Positions 1-64,000 of a DNA stretch of 64,000 nt are shown piece after piece. The stretch is from Bradyrhizobium sp. Ash2021 (GTDB lineage: Bacteria; Pseudomonadota; Alphaproteobacteria; Rhizobiales; Xanthobacteraceae), in the NCBI RefSeq assembly GCF_031202265.1, contig NZ_CP100604.1, positions 5,996,501 to 6,060,500 on the forward strand. The letters run 5' to 3'. Numbering within the stretch: position 1 is the first letter of the stretch; each line of letters opens with the position of its first letter. Position numbers and translations under genes: made by a program. Below the pieces are notes generated by a model that did no database searches, was not told where the DNA came from, and was given only the letters and a program-made list of their open reading frames with translations.

Positions 1-2
1 TC

Positions 3-611
3 GACGACCTGATCGAGCGGGGCCTCGATCCAGCGGTGCCGCGCTTGTTTATCATCGACGGCTCGAAGGCGCTCGCCAAGGCGATCCGGCATAGCTTCGG
101 GAGCCACACGCCAATCCAGCGCTGCCAGATCCACAAGGCCCGGAACATCATGGAGCGTCTATCTCCCGCTCTGCATGCATCGGTCCGGCGTGCGTTGCGC
201 CAAGCTTGGGAACTCAACGATGCGGCGAAGGCGGAGAAGCTGATCCGCAATCTCGCCCAGCGCCTCGAGCGCGACGCGCCTGGCGTCTCAAAAAGCCTCC
301 TCGAGGGATTGGATGAAATCCTCACAGTGAGCAGGCTCGGTCTTCCGGCGGAATTGCGGCGCTCGCTGGCCTGCACCAACATCATCGAAAATATGATGGG
401 GACCGTGCGTCGCGTCACCCGCAATGTGAAGCGCTGGAGTTCGTCCTCGATGGCTTTGCGCTGGACCGCTGCGGCCATGAACGAAGCAAAGAAAGGCTTT
501 CGTAGGCTCAAAGCCTACAAGCAACTTCCTGCCCTGCGGGTCGCGCTGGCCGCTCACTACGAAAAGGAGACCAACAATCGCGCTCTTGTCCAAACTGCGA
601 AGGCCGCTTAA
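3..611 (+). CDS. IS256-family transposase, C-terminal part (cut by window edge)
   Basis: The reading frame is open from base 3, so the gene starts left of the window. The product matches the C-terminal half of IS256/Mutator-type DDE transposases: an FIIDGSKALAKAI segment holding the second catalytic Asp, then QRCQIHKARNI and, near the end, TNIIENMMGTVRRVTRNVKRW, which carries the catalytic Glu region. It ends normally at TAA. The upstream half and left inverted repeat are not visible, so I cannot say whether the element is complete. It marks the left border of the accessory block. Confidence 0.85.
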   Translation, partial: DDLIERGLDPAVPRLFIIDGSKALAKAIRHSFGSHTPIQRCQIHKARNIMERLSPALHASVRRALRQAWELNDAAKAEKLIRNLAQRLERDAPGVSKSLLEGLDEILTVSRLGLPAELRRSLACTNIIENMMGTVRRVTRNVKRWSSSSMALRWTAAAMNEAKKGFRRLKAYKQLPALRVALAAHYEKETNNRALVQTAKAA

Positions 612-680
612 CGTCATTCACGGCAACGACCGCTTCATAAAGTTCAACAGAGCACGGGGCAATTCCAAGGAGTAGACTCG

Positions 681-1787
681 ATGATGATGCACAGACGCGA
701 TATTCTTGTGGGTGGAGCGACGATTGCGATCGCGGCGAGCTTGTCGCGAGCAGCAAGGTCGCAAGCGGTATTCGCGCCAAAGCCAGGCCCGTGGCGAACC
801 TTCGAAGTGGTCAGTCAACTTAAAATCGCCAGTCAGGGCAGCCCTGCCCAGGCTTGGGTTCCCCTGCCCTCGGTGAACGAAGTCGACTGGTTCAGGACGT
901 TTGACAACACATGGAAGTCGAACGGGAAGGCGACTCTCGAGACTCATCCAAAGTATGGAGCGAGCATGGTGCATGTCGAATGGCCAACTTCCGAGCAGAG
1001 TGCGGCCGTCGAAATCACTAGCCGATTCTCGACACGCGACCGTGCAATCGATCTTTCCAGGTCGGGCAAAGCTGCGCCGCTGTCAGCATCAGAACAGAGC
1101 CTCTATACCAGTCCGACGAAGTTTATCCCAACCGACGGTATCGCACGTGAACTTTCCAACAAAGTTGTCGCAGACGCTAAGGCGACTAGCGACGTGGAGA
1201 AGGCCCGTGCGATATATGACTGGATCATCGATAATACGTTCCGCGACGCCAGAGTCCGCGGCTGCGGAGCAGGTGACGTTGCCGCTATGCTCATGAGCGG
1301 CAATTTAGGTGGCAAGTGCGCCGATCTGAACGCCCTGTTTGTCGGCTTGATGCGCGCACAAGGCATTCCCGCGAGAGACGTATATGGAATTCGAGTTGCT
1401 CCTTCCGCATTCGGCTACAAGAGCTTAGGTGCAAATACAGCAACGATCTCCAGGGCCCAGCATTGTCGCGCCGAAGTACATCTTGCTGGCTTCGGCTGGG
1501 TGCCGATGGATCCCGCGGATGTCCGCAAGGTGGTTCTCGAAGAAGCGCCGGGCGGCCTCGCTATCGACAACGATAAAGTCGTCGCTGCGCGCAAAGCCCT
1601 CTTCGGCTCGTGGGAAGCCAATTGGATGGCCTATAACTTCGCTCATGACGTGGAACTGAACGGAGCGAAGGACGGCCAGGTCGCATTTCTGATGTATCCA
1701 GAGGCCGAGACGGGGGCGGGAAGATTGGATTGCCTCGATCCGGATACGTTTAGTTATACAATTACAGCCAAACAGATCTTTGCTTAA
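681..1787 (+). CDS. Exported transglutaminase-like cysteine protease-fold protein
   Basis: A 368-residue protein. The N-terminus (MHRRDILVGGATIAIAAS) resembles a Tat-type signal with a weak RRD motif and hydrophobic stretch, so periplasmic location is likely. Residues about 160-290 form a transglutaminase-like core: ARAIYDWIIDNT, then the catalytic Cys in GGKCADLNALFVGLMRAQGIPAR, and a His/Asp pair in AEVHLAGFGWVPMDPAD. Such proteins are usually peptidases or amidases rather than cross-linking enzymes; the substrate is unknown. A possible RBS (AAGGAG) lies 9 bases before the ATG run. The neighbours give no functional clue. Family call is firm, role is not. Confidence 0.8.
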   Translation: MMMHRRDILVGGATIAIAASLSRAARSQAVFAPKPGPWRTFEVVSQLKIASQGSPAQAWVPLPSVNEVDWFRTFDNTWKSNGKATLETHPKYGASMVHVEWPTSEQSAAVEITSRFSTRDRAIDLSRSGKAAPLSASEQSLYTSPTKFIPTDGIARELSNKVVADAKATSDVEKARAIYDWIIDNTFRDARVRGCGAGDVAAMLMSGNLGGKCADLNALFVGLMRAQGIPARDVYGIRVAPSAFGYKSLGANTATISRAQHCRAEVHLAGFGWVPMDPADVRKVVLEEAPGGLAIDNDKVVAARKALFGSWEANWMAYNFAHDVELNGAKDGQVAFLMYPEAETGAGRLDCLDPDTFSYTITAKQIFA

Positions 1788-1804
1788 ATGCCACAAATAA
1801 AAGG

Positions 1805-1830
1805 AAGGACGCCACATGAGTGGCGGCCTT
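1805..1830 (+). terminator. Probable intrinsic terminator after the transglutaminase gene
   Basis: AAGG-A-CGCCAC-ATGA-GTGGCG-G-CCTT forms a stem of 10 pairs with one A/G mismatch and a 4-base loop. It lies 18 bases after the stop codon and is followed by TAGTTT. The T tract is short, so termination strength is uncertain. Confidence 0.5.
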
Positions 1831-2153
1831 TAGTTTGGGAGGACTGTACAAGTGATTCAGCTGCTTGCCGGCCGGCTCGCCTTCTAACCTGCGATGCCAC
1901 CTTAGCGAACCTGTCACAGTTCACGATCAGCCTGCAAAGCCCGCTCCGTTGTCTTAGCATCCCTCTACGTTTCCGCACTCACTCCCGTATGCGCGCGGAC
2001 ATGTACCTCGTCGAACAGTGCTTCACTCTCAGCGTCATTTTTGGCCAAGAGGGAGCCGACGATAGCACCAAGGAAGTCAAGCGGCAGTCATCATATCAAT
2101 GTCTTGTAATTTTTTCCGGTTCTCCTTCATGGGCGAATGGAAATCCAACAACG
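1831..2153. other. Stretch without recognisable gene
   Basis: This lies between the terminator and the 3' end of trxB (convergent genes). The short plus-strand frame here has no recognisable motif and no convincing RBS. I see no IS end, tRNA or repeat. Confidence 0.5.
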
Positions 2154-3173
<1,020 letters not shown>

Positions 3174-3198
3174 TTAGGCGCAAGCCCAACTCGCCTGC

Positions 3199-3214
3199 TG
3201 TCTAATATTTGACA
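3199..3214. promoter_or_regulatory. Crp-family-like operator upstream of trxB
   Basis: TGTCTAATATTTGACA fits the TGTC(A)-N6-TGACA pattern repeated at six other places in this window. Its centre is about 63 bases before the trxB start. Seen directly; regulator assignment is inferred. Confidence 0.5.
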
Positions 3215-3413
3215 GGATCGACTCTATTGCTCGGACACAACAGTTTGGTGTGGGCATTCGGTCCTTCGATTGCGGACTGCCGCCTCACCCGAACGGCAGC
3301 GCCGTCGGAGCCTGCGACGCGTCGCGGCGACGTCTAACGGTCATCCTAGACCTGCGACTGGAATGTTGTGAGGCCGGCGAACGAATCAGGTCTTCCTGCC
3401 TAGTGGCTCCATG

Positions 3414-3992
3414 TCAGTGGCTTGATCGTTCCGATTGCGAAACCTCAACGTCGCCGCTGACTCGGCATTGAAGTGCTTCACTGGCCCTGGAAAGAACGAT
3501 GACCAGCACTGCTCCCACGAGGACGGGAACGAGAAACGACAGTTCGGAATGACCTTGACTAATAATGAGCGGCGAAATGGCGGCCGGGGGATGAAACGCG
3601 TTTGCAGCCAGCATCGCTGCGACCGATAGTCCTACCGCGATCGATCCGACCAGTGCTCCGCCGCCAGCTATTGCGACAATGCTCAACCCGACTGAAGCAC
3701 TCAAGAGATGCCCAAAGAATATCGCACGATTGGATGCGGGCCGGCTATCGGGCGCTCCGGCAACAAGTGCAACCGAAGTCGCAAACGGAATGGTGGCAAA
3801 GGGCACATTCGCAATTGATGCGAGAGCGATCATTACAAATAAGCCCACTACAGCGATAGACGTCGCAATCAAAATCCTACAGTTTAAGCGGCGATTCTTG
3901 AGCGGTGTCCATGGTGGCGGGCCGTCCTCCGGGCATTTGAACTTTGAGAAAAACTCCTGTGAATCCGGATTCAGTTCATCGAAACGAAGCAT
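3414..3992 (-). CDS. HPP-family membrane protein with a GrdB-like N-terminal module
   Basis: A 192-residue protein starting at the ATG preceded by GGAG seven bases upstream; longer starts lack a good RBS. From about residue 37 it has four hydrophobic segments typical of HPP proteins, with the name-giving signature in AANAFHPPAAISPL. HPP proteins are small integral membrane proteins; a plant chloroplast and cyanobacterial member has been linked to nitrite transport. Residues 4-31 are unusual: they align without gaps to residues 15-42 of the selenoprotein encoded at 35396-36781, sharing the Cys, Gly and PPWT-x-L residues. A Crp-like site lies about 100 bases upstream. I infer that this module links the two proteins in one system. 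Confidence 0.75.
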   Translation of the reverse strand: MLRFDELNPDSQEFFSKFKCPEDGPPPWTPLKNRRLNCRILIATSIAVVGLFVMIALASIANVPFATIPFATSVALVAGAPDSRPASNRAIFFGHLLSASVGLSIVAIAGGGALVGSIAVGLSVAAMLAANAFHPPAAISPLIISQGHSELSFLVPVLVGAVLVIVLSRASEALQCRVSGDVEVSQSERSSH

Positions 3993-4084
3993 TCGGAATC
4001 TCCGTAGATGGCAGCCCAAATCCATAAACTCGGACCTGCGCTCAACTCTTCCCACGACTATAATCCGCCTTCAGCTTCGCCGAC

Positions 4085-4100
4085 TGTCTCTGAATTGACA
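4085..4100. promoter_or_regulatory. Crp-family-like operator between HPP gene and crp gene
   Basis: TGTCTCTGAATTGACA matches the repeated TGTC-N8-GACA pattern. It lies about 100 bases upstream of the HPP start and about 180 bases upstream of the divergent Crp/Fnr gene, so it could serve either or both. Confidence 0.5.
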
Positions 4101-4272
4101 GGTCGAATAATATACCGCCTCCGAACGGACCCTACCCGCGACCTCAAGGACGGTCGCGCTTTGAACGATTTTATAGACGTGTTAGACTGCTTTTGAGGAA
4201 ACCCGTCCGCGACGAACACCAGAAGTAAAACATAGAAGTCGACGCGGTCAAACGAACAAGCAAGCGAAATGA

Positions 4273-5091
4273 TTGGACGAAAATGTCTCCTTATTCAAAT
4301 ATCTTCCCTTATTCAATTGGCTTGCGCTGAATGCTCCAATGGACACAGACCGAAAGCAATTGAAACTCTCGAAGAGTGCCGAGCCAGCGGCATTCCGTGA
4401 CATTTTTGATCGGCTAGGTCAGCGAGAAGATGTTTTAGGCAGCATCAGTCCAGCTGAGCGCGAAGAAGTCATTCGGCATGGCACGATTAAGAAATTTCGT
4501 CACGGCGAACTCATATTTTCGCAAGGAGCCTCTCATAAGTATACTTATTTCATTTTACGCGGAGTCGTGCGCACATCATTTATTTCGCATAACGGTAAAG
4601 AATATACCCTTGCCTATTGGTTAAAGGGCGAACTGGTGGGCGGCCCTTATTTCATAAGCGATGGCACTACGTATCTTTGGTCAGGCTACGCCGCTGAACC
4701 AACCGAACTCCTGGCAATCCCTGGAAATACTCTGCGCGACCTAGCATCGCGCGTTCCGTCGCTGGCAATCGCGATGCTCGATGCGCTTAGTTTTAAAATT
4801 CATTGGTTTTCGTTACTCCTCCAGATCATGGGTACGCAGTGTGCGGAAGGACGGCTCGGCATTCTGCTGTTGGGGCTGGGAACTTGTTACGGTGTTGAAA
4901 CCGCTGACGGCTTGCTTATCCGCTACGCATTCACGCAAACCGATCTAGCGAAAATGATTGGCGTCAGTCGTCAGTGGGTCAACAACGCCCTCGGACACTT
5001 TCAGAAGAAGGGCGCTTTAGCGACAGTGAAGGGCCGTTTTCTAATCAAAAATCAATCGATTCTGAAAGACTCTCTCGGCCCTATCGACTAA
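4273..5091 (+). CDS. Crp/Fnr-family transcriptional regulator (copy 1)
   Basis: An N-terminal cyclic-nucleotide-binding-type beta barrel is recognisable (FRHGELIFSQGASHKYTYFILRGVVRTSF, EYTLAYWLKGELVGG) and is followed by a dimerisation helix. The C-terminal winged HTH has the recognition helix VSRQWVNNALGHFQKKG. No Fnr-type N-terminal cysteine cluster is visible, so it is not an Fe-S oxygen sensor of the Fnr type. The TTG at 4273 is the longest start; ATG at 4339 is an alternative and neither has a strong RBS. It shares the SRQWV helix with the regulators at 26150-26899 and 34225-35016, suggesting a common operator. The effector is unknown. Confidence 0.85.
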   Translation: MDENVSLFKYLPLFNWLALNAPMDTDRKQLKLSKSAEPAAFRDIFDRLGQREDVLGSISPAEREEVIRHGTIKKFRHGELIFSQGASHKYTYFILRGVVRTSFISHNGKEYTLAYWLKGELVGGPYFISDGTTYLWSGYAAEPTELLAIPGNTLRDLASRVPSLAIAMLDALSFKIHWFSLLLQIMGTQCAEGRLGILLLGLGTCYGVETADGLLIRYAFTQTDLAKMIGVSRQWVNNALGHFQKKGALATVKGRFLIKNQSILKDSLGPID

Positions 5092-5660
5092 TTGATAGGA
5101 TCTCTCTTGAATATTTTGGATATTCCGTACTTCGAAGGGCATTGTAGATCCACTCGACGCTTCCGGATGCATCTTGGATCTGGGTGACCCGGCCAACACC
5201 CTTGTTACCACCGATCGTATCCTCCCAAGTGTAGGCGATGGTGTCGCTGGTCAGCAGACGGCCGACGTTGTCGTAGGTGAGATTGGTGACAACCCCGCGC
5301 TCATCGGTGATTTTCGTAGGTTTGCCCAACGCGTCGTAGGTGTAGACGGTCGCACCTGTATCGGGACTTGAGAGCCGGATCACCTCACCGAAACCATTGG
5401 GAACGAAGCTCGTGCTGAGTGAGCGGGACCGCTGTGCTGTAGTTGGTGATCTTCAGATGATAAGCGCGAGCCCCCTCACCGACGATGAGATCGAGCGCCG
5501 GCGTTGAGCTACTTGATACTTCTATCGATGGGCTTATGGCAGCGTAGAGCGCCTTCGCTCTGTCTTCGTTGACCAGCCACATCGACCGTTTTGGCATCGC
5601 GTACTGAACGAGATGCTTCTTGTCCAGAGCATCAACTGTTGTGTTCCCGACGCAAAGCAC
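5081..5660 (-). pseudogene. RHS-repeat protein fragment
   Basis: The downstream part carries YD-type RHS repeats (TGATVYTYDALGKPTKITDERG, VVTNLTYDNVGRLLTS) and stops at TAG near 5100. The upstream frame (5385-5660) joins through a frame change and has no motif I recognise. RHS proteins normally exceed 1000 residues, so this is a short relic, not a working toxin or shell protein. Confidence 0.65.
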
Positions 5661-5742
5661 ATTGATCGAAGGGACGTTCAGCTCAATCTTCTAGTCTGTA
5701 GTCCACCCGTCATCGCGTCCAGCGCCATCCGTACGCCTTCAG

Positions 5743-6741
5743 TTAGCCATCGACGAAACGTGCTTGAAAATCCTTTGCCCAATTCGCCGTTCGGACCAAG
5801 CCGCCGTACGAGTAGAGGTGTATAGAAATTTGTCCCAACATCGATAGATCGAGTGCTTCGCTAAGGTTATGGATGATGTCGTCCGGCGAGGCTTCGCCGA
5901 CGAGTTGGCCCGTCTTTCCCGAGACAAATGCCTTGAACGAATTGCGTACGCCGCACATCAGGGCAAAACGGGCTAGTCCTCTCAGGCTTGTCGGCCCTGC
6001 AAGACCGATGCTAACCGGCACGTTGATGCCAGACATCCGTAACCATTTCATCCAGGCGGCGATTTTGTCGGCGTCAAAGCACAATTGAGATACAATCTGG
6101 ATCTTCAGATTGCGCTCCTCTGCCGATTTCAGCTTCGTTCTCAGAGCGCGGGCCACAATTTGATCGCTCAGCTTCGGATGCCCGTCCGGGTATCCAGAGA
6201 CCCCCACCTCCCGAATTCCGTGGCACTGCAAGAGGTCAGTCTCGATGACCGCGTTGGCCCCCAAATAAGGTCCCGCCGGGCGATCGACGTCGCCGGCAAT
6301 CACCAGAACCCGTCGCACGCCAGCTTCGCCGCATATCCGTTCGACGAAGTCGCCGAGGGATTCTGCGGATTCATAATTCCGAGCCGCAATATGCGGAACC
6401 GGTTCAAATCCAGCCTTGCGAACTCGTTTTGCAGTTTCTGCCACCCGCGAGTGCGGCCGACCCGGCGGAGCGGCAACAAATATCTCCGTAGTGGAGGGAA
6501 GCATGTCGCGGAGCGCCTCGAGCTCCGTTTGATTGGGCAGCGTGGCCTCCAAGGAAAACCCACGCATCAGTGATGAGGCAACGTTTATAGTCGAGTTTCG
6601 CTGCGCGCACGATTCCGGCAACATGTCTGGGCCCTCAATTCCGCTCGCCCTGCCGGCGAGGCCATCATCCACGAGGACGCGGTTGGTCTCGGCAGCGGGA
6701 GTTTTCGTGGCAGCAGCCATCGAGGGCTCTAAAGGTCTCAT
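5743..6741 (-). CDS. Methylenetetrahydrofolate reductase, divergent MetF type
   Basis: The 332-residue product has the TIM-barrel layout of MetF: a FSLEATLP segment corresponding to the region of the active-site Glu, IFVAAPPGRPHSR, VLVIAGDVDRPAGPY in place of the usual folate-binding GGD/RGD region, EVGVSGYPDGHP, and IQIVSQLCFDADKIAAW. MetF interconverts 5,10-methylene-THF and 5-methyl-THF using FAD. Divergent MetF paralogues occur beside folate C1-oxidation genes in methyl-degrading bacteria, where they run in the oxidative direction; the neighbouring cyclo-ligase, GcvT-like gene, folD and fhs favour that role here. The first 60 residues are poorly conserved, so the true start may lie downstream. 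Function is good at family level; direction is inferred. Confidence 0.8.
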   Translation of the reverse strand: MRPLEPSMAAATKTPAAETNRVLVDDGLAGRASGIEGPDMLPESCAQRNSTINVASSLMRGFSLEATLPNQTELEALRDMLPSTTEIFVAAPPGRPHSRVAETAKRVRKAGFEPVPHIAARNYESAESLGDFVERICGEAGVRRVLVIAGDVDRPAGPYLGANAVIETDLLQCHGIREVGVSGYPDGHPKLSDQIVARALRTKLKSAEERNLKIQIVSQLCFDADKIAAWMKWLRMSGINVPVSIGLAGPTSLRGLARFALMCGVRNSFKAFVSGKTGQLVGEASPDDIIHNLSEALDLSMLGQISIHLYSYGGLVRTANWAKDFQARFVDG

Positions 6742-6789
6742 TGATTTCCCTGAAACGAGTGACGGAGTTCGGCGATGAGTTCGGCTTTC

Positions 6790-7518
6790 TCACAAATAGG
6801 ATCCGCCGTTCGTGTCGTGCGAATTCCGCGCGGATTCACCGGACTTGGCCGCACGGATGAAGATGCCCCGTTCGGTCACAATCTTGTCCATCGGAATATC
6901 ATGTAGCTCAGGGTAGATCGTGGGCATCGCGGCTTGGCTGTATCCGACTCCGATGATCAGCGGTCGCTTCGGGGTGGCGGCGAGTGTCCTGTCGAAATAG
7001 CCACCGCCATAGCCGAGCCTGTACGCGTCCCGGTCATAGCCAACGATCGGTGCGATCATGACATCCGGGGAAACTTCTTTCCCGGCGGCGGGTACCGGAA
7101 TGTCCCACACCCCACGCTCCAACTTCTCGCCGCGTCCCCATATGCGAAACACAAGCGGCGCTTTCGTCTCGATGACCACCGGCAGTGCACATCGGCCGCC
7201 GCGTGATTCAAGGCGTTCGAGCCATCCACGCAAATCGGGTTCGCCGCGGAACGGCCAATACCCGCTCACGACGCGCCCGGATAGATCGCCAATCGCCACA
7301 TCGAGCAGCTCTGCGATGAGATCGGAGTAGCTCTTGCGCGTGCTGGTGCTCATCTCAAGGCGTTCCTTGATTAGCCTCGCTCTCTCCGCCTTTCGCCAAC
7401 GCAATACATCCGAATGCTTCGGAACGCCGTCGGCTAGCGAAAGTCCTGAATGGGCAGGATCAACTTCATGAGTGATGCAAGCAGAAGAGCCGCTGGTATC
7501 ATCATCTTCGTCAATCAT
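6790..7518 (-). CDS. 5-formyltetrahydrofolate cyclo-ligase
   Basis: The product has the family signature GYDRDAYRLGYGGGYFDRTLA near residue 165, the N-terminal basic helix RWRKAERARLIKER, and the ERGVWDIPVPA segment. The enzyme converts 5-formyl-THF to 5,10-methenyl-THF with ATP hydrolysis, recovering the stable side product of folate metabolism. The 36 residues before the conserved helix are low complexity, so a shorter start is possible. It lies 48 bases upstream of the MetF-like gene on the same strand, consistent with one transcript for a folate-linked C1 pathway. Confidence 0.88.
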   Translation of the reverse strand: MIDEDDDTSGSSACITHEVDPAHSGLSLADGVPKHSDVLRWRKAERARLIKERLEMSTSTRKSYSDLIAELLDVAIGDLSGRVVSGYWPFRGEPDLRGWLERLESRGGRCALPVVIETKAPLVFRIWGRGEKLERGVWDIPVPAAGKEVSPDVMIAPIVGYDRDAYRLGYGGGYFDRTLAATPKRPLIIGVGYSQAAMPTIYPELHDIPMDKIVTERGIFIRAAKSGESARNSHDTNGGSYL

Positions 7519-7595
7519 TGCAGACTATCCAATCGAGCGATCGAACGCACCTCGAGTCGGCTCGCTCTTGCAAGGAGGGGTTCAGTGCGACAACC

Positions 7596-7631
7596 GCCAT
7601 GATGCACCTCCATGCGCCGGTGCATCATGGC
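7596..7631. repeat. 13-bp perfect hairpin at the panB duplication border
   Basis: GCCATGATGCACC (7596-7608) and GGTGCATCATGGC (7619-7631) form a perfect 13-bp stem with a 10-base loop. It ends two bases before the 1.1-kb panB repeat begins and is absent next to the second copy. No T run follows on either strand, so it is a poor terminator. It may be an element end or recombination scar. Confidence 0.6.
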
Positions 7632-7633
7632 AA

Positions 7634-8751
7634 AGCCGGCGATCAGGCGGTCTTTTTGGCGGCGGACCGCAATTCGTCGATCTTGCGTTCCCACTTCATG
7701 TCTTGGGCGAATGAAAGACACTCTTCCGGGCTCATAAACACCGTTTCCTTCTCGGCCGGATAGGCGCGATTCACGACGTCCTTCATGTATCGGGAGATCA
7801 CGTCTTCCATAATCGGTATCAGGTCGGTGTAGATGCGCGAATGCCGCGGCACGTGCTCTTCCCAGAGATGGAACAGATCCGAAGAGATAATGTGCACGCC
7901 ATGCGCGGCATTGCCGGCGCCGAGGCTGATGACCGGAACCGGCAGCGTCTGGGCCAGGTATTCGGCAACTTCCGACGTCGTCACTTCGCACAGGATCGAG
8001 AAGCAGCCGGCATCGACCATCGCCTTGGCATCTTCGACCATTTCCTTGGCCCGCTTGGCGGTCTTGCCTTGCGCGACAAAGCCGCCAAGCTGCGGCATGC
8101 GCATCGGGGTGATGCCAACATGGCCCTGCACCGGAATGCCGGCGCGCACGATCGCCTCAATATTCCTGGCGTGATACTTGTTGCCTTCGCATTTCATCAC
8201 CTCGGCATTGGCTTCGTGCACGAAACGACCGGCGTTGGCCACCGCCTGTTCCGGCGAAACGTGGAAGCTCCAGTACGGCATGTCGACCATGCGCAGGCCA
8301 TATTTGGAGCCGCGGTCGATCGCCTTCGACATCATCATGACCTCGTCGAAGCTCACCGAGACCGTGCTCTTGTGGCCGAACAGGATCATGCCGCCGGTAT
8401 CGGATACGCAGAGGATATCCATGCCGAGGCGGTCGGCAATGACCGCGGTGCGATAATCATAGGCGGCAAGCTGCGTGATCGGCTCGCCCTTCTTCATCTT
8501 CGCCATCAATGTATTGATGGTGACCTTTTTCCTTGCCGGCGCCTCAGCCATAACCAATCCCCCTTTCTCACCAAGCCGTTTCGAATGCGTTGAAGAACCC
8601 GGCAGCGATCTACGCCGCTCAGCCGTTTTTCGTCTGCAGGTGCATGGAGCGCTATGGCATCCGGTCCGTCAAATATCCAAAAACTATCGTATATGTGCCT
8701 TTGGCTATGATGGGCGCGATCGCCGATCAAGGCGGCCGCCGGATTGCAGCC
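7634..8751. repeat. 1.1-kb direct repeat carrying panB, copy A
   Basis: This 1118-bp segment recurs in the same orientation at 21857-22973. By eye the two differ only by one missing T before the panB RBS region and one C/T change about 80 bases upstream of panB. Identity stops abruptly on both sides. Confidence 0.9.
7643..8557 (-). CDS. panB: Ketopantoate hydroxymethyltransferase, copy A
   Basis: A 304-residue PanB, longer than the usual 260-280 because of a C-terminal extension. Visible signatures are KKGEPITQLAAYDYRTAVIAD, VSDTGGMILFGHKSTVSVSFDEVMM with the metal-binding region, VQGHVGITPMRMPQLGG, and CFSILCEVT with the catalytic-region Glu. PanB transfers the C1 unit of 5,10-methylene-THF to ketoisovalerate in pantothenate synthesis, so it also draws on the folate C1 pool assembled in this window. 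A strong RBS (GGGGGA) precedes the start. The predicted protein is identical to copy B at 21866-22780. panD is also in the window, panC is not. Confidence 0.93.
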   Translation of the reverse strand: MVMAEAPARKKVTINTLMAKMKKGEPITQLAAYDYRTAVIADRLGMDILCVSDTGGMILFGHKSTVSVSFDEVMMMSKAIDRGSKYGLRMVDMPYWSFHVSPEQAVANAGRFVHEANAEVMKCEGNKYHARNIEAIVRAGIPVQGHVGITPMRMPQLGGFVAQGKTAKRAKEMVEDAKAMVDAGCFSILCEVTTSEVAEYLAQTLPVPVISLGAGNAAHGVHIISSDLFHLWEEHVPRHSRIYTDLIPIMEDVISRYMKDVVNRAYPAEKETVFMSPEECLSFAQDMKWERKIDELRSAAKKTA

Positions 8752-9749
8752 CAGGCCGCGCGAGGGCGTCGTTTTGAGGTGTCGTAAAACGGTGTCGGCG
8801 TCAGACGAATATTGCGGAAGGTCCCCGTTGCATCGTGCAGGACGGTGTTGGGCAACGTGTCAACAAAGACATATCCAAGGCCGAGAATTCCACCGGCCGC
8901 AATGCTTTCGCAGGCCGACGTCACCGCGATCGCCCCGAGCGCGGACGGCCGTTGCAGGTCGCGCGACGGCTGCCAAGGCCACGACTGGCGATCCGCATCG
9001 GCCACGAACGAGACCATCATTATTGCGGGCTTGAGCGGGTCGGTGGGCCGGCTAAATTTACCCAGACCGATTTCAGAGGGCGAAACGGGTAATCGGAACT
9101 CATTGCTGAATAGAACAAACCCAGCCTCGATGCGGAGCATATCGGCCGCGATGAACCCCGCGGGTGCCACATGGGAGGACAGCGCGTCCCATAGCTCGCG
9201 CGCATGCCCACGGTCTACGATGATCTCGAACCCGGGTTCACCGGTATAGCCCAGCCGGCCGATCGTGCAGGGAATGCCCTCAAGATAGGCCCAATCGAAA
9301 GTAAAGTATTTGAGCGACTCGATACGACCAACATCGCCGAGCTTGCCCAATACGTCCAGTGCGCGGGGACCCTGCACCGCGAACGTCGCCCTATCTGCCG
9401 TCATGTCGACGACAGCAACGCCCGGACCCGAGCAGGAGAGCAAATCCAAAATGTCCTCTCGTCGCCCGCTCATCACATCGAACGAATTGGGCCCCGTCCT
9501 CCAAACGGTCCAATCGGCATCGACCTGACCACCAGAGCCGACGCGCAAGGCATAACGAATCTCCTTTTCCCTCAGCGAGGCCATCGATCTTCCGGTAAAT
9601 GTCTCTATGACGTCGCCTGCACGATTCCCTGTAATCCGCGCACATTCCAGGAACGAGAAATCGAACAGCGCGCAGTCCGTCCGGCATGTCGTTGCCTCGG
9701 TCGCGGGGTCGCCAAAATCGTATGTCAGCTTAAATCCCTCAAGTGCCAT
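8727..9749 (-). CDS. GcvT-like aminomethyl/methyltransferase, 3' end replaced
   Basis: The 340-residue product resembles the glycine-cleavage T-protein family: an N-terminal LFDFSFLECARITG segment, FAVQGPRALDVLGKLGD, GYTGEPGFEIIVDRGHARELWDAL and MLRIEAGFVLFSNEF, ending in the C-terminal barrel. Family members bind THF and pass methylene or methyl groups to it. The gene is not beside gcvH or gcvP, so a role as a THF-dependent demethylase of another substrate is plausible. The last eight codons lie inside the panB repeat, so the original C-terminus was replaced when the repeat arrived; the family core is otherwise complete. Confidence 0.75.
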   Translation of the reverse strand: MALEGFKLTYDFGDPATEATTCRTDCALFDFSFLECARITGNRAGDVIETFTGRSMASLREKEIRYALRVGSGGQVDADWTVWRTGPNSFDVMSGRREDILDLLSCSGPGVAVVDMTADRATFAVQGPRALDVLGKLGDVGRIESLKYFTFDWAYLEGIPCTIGRLGYTGEPGFEIIVDRGHARELWDALSSHVAPAGFIAADMLRIEAGFVLFSNEFRLPVSPSEIGLGKFSRPTDPLKPAIMMVSFVADADRQSWPWQPSRDLQRPSALGAIAVTSACESIAAGGILGLGYVFVDTLPNTVLHDATGTFRNIRLTPTPFYDTSKRRPRAAWAAIRRPP

Positions 9750-9772
9750 CGCAAATGTCCCTTCCTCAACCG

Positions 9773-10527
9773 TCAGATGACATTTCCAAGAATGAAGGCC
9801 CCAACAACTACAAGCACGACCGATATGATCCAGCGTAAGGTCGCGCGCGGCACTAAATGCGCAAGCTCAAGGCAAGATCCGACAATCAAATACACTGCCA
9901 GAACGCCTCCCAACTCCAGGTTAAACTGTCCGTAGAGGACATTACCGAACGTTGCGACGATCGCGACCGGAAGCTGAATGACTTGACTCAGTCCGACGGC
10001 GACCAGCACCGGCACGCTCATGGAAATGATGATCGGCGCGACCACCAGCGGGCTCCCAGTGCCGCTGATTGATGATAAAAACCCGGTCCCCGCTCCGACG
10101 ATAAGCAGCCGCGTGTTGGATAGAGCGCGCTCGTGCCTGTCGGCCACCGCTTGCGCCCTTAGCGAATTGAGCCCCGACAAAACGTGAGAAGGCCAAGGCA
10201 CGCTTCTAGCAACAGCGGTTTGACGACGCTCACGGCCCATGCCCCGACGAACGCGGTCGGCGGCGCGCCCACGCACAGCCATGTCGCCATGCCCCAGCGG
10301 ATGGATCTGTTGTGCGCAAACACTGGCGTCGCGACGAGGCCCGACAAGACATACGCCATCATCGCCGCCGGAATGCTGATCTGAATTGGAACGTCGGCAA
10401 CAAACGCCAGCGCCGACACAAGAATAACACCGCCAATTCCGATGCACCCAATCATCAAACCTGACGTCAGCCCAAGAAGCACGATCCAGATCAGTTCCCA
10501 TATTGCCACCAAAGCATCGCATCCCAA
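9773..10527 (-). pseudogene. TauE/SafE-type permease, frameshifted
   Basis: The N-terminal half is in one frame (10527-10185, including GLMIGCIGIGGVILVSALAFV) and the C-terminal half in another (from SGLNSLRAQ to 9773, including GFLSSISGTGSPLVVAPIII). Both glycine-rich repeats typical of the TauE/SafE sulfite or sulfonate exporter family are present. The join needs a one-base shift near 10185. Either the gene is freshly broken or the sequence has an error. Sulfur-anion export would fit the sor genes further along. It is divergent from the LysR gene. Confidence 0.8.
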
Positions 10528-10662
10528 CCGCTTTGCACAATGACTTTATTGTGCGCTGCACCAAACACAGAGCCTATCGTACGTCGATCTCGATAAGTCT
10601 CGTCTATTTCAAAATTTCCGCTATTCTGACTTCGCACTCAACATCGCATCGAGCCCCTATAC

Positions 10663-11634
10663 ATGTTCCTTAGACAGTTTCGCTATCTAGTCGCCGTTGC
10701 GGAAGAACGCCATTTCGGCCGCGCCGCCCAGCGTTGCAATGTCACGCAACCGAGCCTTTCCAGCGGGATACGGCAACTTGAGTTCGAGCTCGGTGTACCG
10801 ATCTTCCTGCGCGGTCGCGGCCAGCGCTTCCAAGGACTGACGGCGGAAGGCGACCGCGTTGCGACATGGTCGCGTGCGGTGTTGGCCCACTGTGACGCGA
10901 TGCGCAAAGAAATCGATATTATGAAAAAAAACCTGACCGGGCATCTGCGCATGGGCGTGATGCCCTCGATGTCGCCGGTGCTGCCGTTCATGCTGCAGGG
11001 CCTCCGGGAGAAATATCCCGGTCTGCGCGTCGACGTCCAATTCATCGGTAACGAAGCGATGAAGCTTGGACTTAACAATTTCGCGCTTGACGTCGCGATG
11101 ACCTATCTCGACAAGGCGGATCTTGGACGCAAGAACACGCTGCCGGTCTACAGCGAGCAATTGAGCCTGCTCGTCCCCGACACTGCAGAATTCCAAAATC
11201 GCAAAACGATCACATGGAAGGAAGCTGCGCAGTACCCGCTTGCGATGCTGCGTTCGTCGATGCATGAGCGCCGGTTTGTCGACCAGGTGTTCGCTGGCGT
11301 CGGCTGTGTGCCGGAGGCGCAGATCGAATCTGAATCGATTTTGCACTTGATGTTCCAGGTCCAATTCACCGAACTTTGCACGATTATCCCGTCGCATTTC
11401 GCCCACGCGCCAGGGCTTCATCGCGGAACGCGCGCGCTCCCTCTGGTCGATCCGATCGTCAGTCAAGAGGTCGGTTTGTTCTGGACCGAAGGAGAGATCA
11501 TGCTGCCAATGGCCGGTGCTTTCGTTTCTATCGTACGCAAGATGAACAAGTCTGGTGAGTTGCGCAAACGCCTCGAAGGCGATCACGCCACCGTCTACGA
11601 CGGACCGACCAGGAGTCGCGCAACAACAATCTAG
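10663..11634 (+). CDS. LysR-family transcriptional regulator
   Basis: The N-terminal HTH is at residues 1-60 (LRQFRYLVAVAEERHFGRAAQRCNVTQPSLSSGIRQLE), followed by a periplasmic-binding-like effector domain containing GHLRMGVMPSMSPVLPFML and LSLLVPDT. Complete at 323 residues. It is transcribed away from the broken tauE-like gene with 135 bases between, the usual arrangement for a LysR regulator and its target, but that target is damaged. It may control other C1 or formate genes; nothing in the intergenic sequence settles this. Confidence 0.88.
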   Translation: MFLRQFRYLVAVAEERHFGRAAQRCNVTQPSLSSGIRQLEFELGVPIFLRGRGQRFQGLTAEGDRVATWSRAVLAHCDAMRKEIDIMKKNLTGHLRMGVMPSMSPVLPFMLQGLREKYPGLRVDVQFIGNEAMKLGLNNFALDVAMTYLDKADLGRKNTLPVYSEQLSLLVPDTAEFQNRKTITWKEAAQYPLAMLRSSMHERRFVDQVFAGVGCVPEAQIESESILHLMFQVQFTELCTIIPSHFAHAPGLHRGTRALPLVDPIVSQEVGLFWTEGEIMLPMAGAFVSIVRKMNKSGELRKRLEGDHATVYDGPTRSRATTI

Positions 11635-11671
11635 GGCGCGACTTCCACGCAAAAACCAAGCCCTATGAGCG

Positions 11672-12475
11672 TCACGCCCCCGCGATCGTCAGAAAGGCAA
11701 ATGCCGTTGCGGCCGGATCACTCGCGGCAAGCAGCTCCGACGCTGTCAAAATTGAGCGGCCTTTGCCGACCCCCGATCCGTTGCTCGCTGGTCGACCTCG
11801 GTAAAAATACGGCTCCGGGTTTTCCGCATCACCCGGCGAGAATCCGGCGTCCGGACGCGTCGATCCGATATTCGACGCGCATGAAAGATCGAGGGTCTGC
11901 GGCCAGCAGACAATGCAGGTATGTTCGGCGCCTGAGGTCCAGGCCGTCGCATCAAGTATCGCCGCAGCTTTCCGAAACCAGGCGGTCAGCTGCGCCAACG
12001 CCTGCTGACACGATTGTGGCGAATGGTCGGTGGCATCGCCGGTCATCAGACCGGGACTGTTGTACGGCAACTTCTTCGAGAACTTTGCGGGATCGATTCC
12101 GCGATGAAGAAGTTCGACCAGCAACCACGCCTCGGCCTCCGCCGGCGAGCGTTCTTCGGGATCAAAGATATGCGGCACCGCCTTTTTGTGCTCGTGAAAT
12201 TGCATTTCAAGAGTTGGCATGTGCAATGCGAGAATCAGGTTGTTGTCGAAAGGCTTCGTGACGAAGGTCGCGGAAGCGGGCCGGTACTCAAGGTACAGGC
12301 GCTCTTCCAGGGGGCTGGCTGGCACGTAACTATTTGCGATCCGGGCCAACCACTGCACGAGATTGATCGTCTCCGCCCTTGCTCTCGCAAGAGCATCGAG
12401 ATCGAGCGGCCGCACCGACTGCCAGCCCGCGGGACCCATCGCCGACCTTACAACCGTCTTAGCCAAACTTGTCAT
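11672..12475 (-). CDS. Conserved-looking protein of unknown function
   Basis: I do not recognise the family. The ATG at 12475 ([11 protein letters not shown]) overlaps the end of a reductase fragment by 17 bases, a typical operon overlap, which supports this start over the longer frame. The product (about 267 residues) is mostly hydrophilic, with no signal peptide, membrane segment or metal motif. Residues about 90-135 ([33 protein letters not shown]) look helical. The last 60 residues are low complexity and may be out of frame. It may have been an accessory protein of the oxygenase whose reductase precedes it. Confidence 0.45.
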
Positions 12476-12700
12476 ATCGAATGTCCTGACTGGGCAAGCC
12501 GCAAACAATCAGCCCGCGAATCGCACCGTCAACCATGATCGGCGGCCCTGCCACAAAGGCGATCGCGTCCCTGGCGCCGCCTGGCCATCACCTTGCCGGC
12601 GACCTCGTGAACCAAGCCGCTCGCGAGCCGGAGGACTGGGTAATCGGCATGAAAGGCAGTCATCGCGACTTCATCGGACAAGGCGATCGTGACTTCGAGA
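12459..12700 (-). pseudogene. C-terminal remnant of an FNR-type oxygenase reductase
   Basis: Two frames are needed. The upstream one gives [34 protein letters not shown]. After a shift near 12590 the other gives [19 protein letters not shown] and ends QDIRYDKFG. The AGPP-MVDGA and YDKF motifs are those of the NAD-binding end of ferredoxin-reductase-like subunits of multicomponent oxygenases. N-terminal FAD and [2Fe-2S] domains are missing. Confidence 0.55.
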
Positions 12701-13089
12701 TTGACAGTTGCCGTTACTTGAAGAAATCGTCATCAGCTTTGCTCACCTTGTCGTGGAATTTCCCTTCGTCCAGTCGCATCCCTGTACCCACAGCATGCCA
12801 GCATCGCCTATTTGGTAGAAAATCGTTCATCCAAATGACTCGATAGAGCAAGACTATTTTTGAACTTCATCTCTGGCGGATCAGGCAGTTTAGTATTTCC
12901 GCACGCCCGGAATGCGCGCAATTGAGCTGAAATGCATCTTTTATCCAAGTCATACCTAAAGCTCAGTCTATTGTTAGATAATTAGTTTCGATTGGCACCC
13001 ATCTAGCGTTTATGACGCCGTGGCACGTAAGATACCCACATAGGATCCGCTGAACGTTTATCAGTGGCGAACGTTTAGGGGCGAACGCC
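12701..13089. other. Intergenic stretch before the Rieske fragment
   Basis: No gene recognised. It is AT-richer than its surroundings. Just before the Rieske start there are two GAACGTTTA repeats about 20 bases apart, followed by a GCGAACG; their meaning is unknown. Confidence 0.4.
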
Positions 13090-13740
13090 GTGGCAGCGAA
13101 AAATCATGCTCAATGGGTCTCTGAACCCGAATTGAAGAGCAACGAATGGGTTGACAGCCGGATCTATTCCGACCCGAAGATCTTCGACGAAGAGCTCGAA
13201 AAGATATTCATCAAGGCTTGGATTCGACTTTATCACGAGTCAGAACTACCGAATGTTCACAATTTTCGTGCGACGTCGATCGCACGCGAGCCGATCATCG
13301 CATGCCGCGGGCCGGACAATGAAGTGCGCGCCTTCCTCGACGTCCGCCCGCATTGCGGCATGCTCATCGAGCGGCGCCCGGCCAGCAGCTTCCTCGAAGG
13401 CCAGCCTTCGGGCAATGCCAAACGCATGACACATGTTCCATGCGTGGCAGCTCAACATGACCGGAAGCTGCGTCTATGTCAGCCGCGCAACGGAAGGTTT
13501 CCAGGATCGCCTGACCAAGGAAGGCGTTGGCCTGCGCCGGCTGCGTTGCGAGGTGAGGTTCGGTGGATTCGTCTGGGTCAGTCTCGACCGAGGTCCGAGC
13601 CTCGATCGACGTAGATCTGTCTCTTCCTCGCCACGTCGAAAACATCACAGAAAGCGACAAAGCCAACGCGATCAAGATACAGGATCTGGAACTTCTGCAT
13701 CAGGAAGCCATGAAAGTCTTTTGTCCGCGGCAGTAAAGCA
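13090..13740 (+). pseudogene. Rieske-type ring-hydroxylating oxygenase alpha subunit, truncated and frameshifted
   Basis: The start is intact (AKNHAQWVSEPELKSNEWVDSRIYSDP..IFDEELEKIFIKAWIRLYHESELP) and matches the N-terminus of Rieske oxygenase large subunits. The Rieske motif is damaged: the first half reads HCGM rather than C-x-H-R-G, and the second half (HAWQLNMTGSCVYVSR) is only reached after a frame change near 13430. After LRCEVRFGGFVWVSLD the similarity ends and the catalytic iron domain is absent. It cannot be functional. With the reductase relic it suggests a lost oxygenase cluster. Confidence 0.75.
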
Positions 13741-13858
13741 GCCACGGACCTAATCGAAGCGTACTCAAAACGCGTCAATCAAGGATGACAAGCTGCTAAC
13801 CACATCAAGAACACCAGCACTCCGGAAATACGAATCGAATTAACCGAAGGAATTCTCC

Positions 13859-14767
13859 GTGACCGCAATCACTATCGACGGTAATGCAGTTGCTGCGAAG
13901 ATTCGCAACGAGTGCCGCGAGCGTGTAAAACGCCTTGTTGCTCGAGGCGCTACGCCGCCGGGCCTTGCTGTAATACTTGTTGGATCGGATCCCGCTTCAG
14001 AGGTCTATGTACGAAATAAGATTCGTGCCTGTAATGACGTTGGAATTCGTTCGCTGGAGCTTCGTTTTCCGCCCGACGTGAGCCAGCAAGTTGTCGTCGA
14101 AAAAATTGAGGATCTCAATCAAGATCCTTCCATTCACGGCATTCTTGTTCAACTGCCGCTGCCGCCTTCATTCGATATCGCCAAAATACTGCATACGATT
14201 TCCGTCGAGAAGGATGTCGACGGGTTTCATCTCTATAATGTTGGCGGACTCGTGGCCGGCGGAACGGTATTTCCGCCCTGCACACCCTATGGGGTTGTGA
14301 AGCTACTTGAACACGAGCGGATCCCGATCGAGGGCAAAAATGTCGTCGTGGTGGGAGCGAGCAATATCGTCGGCAAGCCAATGGCGCTGATGCTGATGCA
14401 GCATGAGGCGACCGTTAGCATCTGCCACGCCAAGACGAGAGATTTGGCGCAGTTCACAATCCTGGCTGATATTCTAATCGTAGCCGCCGGACGGCCGAGG
14501 CTCATTCTTCCCGAGATGGTGCGCACCGGCGCGGTGGTTATCGATGTGGGCATCAATCGTCTCAAGGATGGGACCTTGGTTGGCGACGTCGACTACGCTG
14601 GCGTCGCGGCGAAGGCATCCTACATCACGCCCGTGCCCGGCGGGGTTGGCCCCATGACGGTATCGATGCTGCTGTACAACACAATCGGATCCTGCGAACG
14701 ATGGCAGCAGCAAGTAACGATTCCAATTCCAACGAGTGGCATAAGCTCTCTGGTTGCCGCAAACTAG
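13859..14767 (+). CDS. folD: Methylene-THF dehydrogenase / methenyl-THF cyclohydrolase
   Basis: A complete 302-residue FolD. It begins with GTG, preceded by AAGGA eight bases upstream. Visible are the substrate-site segment SDPASEVYVRNKIRACNDVGI with the catalytic Lys of the Y-x3-K motif, GILVQLPLPPSF, DVDGFHLYNVGGL, the NADP-binding VVVGASNIVGKPMALMLMQ, and the terminal TPVPGGVGPMTVSMLL. It oxidises 5,10-methylene-THF to 10-formyl-THF in two steps. folC follows immediately, and fhs lies downstream of the IS66 insertion on the other strand; together they link methylene-THF to formate. Confidence 0.96.
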   Translation: MTAITIDGNAVAAKIRNECRERVKRLVARGATPPGLAVILVGSDPASEVYVRNKIRACNDVGIRSLELRFPPDVSQQVVVEKIEDLNQDPSIHGILVQLPLPPSFDIAKILHTISVEKDVDGFHLYNVGGLVAGGTVFPPCTPYGVVKLLEHERIPIEGKNVVVVGASNIVGKPMALMLMQHEATVSICHAKTRDLAQFTILADILIVAAGRPRLILPEMVRTGAVVIDVGINRLKDGTLVGDVDYAGVAAKASYITPVPGGVGPMTVSMLLYNTIGSCERWQQQVTIPIPTSGISSLVAAN

Positions 14768-14771
14768 GCCG

Positions 14772-16178
14772 ATGCCACTCGACCTTGGCCATTCGCTGGG
14801 CGGCGGCACAACAGACAGGCGGTGCCGCGCACGCGCGAACGCACCTGCCGCCAGACCTATAGATTCGCTTGCAGAAGTGATCGCGCGGCTGTCCGCGCTG
14901 CATCCGAACCGCATCGATCTCAGCCTCGACCGGATGCATCGGCTGCTCGAGCGGCTCGATCATCCCGAACTCCGGCTGCCGCCGGTGATCCACGTCGCCG
15001 GCACGAACGGCAAGGGCTCGACGGTCGCCTACTTGCGGGCGATCCTGGAAGCCGCCGGGCTACGCGTCCACGCCTATATCTCGCCCTATCTGGTACGGAT
15101 CAACGAATGCTTTCGGCTAGGCTGTGCCGGCGGCGGTGTGCTCGTCGGCGATGACGAGCTGAAGCGCGCGCTCGAACATTGCGAGCGGACCAATGCTGGC
15201 GCGCCGCTCACATTTTTCGAGGCGAAAACCGCGGCGGCGTTTTGGCTGTTCGCGCAGCATGAGGCCGACGTGCTGCTCCTGGAGGTCGGCCTCGGGGGCC
15301 GGCTGGATTCGACCAACGTGGTCGACGCGCCGCTCGCGACCGTCATCGCGCCCATCAGCACGGACCACACTGAATTTCTCGGCGATTCCCTGACGTCGAT
15401 TGCGGGCGAGAAGGCCGCCATTATCAAGCACAACGCGCCGGTGATCACGGCCGAGCAGCCGCCGGAAGCGATGGCGGTGATCAAGCAGCAGGCGAGGCAC
15501 CAGCGCGCGCCGCTCTATGCCGCCGGACAACAATGGCACGTCGGCGTCGAGCGCGGACGGCTGGTCTATCAGGACGATCGGGGCCTGATGGATCTCGCCG
15601 CGCCAAAGCTGTTCGGCCGACATCAGTTCAACAATGCCGGTCTTGCAATCGCGACCCTGCGCGCGATCGAAACGTTCAAGATCGGCCATGCCGCGTTCGA
15701 GGCTGGCGTCGTCAATGCCGAATGGCCGGCGCGGATGCAGCGCCTTTCGTCCGGCGCGCTGCTCGAGATGGGACCGCAAGGCTGCGAAATCTGGCTTGAC
15801 GGCGGGCACAATGCCGAAGGCGGACGCGTCGCTGCCGCGGCGCTGGGCGATCTCGAGGAGCGAGTGTCGCGCCCGCTGGTCGTGATCGCCGGCATGATGG
15901 GCAACAAGGATGCGAGCGGGTTTCTCGCCAATTTCGCCGGGCTGACGCGCCACATCATCGCCGTCGCGATACCCGGCCAGGATAATGCGATGCCGCCGGA
16001 CCGGCTAGCCGAAGCCGCGCGTACGCTCGGCATGCGCGTGGAAATTTCACCTGGAATCGAAGCCGCGCTGCACACGCTGACGCGGCTTGCGTACGAAGTG
16101 CCGCCGCGGATCCTGATCGCGGGATCGCTGTATCTTGCCGGCCACGTGCTGGCCTTTAACAGCACACCGCCGGGATGA
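14772..16178 (+). CDS. folC: Folylpolyglutamate synthase / dihydrofolate synthase
   Basis: A Mur-ligase-fold enzyme with P-loop HVAGTNGKGSTVAYLRAILEAAG near residue 75, FFEAKTAAAFWLFAQHEADVLLLEVGLGGRLDSTN, ISTDHTEFLGDS and LDGGHNAEGG. It adds glutamate to folates, holding cofactors in the cell and tuning enzyme affinity. The ATG at 14772 follows the folD stop by four bases; a TTG at 14754 would overlap folD. The first 35 residues are less conserved. A folD-folC pair in a C1 cluster is known from methyl-halide degraders, where it acts as a dedicated folate set. The IS66 block begins ten bases after the stop. Confidence 0.93.
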   Translation: MPLDLGHSLGGGTTDRRCRARANAPAARPIDSLAEVIARLSALHPNRIDLSLDRMHRLLERLDHPELRLPPVIHVAGTNGKGSTVAYLRAILEAAGLRVHAYISPYLVRINECFRLGCAGGGVLVGDDELKRALEHCERTNAGAPLTFFEAKTAAAFWLFAQHEADVLLLEVGLGGRLDSTNVVDAPLATVIAPISTDHTEFLGDSLTSIAGEKAAIIKHNAPVITAEQPPEAMAVIKQQARHQRAPLYAAGQQWHVGVERGRLVYQDDRGLMDLAAPKLFGRHQFNNAGLAIATLRAIETFKIGHAAFEAGVVNAEWPARMQRLSSGALLEMGPQGCEIWLDGGHNAEGGRVAAAALGDLEERVSRPLVVIAGMMGNKDASGFLANFAGLTRHIIAVAIPGQDNAMPPDRLAEAARTLGMRVEISPGIEAALHTLTRLAYEVPPRILIAGSLYLAGHVLAFNSTPPG

Positions 16179-16201
16179 CGGAATATGGTAAGCATCGTTT
16201 T

Positions 16202-16362
16202 CAGGCCACGGCCTTGAGGTCTTGACGTTTGCAGGCCCACGGAAGCAGCTGGTCGATCTCGTTGTTTGAGTGGCCGTTGACGATCCTGGTAAGGGCGTCA
16301 GTCAGGTAGACGGGCGGATCGACGTCGTTCAGCTTGCAGGTTTCGATCGGTGACGCGATGGC
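16202..16362 (-). pseudogene. IS66 TnpC C-terminal fragment
   Basis: The minus strand encodes PIETCKLNDVDPPVYLTDAL, then TRIVNGHSNNEIDQLLPW and a stop. This is the characteristic IS66 transposase end, opposite in orientation to the complete tnpC. Sequence from about 16363 to 16600 is unassigned. Confidence 0.8.
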
Positions 16363-16613
16363 GGGCCTGTGCTCGGCTATTCGGTTCGTTCGGTAGCCGA
16401 TTGTTTCCGGCGGGGCTCATGGTGGTGGTGCCCTACGCCGCCTCCGCTCCCGGCGACTTCTATCTGCCACCGCGAGCAAGGCGCCGGGCGCCTCTGGCCA
16501 CCTTACAAGTTCTACTCCGCCGGTCCAGAACAGCCTCTCGGCGGCTGAACAAACGTCTCCCTCCGGCGAGGGCCGCCTTGTTGGATTAGTCCAATTGGTG
16601 CGTAACAGTCCTT

Positions 16614-17009
16614 ATGGACAGCCATAAGCGCAGTACTCAGCTTGAACGGCTTGAGGTGGTCGAGACTGGTCGCCGGCGGCGCTGGTCGGATGACGAGAAG
16701 CTGCGGATCGTCACCGAGAGCTTTCAAGCGCCGCGCGCGATATCGTCGACGGCGAGACGCCATGGCATATCGCGTTCGTTGCTGATGACATGGCGGCGCT
16801 CGTTCGGTCCCGAGCCGATCAGCCCTCAAAGCGAGCAATCCGGCTTTGCGCGGGTCGTCCTTGCCGCTGAGGTCGATCCGGCGGTTGCTGCCACGCCGAC
16901 GAGCGGGCAGATGGTGATCGTCGTTGGCAGGGATCGTCGGGTGATTGTCGATGCCGGCGTCGATGCGGCCGCCCTGGCGCGGGTGCTGCAGGTTTTGGAG
17001 CGTCGATGA
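16614..17009 (+). CDS. tnpA: IS66 accessory protein TnpA
   Basis: A 131-residue protein with the IS66 Orf1 HTH: RRRRWSDDEKLRIVTESFQAPRAISSTARRHGISRSLLMTWRR. It is needed with TnpB for IS66 transposition. It overlaps tnpB by four bases, indicating translational coupling. Confidence 0.9.
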   Translation: MDSHKRSTQLERLEVVETGRRRRWSDDEKLRIVTESFQAPRAISSTARRHGISRSLLMTWRRSFGPEPISPQSEQSGFARVVLAAEVDPAVAATPTSGQMVIVVGRDRRVIVDAGVDAAALARVLQVLERR

Positions 17010-17353
17010 TCCCGATCTCTTCGAGCGCACGCATCTGGATTGCGACCGGCTACACTGACATGCGCAAGGGCATGCAGGGTTTGTCATTATTGGTGCAGGA
17101 AAACCTTGGTCGTGATCCGTTCGCCGGAGATGTCTTCGTGTTCCGCGGACGCGGCGGTTCGCTGATCAAGGCCTTGTGGCACGATGGAATTGGATTGTCG
17201 CTCTACGCCAAGCGGTTGGACCGTGGCCGTTTTGTCTGGCCGGTGACGGTGGGCGGTGTGGTGGGGCTGACCGCGGCGCAGATGAGTTATCTGCTGGAGG
17301 CGATCGACTGGCGCAACCCGCAGCACACGTGGCGGCCACAGAGCGCAGGATAG
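17006..17353 (+). CDS. tnpB: IS66 accessory protein TnpB
   Basis: 115 residues with the invariant family core IWIATGYTDMRKGMQGLSLLVQ, DVFVFRGRGGSLIKALWHDGIGLSLYAKRL and RFVWP. Complete, and coupled to tnpA by an ATGA overlap. Confidence 0.93.
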   Translation: MIPISSSARIWIATGYTDMRKGMQGLSLLVQENLGRDPFAGDVFVFRGRGGSLIKALWHDGIGLSLYAKRLDRGRFVWPVTVGGVVGLTAAQMSYLLEAIDWRNPQHTWRPQSAG

Positions 17354-17424
17354 GCTTAAAAAATGTTCTGAGGTGCGGAAGAAAAGACGCCTCAAATCGC
17401 CCCTTTTGTGATTCCATCAGGGCC

Positions 17425-19053
17425 ATGGGTGACGGCCTTGAATCGCTGCCAGACGACATCGAAACGCTGAAAGCGGCATTGATCGTTGCTCGCGCGGAGG
17501 CGGCGGCCGCCCGCGCTCGGCAATCCGACGACCAGGCATTGATCGCCCATCTGAAGCTGCAGATCGAGAAACTCAACCGCGACCGCTATGGCCCGCGCTC
17601 GGAGCGTACCGCGCGGCTATTGGATCAGCTCGAACTGACGCTGGAGGAGCTGGAGAGTTCGGCGACGGAGGACGAACTCGCAGCCGAAATGGCCGCGGCC
17701 AAAACCACGAAGGTGGCGTCGTTCACCCGCAAGCGGCCGTCACGTCAGCCGTTCCCGGAGCATCTGCCTCGCGAGCGGGTGATCGTACCGGGACCTGTGG
17801 CGTGTGCCTGCTGTGGCGGCGCGCAGCTGTCCAGGCTCGGCGAGGACATCACCGAGACGCTGGAGGTCATCCCGAAGTCCTGGAAGGTGATCCAGCACGT
17901 CCGCGAGAAGTTTACTTGCCGTGATTGCGAGAAGATCAGCCAGGCCCCGGCGCCGTTCCATGTGCTTGCCCGCGGCTGGGCGGGGCCAAGCCTGCTGGCG
18001 ATGGTGCTGTTCGAGAAGTTTGGTCAACATCAGCCGCTGAACCGGCAAGCAGAGCGCTATGCCAAGGAGGGCGTGCCGATCAGTCTGTCGACCCTGGCCG
18101 ACCAGGTCGGCGGCTGTACGGCGGCGCTGGCACCGTTGTTCAGGCGCCTCGAGGCCTATGTGCTGAGCGCCGAGCGATTGCACGGGGACGACACCACGGT
18201 CCCGGTCCTGGCCAAAGGCAAGACCGATACCGGCCGGATCTGGGTCTATGTGCGCGACGACAAGCCTTTTGGCGGGCAGGCCCCGCCGGGGGCGGTGTTC
18301 TATTACTCGCGCGATCGCGCCGGCGAGCATCCCCAGGCTCACTTGGCCAACTACAGTGGAATCTTCCAGGCTGACGCCTACGGCGGCTATGGCAAGCTCT
18401 ATGAGCTTGGCCGCACGCCTGGGCCTATCCTGGAAGCGGCCTGTTGGGTCCACGCCCGGCGGCCATTCTTCGTGATGGCCGATCTGGCCGAGAACGCGCG
18501 TCGCAAGGCTCAGGGCAAGAAGCCGGCAGTGATCTCGCCGCTGGCGCTGGAAACAGTCCGCCGGATCGACGCCCTGTTCGAGATCGAGCGGGCCATTAAC
18601 GGTCAGAGCGCCGAAAGGCGCAAGGCCGTCCGGCAGGAACTCAGCGCGCCGCTCGTGGCCGATCTGCAAGCCTGGATGCGCGCGCAACGCGCCAAGCTCT
18701 CGCGCGGCAACGATGTCGCCAAGGCCATGGACTACATGCTCAAGCGCTGGAGCGCATTTACCCGCTTCCTCGATGACGGCCGCATCTGCCTGTCAAACAA
18801 TGCGGCCGAGCGTGGCGTGCGCGGCATCGCTTTGGGTCGGAAGTCGTGGTTGTTCTGCGGCTCGGATCGCGGCGGCGAGCGGGCCGCGGTGATGTACAGC
18901 CTCATCGTCACCGCCAAGATGAACGACGTCGATCCGCAAGCCTGGCTCGCCGACGTTCTCGCGCGCATCGCCGAGCATCCTGTCCAAAGGCTCGACGAAC
19001 TGCTGCCATGGAATTGGCGCTCCGCCATCCGCAACGTTGATCAAGCAGCCTGA
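17425..19053 (+). CDS. tnpC: IS66 transposase TnpC
   Basis: 542 residues from the ATG at 17425; the open frame extends upstream into tnpB but the family begins here. It has an N-terminal coiled coil (LKLQIEKLNRDRYGPRSERTARLLDQLELTLEELE), a zinc-binding CACCGG and CRDCEK pair, and the DDE core with LHGDDTTVPVL, FQADAYGGYGKLYE and CLSNNAAERGVRGIALGRKSW. It ends WLADVLARIAEHPVQRLDELLPWNW. It appears complete. Confidence 0.95.
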   Translation: MGDGLESLPDDIETLKAALIVARAEAAAARARQSDDQALIAHLKLQIEKLNRDRYGPRSERTARLLDQLELTLEELESSATEDELAAEMAAAKTTKVASFTRKRPSRQPFPEHLPRERVIVPGPVACACCGGAQLSRLGEDITETLEVIPKSWKVIQHVREKFTCRDCEKISQAPAPFHVLARGWAGPSLLAMVLFEKFGQHQPLNRQAERYAKEGVPISLSTLADQVGGCTAALAPLFRRLEAYVLSAERLHGDDTTVPVLAKGKTDTGRIWVYVRDDKPFGGQAPPGAVFYYSRDRAGEHPQAHLANYSGIFQADAYGGYGKLYELGRTPGPILEAACWVHARRPFFVMADLAENARRKAQGKKPAVISPLALETVRRIDALFEIERAINGQSAERRKAVRQELSAPLVADLQAWMRAQRAKLSRGNDVAKAMDYMLKRWSAFTRFLDDGRICLSNNAAERGVRGIALGRKSWLFCGSDRGGERAAVMYSLIVTAKMNDVDPQAWLADVLARIAEHPVQRLDELLPWNWRSAIRNVDQAA

Positions 19054-19093
19054 GCCGAAAATGACCCGCGCGCGGTCTTCGCCGGATGCTTAC

Positions 19094-19990
19094 GAACAAA
19101 CTGACCTACGCAACGCAATGCGGGCGGTGGCGCGGCAGACCGCACTTGCCTTCGCTCGACTCGATCATCGCCGACTCTTCGCCACAGATATAAGCGCCGG
19201 CGCCGCGGCGCAGGTGCAGTCTGTTGTGCAGCGACAGGCCCGCAACTCTCGATTTCCTGGGCCAGCATCAGCCGCCCATCGGGATATTCATCGCGGATAT
19301 AGATGTAGTGTCCGACGCCTCGACCACCCAGCTCGCTATCAGTACGCCTTCAAGGAAACGGTGCGGGTCACGTTCAAGATAGATAATCAACTCGTCGTGC
19401 GTGCGCTTGTTCGCAAGACAATCCTTCAGCACAAAGTCGCCGGCTTTCTGATAGGCAGCGAAGTCGACGGCGGGATGCCAGGCATGGCGATGGGGCTTGG
19501 TCTTAACCGCGGTGGCGACCATGTCGGCCGCAGCTTGGAACATCTGCATATGGCCGACCGCGACGATCGGCGCCCGATCACAGCCGCCCATGCGTTCGTA
19601 CGACACACACATCCTTGCCGAGTTTGCCTAGCAATGCGGCCAGCAATTTTTCCGCACCGGCGGCCATGGCACAGGATAACGAGTCGCAGACGCTCACGGT
19701 AGTGAGCAGTGGTGGTGGCCCGTCGTTCATCACGTCGAATGCTGGTAGAAGGTCGCGACTTCAGAACTTTCGGTGAGCCTCATCTTCATTTCGAATGTCA
19801 GTGCCGTGAGACGTACGGCGGAGAGATGGCCGTAATGGTCCCGGATCAGATGCAGATGCTGAATCAGAAGATCGCGCCGGCGCGGTTTGTCGGCGCCCGC
19901 ACATCGGCGGACGCCTGCGGATCGACCTGCCGGCCCTTCGGGGCACGCGGTGGCCTGCGCCTTTGCTGTCGAGAGGCGGCGGCGGAGTTT
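19094..19990 (-). pseudogene. Formate dehydrogenase beta subunit (NuoE-NuoF fusion type), decayed
   Basis: Pieces in several minus-strand frames line up in order. LIQHLHLIRDHYGHLSAV and LTALTFEMKMRLTESSEVATFY are the NuoE-like start. MGGCDRAPIVAVGHMQMFQAA carries the thioredoxin-like cysteine region, and DPHRFLEGVLIASWVVEASDT and [20 protein letters not shown] are the NuoF FMN/NADH region. The relic stops at RVAQVSLF where the IS66 right end sits. Frame changes and stops make it non-functional. This architecture is known from tungsten-type NAD-linked formate dehydrogenases. An intact fds operon lies at 47.4-53.4 kb. Confidence 0.7.
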
Positions 19991-20080
19991 GCATGTTCAT
20001 CGCCAACTCTTAGCTAGAGCTGATTTGAAGCACAGGCGAATTTCAGACACCCCCTCGAGTTTTCTGGCATCTTGTGAAGG

Positions 20081-21778
20081 CTAAAACAGACCAACAATCT
20101 GGCCGTCAGCGCCGACGTCAATCGAGTCAGCCGCTGGCAGCTTGGGCAGGCCCGGCATCGTCATGATCTCGCCGCACACCGCCACCACGAATTCGGCGCC
20201 GGCCGAAAGCCGCACTTCGCGCACATTGATAGTATGATCGACTGGTGCGCCCTTGGCGTCCGGATTGGTCGAGAAGCTGTACTGGGTCTTGGCGATGCAG
20301 ACCGGCAGCTTGCCGAAGCCCATCTCTTCCCAGGTCTTGAGCCGGTCCTTGACCGACTTATCGGCGGTGACATTCTTGGCGCGGTAGATCTCGCGCGCAA
20401 TGGTTTCGATCTTCTCAAAAAGCGGCATCTCATCCGGATAGAGAAACTTAAGCTTGCCGCGGCCGGAGTCGATCGCATTGACCACGGCCCTGGCCACGTC
20501 GGCGGCGCCCTCACCGCCCATGGCCCAATGATCGGCCATCAGCGCCTCGACGCGGAGCGAACTGCATTGTTCCTTGACCAGTGCGATCTCGGCATCGGTG
20601 TCGGCCGAGAAACGGTTGATCGAGATCACCGCCGGAAGACCGAACTTCCTTACGTTCTCAACATGGCGGCGCAAATTGGCCATGCCGGCTTCCAGCGCCT
20701 TGAGGTCTTCCTTCTTGAGATCTTCCTTCTTGACGCCGCCATGCATCTTGAGTGCACGGATCGTGGCGACGATGACGACGCAGGACGGTTCCAGACCGGC
20801 CTTCCGGCACTTGATGTCGATGAACTTCTCGGCACCGAGATCGGCGCCGAAGCCGGCTTCCGTGACCACATAGTCGGCAAGCTTCAGCGCGGTAGTGGTG
20901 GCAACCACCGAGTTGCAGCCATGGGCAATGTTGGCGAACGGACCGCCGTGGATGAAGGCGGGCGTGCCTTCCAGCGTCTGCACCAGATTGGGCGCGATCG
21001 CTTCTTTCAACAGAGCGGTCATGGCGCCGTGCGCCTTGATGTCCCTGGAGCGAATCGGTTTGCGTTCGTGGGTATAGGCGACAATAACGTTGCTAAGCCG
21101 CTCCTTTAGGTCATCGAGGTCCTTGGCAAGACAAAAGATCGCCATGACCTCGGAAGCCACGGTGATGTCGAAGCCGGCCTCGCGCGGATAACCGTTAGCG
21201 GGGCTGCCGAGCGAGCAGACGATCTCGCGCAACGCGCGATCGTTCATGTCCATGACGCGCCGCCAAACGACGCGGCGGCTATCGATGCCCAGCGCATTGC
21301 CCCAGTGGATGTGATTGTCGATCAGCGCCGACAACAAATTATGGGAAGAGGTAATAGCGTGAAAGTCACCGGTGAAGTGGAGGTTGATGTCCTCCATCGG
21401 AATCACCTGGGCATATCCACCGCCAGCAGCGCCGCCCTTCATGCCGAAGGATGGACCGAGCGAGGGTTCGCGCAGGCAGAGCATCGCCTTCTTGCCGATG
21501 TGGTTGAGCGCGTCGGTAAGGCCGACCGTGGTGGTGGTCTTGCCCTCACCGGCCGGCGTCGGCGTGATGGCCGTAACCAGGATCAGCTTGCCGTTCGGCT
21601 TGTCCTTGAGCGACTTGACGTAGTCCATCGACACCTTGGCCTTGTAGTGGCCGTATGGTTCGAGGTTTTCCTCCGCTATGCCAAGCTTTTCACCGGCAAC
21701 ATCCATTATCCGCCGCTTGGTGGCGGACTGTGAGATTTCGATGTCGGATTTTGGCGACTGATGTTGTGATGCGGGCAT
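20081..21778 (-). CDS. fhs: Formate-tetrahydrofolate ligase
   Basis: A complete FTHFS of about 565 residues, starting at [20 protein letters not shown] (21778); 14 further residues are open upstream. Signatures are [21 protein letters not shown] (ATP-binding), [20 protein letters not shown], and [17 protein letters not shown]. It joins formate and THF to 10-formyl-THF with ATP, or runs in reverse to release formate and gain ATP during C1 oxidation. With FolD, the MetF-like enzyme and Fds it completes a methyl-to-CO2 route. panB copy B lies upstream on the same strand, so panB-fhs may be one transcript. Confidence 0.96.
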
Positions 21779-21856
21779 TATAAATCCAGTCCGTGCGCCG
21801 ACTTCGACGCTGTCCATCATGCGTTTCGAAAATCGCTGGCGGCGCTTTGCTCGGGC

Positions 21857-22973
21857 AGCCGGCGATCAGGCGGTCTTTTTGGCGGCGGACCGCAATTCGT
21901 CGATCTTGCGTTCCCACTTCATGTCTTGGGCGAATGAAAGACACTCTTCCGGGCTCATAAACACCGTTTCCTTCTCGGCCGGATAGGCGCGATTCACGAC
22001 GTCCTTCATGTATCGGGAGATCACGTCTTCCATAATCGGTATCAGGTCGGTGTAGATGCGCGAATGCCGCGGCACGTGCTCTTCCCAGAGATGGAACAGA
22101 TCCGAAGAGATAATGTGCACGCCATGCGCGGCATTGCCGGCGCCGAGGCTGATGACCGGAACCGGCAGCGTCTGGGCCAGGTATTCGGCAACTTCCGACG
22201 TCGTCACTTCGCACAGGATCGAGAAGCAGCCGGCATCGACCATCGCCTTGGCATCTTCGACCATTTCCTTGGCCCGCTTGGCGGTCTTGCCTTGCGCGAC
22301 AAAGCCGCCAAGCTGCGGCATGCGCATCGGGGTGATGCCAACATGGCCCTGCACCGGAATGCCGGCGCGCACGATCGCCTCAATATTCCTGGCGTGATAC
22401 TTGTTGCCTTCGCATTTCATCACCTCGGCATTGGCTTCGTGCACGAAACGACCGGCGTTGGCCACCGCCTGTTCCGGCGAAACGTGGAAGCTCCAGTACG
22501 GCATGTCGACCATGCGCAGGCCATATTTGGAGCCGCGGTCGATCGCCTTCGACATCATCATGACCTCGTCGAAGCTCACCGAGACCGTGCTCTTGTGGCC
22601 GAACAGGATCATGCCGCCGGTATCGGATACGCAGAGGATATCCATGCCGAGGCGGTCGGCAATGACCGCGGTGCGATAATCATAGGCGGCAAGCTGCGTG
22701 ATCGGCTCGCCCTTCTTCATCTTCGCCATCAATGTATTGATGGTGACCTTTTTCCTTGCCGGCGCCTCAGCCATAACCAATCCCCCTTCTCACCAAGCCG
22801 TTTCGAATGCGTTGAAGAACCCGGCAGCGATCTACGCCGCTCAGCCGTTTTTCGTTTGCAGGTGCATGGAGCGCTATGGCATCCGGTCCGTCAAATATCC
22901 AAAAACTATCGTATATGTGCCTTTGGCTATGATGGGCGCGATCGCCGATCAAGGCGGCCGCCGGATTGCAGCC
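21857..22973. repeat. 1.1-kb direct repeat carrying panB, copy B
   Basis: 1117 bases nearly identical to 7634-8751, with a one-T deletion near the panB start and one C/T change. It is placed between fhs and the remnant-rich region. No IS ends or target duplications are visible at its edges. Confidence 0.9.
21866..22780 (-). CDS. panB: Ketopantoate hydroxymethyltransferase, copy B
   Basis: The predicted protein is identical to copy A (7643-8557), with the same start, RBS and 304-residue length; see copy A for motifs. This copy lies 87 bases upstream of the fhs start and reads into it, so both methylene-THF-consuming PanB and the formate-THF ligase may be co-transcribed. The very high nucleotide identity means a recent duplication or ongoing gene conversion. 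Confidence 0.93.
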   Translation of the reverse strand: MVMAEAPARKKVTINTLMAKMKKGEPITQLAAYDYRTAVIADRLGMDILCVSDTGGMILFGHKSTVSVSFDEVMMMSKAIDRGSKYGLRMVDMPYWSFHVSPEQAVANAGRFVHEANAEVMKCEGNKYHARNIEAIVRAGIPVQGHVGITPMRMPQLGGFVAQGKTAKRAKEMVEDAKAMVDAGCFSILCEVTTSEVAEYLAQTLPVPVISLGAGNAAHGVHIISSDLFHLWEEHVPRHSRIYTDLIPIMEDVISRYMKDVVNRAYPAEKETVFMSPEECLSFAQDMKWERKIDELRSAAKKTA

Positions 22974-23389
22974 TGGGCGCGCGCCGCAGCAATGCCATCA
23001 AGAAACCCCACTGCCCCAAGGGTTTGTGCCGACAATCCCTACAAACTTGAAAACTACGCTGTCCCATAAAGACTGGCAGCGCATCGCCACGGCTCCCTCG
23101 CGCAGATCTTAACCCTAGGCATCGTCTATATAGACATATCCAACATTTATATCGAAGAACCAGATCGCAGGGCGCTTGGATCATGCCATTGAAGAAGTTC
23201 GGCGCGCCGCAGATTTTGACGCCGCGTCGTTAAATCAGAGCTTCGACGGCGTCCTCCGTGGTTGACAAACTCCTTGTGTGCCTTCTGAGCCGCGGCGCTA
23301 TCGACCTGGTGCAGGGGTTCCGAGGTTTCCACAGCACGTTCGCTTCGGCGTACCGGGAGTTGCCTCGTTCGAGCGGGGCAGCCGAACGA
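22974..23389. other. Unassigned remnant stretch
   Basis: Short frames on both strands show no family I recognise. This is the sequence that now precedes panB copy B. I see no RNA gene or clear promoter. Confidence 0.4.
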
Positions 23390-23950
23390 TGTGTCTAGTG
23401 CCTTTGCTTATAATTTTGGATCATCGCAAGAAGTGCGCGCACCGCGTTGCTCTGACCGTGATCGCGATGCCGCTTCGTTCGACGGAAGCTCAAGGGTGAC
23501 ATCAAGCCGTTCAAGCGGATTGCCGAGACGGATGAGCTTCTGCTCAAAAAGCCGAGCGCGTGCCGGAACCCCTCTCTCTCAGGATGCAGTTCGCTTGAGT
23601 GATCTGACTCTTGCTGATTTGACGGAGGCGACTCCACGGATGTTTTGCCCGGCCACGATGATGAGTTCGGAGAAGCCCCACCTGCCCCGAGACGAGATTA
23701 GGTTCGTGAATCGTGCCCTCGACAAAACCAATCTCCGCACTGCCAGAGCTAACCGCCGCCGCCGCCGCCACCTGATCCGAATTGTCAATTGATAGTTTGA
23801 TATCAATATTTGGGTGCGCTGCGTGAAACTGCACAATGCGTTCGGGCAACCAATAAGCTCCGGTGGTCTGACTGGCATCAAGGTTTATGATTCCGCGGCT
23901 CAGCTCGCTCGAACTCCACCTGACATGGCTCGACGCCCAGCTGTTGGTCA
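23390..23950 (-). pseudogene. LysR-family regulator, effector-domain fragment
   Basis: The frame gives INLDASQTTGAYWLPERIVQF, HAAHPNIDIKLSIDNSDQVA, GSAEIGFVEGTIHEPNLVSGQVG and LRERGSGTRSAF, matching the effector domain of CysB/CbbR-like LysR proteins. The N-terminal HTH is missing and the C-terminal part continues only after a frame change. Given cbb remnants nearby, it could be a cbbR relic, which I cannot prove. Confidence 0.7.
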
Positions 23951-24079
23951 TTGTAACGGCGCCGACCTGTGGCGTTGCATCAAGGCGCAGGGATTTAGGG
24001 GCTCGGTGCGAGTCGTTACAGAATGGGCGACACGCCGTCGGCGTGCCGAAGCGCCCTGTGCTCAGAGCCTACAGCGCGT

Positions 24080-24195
24080 GCCGTCCGCGAAAACCATCGC
24101 CCGGCTCATGGCCAACGGCCGCTATACGCTGTCAAAGTCAGAGACGGTCACCATCGTGGCGATCGAGCAAGGCGTTCCTCTCCTGGTAGAAGCTC
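24080..24195 (+). pseudogene. ISL3-type transposase fragment
   Basis: The frame reads SAKTIARLMANGRYTLSKSE, then TVTIVAIEQGVPLLVEAR, matching the end region of ISL3-like transposases. It then switches directly into MFS transporter sequence. The rest of the element is missing. Confidence 0.5.
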
Positions 24196-24478
24196 GAGCC
24201 GGGTTCCTGTCCGTATTTTTCGGGATCGGTATCTTCCCGATTCTGAAGCTCTATATCGCCGAGCAGTACCCGACCGAGCTGCGCGGAGAAGGGGCCGGCA
24301 TCGGTGAGGCCGTGAGCCGCCTTCTCGGCGGCGTCGTGGCGACCTACTACGCGTCCTAAATCCTTGGCGTCACACGGGTGTCCGGCGTGCTGCTGTTCGT
24401 CGCCGCGCTCGGCGCGCAGTTTCTCGTCCCGATGATGCTGTAGGGGAGAGAGACGGCGGGCGTAAGCGTCGAGTAAAT
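24196..24478 (+). pseudogene. MFS transporter C-terminal fragment
   Basis: GFLSVFFGIGIFPILKLYIA and EQYPTELRGEGAGIGEAVSR closely match the C-terminal part of the intact MFS protein at 41410-42903. A stop follows ATYYAS, but the homology continues beyond it (FVAALGAQFLVPMML, GRETAGVSVE). A paralogue of that carrier was once here. Confidence 0.75.
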
Positions 24479-24549
24479 AGGCGCTGCATTGTCTCCGCTC
24501 GTCGATGTCGCCAAGCCACCTCAGGCCGCGACGACACATGTGACCGAGG

Positions 24550-24565
24550 TGTCAACAAGTTGACA
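24550..24565. promoter_or_regulatory. Perfect Crp-like palindrome upstream of an MFS gene
   Basis: TGTCAACAAGTTGACA is a perfect 16-bp inverted repeat, the best example of the TGTCAA-N4-TTGACA sites in the window. Its centre is about 145 bases upstream of the MFS start at 24703. The MFS gene is followed by a Crp/Fnr gene, so local control is plausible. Confidence 0.55.
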
Positions 24566-24702
24566 GACTCGCGCGGCGAGGGCGACGTCTATTACGAAGT
24601 ATCGACGCGCAACGGGAGCCTGAGAAAAGGCAAAAAAACCTTCGTACGTCGCCATTCGTACGTCGCGACGTGAATTAGAACATGAACCACAGGGGAGGAA
24701 TG

Positions 24703-26139
24703 ATGGCGATGACGGTCCATGATATTGTCTATCGCGAGCTCGACCAGTCGCGCGTGCAAGCATTGCATTGGAAAGTCGGGGCATTCGCCGGCCTCGGTGC
24801 CTTTCTCGACGGCTTCGACTATGCGGTGATCGCTATTGCGCTGATCGGCATCATCCCGGAATTCAAGCCAACTCCAGCCGAGATCGCGGCTCTCGTCGCG
24901 GCAGCTTACGCGGGGGGCGCACTCGGCGGAATCCTCTTCGGAAGCCTTGCTGACCGCTATGGACGGAAACTCCTGTTCCTGCTCGACATTGCCTTCTTCA
25001 TCGTCTTCGCCATCCTATCAGGCTTCGCGACGAGCGTTTGGATGCTCATTCTTGTGCGGTTTTGCCTTGGGGTCGGGCTTGGCGGTGATTTTCCTCTGAG
25101 TGCGTCCTATATGACCGAATTCGCGCCTTTGAGATATCGCGGCCGCCTCGGATCGTGGGTCGGGTCGTTCTGGTGGGTAGGGGCGCTCGCCGCCATGCTA
25201 GTCGGGGCCGTTTTCTTTAGCGTCATGACACCAATCGAGAGTTGGCGATGGATCCTCGCTTCGGGGAGCGTGCCTGCGGTGGTCGCGCTTTGGCTCAGGG
25301 CGGGCCTGCCGGAGTCGCCCCGCTGGTACCTCGCGCGCTCACGGGTCGATGAAGCGTTGGCGGTAATCCGTAAGATCAACCCAGCAGTCACCGCGTCCGA
25401 TGTGCTAGCTCTCGCTGCAAGCGTCCGCGCCGAGGTCTCACAGCCTGCGGCGAGGCTCACGGAGCTCTTTTCACGGCAAGTACTGCGTTCAACTGTATTC
25501 ACGGCTGGCTTCTTCACCTGCTACACGCTTGCCTTTTACGCAGTGACGATCTATGGCCCCACAATACTCAAGAATCTTGGAGGCTATACGAGCCCGGAGC
25601 AGCTCGCGCTTGGGACGGCTTTCTATTTCCTTTGGGCCTGCATCGGTGCCTATACCAATGTATTCGTCGTCGAGCGGCTTGGTCGCAAGCGCTGCCTGCT
25701 CATTTCGTTCACGGGTATGGCGCTCATCCTGTTCGTTGTTGCGGCCGTGTACCCTTCGACATTTCTGATCAGCATTCTTCTCCTCGCTGCCTTCCAGTTC
25801 TTTCAGGCGTTCGGGCCAGGCGTACTCTGGGCGTCGTACATTCCCGAGCTGTTCCCAACGCGGCTCCGCGCCTCAGGCCACGGTTTTGCGACACTTTGCA
25901 GCCGCCTCGGCGCTGTGCTGTCGAGCTTCCTGTGGGTCTGGGCAGCTGCTACATTCACCATCAACGGGGCCTTCATGGTGCACGGGCTGTTCGCGGGCCT
26001 GGGCATCGCGTTGACGCTCGTATTGGGTGTCGAGACGCGCGGCCGCAGTCTCGAGGAAATCAATAGCGAAGAGAAAGCGACACTGCTCCACCCGCCTCTG
26101 GATGATAGGCTTGCCGCTGCTGTATCTCCCCAACCCTAG
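24703..26139 (+). CDS. MFS transporter, metabolite:H+ symporter type
   Basis: About 478 residues with 12 predicted membrane segments. MFS loop motifs are GGILFGSLADRYGRKLLFLLD between TM2 and TM3 and NVFVVERLGRKRCLLISF between TM8 and TM9. FLDGFDYAVIAIAL in TM1 carries the aromatic-acid-symporter-like D-G-x-D motif, suggesting an organic acid substrate. Three in-frame ATGs follow a GGGGAGGA RBS; I chose the second (spacing 4). A perfect Crp-like palindrome is upstream and a Crp/Fnr gene begins 11 bases after the stop. Confidence 0.87.
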   Translation: MAMTVHDIVYRELDQSRVQALHWKVGAFAGLGAFLDGFDYAVIAIALIGIIPEFKPTPAEIAALVAAAYAGGALGGILFGSLADRYGRKLLFLLDIAFFIVFAILSGFATSVWMLILVRFCLGVGLGGDFPLSASYMTEFAPLRYRGRLGSWVGSFWWVGALAAMLVGAVFFSVMTPIESWRWILASGSVPAVVALWLRAGLPESPRWYLARSRVDEALAVIRKINPAVTASDVLALAASVRAEVSQPAARLTELFSRQVLRSTVFTAGFFTCYTLAFYAVTIYGPTILKNLGGYTSPEQLALGTAFYFLWACIGAYTNVFVVERLGRKRCLLISFTGMALILFVVAAVYPSTFLISILLLAAFQFFQAFGPGVLWASYIPELFPTRLRASGHGFATLCSRLGAVLSSFLWVWAAATFTINGAFMVHGLFAGLGIALTLVLGVETRGRSLEEINSEEKATLLHPPLDDRLAAAVSPQP

Positions 26140-26149
26140 GGAGCGTACC

Positions 26150-26899
26150 TTGACACGCGCTTTACGAGGTGCCGGGAGAAACCCGCCGAATTGCTATCGA
26201 GCAGCAACCAACCCTAGCGCAGCATGCCGATCGAACCGGTCGCTACTCGATATCTTGCCTCAATTCAGCCAGCATGACTTTGACATTTTACGCGCTGCGT
26301 GCGCAGAGCGCGTCTATGCGCCAGGTGAGCGCATCTTTACGCAAGGAATACCGCACACGGCCACGTATTTGATCCTCTCCGGGCTCGTCCGTACCTACTA
26401 CACTTCCGCGATCGGGAACGAAATTACTCTGGCTTTCTGGTCGAAGGGGGATTGGATTGGCGGACCTGATTTGTTCGGAAGAGAGCCCAACCATATCTGG
26501 TCGGCCGAGGCGGTAGAGAAGAGCTCGGTGCTGGCGCTGCCAGGACCACGGTTGATGGAGCTTGCAGCTAAGATTCCCGCTGTCGCCATGGCGGTGATAG
26601 AGGCCCTCATCTTCAAGCTCAAATGGGTGTCACTTCTGCTGCAGACGCTCGGTACAGAATTAGTGAGCGAGCGTCTTGCGCATCTTCTCATCAAGCTTGG
26701 CGAGGTCCATGGAGAGACAACGAGCGAGGGTATCGTTATCCGGTATCCATTTAGCCAAGAGGACCTCGCTGCAATGGTGGGGGCCTCGCGCCAATGGGTG
26801 AACAGGGCCTTCGCAAGACTTAGGCGCGAAGGAATAGTTTGCCAGCGGCAACGCCACATCATACTTAAGGATCCAGATCGGCTCGCGCGGGGAATATGA
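26150..26899 (+). CDS. Crp/Fnr-family transcriptional regulator (copy 2)
   Basis: The frame opens inside the MFS gene, but TTG at 26150 is preceded by GGGAG with proper spacing and gives 249 residues, the usual family length. It has the cNMP-binding-like barrel (YAPGERIFTQGIPHTATYLILSGLVRTYY, EITLAFWSKGDWIGGPDLFGRE), a dimer helix, and the HTH VGASRQWVNRAFARLRREGIV. No Fnr cysteine cluster is visible. It lies 11 bases downstream of the MFS gene and is probably co-transcribed with it. The recognition helix shares SRQWV with copies 1 and 3. Confidence 0.88.
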   Translation: MTRALRGAGRNPPNCYRAATNPSAACRSNRSLLDILPQFSQHDFDILRAACAERVYAPGERIFTQGIPHTATYLILSGLVRTYYTSAIGNEITLAFWSKGDWIGGPDLFGREPNHIWSAEAVEKSSVLALPGPRLMELAAKIPAVAMAVIEALIFKLKWVSLLLQTLGTELVSERLAHLLIKLGEVHGETTSEGIVIRYPFSQEDLAAMVGASRQWVNRAFARLRREGIVCQRQRHIILKDPDRLARGI

Positions 26900-26929
26900 C
26901 ATTAGGGGCGCCCTCCCGAGGCGCCTTGA

Positions 26930-27740
26930 TCGTGATTGGCGGCTGCTGGGCGTAGTTTATCTCCGGTCAATGCCGACGCTGCTAAACGAAGCGGACTCAG
27001 CGAGACGATTGTCGCGTTTGTCTGCCGGCTCTGGTTGCGATCGACCTGCAATTGCTGGCGGAAGACGCCCCGCGCACTGCCCCGGAACGGCTGTTCGACT
27101 GCGCAAGCCTTGCGGTAGCGGAAAACTCCAACGGTCTCGCGGCCTGCGCAACGGATTTCCAGCCGGGGCCGTTCGGCTTCGTGCGAATTCTGGTGATCGA
27201 CCGCGGCATGGATGCGGAGCAGACCGGCGCGCTGGTGCAGCGGGTCATCGAAGTCGAAACCTATCGCACGCTGGGGGCTGCCAGAAGGGCAACGCCTCGC
27301 GCCGTCGATCGCTGCCTCCAAGCGGCGACTGGTTGAGTTCACCGAAGAAATGCGCCGCGCCGGCGATCTCGCCCGCAATCACAAACTGCTGGATGAGTTG
27401 ACAACGCTGACCGCGGAGGTCGAGGCGGCGCAGCCGCGAGGGTATTCCGCTTCGGTGCCGGCGGCGCCATGAGGAGATCGTCGAGCAAAGATTGCAGACC
27501 ATCGGCGAGCGCAAGGTCGCCGCGCTGCCGACCTGGACCTCGTTCCTGGCACGGCGGATGAAACCGACGTTGCGCACTTGCGTCACCTTCGAGAACAGGC
27601 GGCCAAGTCTCTCGCTGAAGTTGGCCCGCGCCGCAAATCTGCGGCGCACCCGGGTAGATGTCGAACTAAACTAGAGCAGCAGAACCAGGAACTGCTGAAA
27701 TCGATGAATGCACGGACGCGGCTGCAACTGCGGCTGCAGA
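26930..27740 (+). pseudogene. DUF3422-family protein, frameshifted
   Basis: Consecutive plus-strand frames give VAIDLQLLAEDAPRTAPERL, FDCASLAVAENSNGLAACAT, DFQPGPFGFVRILVIDRGMD, VQRVIEVETYRTLG, TEEMRRAGDLARNHKLLDEL, RPTWTSFLARRM-like and LARAANLRRTRVDVEL in the order expected for DUF3422. Several frame changes are needed and the terminal membrane part is missing. DUF3422 genes often occur near Calvin-cycle or hydrogen-metabolism clusters, but its function is unknown. Confidence 0.65.
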
Positions 27741-28030
27741 CCGCGGTATGACGAACTGCTCTTGATCGCCGAACTGATGTTGCACGACATGGACTACACA
27801 TTCATTTCCGAAGCACGGGCAGCATTCGTTCGCTACATCGCGTTGCGCAAGACGCAGCCATCGTTTTTCAATGCGCGCTCGCTCCGCAATGCGCTCGACC
27901 GCATGCGATTGTGCCAGGCCAACCGCCTCGTCGCCGATCTCGATTGCATCTTTACCGCCGGTGACATCAACTCGATCGAAGCGCCGGCCGTGCTGGCCCG
28001 ACGGGTATTTTCGAAATCCCAGCCGGGCTC
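27735..28030 (+). pseudogene. cbbX: Rubisco activase CbbX, C-terminal fragment
   Basis: [60 protein letters not shown] and [10 protein letters not shown] correspond to the C-terminal helical domain of CbbX, the AAA+ activase of red-type form I Rubisco. The ATPase core (Walker A/B) is absent. It is followed directly by an rpe relic, the gene order of a cbb operon. Confidence 0.75.
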
Positions 28031-28070
28031 AGTTGAGCGTTTGAACATCGAGAGGAAAAGCCTAAAGTCG

Positions 28071-28470
28071 ATGCCTGAACCAATCATTATTGCACCGTCA
28101 ATTCTGTCAGCGGGTTTTGCCCGCCTCGGCGAGGAGATCAATGCCATCGACGCCGCTGGTGCTGACTGGATCCATTGCGATGTGATGGACGGGCATTTCG
28201 TTCCGAATATCAGCTTTGGTCCCGACGTCATCAAGGCAATTCACCCGCGCACGAGCAAGGTCTTCGACGTCCATCTAATGATCGCGAGAGCCGGATCCGG
28301 CTCGAGGTCGATGGGGGTATCAACATCGATAGCGCGGCCCAGGTAGTAGCTACGGGCGCTGACACCATCGTCGCACGATCGGCTGTGTTTCGAGGAGGAA
28401 CGTGGGATGCGTATCGGGCGAACATCGCAGCCATCCGAACTGCTGCAGCAGCCCCACACCCCGCGGTTCA
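28071..28470 (+). pseudogene. rpe: Ribulose-phosphate 3-epimerase with internal deletion
   Basis: The start is intact ([20 protein letters not shown], then [20 protein letters not shown], with the metal-binding HCDVMD) and has a good RBS (GAGAGGA). After FDVHLMIA about 90 residues are missing. The frame resumes, shifted, at [20 protein letters not shown] and ADTIVARSAVFRGG. The barrel is incomplete, so it is not an enzyme. Its position after cbbX marks it as the Calvin-cycle copy (cbbE). Confidence 0.8.
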
Positions 28471-28760
28471 ACCCGAATTTTCTCTAATCACTGCGACGGC
28501 TTCGATGCGGCCGATGAACAGCGCAACCACCACCGACACCGCGGTAATCACGAAATGATTCCACAGCATGCGGATCGGATTGACGAATGACCAACTGTAG
28601 GCGCCAACCATCAGGGCGCCATCGGCAGCGTCGATGAGTGCCATGCTGGCGGTGAACAGCGCCAGCGCGTCAGGGATGCCGCTTTGGAGCTTGCGGGATC
28701 GTTTCGACGAGGGGGGCAACTCGATCGAAATGCGCGAGTGAGAGCTGCCGTGTTGCGGAA
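28468..28760 (-). pseudogene. High-affinity nickel permease (HoxN/NixA type), C-terminal fragment
   Basis: MALIDAADGALMVGAYSWSF, VNPIRMLWNHFVITAVSVVV and ALFIGRIEAVAVI match the last membrane segments of nickel/cobalt permeases, including the D-x2-DG motif region. The upstream part (from 28720 on) is short and degraded. Such permeases supply nickel to hydrogenase or urease; here it may be a trace of a lost hydrogenase region. Confidence 0.65.
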
Positions 28761-28898
28761 CGCTGTACTCGTCCCGGCATCAATATGACGGCGCTGCGGT
28801 GGCAAAAAGGCCAACCGCCGCTCTATCGCATTGGCGTCCGTCCCACGTATGGTGTTTATCTATTTTACCTTTCGTCTCGGGGCTTCGGAGCCTCAGGG

Positions 28899-29180
28899 TT
28901 AGCCGCCGTAGTTGTTTGTCAGGTAGTCGGCGATTACCTTGGCGTCGGCATCGTCGATCGGCGCGCCGAACGCCTTGCGCATCTTGGTAACCTCGGCATT
29001 CCAGCCCGCCGCGTTGAGGAACGGCGCGTTCATCGGGACATAGGCGAGGCTGTGGCAAGCTTGGCAGTTGGCCTCGACCTTTTCGACGCCGTCCGCCCTC
29101 TTTAGCGTGATTGTCGGCTCTTCGGCGACCGCGGGAAGCGTAATCAGTACGGCAATGAATGCAAAGACGCAGGTTCGCAT
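28899..29180 (-). CDS. sorB: c-type cytochrome, SorB-like subunit of sulfite dehydrogenase
   Basis: 93 residues with an N-terminal Sec signal (MRTCVFAFIAVLITLPAVAEE) and one heme-binding CQACH at about residue 39. A Met in the DADAKVIADYL-side helix region or MRKAFG may be the distal ligand. It starts 11 bases after the stop of sorA and is in the same orientation. SorB is the periplasmic electron acceptor of the SorA molybdoenzyme, passing electrons from sulfite oxidation to the respiratory chain. Confidence 0.88.
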   Translation of the reverse strand: MRTCVFAFIAVLITLPAVAEEPTITLKRADGVEKVEANCQACHSLAYVPMNAPFLNAAGWNAEVTKMRKAFGAPIDDADAKVIADYLTNNYGG

Positions 29181-29190
29181 GGTCTTCCCC

Positions 29191-30405
29191 TCAGGCCGTC
29201 AGAGTGAGGTTTTGCATGACGTTGTTATGGTATCCAGCCGGGTTGAAGATCAATTCGGCGGTCTGGCTTTGGCCGATCTTGTTTGTGGCGTTGACCATTA
29301 CGGTGTTCTTGCCGCGCTTAGCCGACAGTTCGAAGCTCCACGGACGGAAGGCGTAGTTGCCGAGATCCTGGCCCAACGTTGCATTCGACCACGTCTTGCC
29401 GCCGTCGGTGGAGACCTCCACTACGCGGACGCCGTAGCCGCCATCCCAGGCCAGTCCGCTGACCGTGACCTTCCCCGGTTTCACCTTGTCGCCGTCGTGA
29501 TGGCTGGTGATCAGCGAACTGACGACGATCTCCGTGATCGGCGTATTCGGTGCATATTCCTGTGAGGTGAAGCGCGCTACCAACGGGAATTTCCCGAGCG
29601 GAATGCGGTAGGCCGGGTTCATCCAGAACCCGCCTTGCGGCTTGGTGAGCGCGTTGATGGCGATGATGTGCTTGATCCAGTAGGTTCCGGTCCAACCGGG
29701 CACGACGATGCGCGCCGGAAAGCCGTTGAACTGCGGCAACGGTTGACCGTTCATTTCGTAGGCGATGATCGTCGACTCTTCGATCGCCTTCCACACCGGG
29801 ATGCTCTTGATGAAGTCCGGTGTTTTATCGTACGCGGGACCGTCGGCGCCGTTGAAGGCAATCTCGATCGCCTCCTTCTTCAGGCCGACCTTGTCGAGCA
29901 CGTCCTTGAGTCGGGCGCCTTTCCAGCGCGCGCAGCCCATGGCGCCGTACCCCCACTCGACGCCAGGGACGTGTGGATTCGACAGGCCGCGGCGATTGCC
30001 CGAGCATTGATTGACGGCGACCACTTCGACCGCCGGCATTTTCTTCAGGTCGTCGAGCGTAATCTCGGTCTGTCCGTTGGCGGCATCGCCACCGACCGCG
30101 ATCTTGTAGGTCTTGGCATCGACGTCCGGAATGTCGGAAAGGTGATAGCGGATAAAGAACTGATCGTTCGGCGTGATCGGCGTGCGGAAATATTCCAGCG
30201 GAGATTCGTAATTCGGCGGGCGATAGGAGAGCCTGATCAGCGGCTTCTTGCCCGGCAGCGCCTCCATGGCGGCAACGTCTTTGAGATCGCCGGGCACGCC
30301 CGGCGATAAGTCTACACCGGAAGCCTCGGCCAACTTCGGCAGACTCAATCCAGATACAGCAAGCGCGGCGCCTGCCGTGCCAATCAAATGGCGTCTTGTG
30401 AGCAT
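29191..30405 (-). CDS. sorA: Sulfite dehydrogenase molybdopterin subunit (SorA)
   Basis: A complete 404-residue sulfite-oxidase-family protein. A Tat-like signal (TRRHLIGTAGAALAVSGLSLP) is followed by the molybdenum domain with the ligand Cys in VVAVNQCSGNRRG. Further family motifs are GVEWGYGAMGCARWKGARLKDVL, GFPARIVVPGWTGTYWIKHI and, in the dimer domain, ISGLAWDGG-like VSGLAWDGGYGVRVVEVSTDGG. It oxidises sulfite to sulfate in the periplasm. Presence here points to sulfite release from an organosulfur substrate or from sulfur compounds. It is followed by sorB and preceded by a YeiH-type exporter gene on the same strand. Confidence 0.95.
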   Translation of the reverse strand: MLTRRHLIGTAGAALAVSGLSLPKLAEASGVDLSPGVPGDLKDVAAMEALPGKKPLIRLSYRPPNYESPLEYFRTPITPNDQFFIRYHLSDIPDVDAKTYKIAVGGDAANGQTEITLDDLKKMPAVEVVAVNQCSGNRRGLSNPHVPGVEWGYGAMGCARWKGARLKDVLDKVGLKKEAIEIAFNGADGPAYDKTPDFIKSIPVWKAIEESTIIAYEMNGQPLPQFNGFPARIVVPGWTGTYWIKHIIAINALTKPQGGFWMNPAYRIPLGKFPLVARFTSQEYAPNTPITEIVVSSLITSHHDGDKVKPGKVTVSGLAWDGGYGVRVVEVSTDGGKTWSNATLGQDLGNYAFRPWSFELSAKRGKNTVMVNATNKIGQSQTAELIFNPAGYHNNVMQNLTLTA

Positions 30406-30468
30406 GATTTTCTCTCTCCAGATATTTTTTTATAGCCGATCGAGCTTTATTGCCGATCGATTTAAAGC

Positions 30469-31602
30469 TCAGCCGTGTCGTATCAACACCAGTCCGCCGG
30501 TGACGATCGCGAAGATGACCGCGGTCGAGCCCAGCACGGTGGTGATGTGGCGCCAGCCGAGAGCGATGATGGTCTTGATCGAGGTGCCCAGACCGAGTGC
30601 GCCGATCGCCACCAACAGACCCCATGTCGAAGCTTCGACCAATGCGCTCTTCATCGGAGCGTAGGTCGGCAGCAGCGACGGCATCAGCGGCACGGCGCTG
30701 TTCAAGGCGCTCAGGGCCAGGAACACGATGGCGAACACCGGCACCGGAACGCGTGCCTGGCCGTGCTTCTGCCCTATGCGGGTGAAGTACCAGCTCACGC
30801 CCACCACCACCGGCAGCAGCAGGAACACGCGGAACAGTTTGACAACCACCGCCGTGTTGCCGACCGCCGTCGAGACCGCGTAGCCGGCGCCAACCACCTG
30901 GGCCACGTCATGAATGGTCCCGCCGAGCATCACGCCGGTAGTTTGCGGATCGAAGCCGAGTAGGACGCAGACCGGCGGATAAAGCAGCATCGCCAGAGTA
31001 GCGAACGCATTGACCGCCACCACGACGAAAGCGATGTCCGGCTGCTTGCTGGGATAATTCGGCACCACCGTGGACGCCGCCAGGGTTGCGGAAGCGCCGC
31101 ACACCGCGGTTCCAACCCCGACCAGCGCACCGAAGCCTGGCTCACGCCCGTACCAGCGGGCGATCAAAAACCCGGACACCACGGTCACTACCATCGAGAT
31201 GATGATCAAGGCGGCCACTTTGGGCCCGAGTGCGGCGATATCGGCAAGCCCGACGCGCAGACCCAACAGCGCTACCGCCCAGCGCAGCACTGTGCGCACA
31301 CAGAAAGCCATGCCGGGCTTCACCAGCGGACGCGCGGCGAGCGGATTGAGTGCGATGCCGACCACCAGCGCAATCACCATGCTCGGGATCGGCACGACGC
31401 GCGCGACGTACGGTGCGGCGAGATAGCCGATGATCGCCACGATCGTCGACAAAGCGACACCCGGGGCGTAGTCGACAACCATCCCCTTGGAGGGCCACAG
31501 CGCTTCCGAATTTTGTACGGTCACGAGAACGTCCTCACTGCTAGCTTTTTCCGCGCGCTGGCATCTAACGGGATTGTCGAAAATGATGTAACCGTTCTCC
31601 AT
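30469..31602 (-). CDS. YeiH-family putative sulfate/anion exporter
   Basis: About 377 residues, about ten hydrophobic segments. Family traits are LALVVGIALNPLAARPLVKPG-type repeats, the LRVGLADIAALG segment, GVGTAVCGASATLAAS and LGGTIHDVAQVVGAGYAVSTAVG. YeiH-type proteins are annotated as putative sulfate exporters; transport has been little tested. The position 63 bases upstream of sorA supports removal of sulfur oxyanions. The first 40 residues are not conserved, so the real start may be the Met around residue 39 (MVVDYAPGVALST). Confidence 0.85.
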   Translation of the reverse strand: MENGYIIFDNPVRCQRAEKASSEDVLVTVQNSEALWPSKGMVVDYAPGVALSTIVAIIGYLAAPYVARVVPIPSMVIALVVGIALNPLAARPLVKPGMAFCVRTVLRWAVALLGLRVGLADIAALGPKVAALIIISMVVTVVSGFLIARWYGREPGFGALVGVGTAVCGASATLAASTVVPNYPSKQPDIAFVVVAVNAFATLAMLLYPPVCVLLGFDPQTTGVMLGGTIHDVAQVVGAGYAVSTAVGNTAVVVKLFRVFLLLPVVVGVSWYFTRIGQKHGQARVPVPVFAIVFLALSALNSAVPLMPSLLPTYAPMKSALVEASTWGLLVAIGALGLGTSIKTIIALGWRHITTVLGSTAVIFAIVTGGLVLIRHG

Positions 31603-31617
31603 CTCAAGCTGGCCTTC

Positions 31618-31649
31618 GAACAGCGTGGTATTAGAACAGCGCGGTATTA
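31618..31649. repeat. Two tandem 16-bp repeats
   Basis: GAACAGCGTGGTATTA is directly followed by GAACAGCGCGGTATTA, with one base different. This lies just upstream of the YeiH-type gene, in the trxB relic area. Probably a slippage duplication. Confidence 0.6.
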
Positions 31650-31845
31650 GGTCGATGCCCCGACGGCAATGAAGATGCCGCTCACCGGCACCCCGGAGAG
31701 CGCCCCCTGTTGGACGTCTTACAGGCGCAAGCGCTTACCAGGACCGCGCGTATGTTGGTGCGAGCCGTGTAAAGCGCTGCCGTGCAGCCCGCCGGACCGG
31801 ATCCGAGGATGAGAAGCGAGGTGTACCTGCCCCGCCCGCGATGGT
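31650..31845 (-). pseudogene. Thioredoxin reductase remnant
   Basis: SLLILGSGPAGCTAALYTAR followed by TNIRAVLV is the FAD-binding start of TrxB. After a short scrambled part, SGIFIAVGAST corresponds to a late part (GVFIAIGH-like). The central CxxC and NADPH domain are deleted. An intact trxB is at 2154-3143. Confidence 0.7.
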
Positions 31846-31894
31846 GCGAACAACTCCCATTGCACAAACGAGGGCAAATGGCTGGGGATCGGGA

Positions 31895-32626
31895 TCAGCT
31901 GGCGGACGCGCGTGCTGCCTCCCCCGGGCCCCGAGGCTCAGCGCGCCCTTCCCGTTTCAGCCGATCCGCCAGCTCCTGCAGATTCTGAACCTCATAAGTC
32001 GGCGTCATCCCAATCTTCAGCATCGGTTGGCGCGCGCGATTGGTCCACGCGCATTTCAGTTCCTGGCGAACCGCGCCGACGATTTCCCAGAAGTGTCCGG
32101 TAACCCAAAGGATCTGTTCCTTTGGACAGCCAGCCCGGCGCATGCCAAGCTCATAGACCTTAGGCGAAGGCTTGAACGCCTGAGCCTCATCCCCGCTGCT
32201 AATGATCTCGTCCAGATAGGGGAAGGTCCCCGCAAACTTGCTGTGCTCCTCAATCATCTTTTTCGTCGGGTTGGCAACGATCTTCAAGGTGTGCCCTTGT
32301 TCCTTGAGCGATTTCAGGGCGCCGACCACATCCGGGTAGGCCCGCAGCTTGTGATAATTGGCATTAATATCCTTGATCGCCGCTTCGGACAGCTCGACGT
32401 GATGCTTGTCGAGCGCCCAGCGGAGGCAAGCCTCATTGAGGCCCGGGTGCGGCACGAACGAGTCGGCCAGCGTCGTGTAGAACATTGCCCATTTCTGGTG
32501 CGTCCGCCAATCCTGGGCAATCTTTTGCGCGGTGTGCGCCTCGCCGACGTACGGCTCGATCACGTCTGCGATTGAATAATTGTCGACAAGAGTGCCCCAA
32601 GTGTCGAACAGTAATGTCATTGCCAT
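31895..32626 (-). CDS. HAD-superfamily hydrolase, haloacid dehalogenase (type II)-like
   Basis: 243 residues from the ATG at 32626 (GGAG seven bases upstream). Motif I LLFDTWGTLVDNYS has the nucleophile Asp, KIVANPTKKM holds the region of motif II, and FKPSPKVYELGMRRAG has the motif III Lys; the last motif is weak (WVTGHFWEIVGA instead of the usual SSNxWD). It resembles L-2-haloacid dehalogenases, but the altered last motif makes the substrate uncertain. A broken copy with two in-frame stops lies at 43029-43194, and both have a similar Crp-like site upstream, so the gene belongs to the inferred regulon. Confidence 0.82.
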   Translation of the reverse strand: MAMTLLFDTWGTLVDNYSIADVIEPYVGEAHTAQKIAQDWRTHQKWAMFYTTLADSFVPHPGLNEACLRWALDKHHVELSEAAIKDINANYHKLRAYPDVVGALKSLKEQGHTLKIVANPTKKMIEEHSKFAGTFPYLDEIISSGDEAQAFKPSPKVYELGMRRAGCPKEQILWVTGHFWEIVGAVRQELKCAWTNRARQPMLKIGMTPTYEVQNLQELADRLKREGRAEPRGPGEAARASAS

Positions 32627-32805
32627 AAGCAATCTCCAGTGTGGCTACGTCGCTCACGGCCCAGACGATTCCGCGACCGCGCGACTACCCCTGCGCCATA
32701 TCAAAACGACCCGACCGTCCTCCCCTAGTATTGGCGGAACTGCATCGGCCCCTCAGAAGGGCGGCAAGCGTGTAGACATCATCCTCTCGACGGTTGCGGC
32801 GTCGC

Positions 32806-32821
32806 TATCAATTTGTTGACA
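32806..32821. promoter_or_regulatory. Crp-family-like operator upstream of the HAD gene
   Basis: TATCAATTTGTTGACA differs from the TGTCAA-N4-TTGACA consensus at one position. Its centre is about 188 bases upstream of the HAD start, far for direct activation, so a promoter in between or repression should be considered. Confidence 0.45.
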
Positions 32822-32949
32822 CAGCCGGCGGAATTTTCGCGTCGTGGGATGTCCGCCTGGACCTTGTCGTCACCATGGGCTTGCCCGCGTGCCGCCTGGC
32901 CATAGGCCTCGACCAGCTCGACCGCGCCGTGCATCCCCTCGGTGAACGC

Positions 32950-33714
32950 CTAGCGTGCCTCCTCGAGAAAGCTTTCCAGCACCGCGCCCTGAATCTCGCC
33001 GAAACTCGCCGAGCTCAGCATCTTCAAGTTGCGCGGGCGCGGCAGCGCGACATCGATCACTTGCTTGACCGCGGCCGGCGTGTTCGTAAGGAGGATAGTC
33101 TGGTCGGCCAGCAAGATCGCCTCCTCGATCTCGGTCGTCACAAAGATCGTGGTTACCGGTTCATCCTCGAAGACACGCAGCAGATACTCCTGCATCAGTT
33201 CGCGTGTCATCGCGTCGAGGCCGCGAAAAGGCTGGTCAAGCAACATTACCTTGGGACTGTTTATCAGCGCCCGGGCAAGCTCCGCCCGCCGCCGCATGCC
33301 TCCAGATAGTTGGTTCGGGTACTTCCCCTCGAGGCCGTCGAGCCCGAGTTTCGCGAGCAGGGCACCCGCCTGCCGCCGCACATCGGGGCCGCGTGCCTTG
33401 CGGTTCATCGGTCCGAACAAGACGTTGGCCATGGTCGACTTCCATGGGAAGACCGCTGTTTCAGGGAACACGACGAGGCGGTCCCAACCAGGTCCTTGAA
33501 CCGGCTGTCCGTCGACCAGTATCTCACCTTCGCTCGGAGATTCATATCCGGCCACGAGGTCGATGATCGTCGTCTTGCCGCAACTCGACGGGCCCAAGAG
33601 GGCGGTGAACCGCCCCGGCGCGATATCGAGATTGCATGCCAAAAGCACGTCTTTCGTGCTGAACCGTTTCGTGACATTGCGGAACTGCACGCGGCTCGGG
33701 ATTGCGGCGGTCAT
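32950..33714 (-). CDS. ABC transporter ATP-binding protein (nitrate/taurine/sulfonate type) with altered Walker B
   Basis: 254 residues with Walker A GPSSCGKTTI, signature LSGGMRRRAELARAL and Walker B VMLLDQPFRGLD. The catalytic Glu after the Walker B Asp is Gln (codon CAG), which in most ABC ATPases strongly lowers hydrolysis. The H-loop position reads TTEIEEAI rather than THDxxEA. The C-terminal LPRPRNLKMLSSASFGEIQ is typical of SsuB/TauB/NrtD relatives. Upstream are a second ATPase tail and a substrate-binding fragment but no permease, so the transporter is incomplete and this protein may be non-functional. Confidence 0.82.
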   Translation of the reverse strand: MTAAIPSRVQFRNVTKRFSTKDVLLACNLDIAPGRFTALLGPSSCGKTTIIDLVAGYESPSEGEILVDGQPVQGPGWDRLVVFPETAVFPWKSTMANVLFGPMNRKARGPDVRRQAGALLAKLGLDGLEGKYPNQLSGGMRRRAELARALINSPKVMLLDQPFRGLDAMTRELMQEYLLRVFEDEPVTTIFVTTEIEEAILLADQTILLTNTPAAVKQVIDVALPRPRNLKMLSSASFGEIQGAVLESFLEEAR

Positions 33715-33716
33715 CG

Positions 33717-33935
33717 CGCGAACTCTCGCTCACCCGCCTGAAAGGCCTTGACGGCTTCCTCATGCACTGCTTCGGTGACCTGCTCCTTGAGCTTGAGAAA
33801 ATGCTGGGAGGCGAGCACCTTGTGCGAGCGCGGTCGCGGAATGTCGGTTTCGAAAACCTGCGTGATCCGCCTTGGGCGGGTAGTCATCACGCTGACGACA
33901 TCCGCGAGGTAGATCGCTTCGACTAGACTAGCGAC
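33717..33935 (-). pseudogene. ABC ATPase C-terminal fragment
   Basis: DVVSVMTTRPRRITQVFETD, IPRPRSHKVLASQHFLKLKE and AVHEEAVKAFQAGEREFAR form the last 70 residues of a second nitrate/taurine-type ATPase, ending just before the intact one starts. The nucleotide-binding motifs are missing. Confidence 0.7.
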
Positions 33936-33950
33936 GCGACGAGGTCAAAA

Positions 33951-34214
33951 TCATTCAGTTGACACATGGGCGCGCTGCATGGCCACGGCGTCGATTTTGT
34001 CGGCTAGCATATTGTTGACAAGCGCCATTCCGCTCATCGAGTCGAAACGCTCGACTTCGACGTTGGGAAGGTAGGGTTTCCACAGTTTCGCTCCAATGAC
34101 GATCGTTACTACCCAGGTCGGGGTCAGCGGCTGGAAGCCGATCACGATCTTGAGCTTCTCGTCCGAAACCAATTTCTGCGACAATGTCGCAGTGCTACTT
34201 GCCGCGAGGCACAC
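33951..34214 (-). pseudogene. ABC substrate-binding protein fragment
   Basis: KIVIGFQPLTPTWVVTIVIG, AKLWKPYLPNVEVERFDSMS and GMALVNNMLADKIDAVAM match the first third of a nitrate/sulfonate/taurine-type periplasmic binding protein. The signal peptide and the remaining two thirds are missing. Confidence 0.7.
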
Positions 34215-34224
34215 CAGTCTATGG

Positions 34225-35016
34225 CTACTCGGAACTGAGCAAGTTGCGGCGCAACACGACCAGCCGACGCTTGCCCAGCTTCACTATCCCCAGCTTCACT
34301 ATCCCACGACTCTGTAAACCAGCCAGTGCATTCGTGACCCATTGCCGTGACGCGCCGACCATGGCGGCAAGATCCTCATGCGTCAGCGGTGCGTCAATCA
34401 CGAAGCCGCCTTCCTGGGGTATGCCGTATAGCTCGCAGAGTATGTCGAGCAGATGCGCGACCCGTTCGCCAACCGATTGCGTGCCGAACATCTGTATCAG
34501 TCGCGAGAGCCACTGCACCTTGAAACTGAGCGCCTCGACGACGCCTATAGCCAATTCGGGAACCGTGGCAACGAGGGTCCGCATATCGGTATCGCGAATA
34601 ACGAATGCTTCGGTCGAGGTAACCGCTTCGCAGGACCAGCCGTAGGCGCCGCGACCGAATACGCCGAGCGCGCCGAGCAAGTCGCCACCTTGCCAATAGG
34701 CAAGCGTTATCTCGCGGCCTGATGCCGCGGAGTAGAAAGCGCGCGCGGTGCCCCTTCGGATGATGAAAACCCGCTCCTGCAGATCGCCTTGCCGGAACAG
34801 CGACTCGCCGGGCTTGTAGACTCGCCGATGCGTCATAGCGGTCAGCTTTTCCGGAGCCAGCGCCATGAGCTGGTCTAGGATGCTCGGCTGACGAAGCGGC
34901 CAAGGCGGCACCGCGCTAAGCTGGGTATCTAAACCTCTGCCGCGCTCTTTCGGTCCGCAATCTCGTCTACGGGAAATGACATCTCCGCCAAGCCGAACAT
35001 CCCTTAACTGAACCAT
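34225..35016 (-). CDS. Crp/Fnr-family transcriptional regulator (copy 3)
   Basis: Start ATG at 35016 has GGAGG nine bases upstream; the longer frame to 35064 lacks one. 263 residues: a cNMP-binding-like barrel (YKPGESLFRQGDLQERVFIIRRGTARAFY, EITLAYWQGGDLLGALGVFGRG), a dimerisation helix, and the HTH VGASRQWVTNALAGLQSRGIV. The C-terminus carries a tandem GIVKLGIVKLG from a small direct duplication. A perfect 20-bp palindrome lies 47-66 bases upstream and could be autoregulatory. It neighbours the selenoprotein operon and is the best candidate for its regulator. Confidence 0.88.
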   Translation of the reverse strand: MVQLRDVRLGGDVISRRRDCGPKERGRGLDTQLSAVPPWPLRQPSILDQLMALAPEKLTAMTHRRVYKPGESLFRQGDLQERVFIIRRGTARAFYSAASGREITLAYWQGGDLLGALGVFGRGAYGWSCEAVTSTEAFVIRDTDMRTLVATVPELAIGVVEALSFKVQWLSRLIQMFGTQSVGERVAHLLDILCELYGIPQEGGFVIDAPLTHEDLAAMVGASRQWVTNALAGLQSRGIVKLGIVKLGKRRLVVLRRNLLSSE

Positions 35017-35062
35017 ATTCTCTTGCCTCCGACCCAGATCGAGGCGATACTCGCATACCGAC

Positions 35063-35082
35063 AATCGCGCTATAGCGCGATT
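35063..35082. promoter_or_regulatory. Perfect 20-bp palindrome upstream of the crp gene
   Basis: AATCGCGCTATAGCGCGATT is exactly self-complementary and sits 47-66 bases before the Crp copy 3 start. It differs from the TGTCAA-N4-TTGACA class. It may be an operator for another factor or a promoter-proximal hairpin. Confidence 0.5.
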
Positions 35083-35165
35083 AGGAAAAGCAAAAATTTG
35101 ATGCTATGGACGTCAAAGACGTCTTCAATCAAACATATCTCATGCCGCCTCGTTCAAGGAGGTGA

Positions 35166-35396
35166 TCACGAGAGGCGAAGGAGTTCGGTCAGGCGATCAA
35201 CCTCGAACCCGATCACCAACGTCCCATCAATCAACGTTGTCGGCAAGGTCCGTGATCCGAGGCGCACGAGTTCCTGGCGGGCGGCGGCATCCTTGGTGAC
35301 GTCGCGCGCGGTAAAGGCGATGCCATTCCGCGACAGGAAATCCATTTCCTCATGGCAGACATGGCATCCCGGACCATGGAAGACCACTATATCCAT
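35166..35396 (-). CDS. Small glutaredoxin-like thiol-redox protein
   Basis: 76 residues. The N-terminus (DIVVFHGPGCHVCHEEMDFLSRNGI) has a redox CxxC (CHVC) after beta-strand 1, followed by ARDVTKDAAARQELVRLG, the cis-Pro in RTLPTTLIDG, and IGFEVDRLTELL, the complete glutaredoxin fold of the NrdH/Grx class. The ATG overlaps the TGA stop of the selenoprotein gene by one base and has GGAGG upstream, so translation is coupled. It is the likely thiol partner that reduces, or is reduced by, the Sec/Cys centre. TrxB-type reductase may recharge it. Confidence 0.85.
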   Translation of the reverse strand: MDIVVFHGPGCHVCHEEMDFLSRNGIAFTARDVTKDAAARQELVRLGSRTLPTTLIDGTLVIGFEVDRLTELLRLS

Positions 35397-36781
35397 CACT
35401 CTTCCTCCACAACATGAGTCATCCCGTAGCCGCTCTCGCCATAGCCGCGCGGGACGATGCCGCGCGCCAGAATCCAGTTCGGATCCTCCGTCCGATCGGT
35501 CACTTCGATGAGTCGGTCGCGCGCGGCAGCCAGCAGGCTACCTACGCGGCTATCGAGCCAGAGCCAGTCATTCGCCTTAGCAGCGTTCTCGAGCGCGCTC
35601 TCGTCTTCCGCGAGACGGGCCTCCAAGCAAAACGCCTTGAGATCGTCGACCGACAGCCGAACGAACTGCTTCTCGCTGATAGGCTCGGCCGCGCCTCGTT
35701 CGCGAGGCACGATCTTCTCGCCGCTTACGAAGCGGTGCACCACGTTTGCGGCGTCGATAACGGTTTCGGGAGTGACCCCTGAGAACCCTACCTGCGTTCG
35801 TCCGCCATAAAGGTCGCAATAGCGACGATGCGAACCAGTGAGCCGGAGAAGCTCCTGACAGATGGCCGCAAAGTCGCGGTCATAAGGCCGCGGTCCAACC
35901 GAAATCGGCTGACCGCTGTCAGCGGCCGCGAGGATCGTCTCAAGATCGCAGCCGCTCGGTCCGCAACTCCGGCCGAGCGCCTGATGCTTGGCATCGAGAT
36001 GCTCAAGCTCCGGCGGCAAGATCAAATCCTCCAACACCGGCCGCTCCGATCGACTTAGCAATTCGAGCGCCTTGCGGATGACCAGACGCTGCACAGAGAC
36101 GTTCCGCGGCGCCCCCAGCGGGCGGCCAAACGGAAAAGGTACCCAAAGCGCCCGCGGAGGGCGGACCGCCTCAGTGAACCGTCGGACAAGCGAAATCGAG
36201 GTCGTCGCTATCCCGCAAGCTTCAATCTGGCGCTGGATCACACCCACGGTGTGAGAGCAGAGCGGTCACGTAGGCACCAGGATAGCAATGTCCACTTGTG
36301 CTGCCTTGAGAAGATGGCCGACGGAGGGGGCGCTGTCGTCGATCAACTTGTCGAACTGAAAAATAGCCCCCATGAAAGTGTAGAAGTTTTCGGCGACGGC
36401 ACCGATGACCCGCTCTTTTGCAAGTTCGCGCAACCGGTCGACTGGCATGACGACGTTGACGTCCATGGCGAAGCCGGTGCGATCCCAATTCGTGCTGACA
36501 TGCGAGAACGTGAGCTCGGCCGGGTCGGTGTCGATTGGGATCGCCCGGTAGCTCGGATCGCCGGCAGGATTGGCGAGATCGAATGGCTTGTCGCTTCTAC
36601 GGATCAGGCCGGAAGTCGTAATGACAGCCACCTTGGACTCGGAAAGCGGTTTGGACAGCGCTGTCCAAGGCGGATCTCCTTCCGAGCGGCATTGGAAATT
36701 GCCGAGAAATTGACGAGATTCTTCGTCGAGGTCTTCGAGACGGGGCACCGTAATCTCCCGGATGAACTCACCATTGAGCAT
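35396..36781 (-). CDS. GrdB-like selenoprotein (glycine/sarcosine/betaine reductase selenoprotein B family) with in-frame TGA
   Basis: Reading through TGA at 36268-36266 as selenocysteine gives 461 residues in one frame. Sec172 lies in DIAILVPT-U-PLCSHTVGVI, a UxxC motif equivalent in position to the Sec of clostridial GrdB (U-G-T-C). Family features continue on both sides: N-terminal DPPWTALSKPL and VAVITTSGLI, SHVSTNWDRTGFAMDVNVVMP, ERVIGAVAENFYTFMGA, and after Sec WVPFPFGRPLGAP and VSVQRLVIRKALELL. The C-terminal 200 residues (including CDLYGGRTQVGFSGVTPETV) are an extension. A bSECIS-like hairpin follows the TGA. GrdB proteins cleave C-N bonds with thiol reductants; the substrate of this aerobic-type relative is unknown. 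The RBS is weak. selA, selB and selD are not in the window. Confidence 0.85.
36238..36268 (-). promoter_or_regulatory. UGA codon with bSECIS-like hairpin
   Basis: On the minus strand TGA is followed by 18 bases and then a GUG triloop closed by seven perfect pairs: TCACACC (36254-36248) with GGTGTGA (36244-36238). The bacterial SECIS model expects a short stem-loop with G at the start of the apical loop about 16-37 bases after UGA; this fits. Whether it binds SelB is inferred. Confidence 0.65.
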
Positions 36782-36812
36782 CGATCTGTTACCATCATGC
36801 TCAACGTTCGTA

Positions 36813-36828
36813 TGTCAAGTTGTTGACA
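36813..36828. promoter_or_regulatory. Crp-family-like operator upstream of the selenoprotein gene
   Basis: TGTCAAGTTGTTGACA has perfect outer halves (TGTCAA/TTGACA). Its centre is about 40 bases before the start codon at 36781, so it probably overlaps the promoter. Each TTGACA could also serve as a -35 hexamer. Confidence 0.6.
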
Positions 36829-36998
36829 GCCTCGTCACCCGCGAGAGCGCCTTGCTCGACACCGGGGAGACGGTTTGCCCCGTGAGCCGACCGCCCAGGA
36901 GATACTCGCTGTCGGCGCGGATCTCGTGACTTTTAGCGGCGACAGCCGAGCGAAATCGGCCGAGAGAATGCTGGGAGCGATGCGGTGCGCGCGCGGGG

Positions 36999-37408
36999 TC
37001 ACTTGAGCCCTCGCGGTCGGCTACGCCCGCCGGCGGGCGTAGCCGTGGCATGGCTGCGGATCGTGTAGTTGATGGGGGTCCTTCGGCACGGATAAGTTCG
37101 AACCCGAGCTCCTCCTCGCGACAGTTGACGATGAACGACATGCGGAGCGTCTCGAAGTCCTTTCTCGAGTCGAAGCCGAGCACCTTCACGTATTTCTCGG
37201 GATGCGCCGCGCGACAGGCGTTGACCTCGAGCATCACGCCGGCCGGGTCCGTCACGTCGAACATCGGCGTGCCCGACATCTCCCAAAACGTGTTGCGAGG
37301 GTGCGGACCGTCCGTGAACTCGATGGCGACTGCCCAACCCTGGCCGAGCTTGATCTCGTCGTCCGTGAGATCCGGAAGAAATGAGAACTGACCTTGCATG
37401 AGCCGCAT
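36999..37408 (-). pseudogene. cbbS: Rubisco small subunit, damaged
   Basis: RLMQGQFSFLPDLTDDEIKL, WAVAIEFTDGPHPRNTFWEM, GTPMFDVTDPAGVMLEVNAC and FDSRKDFETLRMSFIVNCRE are form I small-subunit sequence. About ten residues are missing after LTDDEI (loss of the helix before GWAV). A one-base slip in a C5 run near 37075 shifts the end (PINYTIRSHATATPAGG). It starts 25 bases after the cbbL stop, the normal cbbLS order. Confidence 0.88.
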
Positions 37409-37432
37409 CGGTGACCTCTTTTCGAACGATCG

Positions 37433-37610
37433 TCAGGCCGCGGTCAGCGTCGCCACGTAGTCGATCGAATCGGTTGACGCGTAGTCGAAGGTGACGTCCT
37501 TTCATGTATCGAGCGTGGCGCGGCGCGACTGGCACCGTCTGGCGGCCTGCGCGAGGAGGCGCCGGCATGGATGCCCATTGCATGGCCGATCGTGCCGCCC
37601 CCTACGCGCC
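37433..37610 (-). pseudogene. cbbL: Rubisco large subunit, C-terminal fragment
   Basis: GGGTIGHAMGIHAGA is the conserved phosphate-binding GGGTIGHPxGxQAGA of Rubisco large subunits. The end KDVTFDYASTDSIDYVATLT and stop match form I (red-type) C-termini. Frame changes lie in between and all upstream sequence is replaced by IS66 fragments at about 37605. Confidence 0.82.
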
Positions 37611-38180
37611 GGATCGCAAGGTTGAGCGACCTATCGCCCATCTCGCCGGCTTGCGCGGCGTGCTGCAGGTGGACGACTATGCCGGGTACAAGGTGCTGGC
37701 CGTGGCAAGGTGCGGCTCGCCCTCAGCTAGACTACTTCCCGGCGCAAAATTGATGTTTTCGAGCCTTTGGTCAATAGCGTGAAGCAAAGCAAAACCCGCC
37801 GGGGTGGGTGGCGGGCTCTGAAGAGCGCGACGATGATTGCGAGAACTTAAGGGGCAGCTTGTTTGCCCATCGCCCGTCCGATGTTGATGAGATTGTCGGA
37901 GATCACGCCTAGCCCGACCCAAGGCCGGGTCGAGATCGACAGCAAAGCCGTCGAGTGCTCGTAAAAATGGGCTCTTCGCCGGATCAGACGGCCGCGCCGA
38001 GCACTGGGCCGTGGTCGCCTCGTTGATCGAGACCTGCAAACTCATCGGCGTCGAACCCCACGGCTGCCTCGCCGACGTCATCACCCGCATCGTCAAACGG
38101 CCCCCCACAGAGCCGGCTCGACGAACTCTTGCCTTCGTCCTACCCAGCTGCCCTCGAACTCAACGCCGTGGCCTGACGAC
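37595..38180 (+). pseudogene. IS66 transposase fragments
   Basis: PDRKVERPIAHLAGLRGVLQ and VDDYAGYKVLAVA (about 37610-37700) are an internal TnpC block. NGLFAGSDGRAEHWAVVASL, IETCKLIGVEPHGCLADVIT and RIVKRPP (about 37965-38110) form its C-terminus. The parts between are deleted. It disrupts cbbL. Confidence 0.75.
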
Positions 38181-38341
38181 GCCGCTTACAATGAACCTGC
38201 TATAGCGCTCGACGCAAGTTTCGCCGCGCCTCGTCGGGGCGGTGAATGGCCTGGAGGATGGACCGGCCGGCGCGCTCGACTGGCCCATGTTAATCCCTAA
38301 GACCCTATTCTCGCGGTCAAGCTATTTAGGTCCTCTCGCTA

Positions 38342-39154
38342 TCATTCAAATATTGGAAGTCTCTCGAACAGAGGCCTCGAATCTTGGAGGGTGTTTCCTT
38401 CTATTTCGCGAATTTCACTGACGCCCAGGCTGTTGCTGACGAAGGCGGCACTCGCGCGCGCGAGATCGAAGGGCGATATGATTTTCTCTTCGACGTCGAG
38501 GATCGACAAAAGGCGTTGGCGCGCCAATCCCGGGAGGGCGCCCTCCGAGATGGGCGGCGTTCGCCAGCGACCGTCCACCTGAAGGAACAGGTTCCCGACC
38601 GTGGCACAGACGATGTTGCCCGGGCCGTTCAGCATCAATGCATCATCCATCCCGCGCCGGGCGGCGTCGCGCCGTGCCAAGAGGTTATCTCCATAATTCA
38701 CTGACTTGATTCGAGACAGAGGCGACTGCTCGTTCCGTCGAGTGATGTCTGTGATAACCAGCCTTAGCGGCGCTCGCGCCGGCGGCAATTTGGCGACCGT
38801 TGCCAGCAGCGTCGGCTTTGCTGGATCATCCGCGGGCCAAAGGCCCCGCCGATCGGACGGACCGCGGCTCAACGTCAGACGAACAACGCTTTCCGGCTGG
38901 TCCCACGCCGCCAACAGTGCGCCTAGCCCCTCTTCGGCGGTGTCATCAGCGAACGGCATCGGGATGCCGAACAGGGCCGCGCCCTGACGGAGCCGCGCGA
39001 GGTGGTCGTTGAACCACAAGAGCCGCCCGCCGCGTGCCCGAATGGTTTCGAACACTCCGTCGCCCAACGCGAATCCACGATCGAATGCAGAGACGCGGGG
39101 CTCTGCCCCGGACAACATGTGTCCGTTTAGCCAGACGAGCGGCGCCGTGTTCAC
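38342..39154 (-). CDS. pabC: Class IV PLP aminotransferase, probably aminodeoxychorismate lyase
   Basis: 270 residues of fold-type IV: WLNGHMLSGAEPRVSAFDRGFALGDGVFETIRARGG at the start, the PLP Lys in RIKSVNYGDNLLARRDAARRG, and DALMLNGPGNIVCATVGNLFL with the LxxxGxV-like cofactor segment. PabC turns 4-amino-4-deoxychorismate into p-aminobenzoate for folate synthesis; branched-chain or D-amino-acid aminotransferases share this fold, but the ATGA overlap with the pabA-pabB fusion makes PabC most likely. It supports the folate load of the C1 pathway. Confidence 0.88.
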   Translation of the reverse strand: MNTAPLVWLNGHMLSGAEPRVSAFDRGFALGDGVFETIRARGGRLLWFNDHLARLRQGAALFGIPMPFADDTAEEGLGALLAAWDQPESVVRLTLSRGPSDRRGLWPADDPAKPTLLATVAKLPPARAPLRLVITDITRRNEQSPLSRIKSVNYGDNLLARRDAARRGMDDALMLNGPGNIVCATVGNLFLQVDGRWRTPPISEGALPGLARQRLLSILDVEEKIISPFDLARASAAFVSNSLGVSEIREIEGNTLQDSRPLFERLPIFE

Positions 39155-41283
39155 GTGTTCGTCGCTTCCGCCCGGGTTCGAGCGGGCCTGTCGTTGTCAT
39201 CGATTTCGACTAAACCGACGTCGAATCGGCCAGCGGTCGCAGTCACAATCGCCCGCACTGAGGCGCGTGCTTTCAGCATCATCTCTTCGAATTCGCCATC
39301 AGGTGTCGATTGCGCGACAATGCCGCCCCCGATGCCCATACTCAGCTGAGCGCCGACCGCCACGATGGTGCGAATGACAATGCTGAGATCCGCAGCGCCA
39401 TCATCGCCGAGCCACCCGAGGGCTCCCGAGTAAACTCCCCGAGCACGGTGTTCGACGTGATCGATGAAATCCAGAGTCCGGTGCTTCGGCGCTCCTGTCA
39501 TCGATCCGCCGGGGAAGGCTGCACGTATGAGGTCGAGCGTCGTCGCGCCCGATCGCAGCACGCCATGCACCGTACTGACGAGCTGGTGCACGGTCGCATA
39601 GCTCTCGACCGCGAACAGCGACGGGACCTCGACGCTTCCTGGCCGACACACGCGGGACAAATCGTTCCGCAGCAGGTCGACGATCATGAGATTTTCTGCG
39701 CGGTCTTTCTCGCTCCTGCGCAGACGCTCGGCAAGGCCACGATCGATCGCCGGATCCCGCGCACGCCCGATCGTGCCCTTTATCGGTTTGGCTTCGACGC
39801 GTCCGGCTCTGTCGACCGACAGGAACCGCTCGGGCGACGCGCTGAGAACAGCGCCTCCCGGCCAGCGTAGAAAGGCAGCGTGCGGTGCCGGGTTGATCCA
39901 GCGCATCGTGCGGTAAAGATCGAGCGGGTCAACCTTGACGTCGCAGACGAGTTCGTTGGTGAGGCACACTTGGTAGGTTTCACCCTGACGGATCCACTCG
40001 AGGCAGCGCTCAATATCCTCTAGATACGTCCTGCGGCCGCGATCGAGCGCGAATCGAATGGGCGCCTGCCGGTCGCCTGGCTGAAGGCGTAGCGGTGGGC
40101 GCGCCCGGGACACCGCATCGGCGGTGCCATCGACCCACCTCTCGGCGACAGCCAATCCCTCATCGTCACAGATCGCCACGACATGGCTGCGCTGAGCCGA
40201 GTGATCGACGGCAATGAATCGATCGACCCGAATGAAGAACGCTGAGGGAGTGGCCGCACGTCTCGCTGTCGGCGAGCCGCATTCATTGCGCAATTCGTAG
40301 CCAAACCATCCGACGTGGCCGCCAACGAACGGGCAGGGCGGCGCTGAACGCAGCGCCCCGCCGCGGCTTCGTTCCAGATAGGCGAAGATACTTGCCTGCT
40401 CCACGCGCTCACCGGCGGCATCTCGTATCGAGACGCGCTGGCTCGACGTGTCGTAAGAAACAACGGCAGCGCGCGGCCCGGAGGCGTCACCCATGAATGA
40501 CCAGTTTGGTCTGCCAGGCTCGACGACACTGCTATCGAGCCAAAAGCTCGTCGAGGAATTCGCGAACAAGGTACAGAAGGCCGCCTCCGTGTCTATCGCA
40601 CGTGGGAGCTCCCGCCATACCGCCCGCTGGAGCGGCTTCGGCGGCGCCGACCCGAGCACATCGCAGGAACGCTGCACTGGTGTAAGGGTCCGCCTGTCAT
40701 TTCGCCAACGACGCGTCAAGTCGCGGAAATTGGCGATGAGTCGAGGCCCGTATTCGGTGCAAATCGACTCCGGATGGAATTGGACCCCCCAAACGGGTCG
40801 CGAGCGATGGCGCAGCGCCATGATCAGCCCATCCCCGGTCCAGGCTGTCTCGGCCAAGGCATCGGGCAACGGGCGGGCGACCACGAGGGAGTGGTAGCGC
40901 ACGACGTCGAATAGAGACGGAATTCCGCTGAAGAGCTCGTCGTCGCAATGCCGAACCTGACTCAGCCGCCCGTGCATCGGTGACGGCGCCGTGATGACGG
41001 CTCCGCCATGAGCAACCGCGATGCCCTGGTGGCCAAGGCAGATGCCGAGGATTGGCACGTTCGCGTGGGAAATGGCATCGGCCGAGACGCCAAAATCTAC
41101 CTGCCGATCCGGTCGCCCTGGGCCGGGAGAGATCACGATGTTGTCAAAATCCTGCTCGGCAAGTGCCGCCCAACATGCCTCGTCGTTGCGGACGACCGAT
41201 GGCTCCTCTTGGTTTGCCTCGGCAAGCAGGTTCACCAGATTATAGGTGAAGGAGTCATAGTTATCGATGACGAGCGTCCTCAA
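39151..41283 (-). CDS. pabB: Aminodeoxychorismate synthase, fused PabA-PabB
   Basis: 710 residues. Residues 1-190 form a class I glutamine amidotransferase: LVIDNYDSFTYNLVNLL, ISPGPGRPD, catalytic Cys in VPILGICLGHQGIA, and GVQFHPESI with the catalytic His. Residues about 230-700 are the chorismate-binding synthase: RTYLEDIERCLEWIRQGETYQVCLTNEL, VEAKPIKGTIGR, DRAENLMIVDLLRNDLSRV and FPGGSMTGAPKHRTLDFID. It makes aminodeoxychorismate for folate. The KxI-K-GT pattern fits PabB (lysine present) rather than anthranilate synthase. Stop and pabC start overlap. Confidence 0.93.
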   Translation of the reverse strand: MRTLVIDNYDSFTYNLVNLLAEANQEEPSVVRNDEACWAALAEQDFDNIVISPGPGRPDRQVDFGVSADAISHANVPILGICLGHQGIAVAHGGAVITAPSPMHGRLSQVRHCDDELFSGIPSLFDVVRYHSLVVARPLPDALAETAWTGDGLIMALRHRSRPVWGVQFHPESICTEYGPRLIANFRDLTRRWRNDRRTLTPVQRSCDVLGSAPPKPLQRAVWRELPRAIDTEAAFCTLFANSSTSFWLDSSVVEPGRPNWSFMGDASGPRAAVVSYDTSSQRVSIRDAAGERVEQASIFAYLERSRGGALRSAPPCPFVGGHVGWFGYELRNECGSPTARRAATPSAFFIRVDRFIAVDHSAQRSHVVAICDDEGLAVAERWVDGTADAVSRARPPLRLQPGDRQAPIRFALDRGRRTYLEDIERCLEWIRQGETYQVCLTNELVCDVKVDPLDLYRTMRWINPAPHAAFLRWPGGAVLSASPERFLSVDRAGRVEAKPIKGTIGRARDPAIDRGLAERLRRSEKDRAENLMIVDLLRNDLSRVCRPGSVEVPSLFAVESYATVHQLVSTVHGVLRSGATTLDLIRAAFPGGSMTGAPKHRTLDFIDHVEHRARGVYSGALGWLGDDGAADLSIVIRTIVAVGAQLSMGIGGGIVAQSTPDGEFEEMMLKARASVRAIVTATAGRFDVGLVEIDDNDRPARTRAEATNT

Positions 41284-41409
41284 GACCGTGCCTCGTTTGG
41301 TGCTATCCGCGCATCAACAAGAAAGCGCTGGACCACTTTGTCGACCAAAGCGTTGCAGGCCGCATCCGGCGCTCGGAGGCGGTCTGCTTACAGGGCCGGC
41401 TAGCGTGCG

Positions 41410-42903
41410 TCAGTCCCCGCTGGTCCAGGGCAGAGAGCGCCCCGATGCCAAGCCTTTTCCCTCTGCTTGACAGGAATCGGGACTTGGCTGCCATTGTCGT
41501 GCCAGCGAAGCACTGCCAGCCTTTTCGATGCTGATTCCTGCAGTTTCTCGCCCCCACTTCATGAGCGGGATGACGAAGATCAATCCAACGCCGGCGACGA
41601 ACCAGAATAACGCCGAGATACCTGCGTTCTTTAGAATGAACGAACAGTAGTAAGTGGCGAGCACACCTGCGAAGAAGCGGCTGATACCCTCGCCTATTCC
41701 GGTACCAGCACCGCGAAGGTGGGTCGGGTATTGCTCTGCGATATAAAGCTTCAGAATAGGGAAAATTCCGATCCCAAAGAATGCGGCAAGAAATCCAGCC
41801 GCGAGCTTGCCGCTGATTCCAGTGTTCGAGCCGAGGAGCGTGAAGCCGATTGCGGCGAGGGTGCTGTAAATAAACACGATGGGCTTCCGGCCGAATCGGT
41901 CGGCCAAGTAGCCCTGTAGCAGCCCACCAAATCCCGCGATCAGCATCATGGCGCCGGTAAACAAGGCGGCATTACCAAAGGTGAATCCGCTCTGGGCGAA
42001 CACGGTAGGCCCATAGACCAGCGGCACATAAAAATAGAGGAGAGCGCCAGCATAAACTCCCCATGAGATGAGGCTGCGCGAGAGATAGGGTGCTCGAAAC
42101 ACTGACACCCAGCCGGTCTGTGCACGCTGTTCTTCCTGATTAACCAGGGTGCGCAGCGCCTCCGAGTTCGTGAGTGTCGTGTCGTCCGGCGGCAGGCCAG
42201 CTTCCTTCTCGAGCCGCTCCACAAAGGCAGTCACTTCCTGGATGCGCCCATGTTGCAACAACCAGCGCGGCGACTCTGGTAACCATTTGACCAGCACAAA
42301 TACGTACAGTAAAGGAATGCCGCCGATGATGAAAAGCACGCGCCATGCAACCTCAGGGGGGAAGCTGGACATCGCCCAGGCTCCGACCGCGTTTGGCAGA
42401 GTATAAGAGCTAGTGAGGATCGCAACCATCACACCGACGATCCAACCGCGCTTCTTGGCGTTCACTAGCTCCGAGATCATCAAGTAAGGAAGGGCAAACA
42501 CCGCACCTTCGCCAAGCCCAGCGACAAAGCGCATTAGAACGACCCAATCGAGCCTTGCGAATGCCGCGCCGATCAGTGTGAAAAACGAGAACCAGGCGAC
42601 GCCGGCGATCAGGACCTTGCGGCGACCGAAGCGATCGACAAGCGGGCCCGCGACCGCAAGCCCGAGAACAATGCCGATCGTTCCCGAGGTGCCGAGCAAC
42701 CCAATGTCGGCTGGTCCGAGCTTCCAGGTGGCCGTAAGCGAAAGTATTACGGAGCCAACAATGCCTATATCGAAGCTTTCGACCATCCAGGCCAGTGTAA
42801 GCAGCGTACCGATGGCAATAATGGATCGGGTGATTGGCACGCGATCCAGCCGCTCCAAAAGATTTTCGGTGACTACTAGGTCAGCCCGCGTGAATGAGTC
42901 CAT
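41410..42903 (-). CDS. MFS transporter, sugar/organic-acid porter type
   Basis: 497 residues with 12 membrane segments, MFS loops LVDRFGRRKVLIAGVAW and LADRFGRKPIVFIYSTLA, and the mid-loop WLPESPRWLLQHGRIQEV typical of the sugar-porter/SV2-like group. FGIGIFPILKLYIAEQYPT is shared with the broken copy at 24196-24478. The last 40 residues after WGRETAGISIEKAG are unconserved, so the stop may be extended by rearrangement. A HAD pseudogene lies upstream on the same strand. The substrate is unknown. Confidence 0.85.
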   Translation of the reverse strand: MDSFTRADLVVTENLLERLDRVPITRSIIAIGTLLTLAWMVESFDIGIVGSVILSLTATWKLGPADIGLLGTSGTIGIVLGLAVAGPLVDRFGRRKVLIAGVAWFSFFTLIGAAFARLDWVVLMRFVAGLGEGAVFALPYLMISELVNAKKRGWIVGVMVAILTSSYTLPNAVGAWAMSSFPPEVAWRVLFIIGGIPLLYVFVLVKWLPESPRWLLQHGRIQEVTAFVERLEKEAGLPPDDTTLTNSEALRTLVNQEEQRAQTGWVSVFRAPYLSRSLISWGVYAGALLYFYVPLVYGPTVFAQSGFTFGNAALFTGAMMLIAGFGGLLQGYLADRFGRKPIVFIYSTLAAIGFTLLGSNTGISGKLAAGFLAAFFGIGIFPILKLYIAEQYPTHLRGAGTGIGEGISRFFAGVLATYYCSFILKNAGISALFWFVAGVGLIFVIPLMKWGRETAGISIEKAGSASLARQWQPSPDSCQAEGKGLASGRSLPWTSGD

Positions 42904-43028
42904 CGCAGCATCCTCCCGTTCCTTCCAACATCGCCATACCCCGATTCCGGGGCGTTAACGGTTGGTTTGCTCCCGAGTGACGATAAGCTCAGGTGTCACC
43001 CTCCCCTCCTACAGCTGCTAGCAGTAAT

Positions 43029-43194
43029 CGCTCGGCGAGCGTTGTGTAGAACATCGCTCATTTCTGCTGGAACCGCCACTCATCGGCGATGTCCTGACCG
43101 GCATGCGACTCCCCTACGTACGGCTCGGTAATATTGGCGATCGACTAGTTGTCGACCTGTGTTCGCCAGGTATCGAAATTTAGAGTTCGATACA
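43029..43194 (-). pseudogene. HAD dehalogenase-like gene fragment with two in-frame stops
   Basis: NFDTWRTQVDN-stop-SIANITEPYVGESHAGQDIA continuing to DEWRFQQK-stop-AMFYTTLAER parallels the first 54 residues of the intact HAD protein (31895-32626). The stops are TAG in place of Tyr and TGA in place of Trp. The gene ends there. A Crp-like site is conserved upstream. Confidence 0.85.
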
Positions 43195-43261
43195 TCGCGT
43201 CCTCCTTGTTGAACGGGTCCAAGTATTCTTCGGTATTCTTCGCCGGATGGGGGTGGGAATC

Positions 43262-43277
43262 TGTCAGTTTGTTGACA
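43262..43277. promoter_or_regulatory. Crp-family-like operator upstream of the HAD pseudogene
   Basis: TGTCAGTTTGTTGACA, one of seven related sites. Its centre is about 75 bases before the HAD pseudogene start; it may also serve the divergent broken cNMP-domain gene. Confidence 0.5.
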
Positions 43278-43314
43278 AATACCCGAAAACGACACTCATA
43301 GCTGTCGGGCGAGC

Positions 43315-43670
43315 GCGCATTGCGGCTCCAGCGCCGCGCTTCAGTTCGCCGAAGACGACGTAGCTGGTCGTCTCGACCGACCCGCCTGGCGACGGGCTCG
43401 CGAAATCAACATCTTGAATTCGGGCCGCTCCGTTTTTCACTTGGGGTCGGAGCCGACCGGACGAGCGGAGGCAGTATCGTCGTTCCGCACGGTCTTCTCG
43501 GTTGGGCGGCACTGATCGGCGATCAGCCTCGCCATATGGCCACTGTCGTGGCGCTCGATGAGTCTTACTTCCTCAGCATTCCGGCTACCGATATCTTCCG
43601 CTTGTTCGAGAAAGACTATAAAGCAGGGTACATTCTCGGGCGTAGCCTTGCACGATGCCGCTGATCTCGC
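43315..43670 (+). pseudogene. cNMP-binding-domain protein fragment (Crp-like)
   Basis: VVPHGLLGWAALIGDQPRHM, ATVVALDESYFLSIPATDIF and EKDYKAGYIL match the end of a cyclic-nucleotide-binding barrel. The preceding barrel strands appear in another frame (EINILNSGRSVFHLGSEPTG). No HTH is present. Confidence 0.6.
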
Positions 43671-43792
43671 ACGCCCGCAATCAGTTCCGCCGGTGCTGAC
43701 GCGTCGCCCTATCCGGCTGCCGCCGGCCGAGGCGTGGTCGCGATCTCGGCAGGGTAATTCGCGTGCATGCTCGATGGCCTTTGTTGATGCCC

Positions 43793-44630
43793 CTACTTTT
43801 CATGGTGATCCTCCCTCAGATCGATGTTCGCGACACGGTGATTTCTCAAGCTGCAAACGGCTTGCAAGGCGGTTGCGTTGTCGGGGAAGAGGAAGCGGCC
43901 CGATGGCTCTCGGGTGGTCAGGATGCTCCCTCGCTTGATCTGAACATAGATCCACTTGGCGGGAATCCCGAGACGGGTTGCCAATTGGATTACTGTTAAA
44001 CGGTCTGTGACCGCCGGCCACCGCGTTTGCCGAGGCCGCACCTTGAAGCGGTGTTTAAGACGAATGCGCTGGACCGTGACCGGCAGGACTTTGTCCGCCA
44101 CCCATGGCGAGTGATACCCTTCCTGAGTCAGAATGCGCGCGATCTCACCGTCATGCATGCCCTCGTGCGCCAGCGTACATATGCGCTCCACCATCTCCAG
44201 GTGCCGCGGCAAGGCGGCCACGGCATTGACCGGCAGTGTGACGCAAAGCTCGGTGGTTGCGCCGCCGCGCCATACAATGCGCACCTCGGCTTTGTCGCGT
44301 GCGCAGCGGCACATCACGACCTTCTCGATCAGACAGCGCAAGAGCGCTTTGCGATGGTCCTTGCGGGTCGCCGGATCATCCCACATCGCCGGAAGGCGAT
44401 TGCCGAGAGCGATCACCTTGGCTCGCAGATCTTGAGGAATGCCAAAGGATTCACTGGCATGAGGTTGTTTACCGTGGGGCCAAAGCCTCTTCGGCTCGTC
44501 GTAGCTCCAATAAAGCCGCTTCCCAGCGCCGCTCCAGTTCGCCAGTGACCAGCCGGTTGTCGGGATCGGTGCGCGTTTCGCGCGATCGTGAGCACGGATT
44601 TCAAAGGATCGTGAGCGGGGATTTCGTGGG
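43793..44630 (-). pseudogene. Large serine recombinase, C-terminal fragment
   Basis: LATGELERRWEAALLELRRAE is the coiled-coil region and after a frame change KALLRCLIEKVVMCRCARDK, EVRIVWRGGATTEL and HEGMHDGEIARILTQEGYHS follow, typical of recombinase/resolvase-like proteins in rhizobia. The catalytic N-terminal resolvase domain is absent. Confidence 0.65.
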
Positions 44631-44671
44631 ATTGTAGCAACGATTTCAGAGGATCATGAGGAGCGATTTCA

Positions 44672-44880
44672 GGCGATCGTGAGCACTTTTTTGGCGGTGC
44701 CAATCGCTTCGGCCGACAACTCAACCGGGCTACGGCCGCTTCCGGTCTTACGCAAGCGCCGCACCCAGACAATCGCCGTGCTGACGCCTCCGCCAAACTG
44801 CGCTGCCGCCTGGTGGCAGGACAGGCCTCCAGTCTCAACCGCAGCAACCACGCGCTCGCGAAGATCCATTGAATAAGGTT
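44672..44880 (-). pseudogene. IS630-family transposase N-terminal fragment
   Basis: YSMDLRERVVAAVETGGLSC, HQAAAQFGGGVSTAIVWVRR and LRKTGSGRSP form the HTH start of IS630-type transposases. It stops within 70 residues and runs into unrelated sequence with three CGATCGTGAG-like repeats. Confidence 0.65.
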
Positions 44881-45299
44881 TGCCCCATCCAAGCTGGCCT
44901 ACAGCCCAGCCAGCATGTTGAATCAGAACAGTCCTGATTTGGGAATCTGGAGGGTTCTGTGAGGTCGCGCTCACGCGGGGGCTCGGCAAGCGCTTGCCAG
45001 GCGACCTCATTGAAGCCGGATTGAACGAAGGCGCGGGAGGTGGAGCTATGGGGAATGTTCGAGATAGCAATGCTCGATGGCGTGTTTGCGCGCCTGACGC
45101 GACGAACGGACGTGTGTGCATCGGCGAGCATTTGAGATCAGGTGCACGTTGCGAGCCGTGGCGACCGACGGTCTGCTGCATCGATCGGTTGTTGTCGCGC
45201 AGCGTGGCAGCACAGATCCGATACCGTCTGCGATGATCGAGACGACCGGAGTGAAGTGACGCATGGTGATTGTCGTGCGTGCCGTCATGACGTGGCTCA
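44881..45299. other. Flank of IS91 element without recognisable gene
   Basis: Frames here have no family match I can name. The stretch is 3' of the IS91 transposase and probably includes its terminal sequence, whose exact end I cannot set. Confidence 0.4.
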
Positions 45300-46519
45300 C
45301 GATGTATCGCACCAGAACGGTGACGTGCGAGGGCTGAAGCCGTGCGGCACGCGTCCGATGATGCGCATCACGCCGCCACAATCGGGACAGGCAGCGGCCT
45401 CGGACGGCGTCTGAGCGTCCGAACTCACCGGCGGCGGCTCGACGTTCTTTGGCGCTGTTCGCTCATGATCGAGAAGAAGCAAAGGGCGAGCTTGGCGGCG
45501 CGATGGCGGTCGGCCATAAAGCCGAAGTGGCGGATGCGGTGGAAGCCGTCGGGCAGCGTGTCAAGAAGGAAGCGGCGAATGAACTCGTCGGGCTTGAGCT
45601 TCAGGATTTTTGTCGCGCCGTCCTGGCGGTAATCCTTCCATGAGAAGGCGACATGATCGTCGTCGAGGGCGACGAGCCGGCTGTTGGCGATCGCGACCCG
45701 ATGGGTGTAGCGGCCGAGATAGGCCAGGACCTGGGCAGGCCCGCCGAACGCCTTCTTGGCGTAGACGACCCAATTGATGCGCCGCGCCGCAGCGATGCGG
45801 GCGGTGAAGGCAGCGGGCTCGGCCGGGGAGGCGAGATCGCCGTAGAAGTTCGGGGCTCCAGCGCCGACGGCAGCTGTCAAGCGCTCAAGGAATCGGCGTC
45901 TGAACAGCTGGGCGAGTGGTTTGACGGCCAGGAAAAAGTTCGGTCGGCCAGCGATCCAGCGCGTGCCGTCAGGCAAGAGACCGCCGCCTGGCACGACGCA
46001 GTGCACGTGGGGATGATGCGTCAGCGCCTGCCCCCAGGTGTGCAGGAAGGCGACGCCGTCAATCTCGGCGCCGAGCCGACGCGGATTGGCGGCGAGCGTG
46101 ATCATTGCCTCGGTGGCGGCTTTGAACAGGATCGCATAAACGATGGCCTTGTTCTGAAAGGCGATCGCGGCGATCGGCGCCGGCAGCGTGAAGACGACGT
46201 GGAAATAGGGAACCGGCAGCAGGTCGGCTTCGCGCGCGGCGAGCCACGCGGCTCGAGCTGTCCCCTGACAATTCGGACAATGACGATTCCCGCAGGAATT
46301 ATAAGCGATCCGCGTCATGCCGCAGTCGTTGCAGGCCTCGACGTGGCCGCCGAGCGCCTCGGTTCGGCACGCAACAATCGCGCTCATCACCCGCTGCTCG
46401 ATGCGACCGAGATGACCGGCGTGGTAACGACGATAGGCTTCGCCATGCTGGCACAGCACATTGGCGATCTCGATGGCGGGTCTGTGCGGGCGGACGTCGG
46501 GGCGAGCCATAACCCGCAT
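45300..46519 (-). pseudogene. IS91-family transposase, frameshifted near its end
   Basis: The zinc-binding start (HVEACNDCGMTRIAYNSCGNRHCPNCQ), the HUH motif in LTHHPHVHCVVPGGGL, and the catalytic Tyr region VLAYLGRYTHRVAIANSRL are intact. After FGFMADRHRAAKLAL the frame changes; the true tail with a C-terminal CPDCGG is in the frame ending at 45297. IS91 elements move by rolling-circle replication and can carry adjacent DNA. The core may still be active. Confidence 0.85.
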
Positions 46520-46544
46520 CCCGACGCGCGGTCATCCACATGGC

Positions 46545-47245
46545 GTCACCCTCCAGCGACAGGCGGTCGAGCGGGCTCTGCGTCGCCCGGATCGTATGGG
46601 TGGCGACCTGCACCGCCGAGCGGCAGGCGGCGTGCAACACGGTCGGATCGATCGGGTGATCTTCGTCACGCCCAGGGAACAGATAAAGCCGTGGCCAGGC
46701 GAGCCGCCAGTAGGTGCGCAAGATGCCAAGCAGTTGGGGCGATAGCATCACGTTGCGATCCTTCGCGCCTTTGCCGTGGCGCGCCTGGATGACGCCACGG
46801 GCGCTGTCGATGTCCTCGATCCGCAATCCAGCGACCCTCGGAGGCCCTGAGCCCGGCCGCATAGGCGGTGGTGAGCGCGGCTCTTCAGGCTCGATACCGC
46901 CTCGAGGAACTGCACCACTTCGTCGGCGCTCAGTACGACCGGTAGCTTGCGGGGTTCTCGCGCATAGGGAATGCGCTCCGGGATGAGCATCTCGCCGAGC
47001 GTAACGCCGTAGAAAAACCGTAGCGCGCAGACGATCTGGTTCGGCGCCGGCCATGAGATGCCGGTCGAGATCAGATGCACCTGGAAGGCGCGGACGTCTT
47101 CCAGCTCTAACCGGTCAGGCGATCGGCCGAAATAGCGGCTGAACTTCGAAACCGCACTGATGTAGGATCGCTGTGTCGCCGGCGATAAATTGCGGACCGT
47201 CATGTCCTCGATCATGCGACGGCGCAAAGGGCTTATCGTGGCCAT
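46545..47245 (-). pseudogene. Tyrosine recombinase associated with IS91, frameshifted
   Basis: The N-terminal SAM-like domain is intact (LRRRMIEDMTVRNLSPATQRSYISAVSKFSRYF). The catalytic domain appears in another frame (AGLRIEDIDSARGVIQARHGKGAKDRNVMLSP) and the last His/Tyr box is lost. IS91-like elements in rhizobia frequently carry such an integrase upstream of the transposase. Confidence 0.8.
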
Positions 47246-47381
47246 CTGGGAAACCTCCTGTCTGGGGGGCTACAACACCCACATCCTCTCAGGCAGGAGG
47301 CCCTTCACGTGACCTCGTCGTTCACGCCGCGTTAGCGGCTTCGTTCAATCCCAAATCGAATCGACCTAAAGACAACTCGCT

Positions 47382-47606
47382 TTAGAGCTGCATCTCGGCG
47401 CTTCTGAGCGACGCGATGGCATCCCGCACCTCCGGGGAAAGTCCCGCGCCGCCGGCGTCGAAATGCGCGAGAATGGCGGAGCGCATCCGCGGGTCCCAGA
47501 ACTTCCAGATGTGTTCGGCAATGCCCGGCACCGCTTTGTCGTGGCCCCGGCTCTGGAAGAATTTGCCGATTTGATTGGCCATATAGATCAGCCGGTCAGG
47601 CGACAT
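47382..47606 (-). CDS. fdsD: Formate dehydrogenase delta subunit
   Basis: 74 residues from ATG 47606, overlapping the fdhD end by 11 bases. SPDRLIYMANQIGKFFQSRG and AEHIWKFWDPRMRSAILAHF are the conserved FdsD core. FdsD is a small protein at the end of fds operons, needed for assembly of or bound to the soluble NAD-linked formate dehydrogenase. Last gene of the operon. Confidence 0.93.
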   Translation of the reverse strand: MSPDRLIYMANQIGKFFQSRGHDKAVPGIAEHIWKFWDPRMRSAILAHFDAGGAGLSPEVRDAIASLRSAEMQL

Positions 47607-48435
47607 AAACAGCGGCTCCCAAAGCAGCAACTCCGGCCACAATTCGCTCGGGATGCGTGAAAACCTCGAAACCGTCGGCACGCGCAATGGCAGCGAGTGT
47701 AATGCCTGCTGCATCCGCCATCCGTACCGCAAGCGCGGTTGGCGCGGAGACGGCGACGATCAGCGGTACGCCCATCGCCGCCGACTTCTGCACCATCTCG
47801 ACCGAGACCCGGCTGGTCAACAACACCATGCCCTCGCTTGCGAAAACCCCGCCCTGCCCCAGCGCGCCGGCCAGCTTGTCGAGCGCGTTGTGGCGGCCGA
47901 CATCCTCGCGTAGCGCAACGATGCCAAGCGCCGGCGTCCAGAACGCGGCGGCATGCACCGCGCGGGTTTCGATATTAATCTGTTGCAGCGACGGGACGCT
48001 CTGCATCGCCGCCGTGATCTGTTGCGGCGAAAATGACGAGCCTTGCGGAACGATGGCGGCCGGACGAACCGCTTCGGCGATTGAATCGATGCCGCATATT
48101 CCGCAGCCGGTCGGTCCGGCAATATGCCGCCGCCGCACGTTCACGAGCTCCGCCTTGGATTGGGCGAGCCACATCCGCAGCTCGATGCCGTCGTCGAGAT
48201 GCACGATGTCCAGCGAACGGATATCGTCAGGGGATTGGACGACACCTTCGCTGAGGCTGAATCCAACGGCAAAATCCGTAAGGTGCAGCGGGGTGCCCAT
48301 CATCACAGCATAGGTTCCGCCGTTATAGGTCAGCGCCAGCGCGGTTTCTTCCGGGATCAGGCGCGGGCCTTCACTCCGGCAGCCGTCGCGCCAGACCTGG
48401 CGGCGGGCCTTGCGGACGGGATCGTGCATCGTCAT
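47596..48435 (-). CDS. fdhD: Formate dehydrogenase accessory sulfurtransferase FdhD
   Basis: 279 residues with ETALALTYNGGTYAVMMGTP, DFAVGFSLSEGVV, the cysteine loop PTGCGICGIDSI and REDVGRHNALDKLAGAL, all family hallmarks. FdhD passes sulfur from IscS to the molybdenum cofactor before insertion in formate dehydrogenase. Its start overlaps the fdsA stop by four bases. Confidence 0.95.
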   Translation of the reverse strand: MTMHDPVRKARRQVWRDGCRSEGPRLIPEETALALTYNGGTYAVMMGTPLHLTDFAVGFSLSEGVVQSPDDIRSLDIVHLDDGIELRMWLAQSKAELVNVRRRHIAGPTGCGICGIDSIAEAVRPAAIVPQGSSFSPQQITAAMQSVPSLQQINIETRAVHAAAFWTPALGIVALREDVGRHNALDKLAGALGQGGVFASEGMVLLTSRVSVEMVQKSAAMGVPLIVAVSAPTALAVRMADAAGITLAAIARADGFEVFTHPERIVAGVAALGAAVYVA

Positions 48436-51326
48436 TCCGCGGCTTCCACGACCGGCGCGATGCGCCGGGAATGGCGGGCCTGCTCGTCATAGGTCTTCTG
48501 CCAATCGGACGGACCGTTCGACGGCGATATCTGGACCGCTGTGACCTTGTATTCCGGGCAATTGGTTGCCCAATCGGAATACTCCGTGGTGATGACGTTG
48601 GCCTGCGTGTCAGGATGATGGAACGTGGTGTAGACCACGCCCGGCGCGACCCGCTCGGTAAGCAGTGCGCGCAATGTGGTTTCGCCGGCGCGGCTTGCGA
48701 GCGTTACCCAGTCGCCATCACGGACGCCGCGCTGCTCGGCATCGTGGGGGTGCATCTCGAGCCGGTCTTCCTCGTGCCAGATGATATTATCGGTGCGCCG
48801 CGTCTGTGCACCGACATTATACTGGCTGAGGATGCGGCCGGTGGTCAGCAGCAATGGGTAGCGCGGACCAGTGCGCTCGTCGGTAGCGACATATTCGGTG
48901 ATGACGAATTTGCCCTTGCCGCGCACGAAGCCGTCGATATGCATCACCGGCGTTCCCTCGGGCGCCTTCTCGTTGCAGGGCCATTGCACCGAGCCGAGTT
49001 CGTCGAGCTTGGCGTAAGACACGCCGGAGAAAGTCGGCGTCAGCGCCGCGATCTCGTCCATGATATCGGAGGGGTGATCGTAGGGCATCTCAAAGCCCAT
49101 CGCCCTGGCAAGGCGGATCGTCACCTCCCAGTCGGCCAACCCGTTGCGCGGCGTCATGACTTTTCGTACACGTTGAATACGGCGTTCGGCATTGGTGAAG
49201 GTGCCGTCCTTCTCGAGGAAGGTCGATCCGGGCAGGTAGACGTGGGCGTAGTTCGCGGTCTCGTTGAGGAAGAGATCGTGGACGATGACACATTCCATCG
49301 CCGACAGCGCCGCAACAACGTGCTTTGTGTTGGGATCGGACTGCAGGATGTCCTCGCCCTGCACGTAGAGGCCCATGAAGGTGCCCTCGATCGCGGCGTC
49401 GAACATGTTGGGAATCCGCAGGCCCGGCTCCTTGTTGAGCTTGACGTTCCACAGCGATTCGAATTGTTCGCGTACTGCGTCGCCCGAGATGTGGCGATAG
49501 CCCGGCAATTCATGCGGGAATGAACCCATGTCGCAGGAACCTTGCACGTTGTTCTGGCCGCGCAGCGGGTTCACGCCAACACCGGGCCGGCCGATATTGC
49601 CGGTCGCCATTGCGAGATTGGCGATCGCGATCACCGTGGTCGAGCCCTGGCTGTGTTCGGTGACGCCGAGCCCGTAATAGATCGCGCCGTTGCCGCCGGT
49701 CGCGAACAGCCGCGCCGCGGCGCGCAACTGCTTCGGGTCGACGCCGGTCGCGATCGCAGTGGCTTCCGGGCTGTTCTTCGGTTGTGCGACAAATGTTGCC
49801 CAGTCCTCGAACTCGCTCCAGTCGCAGCGTTCGCGCACAAAGGCTTCATCGACGAAGCCTTCGGTGACGATCACATGCGCCATAGCGGTCAGCACGGCAA
49901 CGTTGGTGCCGGGAAGCAGCGGCAGATGATGCTGCGCCTCGACATGGGCGGAGCGGACGATATCGGTGCGGCGCGGGTCGATCACGATCAGCCTGGCGCC
50001 CGCCCGCAGACGCTTTTTCATCCGGGAGGCAAACACCGGATGTGCGTCGGTCGGATTGGCGCCGATGTTCATGACCACGTCGGTATGCTCGACCGAGTCG
50101 AAATCCTGGGTGCCGGCCGAGGTGCCGAACGTGGTGGCAAGCCCATAGCCGGTCGGCGAATGGCAGACGCGGGCGCAGGTATCGACGTTGTTGTTGCCGA
50201 AGCCGGCGCGGATCAGCTTCTGCACCAGATAGGTCTCTTCGTTGGTGCAGCGTGACGAGGTGATGCCGCCGACGGAATCGCGGCCGTATTTGGCCTGGAT
50301 CCGCTTGAACTCGGAAGCTGCATAAGCGAACGCCTCGTCCCACGACACCTCGCGCCAGGGATCGCTGATCTTCGCGCGGATCATCGGACGGAGGATGCGC
50401 TCCTTGTGGGTGGTGTACCCCCAGGCAAAGCGGCCCTTGACGCAGGAATGGCCGCGGTTGGCCTTGCCGTCCTTGTACGGCACCATGCGGACGACTTCCT
50501 CGCCGCGCATTTCCGCCTTGAAGGCGCATCCGACGCCACAGTAGGCGCAGGTCGTCACCACCGAATGCTCGGGCTGGCCGATCTCGATCACGGATTTTTC
50601 CGTCAGCGTCGCGGTCGGGCAGGCCTGTACGCAGGCGCCGCAGGACACGCATTCGGAACCGAGGAAACTCTCACTCATGCCCGCAGAAACCCGGCTGTCA
50701 AAACCACGCCCGGAAATGGTCAGCGCGAAGGTGCCTTGCACTTCCTCGCAAGCGCGGACGCAGCGCGAGCAGACGATGCATTTCGAGGGGTCGTAGGTGA
50801 AATAGGGATTCGAGTCGTCCTTCGGCATCCAGGCTGCGTTGGCTTCGCCTCGATTGCTTTCACCTTGGGACTTGGCGAACACGTGGTTGTCGCCCTCATA
50901 GCCGTAGCGCACGTCGCGCAGGCCCACCGCGCCGGCCATGTCCTGCAATTCGCAGTCGCCATTTGCTGCGCAGGTCAGACAGTCGAGCGGATGGTCGGAG
51001 ATGTAGAGCTCCATCACGCCCTTGCGCAGCTTCTTCAGCCGCTCGCTCTGGGTGTGGACCACGAGGCCGGGCAGAACGGGCGTGGTGCAGGACGCCGGCG
51101 TGCCGGCGCGGCCCTCGATCTCGATCAGGCAGAGCCGGCAGGAGCCGAAGGCATCGACCATGTCGGTGGCGCAGAGCTTTGGGATCTGCGTGCCGGCTTC
51201 CATCGCCGCGCGCATGATCGAGGTGCCCTCGGGCACGGTGACGCTCTGGCCGTCGATGGTGAGCGTCACCATCGCCTCGGATCTGGAGCGGGGCGTTCCA
51301 AAGTCAGTTTCCTGGATCAGCGACAT
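48432..51326 (-). CDS. fdsA: NAD-dependent formate dehydrogenase alpha subunit (molybdoenzyme)
   Basis: 964 residues. The NuoG-like N-terminus has a [2Fe-2S] domain (GSCRLCLIEIEGRAGTPASC) and two 4Fe-4S ferredoxin motifs (CIVCSRCVRACEEVQG, CVSCGACVQACPTATL). The catalytic half begins with CAYCGVGCAFKAE and carries the Mo-ligand Cys in DTCARVCHSPTGYGL; this is cysteine, not selenocysteine. It oxidises formate to CO2 in the cytoplasm and passes electrons to FdsB/FdsG and NAD+. The start has AAGGA nine bases upstream. It lies 12 bases after fdsB. Confidence 0.97.
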   Translation of the reverse strand: MSLIQETDFGTPRSRSEAMVTLTIDGQSVTVPEGTSIMRAAMEAGTQIPKLCATDMVDAFGSCRLCLIEIEGRAGTPASCTTPVLPGLVVHTQSERLKKLRKGVMELYISDHPLDCLTCAANGDCELQDMAGAVGLRDVRYGYEGDNHVFAKSQGESNRGEANAAWMPKDDSNPYFTYDPSKCIVCSRCVRACEEVQGTFALTISGRGFDSRVSAGMSESFLGSECVSCGACVQACPTATLTEKSVIEIGQPEHSVVTTCAYCGVGCAFKAEMRGEEVVRMVPYKDGKANRGHSCVKGRFAWGYTTHKERILRPMIRAKISDPWREVSWDEAFAYAASEFKRIQAKYGRDSVGGITSSRCTNEETYLVQKLIRAGFGNNNVDTCARVCHSPTGYGLATTFGTSAGTQDFDSVEHTDVVMNIGANPTDAHPVFASRMKKRLRAGARLIVIDPRRTDIVRSAHVEAQHHLPLLPGTNVAVLTAMAHVIVTEGFVDEAFVRERCDWSEFEDWATFVAQPKNSPEATAIATGVDPKQLRAAARLFATGGNGAIYYGLGVTEHSQGSTTVIAIANLAMATGNIGRPGVGVNPLRGQNNVQGSCDMGSFPHELPGYRHISGDAVREQFESLWNVKLNKEPGLRIPNMFDAAIEGTFMGLYVQGEDILQSDPNTKHVVAALSAMECVIVHDLFLNETANYAHVYLPGSTFLEKDGTFTNAERRIQRVRKVMTPRNGLADWEVTIRLARAMGFEMPYDHPSDIMDEIAALTPTFSGVSYAKLDELGSVQWPCNEKAPEGTPVMHIDGFVRGKGKFVITEYVATDERTGPRYPLLLTTGRILSQYNVGAQTRRTDNIIWHEEDRLEMHPHDAEQRGVRDGDWVTLASRAGETTLRALLTERVAPGVVYTTFHHPDTQANVITTEYSDWATNCPEYKVTAVQISPSNGPSDWQKTYDEQARHSRRIAPVVEAAE

Positions 51327-51338
51327 GGCGATCGTCCT

Positions 51339-52895
51339 TTACTCCGCGGCCTGCAGACGGGCCGGTGCCGGGCCAAAATCTTCCCGGAAATATTTCAGTG
51401 CGCTCATCACGGGATAGGGCGTGAAACCGCCGAGCGCGCAGAGCGAGCCGAACTTCATGGTGTTGCAGAGGTCTTCGACCACCGCGAGATTTTCAGCCAC
51501 GCGCTCGCCGGCGCGGATCTTGTCGATGGTCTCGACGCCCCTGGTCGAACCGATCCGGCAGGGCGTGCATTTGCCGCAGGATTCGATCGCACAAAATTCC
51601 ATCGCAAAGCGTGCCTGCTTTGCCATGTCGACGCTGTCGTCGAACACCACGATCCCACCATGGCCGATCAGGCCGTCGCGCGCGGCAAAGGCTTCATAGT
51701 CGAACGGCGTGTCGAACAGCGCACGCGGGAAATACGCCCCGAGCGGGCCGCCGACCTGCACCGCGCGAACTGGGCGTCCGCTAAGCGTGCCGCCGCCGAT
51801 GTCATCGACCAACTCGCCGAGCATGATGCCGAAGGCTACCTCAAACAACCCGCCATGTTTAACGTTGCCCGCGAGCTGGATCGGCATGGTGCCTCGCGAG
51901 CGGCCGATGCCGAAATCGGCATAGGCCTTGGCGCCGCCGGCCAGGATGAAGGGGATCGCTGCGAATGACAGCACGTTGTTGATGACCGTCGGCTTGCCGA
52001 ACAGGCCTTTATGCGCGGGCAGCGGCGGCTTGGCGCGGACGACGCCGCGACGGCCCTCCAGGCTCTCCAGCAGCGAGGTTTCTTCACCGCAGACATAGGC
52101 GCCGGCGCCGACGCGGACCTCGAGATCGAAGCTATGATTGGACCCACCAATGCGCGTGCCCAGATAGCCGGCGCGCTCCGTCGCCGATATCGCCGCCTTC
52201 ATTGCCGCCACGGCGTGCGGATATTCCGAGCGGATGTAGATGTAACCCTTGCTGGCGCCGACCGCGATGCCGGCAATGGTCATGCCCTCAATCACCACGA
52301 AGGGATCGCCCTCCATGATCATGCGATCGGCAAACGTGCCGCTGTCGCCTTCGTCGGCGTTACAGACGATGTATTTCTGCTCGGCGCTGGCCTGCGCCAC
52401 AGTCTTCCATTTGATGCCGGTCGGGAAACCGGCGCCGCCGCGGCCACGCAATCCGGATGTGGTAACATCGGCTAGAATAGCGTCCGAACCCAGCGTCAGC
52501 ACGCGCTCAAGCCCTTTGTAGCCGCCGTGCGCGCGAAAATCCTCGAAGGAGCGCGGATCGATCACGCCGCAACGCGCGAAGGTGAACCGGGACTGCCGCT
52601 TCAGCCAGGGGATCTCCTCGGTCACACCGAGCCGCAAGGCGTGAGGGGCGCCTGTGACCATCGCGTCGAGCACCGACGCAACATCGGAATCGCTCACAGG
52701 GCCGAACGCGACGCGCCCCTGCACTGTTGCGACCTCGATCATCGGCTCGAGCCAATACAGGCCACGGGAGCCCGTTCTGATGATTTCGATCGCCACGCCG
52801 CGTTTGGTCGCGGCCTGCTCCAGTGCCAGCACCACTTCATCGGCGCCGACCGCGACCGCACCGGCATCGCGGGAGACAAAAACGCGCATCGTCAT
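51339..52895 (-). CDS. fdsB: Formate dehydrogenase beta subunit (NuoF-like diaphorase)
   Basis: Start at TMRVFVSRDAGAVAVG (52895), overlapping fdsG by four bases; the longer frame reads into fdsG. It has the FMN/NADH site (SGLRGRGGAGFPTGIKWKTV, NADEGDSGTFADRMIMEGDP), VGAGAYVCGEETSLLESLEGRRG and the 4Fe-4S motif ESCGKCTPCRIGSTRG. It transfers electrons from FdsA to NAD+. A thioredoxin-like domain precedes the NuoF core. Confidence 0.96.
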   Translation of the reverse strand: MTMRVFVSRDAGAVAVGADEVVLALEQAATKRGVAIEIIRTGSRGLYWLEPMIEVATVQGRVAFGPVSDSDVASVLDAMVTGAPHALRLGVTEEIPWLKRQSRFTFARCGVIDPRSFEDFRAHGGYKGLERVLTLGSDAILADVTTSGLRGRGGAGFPTGIKWKTVAQASAEQKYIVCNADEGDSGTFADRMIMEGDPFVVIEGMTIAGIAVGASKGYIYIRSEYPHAVAAMKAAISATERAGYLGTRIGGSNHSFDLEVRVGAGAYVCGEETSLLESLEGRRGVVRAKPPLPAHKGLFGKPTVINNVLSFAAIPFILAGGAKAYADFGIGRSRGTMPIQLAGNVKHGGLFEVAFGIMLGELVDDIGGGTLSGRPVRAVQVGGPLGAYFPRALFDTPFDYEAFAARDGLIGHGGIVVFDDSVDMAKQARFAMEFCAIESCGKCTPCRIGSTRGVETIDKIRAGERVAENLAVVEDLCNTMKFGSLCALGGFTPYPVMSALKYFREDFGPAPARLQAAE

Positions 52896-53368
52896 CGCAG
52901 CGCCTCCGCAACCAGCGCATCGATGCGGGCCTCGTTCAGTCGGCCGACCACGCGGCCGTCCAACATCGCCGACGGAGCCGTTGCGCAAAGGCCGAGGCAA
53001 TAGACCGGCTCCAGCGTTACCCGCTCATCGGCTGTCGTGCTTCCAACGGTAATGCCGAGTTTTGCCTCGGCGCGCGCGGCGAGCGCGTCGCCGCCGGCGG
53101 CCTGGCAGGCTTCGGCGCGGCATAGTTTCAGCACATGCCGACCTGCGGGTTCGCGACGGAAATCGTGGTAGAATGTGAACACGCCATGAACCTCGGCGCG
53201 AGACAGGTTGATCGCTGATGCGATCATGGGGATCGCCGGCTCCGGCACGTAACCGAACGCTTCCTGTAGCGCTTGCAGGATCACCAGTGTCGCACCTTCA
53301 AGGTGAGCGAGCTCCGCGATGATGTCAGCGCCGCGCACGGCATTCCAAGGTTCGCAAATTGACGTCAT
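52892..53368 (-). CDS. fdsG: Formate dehydrogenase gamma subunit (NuoE-like [2Fe-2S])
   Basis: 158 residues from ATG 53368, chosen because AGAGG lies seven bases upstream. It has the NuoE fold with four cysteines: CRAEACQAAGG and YCLGLCATAPSAML, binding one [2Fe-2S] cluster. First gene of fdsGBA-fdhD-fdsD. A Crp-like site is about 100 bases upstream, placing the operon in the inferred regulon. Confidence 0.95.
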   Translation of the reverse strand: MTSICEPWNAVRGADIIAELAHLEGATLVILQALQEAFGYVPEPAIPMIASAINLSRAEVHGVFTFYHDFRREPAGRHVLKLCRAEACQAAGGDALAARAEAKLGITVGSTTADERVTLEPVYCLGLCATAPSAMLDGRVVGRLNEARIDALVAEALR

Positions 53369-53464
53369 CCGCGTCCTCTCGGCTGCTTGTTCACCCATGA
53401 GATACGGTGCCTGCTCTTGTTGCAAGAGACACATCAGCATGCCGCCGAACAGGGTGGCATGTCT

Positions 53465-53480
53465 GTCAAGAGTTAGACAG
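53465..53480. promoter_or_regulatory. Crp-family-like operator upstream of fdsG
   Basis: TGTCAAGAGTTAGACA, within the longer dyad CTGTC...GACAG. One mismatch to the TGTCAA-N4-TTGACA consensus. Its centre is about 104 bases before the fdsG start. Confidence 0.5.
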
Positions 53481-53663
53481 CGCTTCTTGCAGCGGCGCGA
53501 TATAACTTAGTCGTCCGTTAATAAGCTGGATTGAGCGCTGATCGGATAATGAAGAGACGGGGGATCGCGATCAGGAAGAAGCGCAAGAGAGCCCTCAGCG
53601 AAGCACGACGGCGAACGAGAGGCGACCAACCACCACACGTCGGAAGGCCCACAGGAGACAAAC

Positions 53664-53870
53664 ATGCGCAACAGTCAGCAACATCTTTGGAATGGCGCAG
53701 CCAAGCGTTGCGCGATCTGTGACGGAAAGTTTGGCCTCATCCGATACTACTCTTGGCAAACTGCACTCTGCTCAAAGAAGTGCGCTGACCGCTTCAAGGC
53801 CCGTCGGAAGGACGACCGCAGATGGTTGCGTCGACTTCAAGCCGCCGTAGATAAGGCGGTCGTGCAGTGA
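53664..53870 (+). CDS. Small four-cysteine (zinc-ribbon-like) protein
   Basis: 68 basic residues with CAICDGKFG and CSKKCADRF, a C-x2-C...C-x3-C pattern likely to bind zinc. Similar short proteins are common in rhizobial genomes; function unknown. RBS (AGGAGA) is near the start. It is followed by an IS5-like relic. Confidence 0.6.
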   Translation: MRNSQQHLWNGAAKRCAICDGKFGLIRYYSWQTALCSKKCADRFKARRKDDRRWLRRLQAAVDKAVVQ

Positions 53871-53899
53871 AGGAGTGCATGAACGTTTCCAAGTCCACA

Positions 53900-54720
53900 T
53901 CCACCACGATCCGGCGATCCGATTGCAAGCGTGGAGCGAAGCTGCGGGCCGATCAACAAGAACCGTTGCTGGATGCGCTGCTTGAACGTCCTCGGCGCCT
54001 TGACGGCGACCTTGCGTTTGATCACGCCACCCGGAGCTACCCAAAAACTGTAGGATACGTCTGAAGTTGTGGCCGACGGCGGAGAGGATGGCGTTGGCGG
54101 CATCGCCGGCGCGCCCTTTGAGATAGCAGCGGCCGAGGTGGTCCGCGGCCTTCATGTAGCAGATGATTGGCTCGATGGCGGATCGACGCCGCAGTTCGCG
54201 CTTAATGGCGCCGACCACGCCACGCTTTTGGCCGGACATAAGACGCGGCGCGGGTTCTCCGTGTTCATGACCGCGGTATCCCTTGTCGACATAGACCCGC
54301 TCGACTCGCAGCCGGCGAGTTTTTGGGTTTCTTCGATGACGGCCTTGAGGGTATGCCCATCATAGCGGTTACCTGGAAATGCCTTGGCGTGCAGCACGAA
54401 TTGGCTGCCCGGGGCGCGGGCGTTCGTGGTGACGATCGAGACCTTCACCCCGAACTCGTAGAGCGCGCTGGCTTTGCCCTTGCCGATGCACTCGGTCTCG
54501 GGGGCATGGAAGGAACAGAGCTTCCAGCCGCGCTGGCGCTGTTGTTGGCCCTTGATCTGACTCGAGCGCGCCAGCGGAAGGGCAAACGTCGCCTCGATGT
54601 CGCATGGCGTAATGGCCGTCTCTTCTTCGAGAAAAAGGTGAACCAGGGCGTGCATCAGCGGGTGAAAACGCCCTCTGCTCTTAAGCCGGACGATTTCTTT
54701 TTGCCCAGATCGTATGGGAG
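53900..54720 (-). pseudogene. IS5/IS1182-like transposase remnant
   Basis: HALVHLFLEEETAITPCDIE, YEFGVKVSIVTTNARAPGSQ, FVLHAKAFPGNRYDGHTLKA, then in other frames GQKRGVVGAIKRELRRRSAI and HLGRCYLKGRAGDAANAILS are ordered pieces of one DDE transposase. At least two frame changes break it. Confidence 0.75.
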
Positions 54721-54931
54721 CCGAAATGGTCGGTGCGAATTGTCATCTTTAGTAGTTCCGAGCCAAAGAACTCGGTAAATTTCGAGACTAGCTGTTGGTG
54801 GGAGAGACGTTTAGTGTTTCCGGTGCCTTCTAGATATCCGCAAGCTATTGCAGACCTCCTATATTCCGAACGAAACTCTACATCGTCCCAGCGCGTCGGA
54901 TTTCTATGAAGAAATTCAACAGACCTGAGGG

Positions 54932-55640
54932 CTAAAGCTCACTGAGCAATCTCTGCGATTGTTTGATCAGCGCCGAGACGACGCTTTCAGTATCCTTGTT
55001 CGCGACCTTGACCAGCATCACGTAGCGCGAATGCCGCTCGACAAGCGTTGCGACATAGCTGTTCCCGGACCCGCCGATCAGGTCGCCCTCCCAATGGCCC
55101 GGCACGGCGCGATCTTCAATCGATGCCGGTCTTTCTCTGATGGACACCGCATTCTTTATCTGGCCAAGCCCGTTTCGTTTCAGGCTGGCGTGCTTGGAGC
55201 GGCGGATAGTGCGTTTCGCTCTAAGGTGCTCAAGCAGTTCTTTTTTCAGCACCCCACGCGCCTGAATGAACAGACTGCGATAGATCGTCTCGTGTGATAC
55301 CTGGTTTTGCAGTTCCCCCGGATATGTGCGTTTGAGCCAGCCAGCAATTTGTTCCGGTGACCATTGCTGCCGCAGCTTGATCGATACTGTCCGGCTCAGA
55401 ACCGGACGGCAAGCCAGCTTGCAAAGCTTGGGACGCAGCGCCCGATCCCAGACGGCCTGATCGGACCGGGCAGCCCGATAGTGATGCAAGCCACCATTGC
55501 GACTGACCTAACGGCTGATGGTCGATGCAGATCGTCCCAATTGCCGAGCAATCGAACGCAACGAACAGCGTGTTGAGCCCTCTGGAAATCTCCTCCCGTT
55601 CAGAGAGGCTGAGCGCCTGTTTGGGGACTGCCGAACCGGT
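54932..55640 (-). pseudogene. IS30-family transposase with nonsense codon
   Basis: CSLRSIARQLGRSASTISR is the IS30 HTH; a TAG (expected Glu) follows, then VSRNGGLHHYRAARSDQAVW continues in the same frame to SIKLRQQWSPEQIAGWLKRT, HETIYRSLFIQARGVLKKEL and HWEGDLIGGSGNSYVATLVE. It stops before the last catalytic Glu region. Confidence 0.8.
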
Positions 55641-55890
55641 GGACGAATGCCACCGGTTGGCGAAATCACCGAAAATACCGACGAGGACTCCCGATCAAAT
55701 CGGCGTCCGACCGCTGAGCGGATGAGTAGTAGATGCGACGTCGTTGCTTCATAGTCCACACTCCATCTTGCTAAAAGATTAGTGTGTTGCGCTGACCAGT
55801 TGAACCCGCCGCGTGAAGAGTAAGCCGGTTGAGAAGCCGATCGCGCGAGGAGAACCGAATGACCACGGCCTTTCAGTGTCTCTGCTATTT

Positions 55891-57150
55891 TCACTCGATC
55901 TCGTCGGCGATGGCACCAATCGCTTCATAAACCAGGTCGAGTTCGCTCGCCGTGCTGCAGTATGGCGGCATGGTGTAGATCGTGTTGCCTAGCGGCCGGA
56001 CAAGCAGGCCCCGCGCGAGAAATCCCTGATAGAGACGGGGGCCGATATCGGCCATATAGCCGGCGTCAGCCGCTGCGATGTCCAACGCTGCGATCGTTCC
56101 GATCTGGCGGATATTCGTAAAGCGCCGGTCGTCGCGGAAGCGGTCGAGGTTTTCGGTATGCAGGATGGCAACACGCCCTATGCGCTCCATAACCGGCTCT
56201 CGCTCCCAAATCTCCAGATTCGCGAGAGCGGCCGCGCAGGCGATTGGGTTCGCGGTATATGAACTGGAATGGAAGAAGGTCCTGGTTCGATCCGTTGAAT
56301 AATGCGCGTCAAAGATGTCGGCGCGGCAGAGTGTCACCGCCAGCGGCAGTGAACCTCCGGTAAGCCCCTTGGAATAACAGGCGATATCCGGCGTGACGCT
56401 GGCCTGCTCGCAAGCGAACAGTGTGCCGGTCCGTCCCCATCCTGTCATCACTTCATCGGCGATAAAGAGAACACCGTGGGTTTCGCAAATGCGTTTCATT
56501 TCCGCAAGAACCCAGGGCGGATAGATCAGCATGCCGCCCGCGCCGAGAATCAAGGGTTCGACGATGAGCGCGGCGATCGTCCCATTCCGGCATACCGTAT
56601 TCAACCCGTCCAGCGTCGCCTGCTCGCGACCTGCGGAGGGAAAGGGAAGACGCTCAACATCGAACAGAAGTGGATCGTAGGGTGCATTGAAGACACCACG
56701 TTCACCAACCGACATGCCGCCAATCGTATCGCCGTGATAGGCGCCCTCCAGAGCCAGGATACGGCTACGCTTCTCGCCGCGATGTCGCCAGAAGCCCAGC
56801 GCCATTTTCAAAGCGACTTCGACCGAGGTCGACCCGCTATCGGAAAAGAAGACGTATTCGAGCTCGGGAGGCGTGATCGCGATGAGACGTCGCGCGAGCC
56901 GTTCCGCCGGCTCGTGCGTGAAACCGGCGAAAATCACCTGATCAAGACGATCCACCTGATCCTTGATCGCCTGCACGATGTGCGGATGGCGATGACCGTG
57001 GGTCACCACCCACCAGGACGAAATGGCGTCGAAGATGCGGCGACCATCGGCGGTCTTGAGCCAGGCGCCATCGCCTCTGGCGATCAGCGTCGGCTCGGGC
57101 TGCACGGCATGCTGAGTGAACGGATGCCATACTGGAGACATCGATTTCAT
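55891..57150 (-). CDS. bioA: Adenosylmethionine-8-amino-7-oxononanoate aminotransferase
   Basis: 419 residues of class III aminotransferase: [78 protein letters not shown] and the PLP Lys in [16 protein letters not shown]. It converts KAPA to DAPA in biotin synthesis with SAM as amino donor. Start overlaps bioD by four bases. Biotin serves carboxylases used in serine-cycle-linked assimilation. A short frame overlapping its stop leads into IS30 debris, so a downstream bio gene may have been lost. Confidence 0.95.
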
Positions 57151-57788
57151 CCGGCAGAGTCCTCCAGGAAGTCACCAATATTAAAATGGAGGGCAAAGGC
57201 CGCCCGCAGCACGTCACCCGTCAGCGGCGTGAGATGTGGAAGGCAGCCAAGCCGCCGGGCGTGACCCATTTCGGCGATGATGCGCTCGGATTCGGCATTC
57301 TCGTCCCCAATGAAGACGATGCCGAGAAGCGGAATGCCGCGGCTGCGCAGAGCCTCAATCGACAGGAGGGTGTGATTAATCGTTCCGAGTGTCGTGCGGG
57401 CACATAGCGCCACCGGCGCCCGCCACCGCCCGATGACATCGATATAAGCGACGTCGCGTGTCAGTGGCACCAGCAACCCGCCGGCCCCCTCCACGACCAA
57501 CGGCCGGTTCGTGTTCGGCAGAACGAGCGCCTCTGGATCGATGGTAATGCCGTCAATCTCGGCAGCAAGATGTGGCGAAGCCGGCGTTTTCAGCCGGTAG
57601 ACCTCCGGCAACACGCGCTCTTCGGACAGACCGGAAAGCCGCAGGACCGCTTGCCTGTCTGTCTCCTCCTGGAGACCGGCCTGGATCGGCTTCCAATAGA
57701 TCCCCCCAAGAGCACCGGCGAGCGCGGCCGCAAAAACAGTCTTGCCAACGCCGGTATCGGTACCAGTTACAATGATGCGCGTGGTCAT
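57147..57788 (-). CDS. bioD: Dethiobiotin synthetase
   Basis: 213 residues with P-loop [53 protein letters not shown]. It closes the ureido ring of dethiobiotin using CO2 and ATP. It overlaps both neighbours by four bases (bioF-bioD-bioA coupling). Confidence 0.95.
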
Positions 57789-58915
57789 GCAGCCTTTCGC
57801 ATGTCTTCAGCGAGGGCTTCGAACAAAGCTGCGACGATAGCCTCATCGACGTTCGCCGTCAGCGCGATGCGGAGACGCGCTGTGCCCTCGACAACGGTCG
57901 GCGGACGTATCGCCCGGATATCAAAACCTCTGCGCTGCAAAGAAGCAGCAAGTGCAACTGCTGCCTGATCGGCGCCGATGATTACGGGAAGAATATGCGA
58001 ACCGGAGGGCTCGATGTTGCAACGACGGCGAAGTTCGCCTCCCGCGAATTGAACCAGACGCGCCAGCCGGTCCCGGCGCTCGGGATTGGTTGCGGAGAGT
58101 TCGAGGGCCACACGTGTGATCGCGGCGATCAGCGGCGACGGGGCGGTCGCGAAGATGAAGGGGCGGGCGCGGTTGACAAGGAAGTCGCGGATAATTCTTG
58201 GCGCAACGATAAAACCGCCGACTGTACCGAGCGCCTTGCCGCACGTGTGCAGCGTGATGACGTTGTCGCGACCCTCGAAGGGCGCAGCGAGCCCCCGCCC
58301 CTGCGGCCCGAGTACGCCGGTGGCATGGGCCTCATCGATGACGACCATGGCCTCGTGGCGATCTGCAACGGCAAATAGTTCAGCAAGGTCCGGGCTGTCG
58401 CCGTCCATGCTGTAGAGGCTTTCGACCGAAAGCCAGGGCCGCCCTGTGCCCCCGGCCGCGCGCCAGCGGACGATCGCTGCGTCGAAGGCGTCGACATCGT
58501 TGTGCGGAACTCCGACGAAATCCGCACGTCCCCGACGTAGCCCCTCATGGACGCTCGCATGAATCAATTCGTCGTGGACCACGAGATCCCCACGCTGCGG
58601 CAGAGTCGAGAAGATGGTGAAATTCGCGACATACCCGCCGCCAAAATAGAGCGCCGTCTCGGCGCCGAAATAGGCTGCCGCTTCGCTTTCGAGCGCTTCA
58701 TGCTCGGGGTGATTGCCGCGCAGCAAACGCGATCCGCCCGATCCCACCGGCACGCCGCGCGCCACCGCGTCGGCAGCCGCACGCCTCAATTCCTCGGATT
58801 CGGCCAAGCCGAGATAATCGTTTGACGTGAAATCGATTCCGGAGCGCTCGCGAAGCGAGCGCAACCGACCCCGTCCTGCGAGTTCGCGCAGATTCGTTTC
58901 AAACCCGTCATGCAT
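57785..58915 (-). CDS. bioF: 8-amino-7-oxononanoate synthase
   Basis: 376 residues of the alpha-oxoamine synthase family: [54 protein letters not shown] and the PLP Lys in [14 protein letters not shown]. It condenses pimeloyl-thioester and alanine. First gene of the operon here; bioB is not in the window. No clear BirA-type operator was recognised upstream. Confidence 0.95.
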
Positions 58916-59087
58916 TATCTTTCCTCCCGCACGGCCGACTGAGCCGGAAACTGCTTGCGCGTCCTCATGCGGATCGTCCTCTTCGATATCAAGTCCGACT
59001 TAACCGCTGTCTGCTTTTGCGTGCCCGTCTCGTCGGCACACAGCGAGCCATTCCCAAACTGATGACAGCACTCGTCGCCGTCAACGC

Positions 59088-59435
59088 CTAGAGCTTCTGA
59101 TTCTTCTCGTTCACGAGGACGACGCGCGGTTGAAAGCTGCGCGCTTCAGCATCGTCGAACTTCGCGTAGGCGACGATGATGATCTTGTCGCCCGCCATCG
59201 CGAGTCGGGCAGCGGCGCCGTTCAGCCCGATGATACCAGAACCGGCAGGCGCTTCGATGACGTAGGTCGAAAAACGCGCACCGGTGTCGATATTGTAGAT
59301 ATCGACGCGCTCGTTGAGGAGAAACCCGGCAGCCTCGATCAGCGTCCGATCGATCGAGATCGAGCCTTCATAATGCAAATCCGCTTCCGTGACATACGCA
59401 CGATGGATCTTGCCTTTCATCAGGGTGACTTGCAT
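59088..59435 (-). CDS. panD: Aspartate 1-decarboxylase precursor
   Basis: 115 residues: [24 protein letters not shown] contains the Gly-Ser cleavage site that yields the pyruvoyl enzyme, followed by [27 protein letters not shown] and INGAAARL-like [21 protein letters not shown]. It makes beta-alanine for pantothenate, complementing the two panB copies. Confidence 0.95.
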
Positions 59436-59736
59436 CGAGAATATCCCGTCTTTGAGCGCTAGAAATGCACCGCATCGCGTTAGGACGCGCTCAGCCTCCG
59501 GTCAATCTTCAAGCTTGGTATACAAATGCGACGATGGGCGCGTATCAGGAGACTATGACAATCGTGGTTGGCGGAGTCATCCCCGACAGCACGTTATGTC
59601 GATCAAAACTGGCGCAGCAGCAACGCGCGCTCAAACATTCCCGAAATAATAGCCATGCAAGAACGTCATTCTTCCTAAACCTCGCCCTAGAGACGAAACT
59701 TTCACGGCCGCTCCTTTGCCCTAGCCGTGGCAACGG
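59436..59736. other. Stretch without recognisable gene
   Basis: No coding motif, IS end or RNA gene was recognised between panD and the MFS fragment. Confidence 0.4.
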
Positions 59737-60100
59737 GTGATCTCCTGTGGTTGGCCGAGTGCCCCCTGGCACGCCGATCGCTCGGCTCATCTATCCGATG
59801 TTCGTGACCGGATTTGGTACGGCCATGCCGCGGGGATTGATGGATGGGCTCTCGATCAGCGTGGTGCCGCCCGAGCGTGCCGGAATGGCGACCGGCATCT
59901 TCAGTACGGTGAGGGTCGCCGGCGAAGGCGTCGCCATAGCGATCGTTCACGCGATCCTGGCATCTCTCACGTACGCTCGGTTTCACGATGTGTGGGGGTA
60001 TCCCGAGGGCAAACAGCCTCGGATCGCCACCGCAAGGCGGCGTGTTCCCATTGCAGGAGGCGTTCTGAAATCGGAAAGCAGGAAATCCGATAACCCTTGA
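59737..60100 (+). pseudogene. MFS drug-exporter-type C-terminal fragment
   Basis: LIYPMFVTGFGTAMPRGLMD, GLSISVVPPERAGMATGIFS and VRVAGEGVAIAIVHAILASL match TM11-14 parts of 14-TM multidrug exporters (EmrB type). It lacks the N-terminal ten or so segments. Downstream 60101-60386 holds nothing I recognise. Confidence 0.65.
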
Positions 60101-60386
60101 GAAACCCACGCCGTAAGTACCCTTAGCGGCCCACCGGGCAAGGCCAGGCAACTCTTGGCCAGTCCTTTGTCCGCCTTTTCTATCATCAATGGATATGGAA
60201 ATCGGCCCATCGTCGTAGTGGAGCAATTAATCGACCTTGAGCACTTTTGAATGGGCACATCCTTTGCGACGCACGGTGATCGGGCCATAAGCATCCGGTA
60301 AAGACACTCGAATGCTGCCACCTCTATGCTGCTAAGGCGGCTCACCGCTTGCAACCCGCCGCGCGGTATTCCAACATAGAATCGTC

Positions 60387-60890
60387 TTGCTCAATCGGAG
60401 ACGCAACAATTTCCAGATAGTCCTGGGAAATCGTTTGGGCCACGCATCTCCCGTCGAACTTCACTCGCCAACTGCTCGGCGAGCCGCGGCCGACAACAGT
60501 CCCCTCACGGCCAGCATAGGCTGGATGCCGTCCGGCGGGCAGCAGCAAACGGTTTCGATACTGGACGAGCTGGTGATCGAACCTAAAGTCCAGCTTCTGG
60601 ACGAGCCTTTCTCGGCACTGGATTACGAAATGACGCCGTTCATGCGCGAACAGCTCCGGAGAATCTTCATGAAGACGAGGACGACCATGATCCTTGCATC
60701 TCATGAACTGGACGAAGCGATCGAACTCGCGGACAAAGTCGTACTGCTCACGCGAAGGCCGACCAAGGTGGCCGAGATAGCGGACGTCGATCTACCTTGG
60801 CCGCGCAATCTGGATGTGATCACCGGCGAGCGTTTTATCGAGCTCAAGCCGCATTGTCTCGATCGGTTTTGGCATGAGGTCAAGAACTAG
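60387..60890 (+). pseudogene. ABC ATPase C-terminal half (nitrate/taurine type)
   Basis: MPSGGQQQTVSILDELVIEP (signature motif altered from LSGGQ), VQLLDEPFSALDYEMTPFMR and TTMILASHELDEAIELADKV are the second half of an ATPase; Walker A is missing. Here Walker B DEP is intact, unlike the gene at 32950. The end (LPWPRNLDVITGERFIELKP) is full. Confidence 0.7.
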
Positions 60891-60998
60891 GGATCTGTTG
60901 TCGTCCTGCGACTATTTCAGGCCAGACTCGAGACCGACATTCCAGCCGATGCCGAGCCGCTATCGGCGACAGGCTCGCCACCACCCTACTTCTCGTCA

Positions 60999-62327
60999 TC
61001 AGGTTCTTTTCAGAGCCGGGATTTTCAGTGGAACGTCGGGGCGCACGACACTGACGGCCGCCGCACCGGTCAACAGGATCAGGACGCCCGTCGCAAACGG
61101 GATATTCCAGTTTCCGGTCAGATCGATGAGCCACCCGAATACAACAGGTGAGATAATTCCCGATATCGCCACGCCCATGATGATATAGGCGCTTCCCAAG
61201 CCGGCATACTCCTTCGAGATATCCATCGGAACCGCATACATCGGCGCGATCGTCAGCTCCAGAAAGAACATCGCAGCGGCAAGCAGCGCCACGACTGCCG
61301 TAAGGTTGTCGATGAACAGACAGGGTATAAGAAATAGAGCAGTACCGACGAGTGAAGTGAACACGACGCCGCAACGGGCGAAACGATTGCGCCCGGTCCG
61401 CTTCAGGATCAGGTCGGATGTCATCCCACCTACCGTATTGCCGATCAATCCCGCAAAGAACAGAAAGCTCGTGAGCAGCGCTGAACTTCTGAGGTCGGTG
61501 CCGTGCTGATTTGCGAAGTACAGCGGAAGCCAGGATACGAATACCCAGTAGGTCCAGCCGTAAGAGAACATGACGATGGTGACCGGAAACATCCGCTTGG
61601 TCAGGATCCAGAGCGGAAAGCGCGCCTTGCGGTCGGGCAGCGAAACGCTCAGGACTTCGAGTCGGTGGGGATCGACTTGCGGGTGGGTACGCGGGTCATC
61701 TTGAAAGTAGAACCACCATACCACCGCCCAAACGATCGCGGCCACACCGCATACGATGAACGAAACTCGCCAATCGTACCAGACAATAACGGTTGCGACC
61801 AGCGGTGGCGCGATCGCCGCGCCCAGGCGCGACGCACTGTGCGTGATGCCTTGGATGAATCCGAACCGGTGCGCCGGATACCAATTGCGCATGGCCTGTG
61901 TAGCCGCAGGGAAAGCCGGTCCTTCACCGAGTCCGACGACCAGCCGCGCAATAAACAGACTGCTCAAGCCACCGGTCAGCCCAGTAAGAATTGTGCCCAC
62001 TCCAACGATGGAAACAGCGACGAAGAGTGATGCGCGCGCGCCATATTTTCGTGCGCCCCAGCCGCCAAACAGAACAGATGCGAGGTAGGCCCACGAAAAG
62101 GCGCTGAAGGCCAGCCCCATTTGGGTATTAGTGAGTTGGAAATGCGCCTTGAGAGGAGCGGCAGCCGCCGAGATGTTCACCCGATCAAGATACATGATCG
62201 CGAACAGCACGCAGAGCATGGTGGTAACGACCGTGTGTGCCCTGAAAAGAGATCGGGCGACGGGCTGCATGACAGCCGTGCTGTCGGCGTCCTGATGAAC
62301 TAGGGCCATATCTCGCTCCTCCACCAA
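60999..62327 (-). CDS. MFS transporter, anion:cation symporter (ACS) type
   Basis: 442 residues with 12 membrane segments. The start LCVLFAIMYLDRVNISAAAAPLKAHF has the D-R-x-N signature of the ACS group, followed by FGGWGARKYGARASLF and GLGEGPAFPAATQAMRNWYP. ACS members take up organic anions such as hexuronates, glucarate, tartrate or phthalate. It is placed downstream (3') of the serine-glyoxylate aminotransferase gene in the same direction, 77 bases away, so co-transcription is possible. Confidence 0.88.
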   Translation of the reverse strand: MVEERDMALVHQDADSTAVMQPVARSLFRAHTVVTTMLCVLFAIMYLDRVNISAAAAPLKAHFQLTNTQMGLAFSAFSWAYLASVLFGGWGARKYGARASLFVAVSIVGVGTILTGLTGGLSSLFIARLVVGLGEGPAFPAATQAMRNWYPAHRFGFIQGITHSASRLGAAIAPPLVATVIVWYDWRVSFIVCGVAAIVWAVVWWFYFQDDPRTHPQVDPHRLEVLSVSLPDRKARFPLWILTKRMFPVTIVMFSYGWTYWVFVSWLPLYFANQHGTDLRSSALLTSFLFFAGLIGNTVGGMTSDLILKRTGRNRFARCGVVFTSLVGTALFLIPCLFIDNLTAVVALLAAAMFFLELTIAPMYAVPMDISKEYAGLGSAYIIMGVAISGIISPVVFGWLIDLTGNWNIPFATGVLILLTGAAAVSVVRPDVPLKIPALKRT

Positions 62328-62404
62328 AACTCCTCGACGACGCTTTTATTGCGTCGTTCGTCCCTTTTTGTCGCGACCTAACACCTCTTGAGGGAATTTC
62401 GTCG

Positions 62405-63598
62405 TTATTCGGCCGCCCGCGCTGCTGGTGGCCAATTGCCGCCGAGAATATCCATCGCCGCCTCTACGCCGCCTTTGCGGTGTGGAATGCCCCGCGCCTT
62501 CAGACCCATTTCGATGCCTGACAAAGTCCCGGCGACGGTCAGGTTGTTGAAATCGCCGAGATGGCCGATCCGGAACACGCGATCGGCCAGTGGGCCCAAC
62601 CCGTTGCCCAGCGACATGTTGGCGCGCGCGAGAATTTCACGCCGCAGTTCATCGGCAGAATGTCCTTCCGGCAGTCGCACCGCGGTGAGCGTCGATGAGT
62701 ATTCCGCCTCGTTCACGCATTGGATGTCGAATCCCCAATGACGTACGGCCGTCCGAGTTGCGTTCGCCGCGCGGTCGTGCCGTGCAAATACCTGATTCAG
62801 CCCCTCGTCATGCAGCATTTCCAGGGCGACCTTTAGCCCCTGCAGCAGGTTGGTCGAAGGCGTGTAGGGAAAAAACCCGTTTGCATTGGCCGCAAGCATG
62901 TCGTCCCAAGCCAGGAACGCGCGGGGGAACCCTGAAGTCTTCGACGCCGCCAGCGCCTTGTCCGAAATGGCGTTGAAAGACAGGCCAGGCGGGAGCATCA
63001 GCCCTTTTTGCGAGCCACCTACCGTCACGTCGACACCCCATTCGTCGTGACGGTAGTCAATGGAGCCCAACGAAGAAATGGTATCGACAAGGAGGAGCGC
63101 CGGGTGCCCTGCCCGATCGATCGCCCGCCGCACCGCTGCGATGTCCGACGTGACGCCGGTGGAGGTCTCGTTATGGACGACGGCAACCGCCTTGTAGCTG
63201 CGCGTCTTGTCCTCTCGGAGTTTGGCCTCGATCACATCGGCATTCACGCCGGTCCGCCAGTCACCCTTAACGACCTCTGCCTCGAGGCCGAGACATTTTG
63301 TCATCTTGCTCCAGAGGGTGGAGAACCAGCCAGTCTCAAACATCAGCAACCGGTCGCCGGGCGACAACGTGTTTACAAGCGCGGCTTCCCAAGCACCCGT
63401 TCCGGAGGTCGGGTAGATGACGACCGGATTGCCGGTCTTGAAAACGGTACGTATACCGGCAAGAACTTCGTGGCCAAGTTCGGCGAACTCCGGTCCGCGA
63501 TGATCGATCGTCGGCTTCGCGATCGCAGCAAGAATCGGCAGCGGAGTATTGGTCGGTCCGGGAATTTGCAGGAAGTGGCGGCCGGTGTGCTGCTGCAT
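62405..63598 (-). CDS. sgaA: Serine-glyoxylate aminotransferase
   Basis: 397 residues of class V aminotransferase: FLQIPGPTNTPLPILAAIAKPTIDHRGPEFAEL, VVIYPTSGTGAWEAALVNTLSPGD, VVHNETSTGVTSDIAAVRRA, LLLVDTISSLGSIDYRHDEW and the PLP Lys in TVGGSQKGLMLPPGLSF. The family enzyme converts serine plus glyoxylate to hydroxypyruvate plus glycine, a key step of the serine cycle and of photorespiratory glycolate recycling. With fhs, folD and fds nearby, serine-cycle C1 assimilation is the better guess, though hydroxypyruvate reductase, glycerate kinase and malyl-CoA lyase are not in the window. Confidence 0.92.
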   Translation of the reverse strand: MQQHTGRHFLQIPGPTNTPLPILAAIAKPTIDHRGPEFAELGHEVLAGIRTVFKTGNPVVIYPTSGTGAWEAALVNTLSPGDRLLMFETGWFSTLWSKMTKCLGLEAEVVKGDWRTGVNADVIEAKLREDKTRSYKAVAVVHNETSTGVTSDIAAVRRAIDRAGHPALLLVDTISSLGSIDYRHDEWGVDVTVGGSQKGLMLPPGLSFNAISDKALAASKTSGFPRAFLAWDDMLAANANGFFPYTPSTNLLQGLKVALEMLHDEGLNQVFARHDRAANATRTAVRHWGFDIQCVNEAEYSSTLTAVRLPEGHSADELRREILARANMSLGNGLGPLADRVFRIGHLGDFNNLTVAGTLSGIEMGLKARGIPHRKGGVEAAMDILGGNWPPAARAAE

Positions 63599-63655
63599 TT
63601 AAGACTCCGAAAATGAGCTGAGACTAGCGGTGCGAAATGGATCGGCCGTCGCGTA

Positions 63656-64000
63656 TCAAGGTAGACCGTTGCGGCCATGCTCGCGGAAACCAGGTCGTTC
63701 AGTCATCAGTTCGTAGTACGCAGCAACGGCGGCGTAGTGAGGCCGAACCAGACCTGAGAGCATGAACCACCGATTGACCACCAGACCCATCGGAATATCG
63801 GCGATGGTGAAGTGATTCCCCATCATATAGGGACCATGGGCGGCCAGATGGCCGTTGAGCAATCCGATGACGTGGATTAGCTCCTTCTGTCCCTGCTCGA
63901 CGTACCATGGATGGTCGTACGGCGCTTCCTTCAACTGCCCGCCTAAGAACGCACCCCGCAACGCATGCGTGACATCGTAGGCGACCCAATCCATCCATTG
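63656..64000 (-). CDS. Glutathione S-transferase, C-terminal domain (cut by window edge)
   Basis: The frame is open to the window end. WMDWVAYDVTHALRGAFLGG, GLLNGHLAAHGPYMMGNHFT and IADIPMGLVVNRWFMLSG form the helical GST C-domain with the N-capping box (HFTIADI). The thioredoxin-like N-domain lies outside. The gene is adjacent to sgaA on the same strand. Substrate unknown; some GSTs take part in C1 or dehalogenation chemistry. Confidence 0.82.
   Translation of the reverse strand, partial: QWMDWVAYDVTHALRGAFLGGQLKEAPYDHPWYVEQGQKELIHVIGLLNGHLAAHGPYMMGNHFTIADIPMGLVVNRWFMLSGLVRPHYAAVAAYYELMTERPGFREHGRNGLP

Follow-up and report, generated by a model that had tools for sequence, protein, structure and literature searches.

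The closest described relatives of the protein analysed here are the selenoproteins of the proline and glycine reductases: PrdB (TIGR04483), which works together with PrdA, and GrdB (PF07355, TIGR01918), the selenoprotein B of glycine/sarcosine/betaine reductase. GrdE and PrdA are presumably both covered by the profile PF09338. A further GrdB-like selenoprotein, FarB of the Synergistota fluoroacetate reductase, is described in passages of PMC10838667 as a protein proposed to attack the C-F bond; its operon includes an oxalate/formate-type MFS transporter and is induced ~5000-fold by fluoroacetate, and FarB works with FarE and, it is proposed, with GrdA and GrdC, in strict anaerobes. Across the relevant passages of the open-licence literature on GrdB-like proteins, PrdB, D-proline reductase and haloacids, and glycine reductase and dehalogenation, FarB was the sole related case recognised (PMC10838667; 2025 review, PMC12366334). 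Selenoproteins named "proline reductase PrdB", with a UxxC motif and listed under pfam07355 in the GOS table, are also reported as abundant in sea water, with 42 "proline reductase" genes in the Sargasso Sea, 235 in GOS and 6.4% of 4324 in 2021 (sections of PMC1088965, PMC2398784, PMC9402790). A place among the commonest sea-water selenoproteins makes little sense for a clostridial enzyme of amino-acid fermentation. Selenoproteome reviews of 2022 and 2026 list PrdB and GrdB in the passages concerned, and neither those passages nor the corresponding ones of the marine surveys describe the two-domain form reported below.

The gene lies on the reverse strand of a 64,000-nucleotide stretch of the Bradyrhizobium sp. 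Ash2021 genome, called the window throughout, whose features are collected in Table 1. It forms a single frame of 462 codons with one internal stop, a TGA at codon 172, followed by six sense codons (P L C S H T) and a GTG that opens an ORF of 283 amino acids. An earlier note, made from the DNA letters alone, had joined the ORFs 36781-36266 and 36247-35396 across this TGA and foreseen that ordinary gene calling would split the gene; translation upholds the coordinates, and a mechanical ORF list does give two ORFs. Because homologues open at codon 12, where M12 is nearly invariant in the alignment, and because GGGAG stands 6 bases ahead of the GTG at that codon, translation likely starts at GTG 36748 instead of ATG 36781, so that the gene would run from 36748 to 35396. 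Its predicted product is one intact selenoprotein of ~450 residues.

Table 1. Features of the selenoprotein gene and its surroundings in the window.
Feature	Position	Strand	Basis
Selenoprotein gene: PrdB/GrdB-like N-domain and predicted helical C-domain	35396..36781	-	Homology, TGA column, AlphaFold
Predicted Sec codon TGA (U172), opening the UxxC motif	36266..36268	-	TGA column, Cys variants
bSECIS-like hairpin, 7 bp, 3-nt loop beginning with G	36238..36254	-	Pairing and covariation
Crp/Fnr-type regulator, directly beside the Sec gene	34225..35064	-	Pfam; 36% to L042 regulator
SBP-like fragment	33951-34214		No Pfam match; named from sequence only
ABC transporter ATPase	32950..33714	-	Highest-scoring models of nitrate and taurine type, none above its cut-off
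Haloacid dehalogenase type II, diverged	31895..32632	-	TIGR01428 136.5 bits, cut-off 125.4
Thioredoxin-disulfide reductase	2154..3143	-	TIGR01292 376.5 bits, cut-off 343.45

Among NCBIfam models the protein lies nearest to PrdB, which it matches at 143.5 bits against a cut-off of 300 in an alignment that crosses the TGA (residues 37-245). GrdB-type models reach 47.6-54.1 bits, all below cut-off (47.6 against 602.2 for TIGR01917, 51.3 against 65.45 for TIGR01918). The Pfam profile GRDB (PF07355) is matched at 40.1 bits (gathering threshold 22) over profile positions 219-347 only, the last third of the profile up to the selenocysteine (Sec), and it is matched by all 59 full-length members examined at E<=0.01. 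The description "GrdB-like" in the earlier note thus holds for the superfamily, but not for the family, where the nearest model is PrdB and the GrdB models stay under cut-off. No other Pfam family was found at E<=0.01 in any of the 59 members, and the RdhA-type domain was absent; a corrinoid reductive dehalogenase of the RdhA kind was rejected, GRDB being the sole Pfam match. The AlphaFold model (mean pLDDT 85.7, pTM 0.86) shows an alpha/beta domain, in which helix 173-188 starts right after the Sec, and a C-domain made of helices at ~304-440. This C-domain matches no Pfam or NCBIfam model, and within it E310 and W406 are conserved in 59/59 members, with R328, E387 and T411 nearly so. At least 235 codons follow the TGA in 89 of 90 copies (L055 has 73), in a set of loci that were found using the post-TGA half as query.

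PrdB of Bacillota resembles the window protein in its N-domain, with UxxC in the same place; its matches begin around query residue 37 and stop at 248-261, before the C-domain. Proteins of ~320 residues annotated as "glycine/sarcosine/betaine reductase selenoprotein B family protein", present at 26 loci, share the same N-domain (~28-36% identity over residues 28-249), carry Cys at the Sec column and have no match to the C-domain. In a FastTree phylogeny of the shared domain, with the 26 Cys paralogues as outgroup, 82 Sec proteins group together, the window gene sits with those of L040-L042, and Peptoclostridium PrdB attaches to the Sec group with a joint node support of 0.977. Profile searches of the whole Bradyrhizobium genome (9.7 Mb, two contigs) detected neither PF09338 nor PF04723 (GrdA), while a positive-control record gave three PF09338 matches, one of them just before its prdB, and one PF04723 match; the absence of grdA and grdE pointed out earlier is borne out. 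The locus therefore differs from GrdB and PrdB both in model scores and in partners, the former working with GrdA and a PF09338 protein. FarB, compared by description only, shares with it membership of the GrdB/PrdB group and offers a proposed cleavage of the carbon-halogen bond of a 2-halo-acid, but in the passages of PMC10838667 it uses FarE and is without the CxxC residues. Since it falls under the model cut-offs, has an additional C-domain and comes from a genome with no detected GrdA or PrdA/GrdE-type protein, the window protein is, judged by sequence, neither GrdB nor PrdB, but a PrdB-like domain with an added helical C-domain, which apparently works without these partner proteins. Titles of marine lineages are frequent among the records of the related loci, and the marine "PrdB" of earlier surveys, set beside this family by description, may be the same protein.

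Wherever a stop stands at this codon, it is TGA. From 458 relatives located on genome contigs, 80 loci (L040-L119) were kept, of which 79 align across the TGA codon, yielding 86 copies that all have a stop there; L112, the 80th, aligns only beyond that codon. Together with L010-L013, and with the window copy included, the stop is TGA in 90/90 copies and never TAA or TAG, which argues against chance. In a later draw of 30 further alphaproteobacterial loci, 29 carry TGA at this codon and the remaining one TGC; L190 turned out to be L080 again (100% identical), and the other 29 are at most ~81% identical to earlier loci over their best stretch. In all, 118 of the 118 distinct copies having a stop at the codon-172 column have TGA. 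Cys replaces Sec in three full-length versions, the TGC case (L214) and two stop-free relatives (G1480, G1294), and among the shorter Cys paralogues recovered by an order-wide search the Cys codon is TGC at 19 loci and TGT at 7. Conserved residues flank the TGA on both sides.

Downstream of the TGA, a bSECIS-like hairpin has its best 7-bp stem register at +14 to +30, with a loop that starts with G in all 88 distinct sequences. Paired cells amount to 87.2%, against a mean of 80.9% and a maximum of 83.0% in controls with synonymous codons shuffled inside each column, and compensatory cells number 62, against a control mean of 30.8 and a maximum of 40; none of 2000 such controls matched the observed pairing or compensatory count. 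All seven pairs form in just 28 of the 88 distinct copies. These sequences also served to choose the register, so the cleaner figure is that of the further set of 29 copies, where the same positions are 85.7% paired. The corresponding positions in 25 distinct Cys paralogues are 66.9% paired, and fully paired in none. L214, which is full-length with Cys, retains pairing at 6 of the 7 positions, and this may be a relic or simply reflect constraint on the protein.

The machinery for selenocysteine insertion is encoded close by: selD, tRNA-Sec, selB and selA sit 2-7 kb left of the window (window start 5996501). In this segment (C1:5989942-5994638), selD scores 421.5 bits (cut-off 125) and selA 550.2 bits (cut-off 267.9), the tRNA-Sec scores 75 bits and shows, by eye, TCA in its anticodon loop, and the selB ORF (in L009), named by sequence, clusters with an L042 protein that scores 416.9 bits. 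The tRNA-Sec gene (L009:6038-6129, reverse strand) overlaps the 3' end of selB (L009:6073-8079, reverse strand) by ~57 nt, with the selB stop inside the tRNA gene. Among relatives, SelB exceeds its cut-off in 38 of the 40 genomes scanned, which stand for half of the 80 loci; in control genomes it does so in 2 of 14. The earlier note had placed the TGA at the selenocysteine position, with a Cys three residues on, and had proposed a search for this machinery and an alignment of homologues for U or C; both speak in its favour, the machinery and homology across the TGA (the PrdB model and 79 of 80 loci) being found together. In light of the evolution of the codon, the hairpin and the nearby sel genes, it is close to certain that UGA is decoded as Sec in the window gene.

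What the protein does is approached best through its neighbours. In L040, L041 and L042 (two MAGs titled Hyphomicrobiales and Xanthobacteraceae, plus Afipia sp. 1NLS2) the gene order comprises a divergent Crp regulator, the Sec gene, a haloacid dehalogenase type II, a thioredoxin reductase, a small ORF, a symporter and selB. A second Afipia-like genome (L151) has the same arrangement, almost identical to that of L041, and selA is also seen in these two Afipia loci. The dehalogenases score 209-223 bits (cut-off 125.4), and that of L042 matches along its length the L-2-haloacid dehalogenase 1qq5 (E 2e-81), which we take to be DhlB of Xanthobacter; the L042 thioredoxin reductase scores 377.5 bits (cut-off 343.45), and the symporter, of acetate/monocarboxylate type, exceeds the SSS superfamily cut-off only, below the specific transporter models. 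Taking the immediate same-strand downstream ORF (start at -30 to +450), found for 71 of 86 copies, a haloacid dehalogenase comes next after the Sec gene in eight (L040, L041, L042, L043, L065, L083, L092, L101), and TIGR01428 at E<=1e-5 picks the same eight among the 51 downstream ORFs scanned. A profile built from six of these eight finds nine HAD-II ORFs among 5582 (80 loci, 1.24 Mb). The eight linked Sec genes fall in four parts of the tree, and these neighbours suggest that some family members strip halogens from small acids.

In the window itself the dehalogenase lies on the strand of the Sec gene, with two genes separating them; its sequence relatives in the PDB are L-2-haloacid dehalogenases, with motif differences noted by eye. 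By rough arithmetic, a dehalogenase neighbour within 5 kb would arise by chance in this genome as a ~1% event. Given the two intervening genes, the divergence of the dehalogenase and the nine type II dehalogenases over cut-off in the genome, its proximity alone is a suggestive, not a strong, link. One of the nine lies 6.3 kb right of the window (G000:C1:6066789-6067364, 210.9 bits). A regulator homologous to the Crp/Fnr-type one of the window flanks the Sec gene in L040-L042, and the window thioredoxin reductase, 32 kb from the Sec gene, has as its homologue in these loci the second gene after the Sec gene. The C1/formate island of the earlier note is present as such, with FTHFS, FolD, an MTHFR-like protein and formate dehydrogenase in the window, but what recurs beside close relatives is a haloacid dehalogenase, thioredoxin reductase, Crp regulator and sel genes. 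Elsewhere, SelD precedes the Sec gene in 4 of 52 upstream ORFs scanned, and in L154 selA, selB and a selD-like ORF lie directly downstream.

Other features of the window deserve record. A RuBisCO small-subunit-like ORF (36815-37408) lies just upstream of the Sec gene, and a GcvT-type folate-binding protein (8727-9749), under the GcvT, TMAO-demethylase and DMSP-demethylase cut-offs, stands among the THF genes. An exact direct duplication of 932 bp (7634-8565 and 21857-22788, 14.2 kb apart), which holds a ketopantoate-hydroxymethyltransferase-like gene, looks recent.

Read as a whole, the evidence makes it tentatively the best account that the gene encodes an intact selenol reductase that acts without partners on small 2-substituted carboxylic acids, here most likely 2-halo-acids. 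UxxC at the start of a helix, a thioredoxin reductase in the cluster and the lack of a pyruvoyl partner would suit a selenol reductase that depends on thiols and requires no Schiff base, and with FarB as precedent, reductive dehalogenation of 2-halo-acids is rated the likeliest single function. For the window subfamily this would mean removal of a halogen ahead of the hydrolytic dehalogenase, an assignment offered at somewhat less than even confidence; a different small-acid substrate is nearly as likely. Under this proposal, the attack on the alpha-carbon or the halogen would come from Sec172, which stands at the N-terminal end of a helix within a Rossmann-like domain, Cys175 would break the resulting Se-C or Se-X bond and free the acid with H replacing the halogen, and thioredoxin with the linked thioredoxin reductase would reduce the Se-S bond, after which the haloacid dehalogenase would hydrolyse the remaining halogen. 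As the substrate has no amine that must be bound, the enzyme would do without a pyruvoyl partner.

The main alternative, a serious contender in our estimate, is a selenoprotein reductase of another small molecule (a thiol-disulfide, a peroxide, a 2-hydroxy- or 2-keto-acid intermediate, or a C-S or C-N bond), the dehalogenase neighbours being incidental or confined to few lineages. Neighbours do vary: of the 71 downstream ORFs in the first set, 63 fall outside the HAD group, although some may be spurious, and the next genes seen include D-2-hydroxyacid dehydrogenase, 3-hydroxyisobutyrate dehydrogenase, 2OG oxygenase, RecQ and SelA (clustering with the L041 protein), with arylmalonate decarboxylase also among neighbours and an ORF that by eye resembles TfdA/TauD adjoining two Cys versions. 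A HAD-II ORF was found in 0 of the 30 further alphaproteobacterial loci, whose flanks span ~1.5 kb, seven of them without a downstream ORF and one being L080 again. An organosulfur substrate would also be possible, given the SorA-type sulfite dehydrogenase of the window (28899-30405; best model 432.5 bits, under a cut-off of 600), which adjoins a small ORF that looks cytochrome-c-like by eye but matches no Pfam family, and the TauE/SafE exporter (9773-10564), which together may give the island an organosulfur side. Against this alternative, eight of the nine HAD-II matches occupy one position, directly after the Sec gene, under Alphaproteobacteria, Rokubacteria and Deltaproteobacteria-type titles, a pattern hard to obtain by chance.

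A subunit of D-proline or glycine reductase whose partner is encoded elsewhere in the genome would agree with the PrdB score over residues 37-245, with the GRDB match throughout the family and with the 32-37% identity of Bacillota PrdB over the N-domain, but it is improbable: beyond the negative searches in the own genome, PF09338 exceeds its cut-off in 1 of 31 genomes or assemblies (G400, with a sub-threshold match in G814) and PF04723 in none of the 31, many of them MAGs that may be incomplete, and the long extension past the TGA, in loci found with that half, is also at odds with it. Less probable still is a pseudogene or sequencing error in which the TGA is a true stop and only 171 residues or two proteins are made, for although the ORF list splits the gene and nearly all database homologues start after the TGA, this reading is refuted on sequence evidence by the same-codon TGA in 118 distinct copies, the natural Cys variants, the conserved flanks, the covarying hairpin and the nearby sel genes.

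The database homologues show how the family has been recorded. A search that returned 118 homologues among 8000 scored candidates from a set of 5.8 billion proteins found 117 that start at query residues 174-194, directly after the TGA, and therefore lack most of the N-domain together with the active site; the sole exception, P0114, is a Cys paralogue. P0099 and P0102 carry a C-terminally fused glutaredoxin domain that may act as an internal reductant. The Sec gene is present in adjacent copies, all with TGA, in L071, L087, L102 (three copies), L106 and L111, the L013 genome (G257) has four TGA-bearing superfamily sites, three matching the N-domain only, and many short Sec paralogues lacking the C-terminal half occur among further relatives. 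Six loci (L069, L073, L086, L094, L099, L107) come from MAG records titled Bordetella parapertussis, a name that looks doubtful.

These observations describe what is, on present predictions, a widespread and mostly mis-annotated selenoenzyme family related to the proline and glycine reductases, with members in records titled Proteobacteria, Chloroflexi, Deltaproteobacteria, Actinobacteria and Rokubacteria. Deposited proteins of the whole family miss the N-terminal half with its active site, and the label "proline reductase" may be wrong for a protein that has two domains and comes from genomes in which no PrdA or GrdA is detected. It is conceivable, if rather doubtful, that the family constitutes a new class of reductive dehalogenase free of B12 and pyruvoyl groups, a thioredoxin-fed single selenoprotein with an extra helical domain that would act on (poly)halogenated acids in aerobic and other bacteria and has stayed hidden as fragments or filed as proline reductase. 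Hydrolytic dehalogenases handle fully halogenated compounds poorly. If the proposal is true, the family would open a reductive path for di- or trichloroacetate and similar compounds. The haloacid cluster supplies a directly testable substrate; a passage of PMC6100074 attributes to Afipia a part in the decrease of haloacetic acids in tap water.
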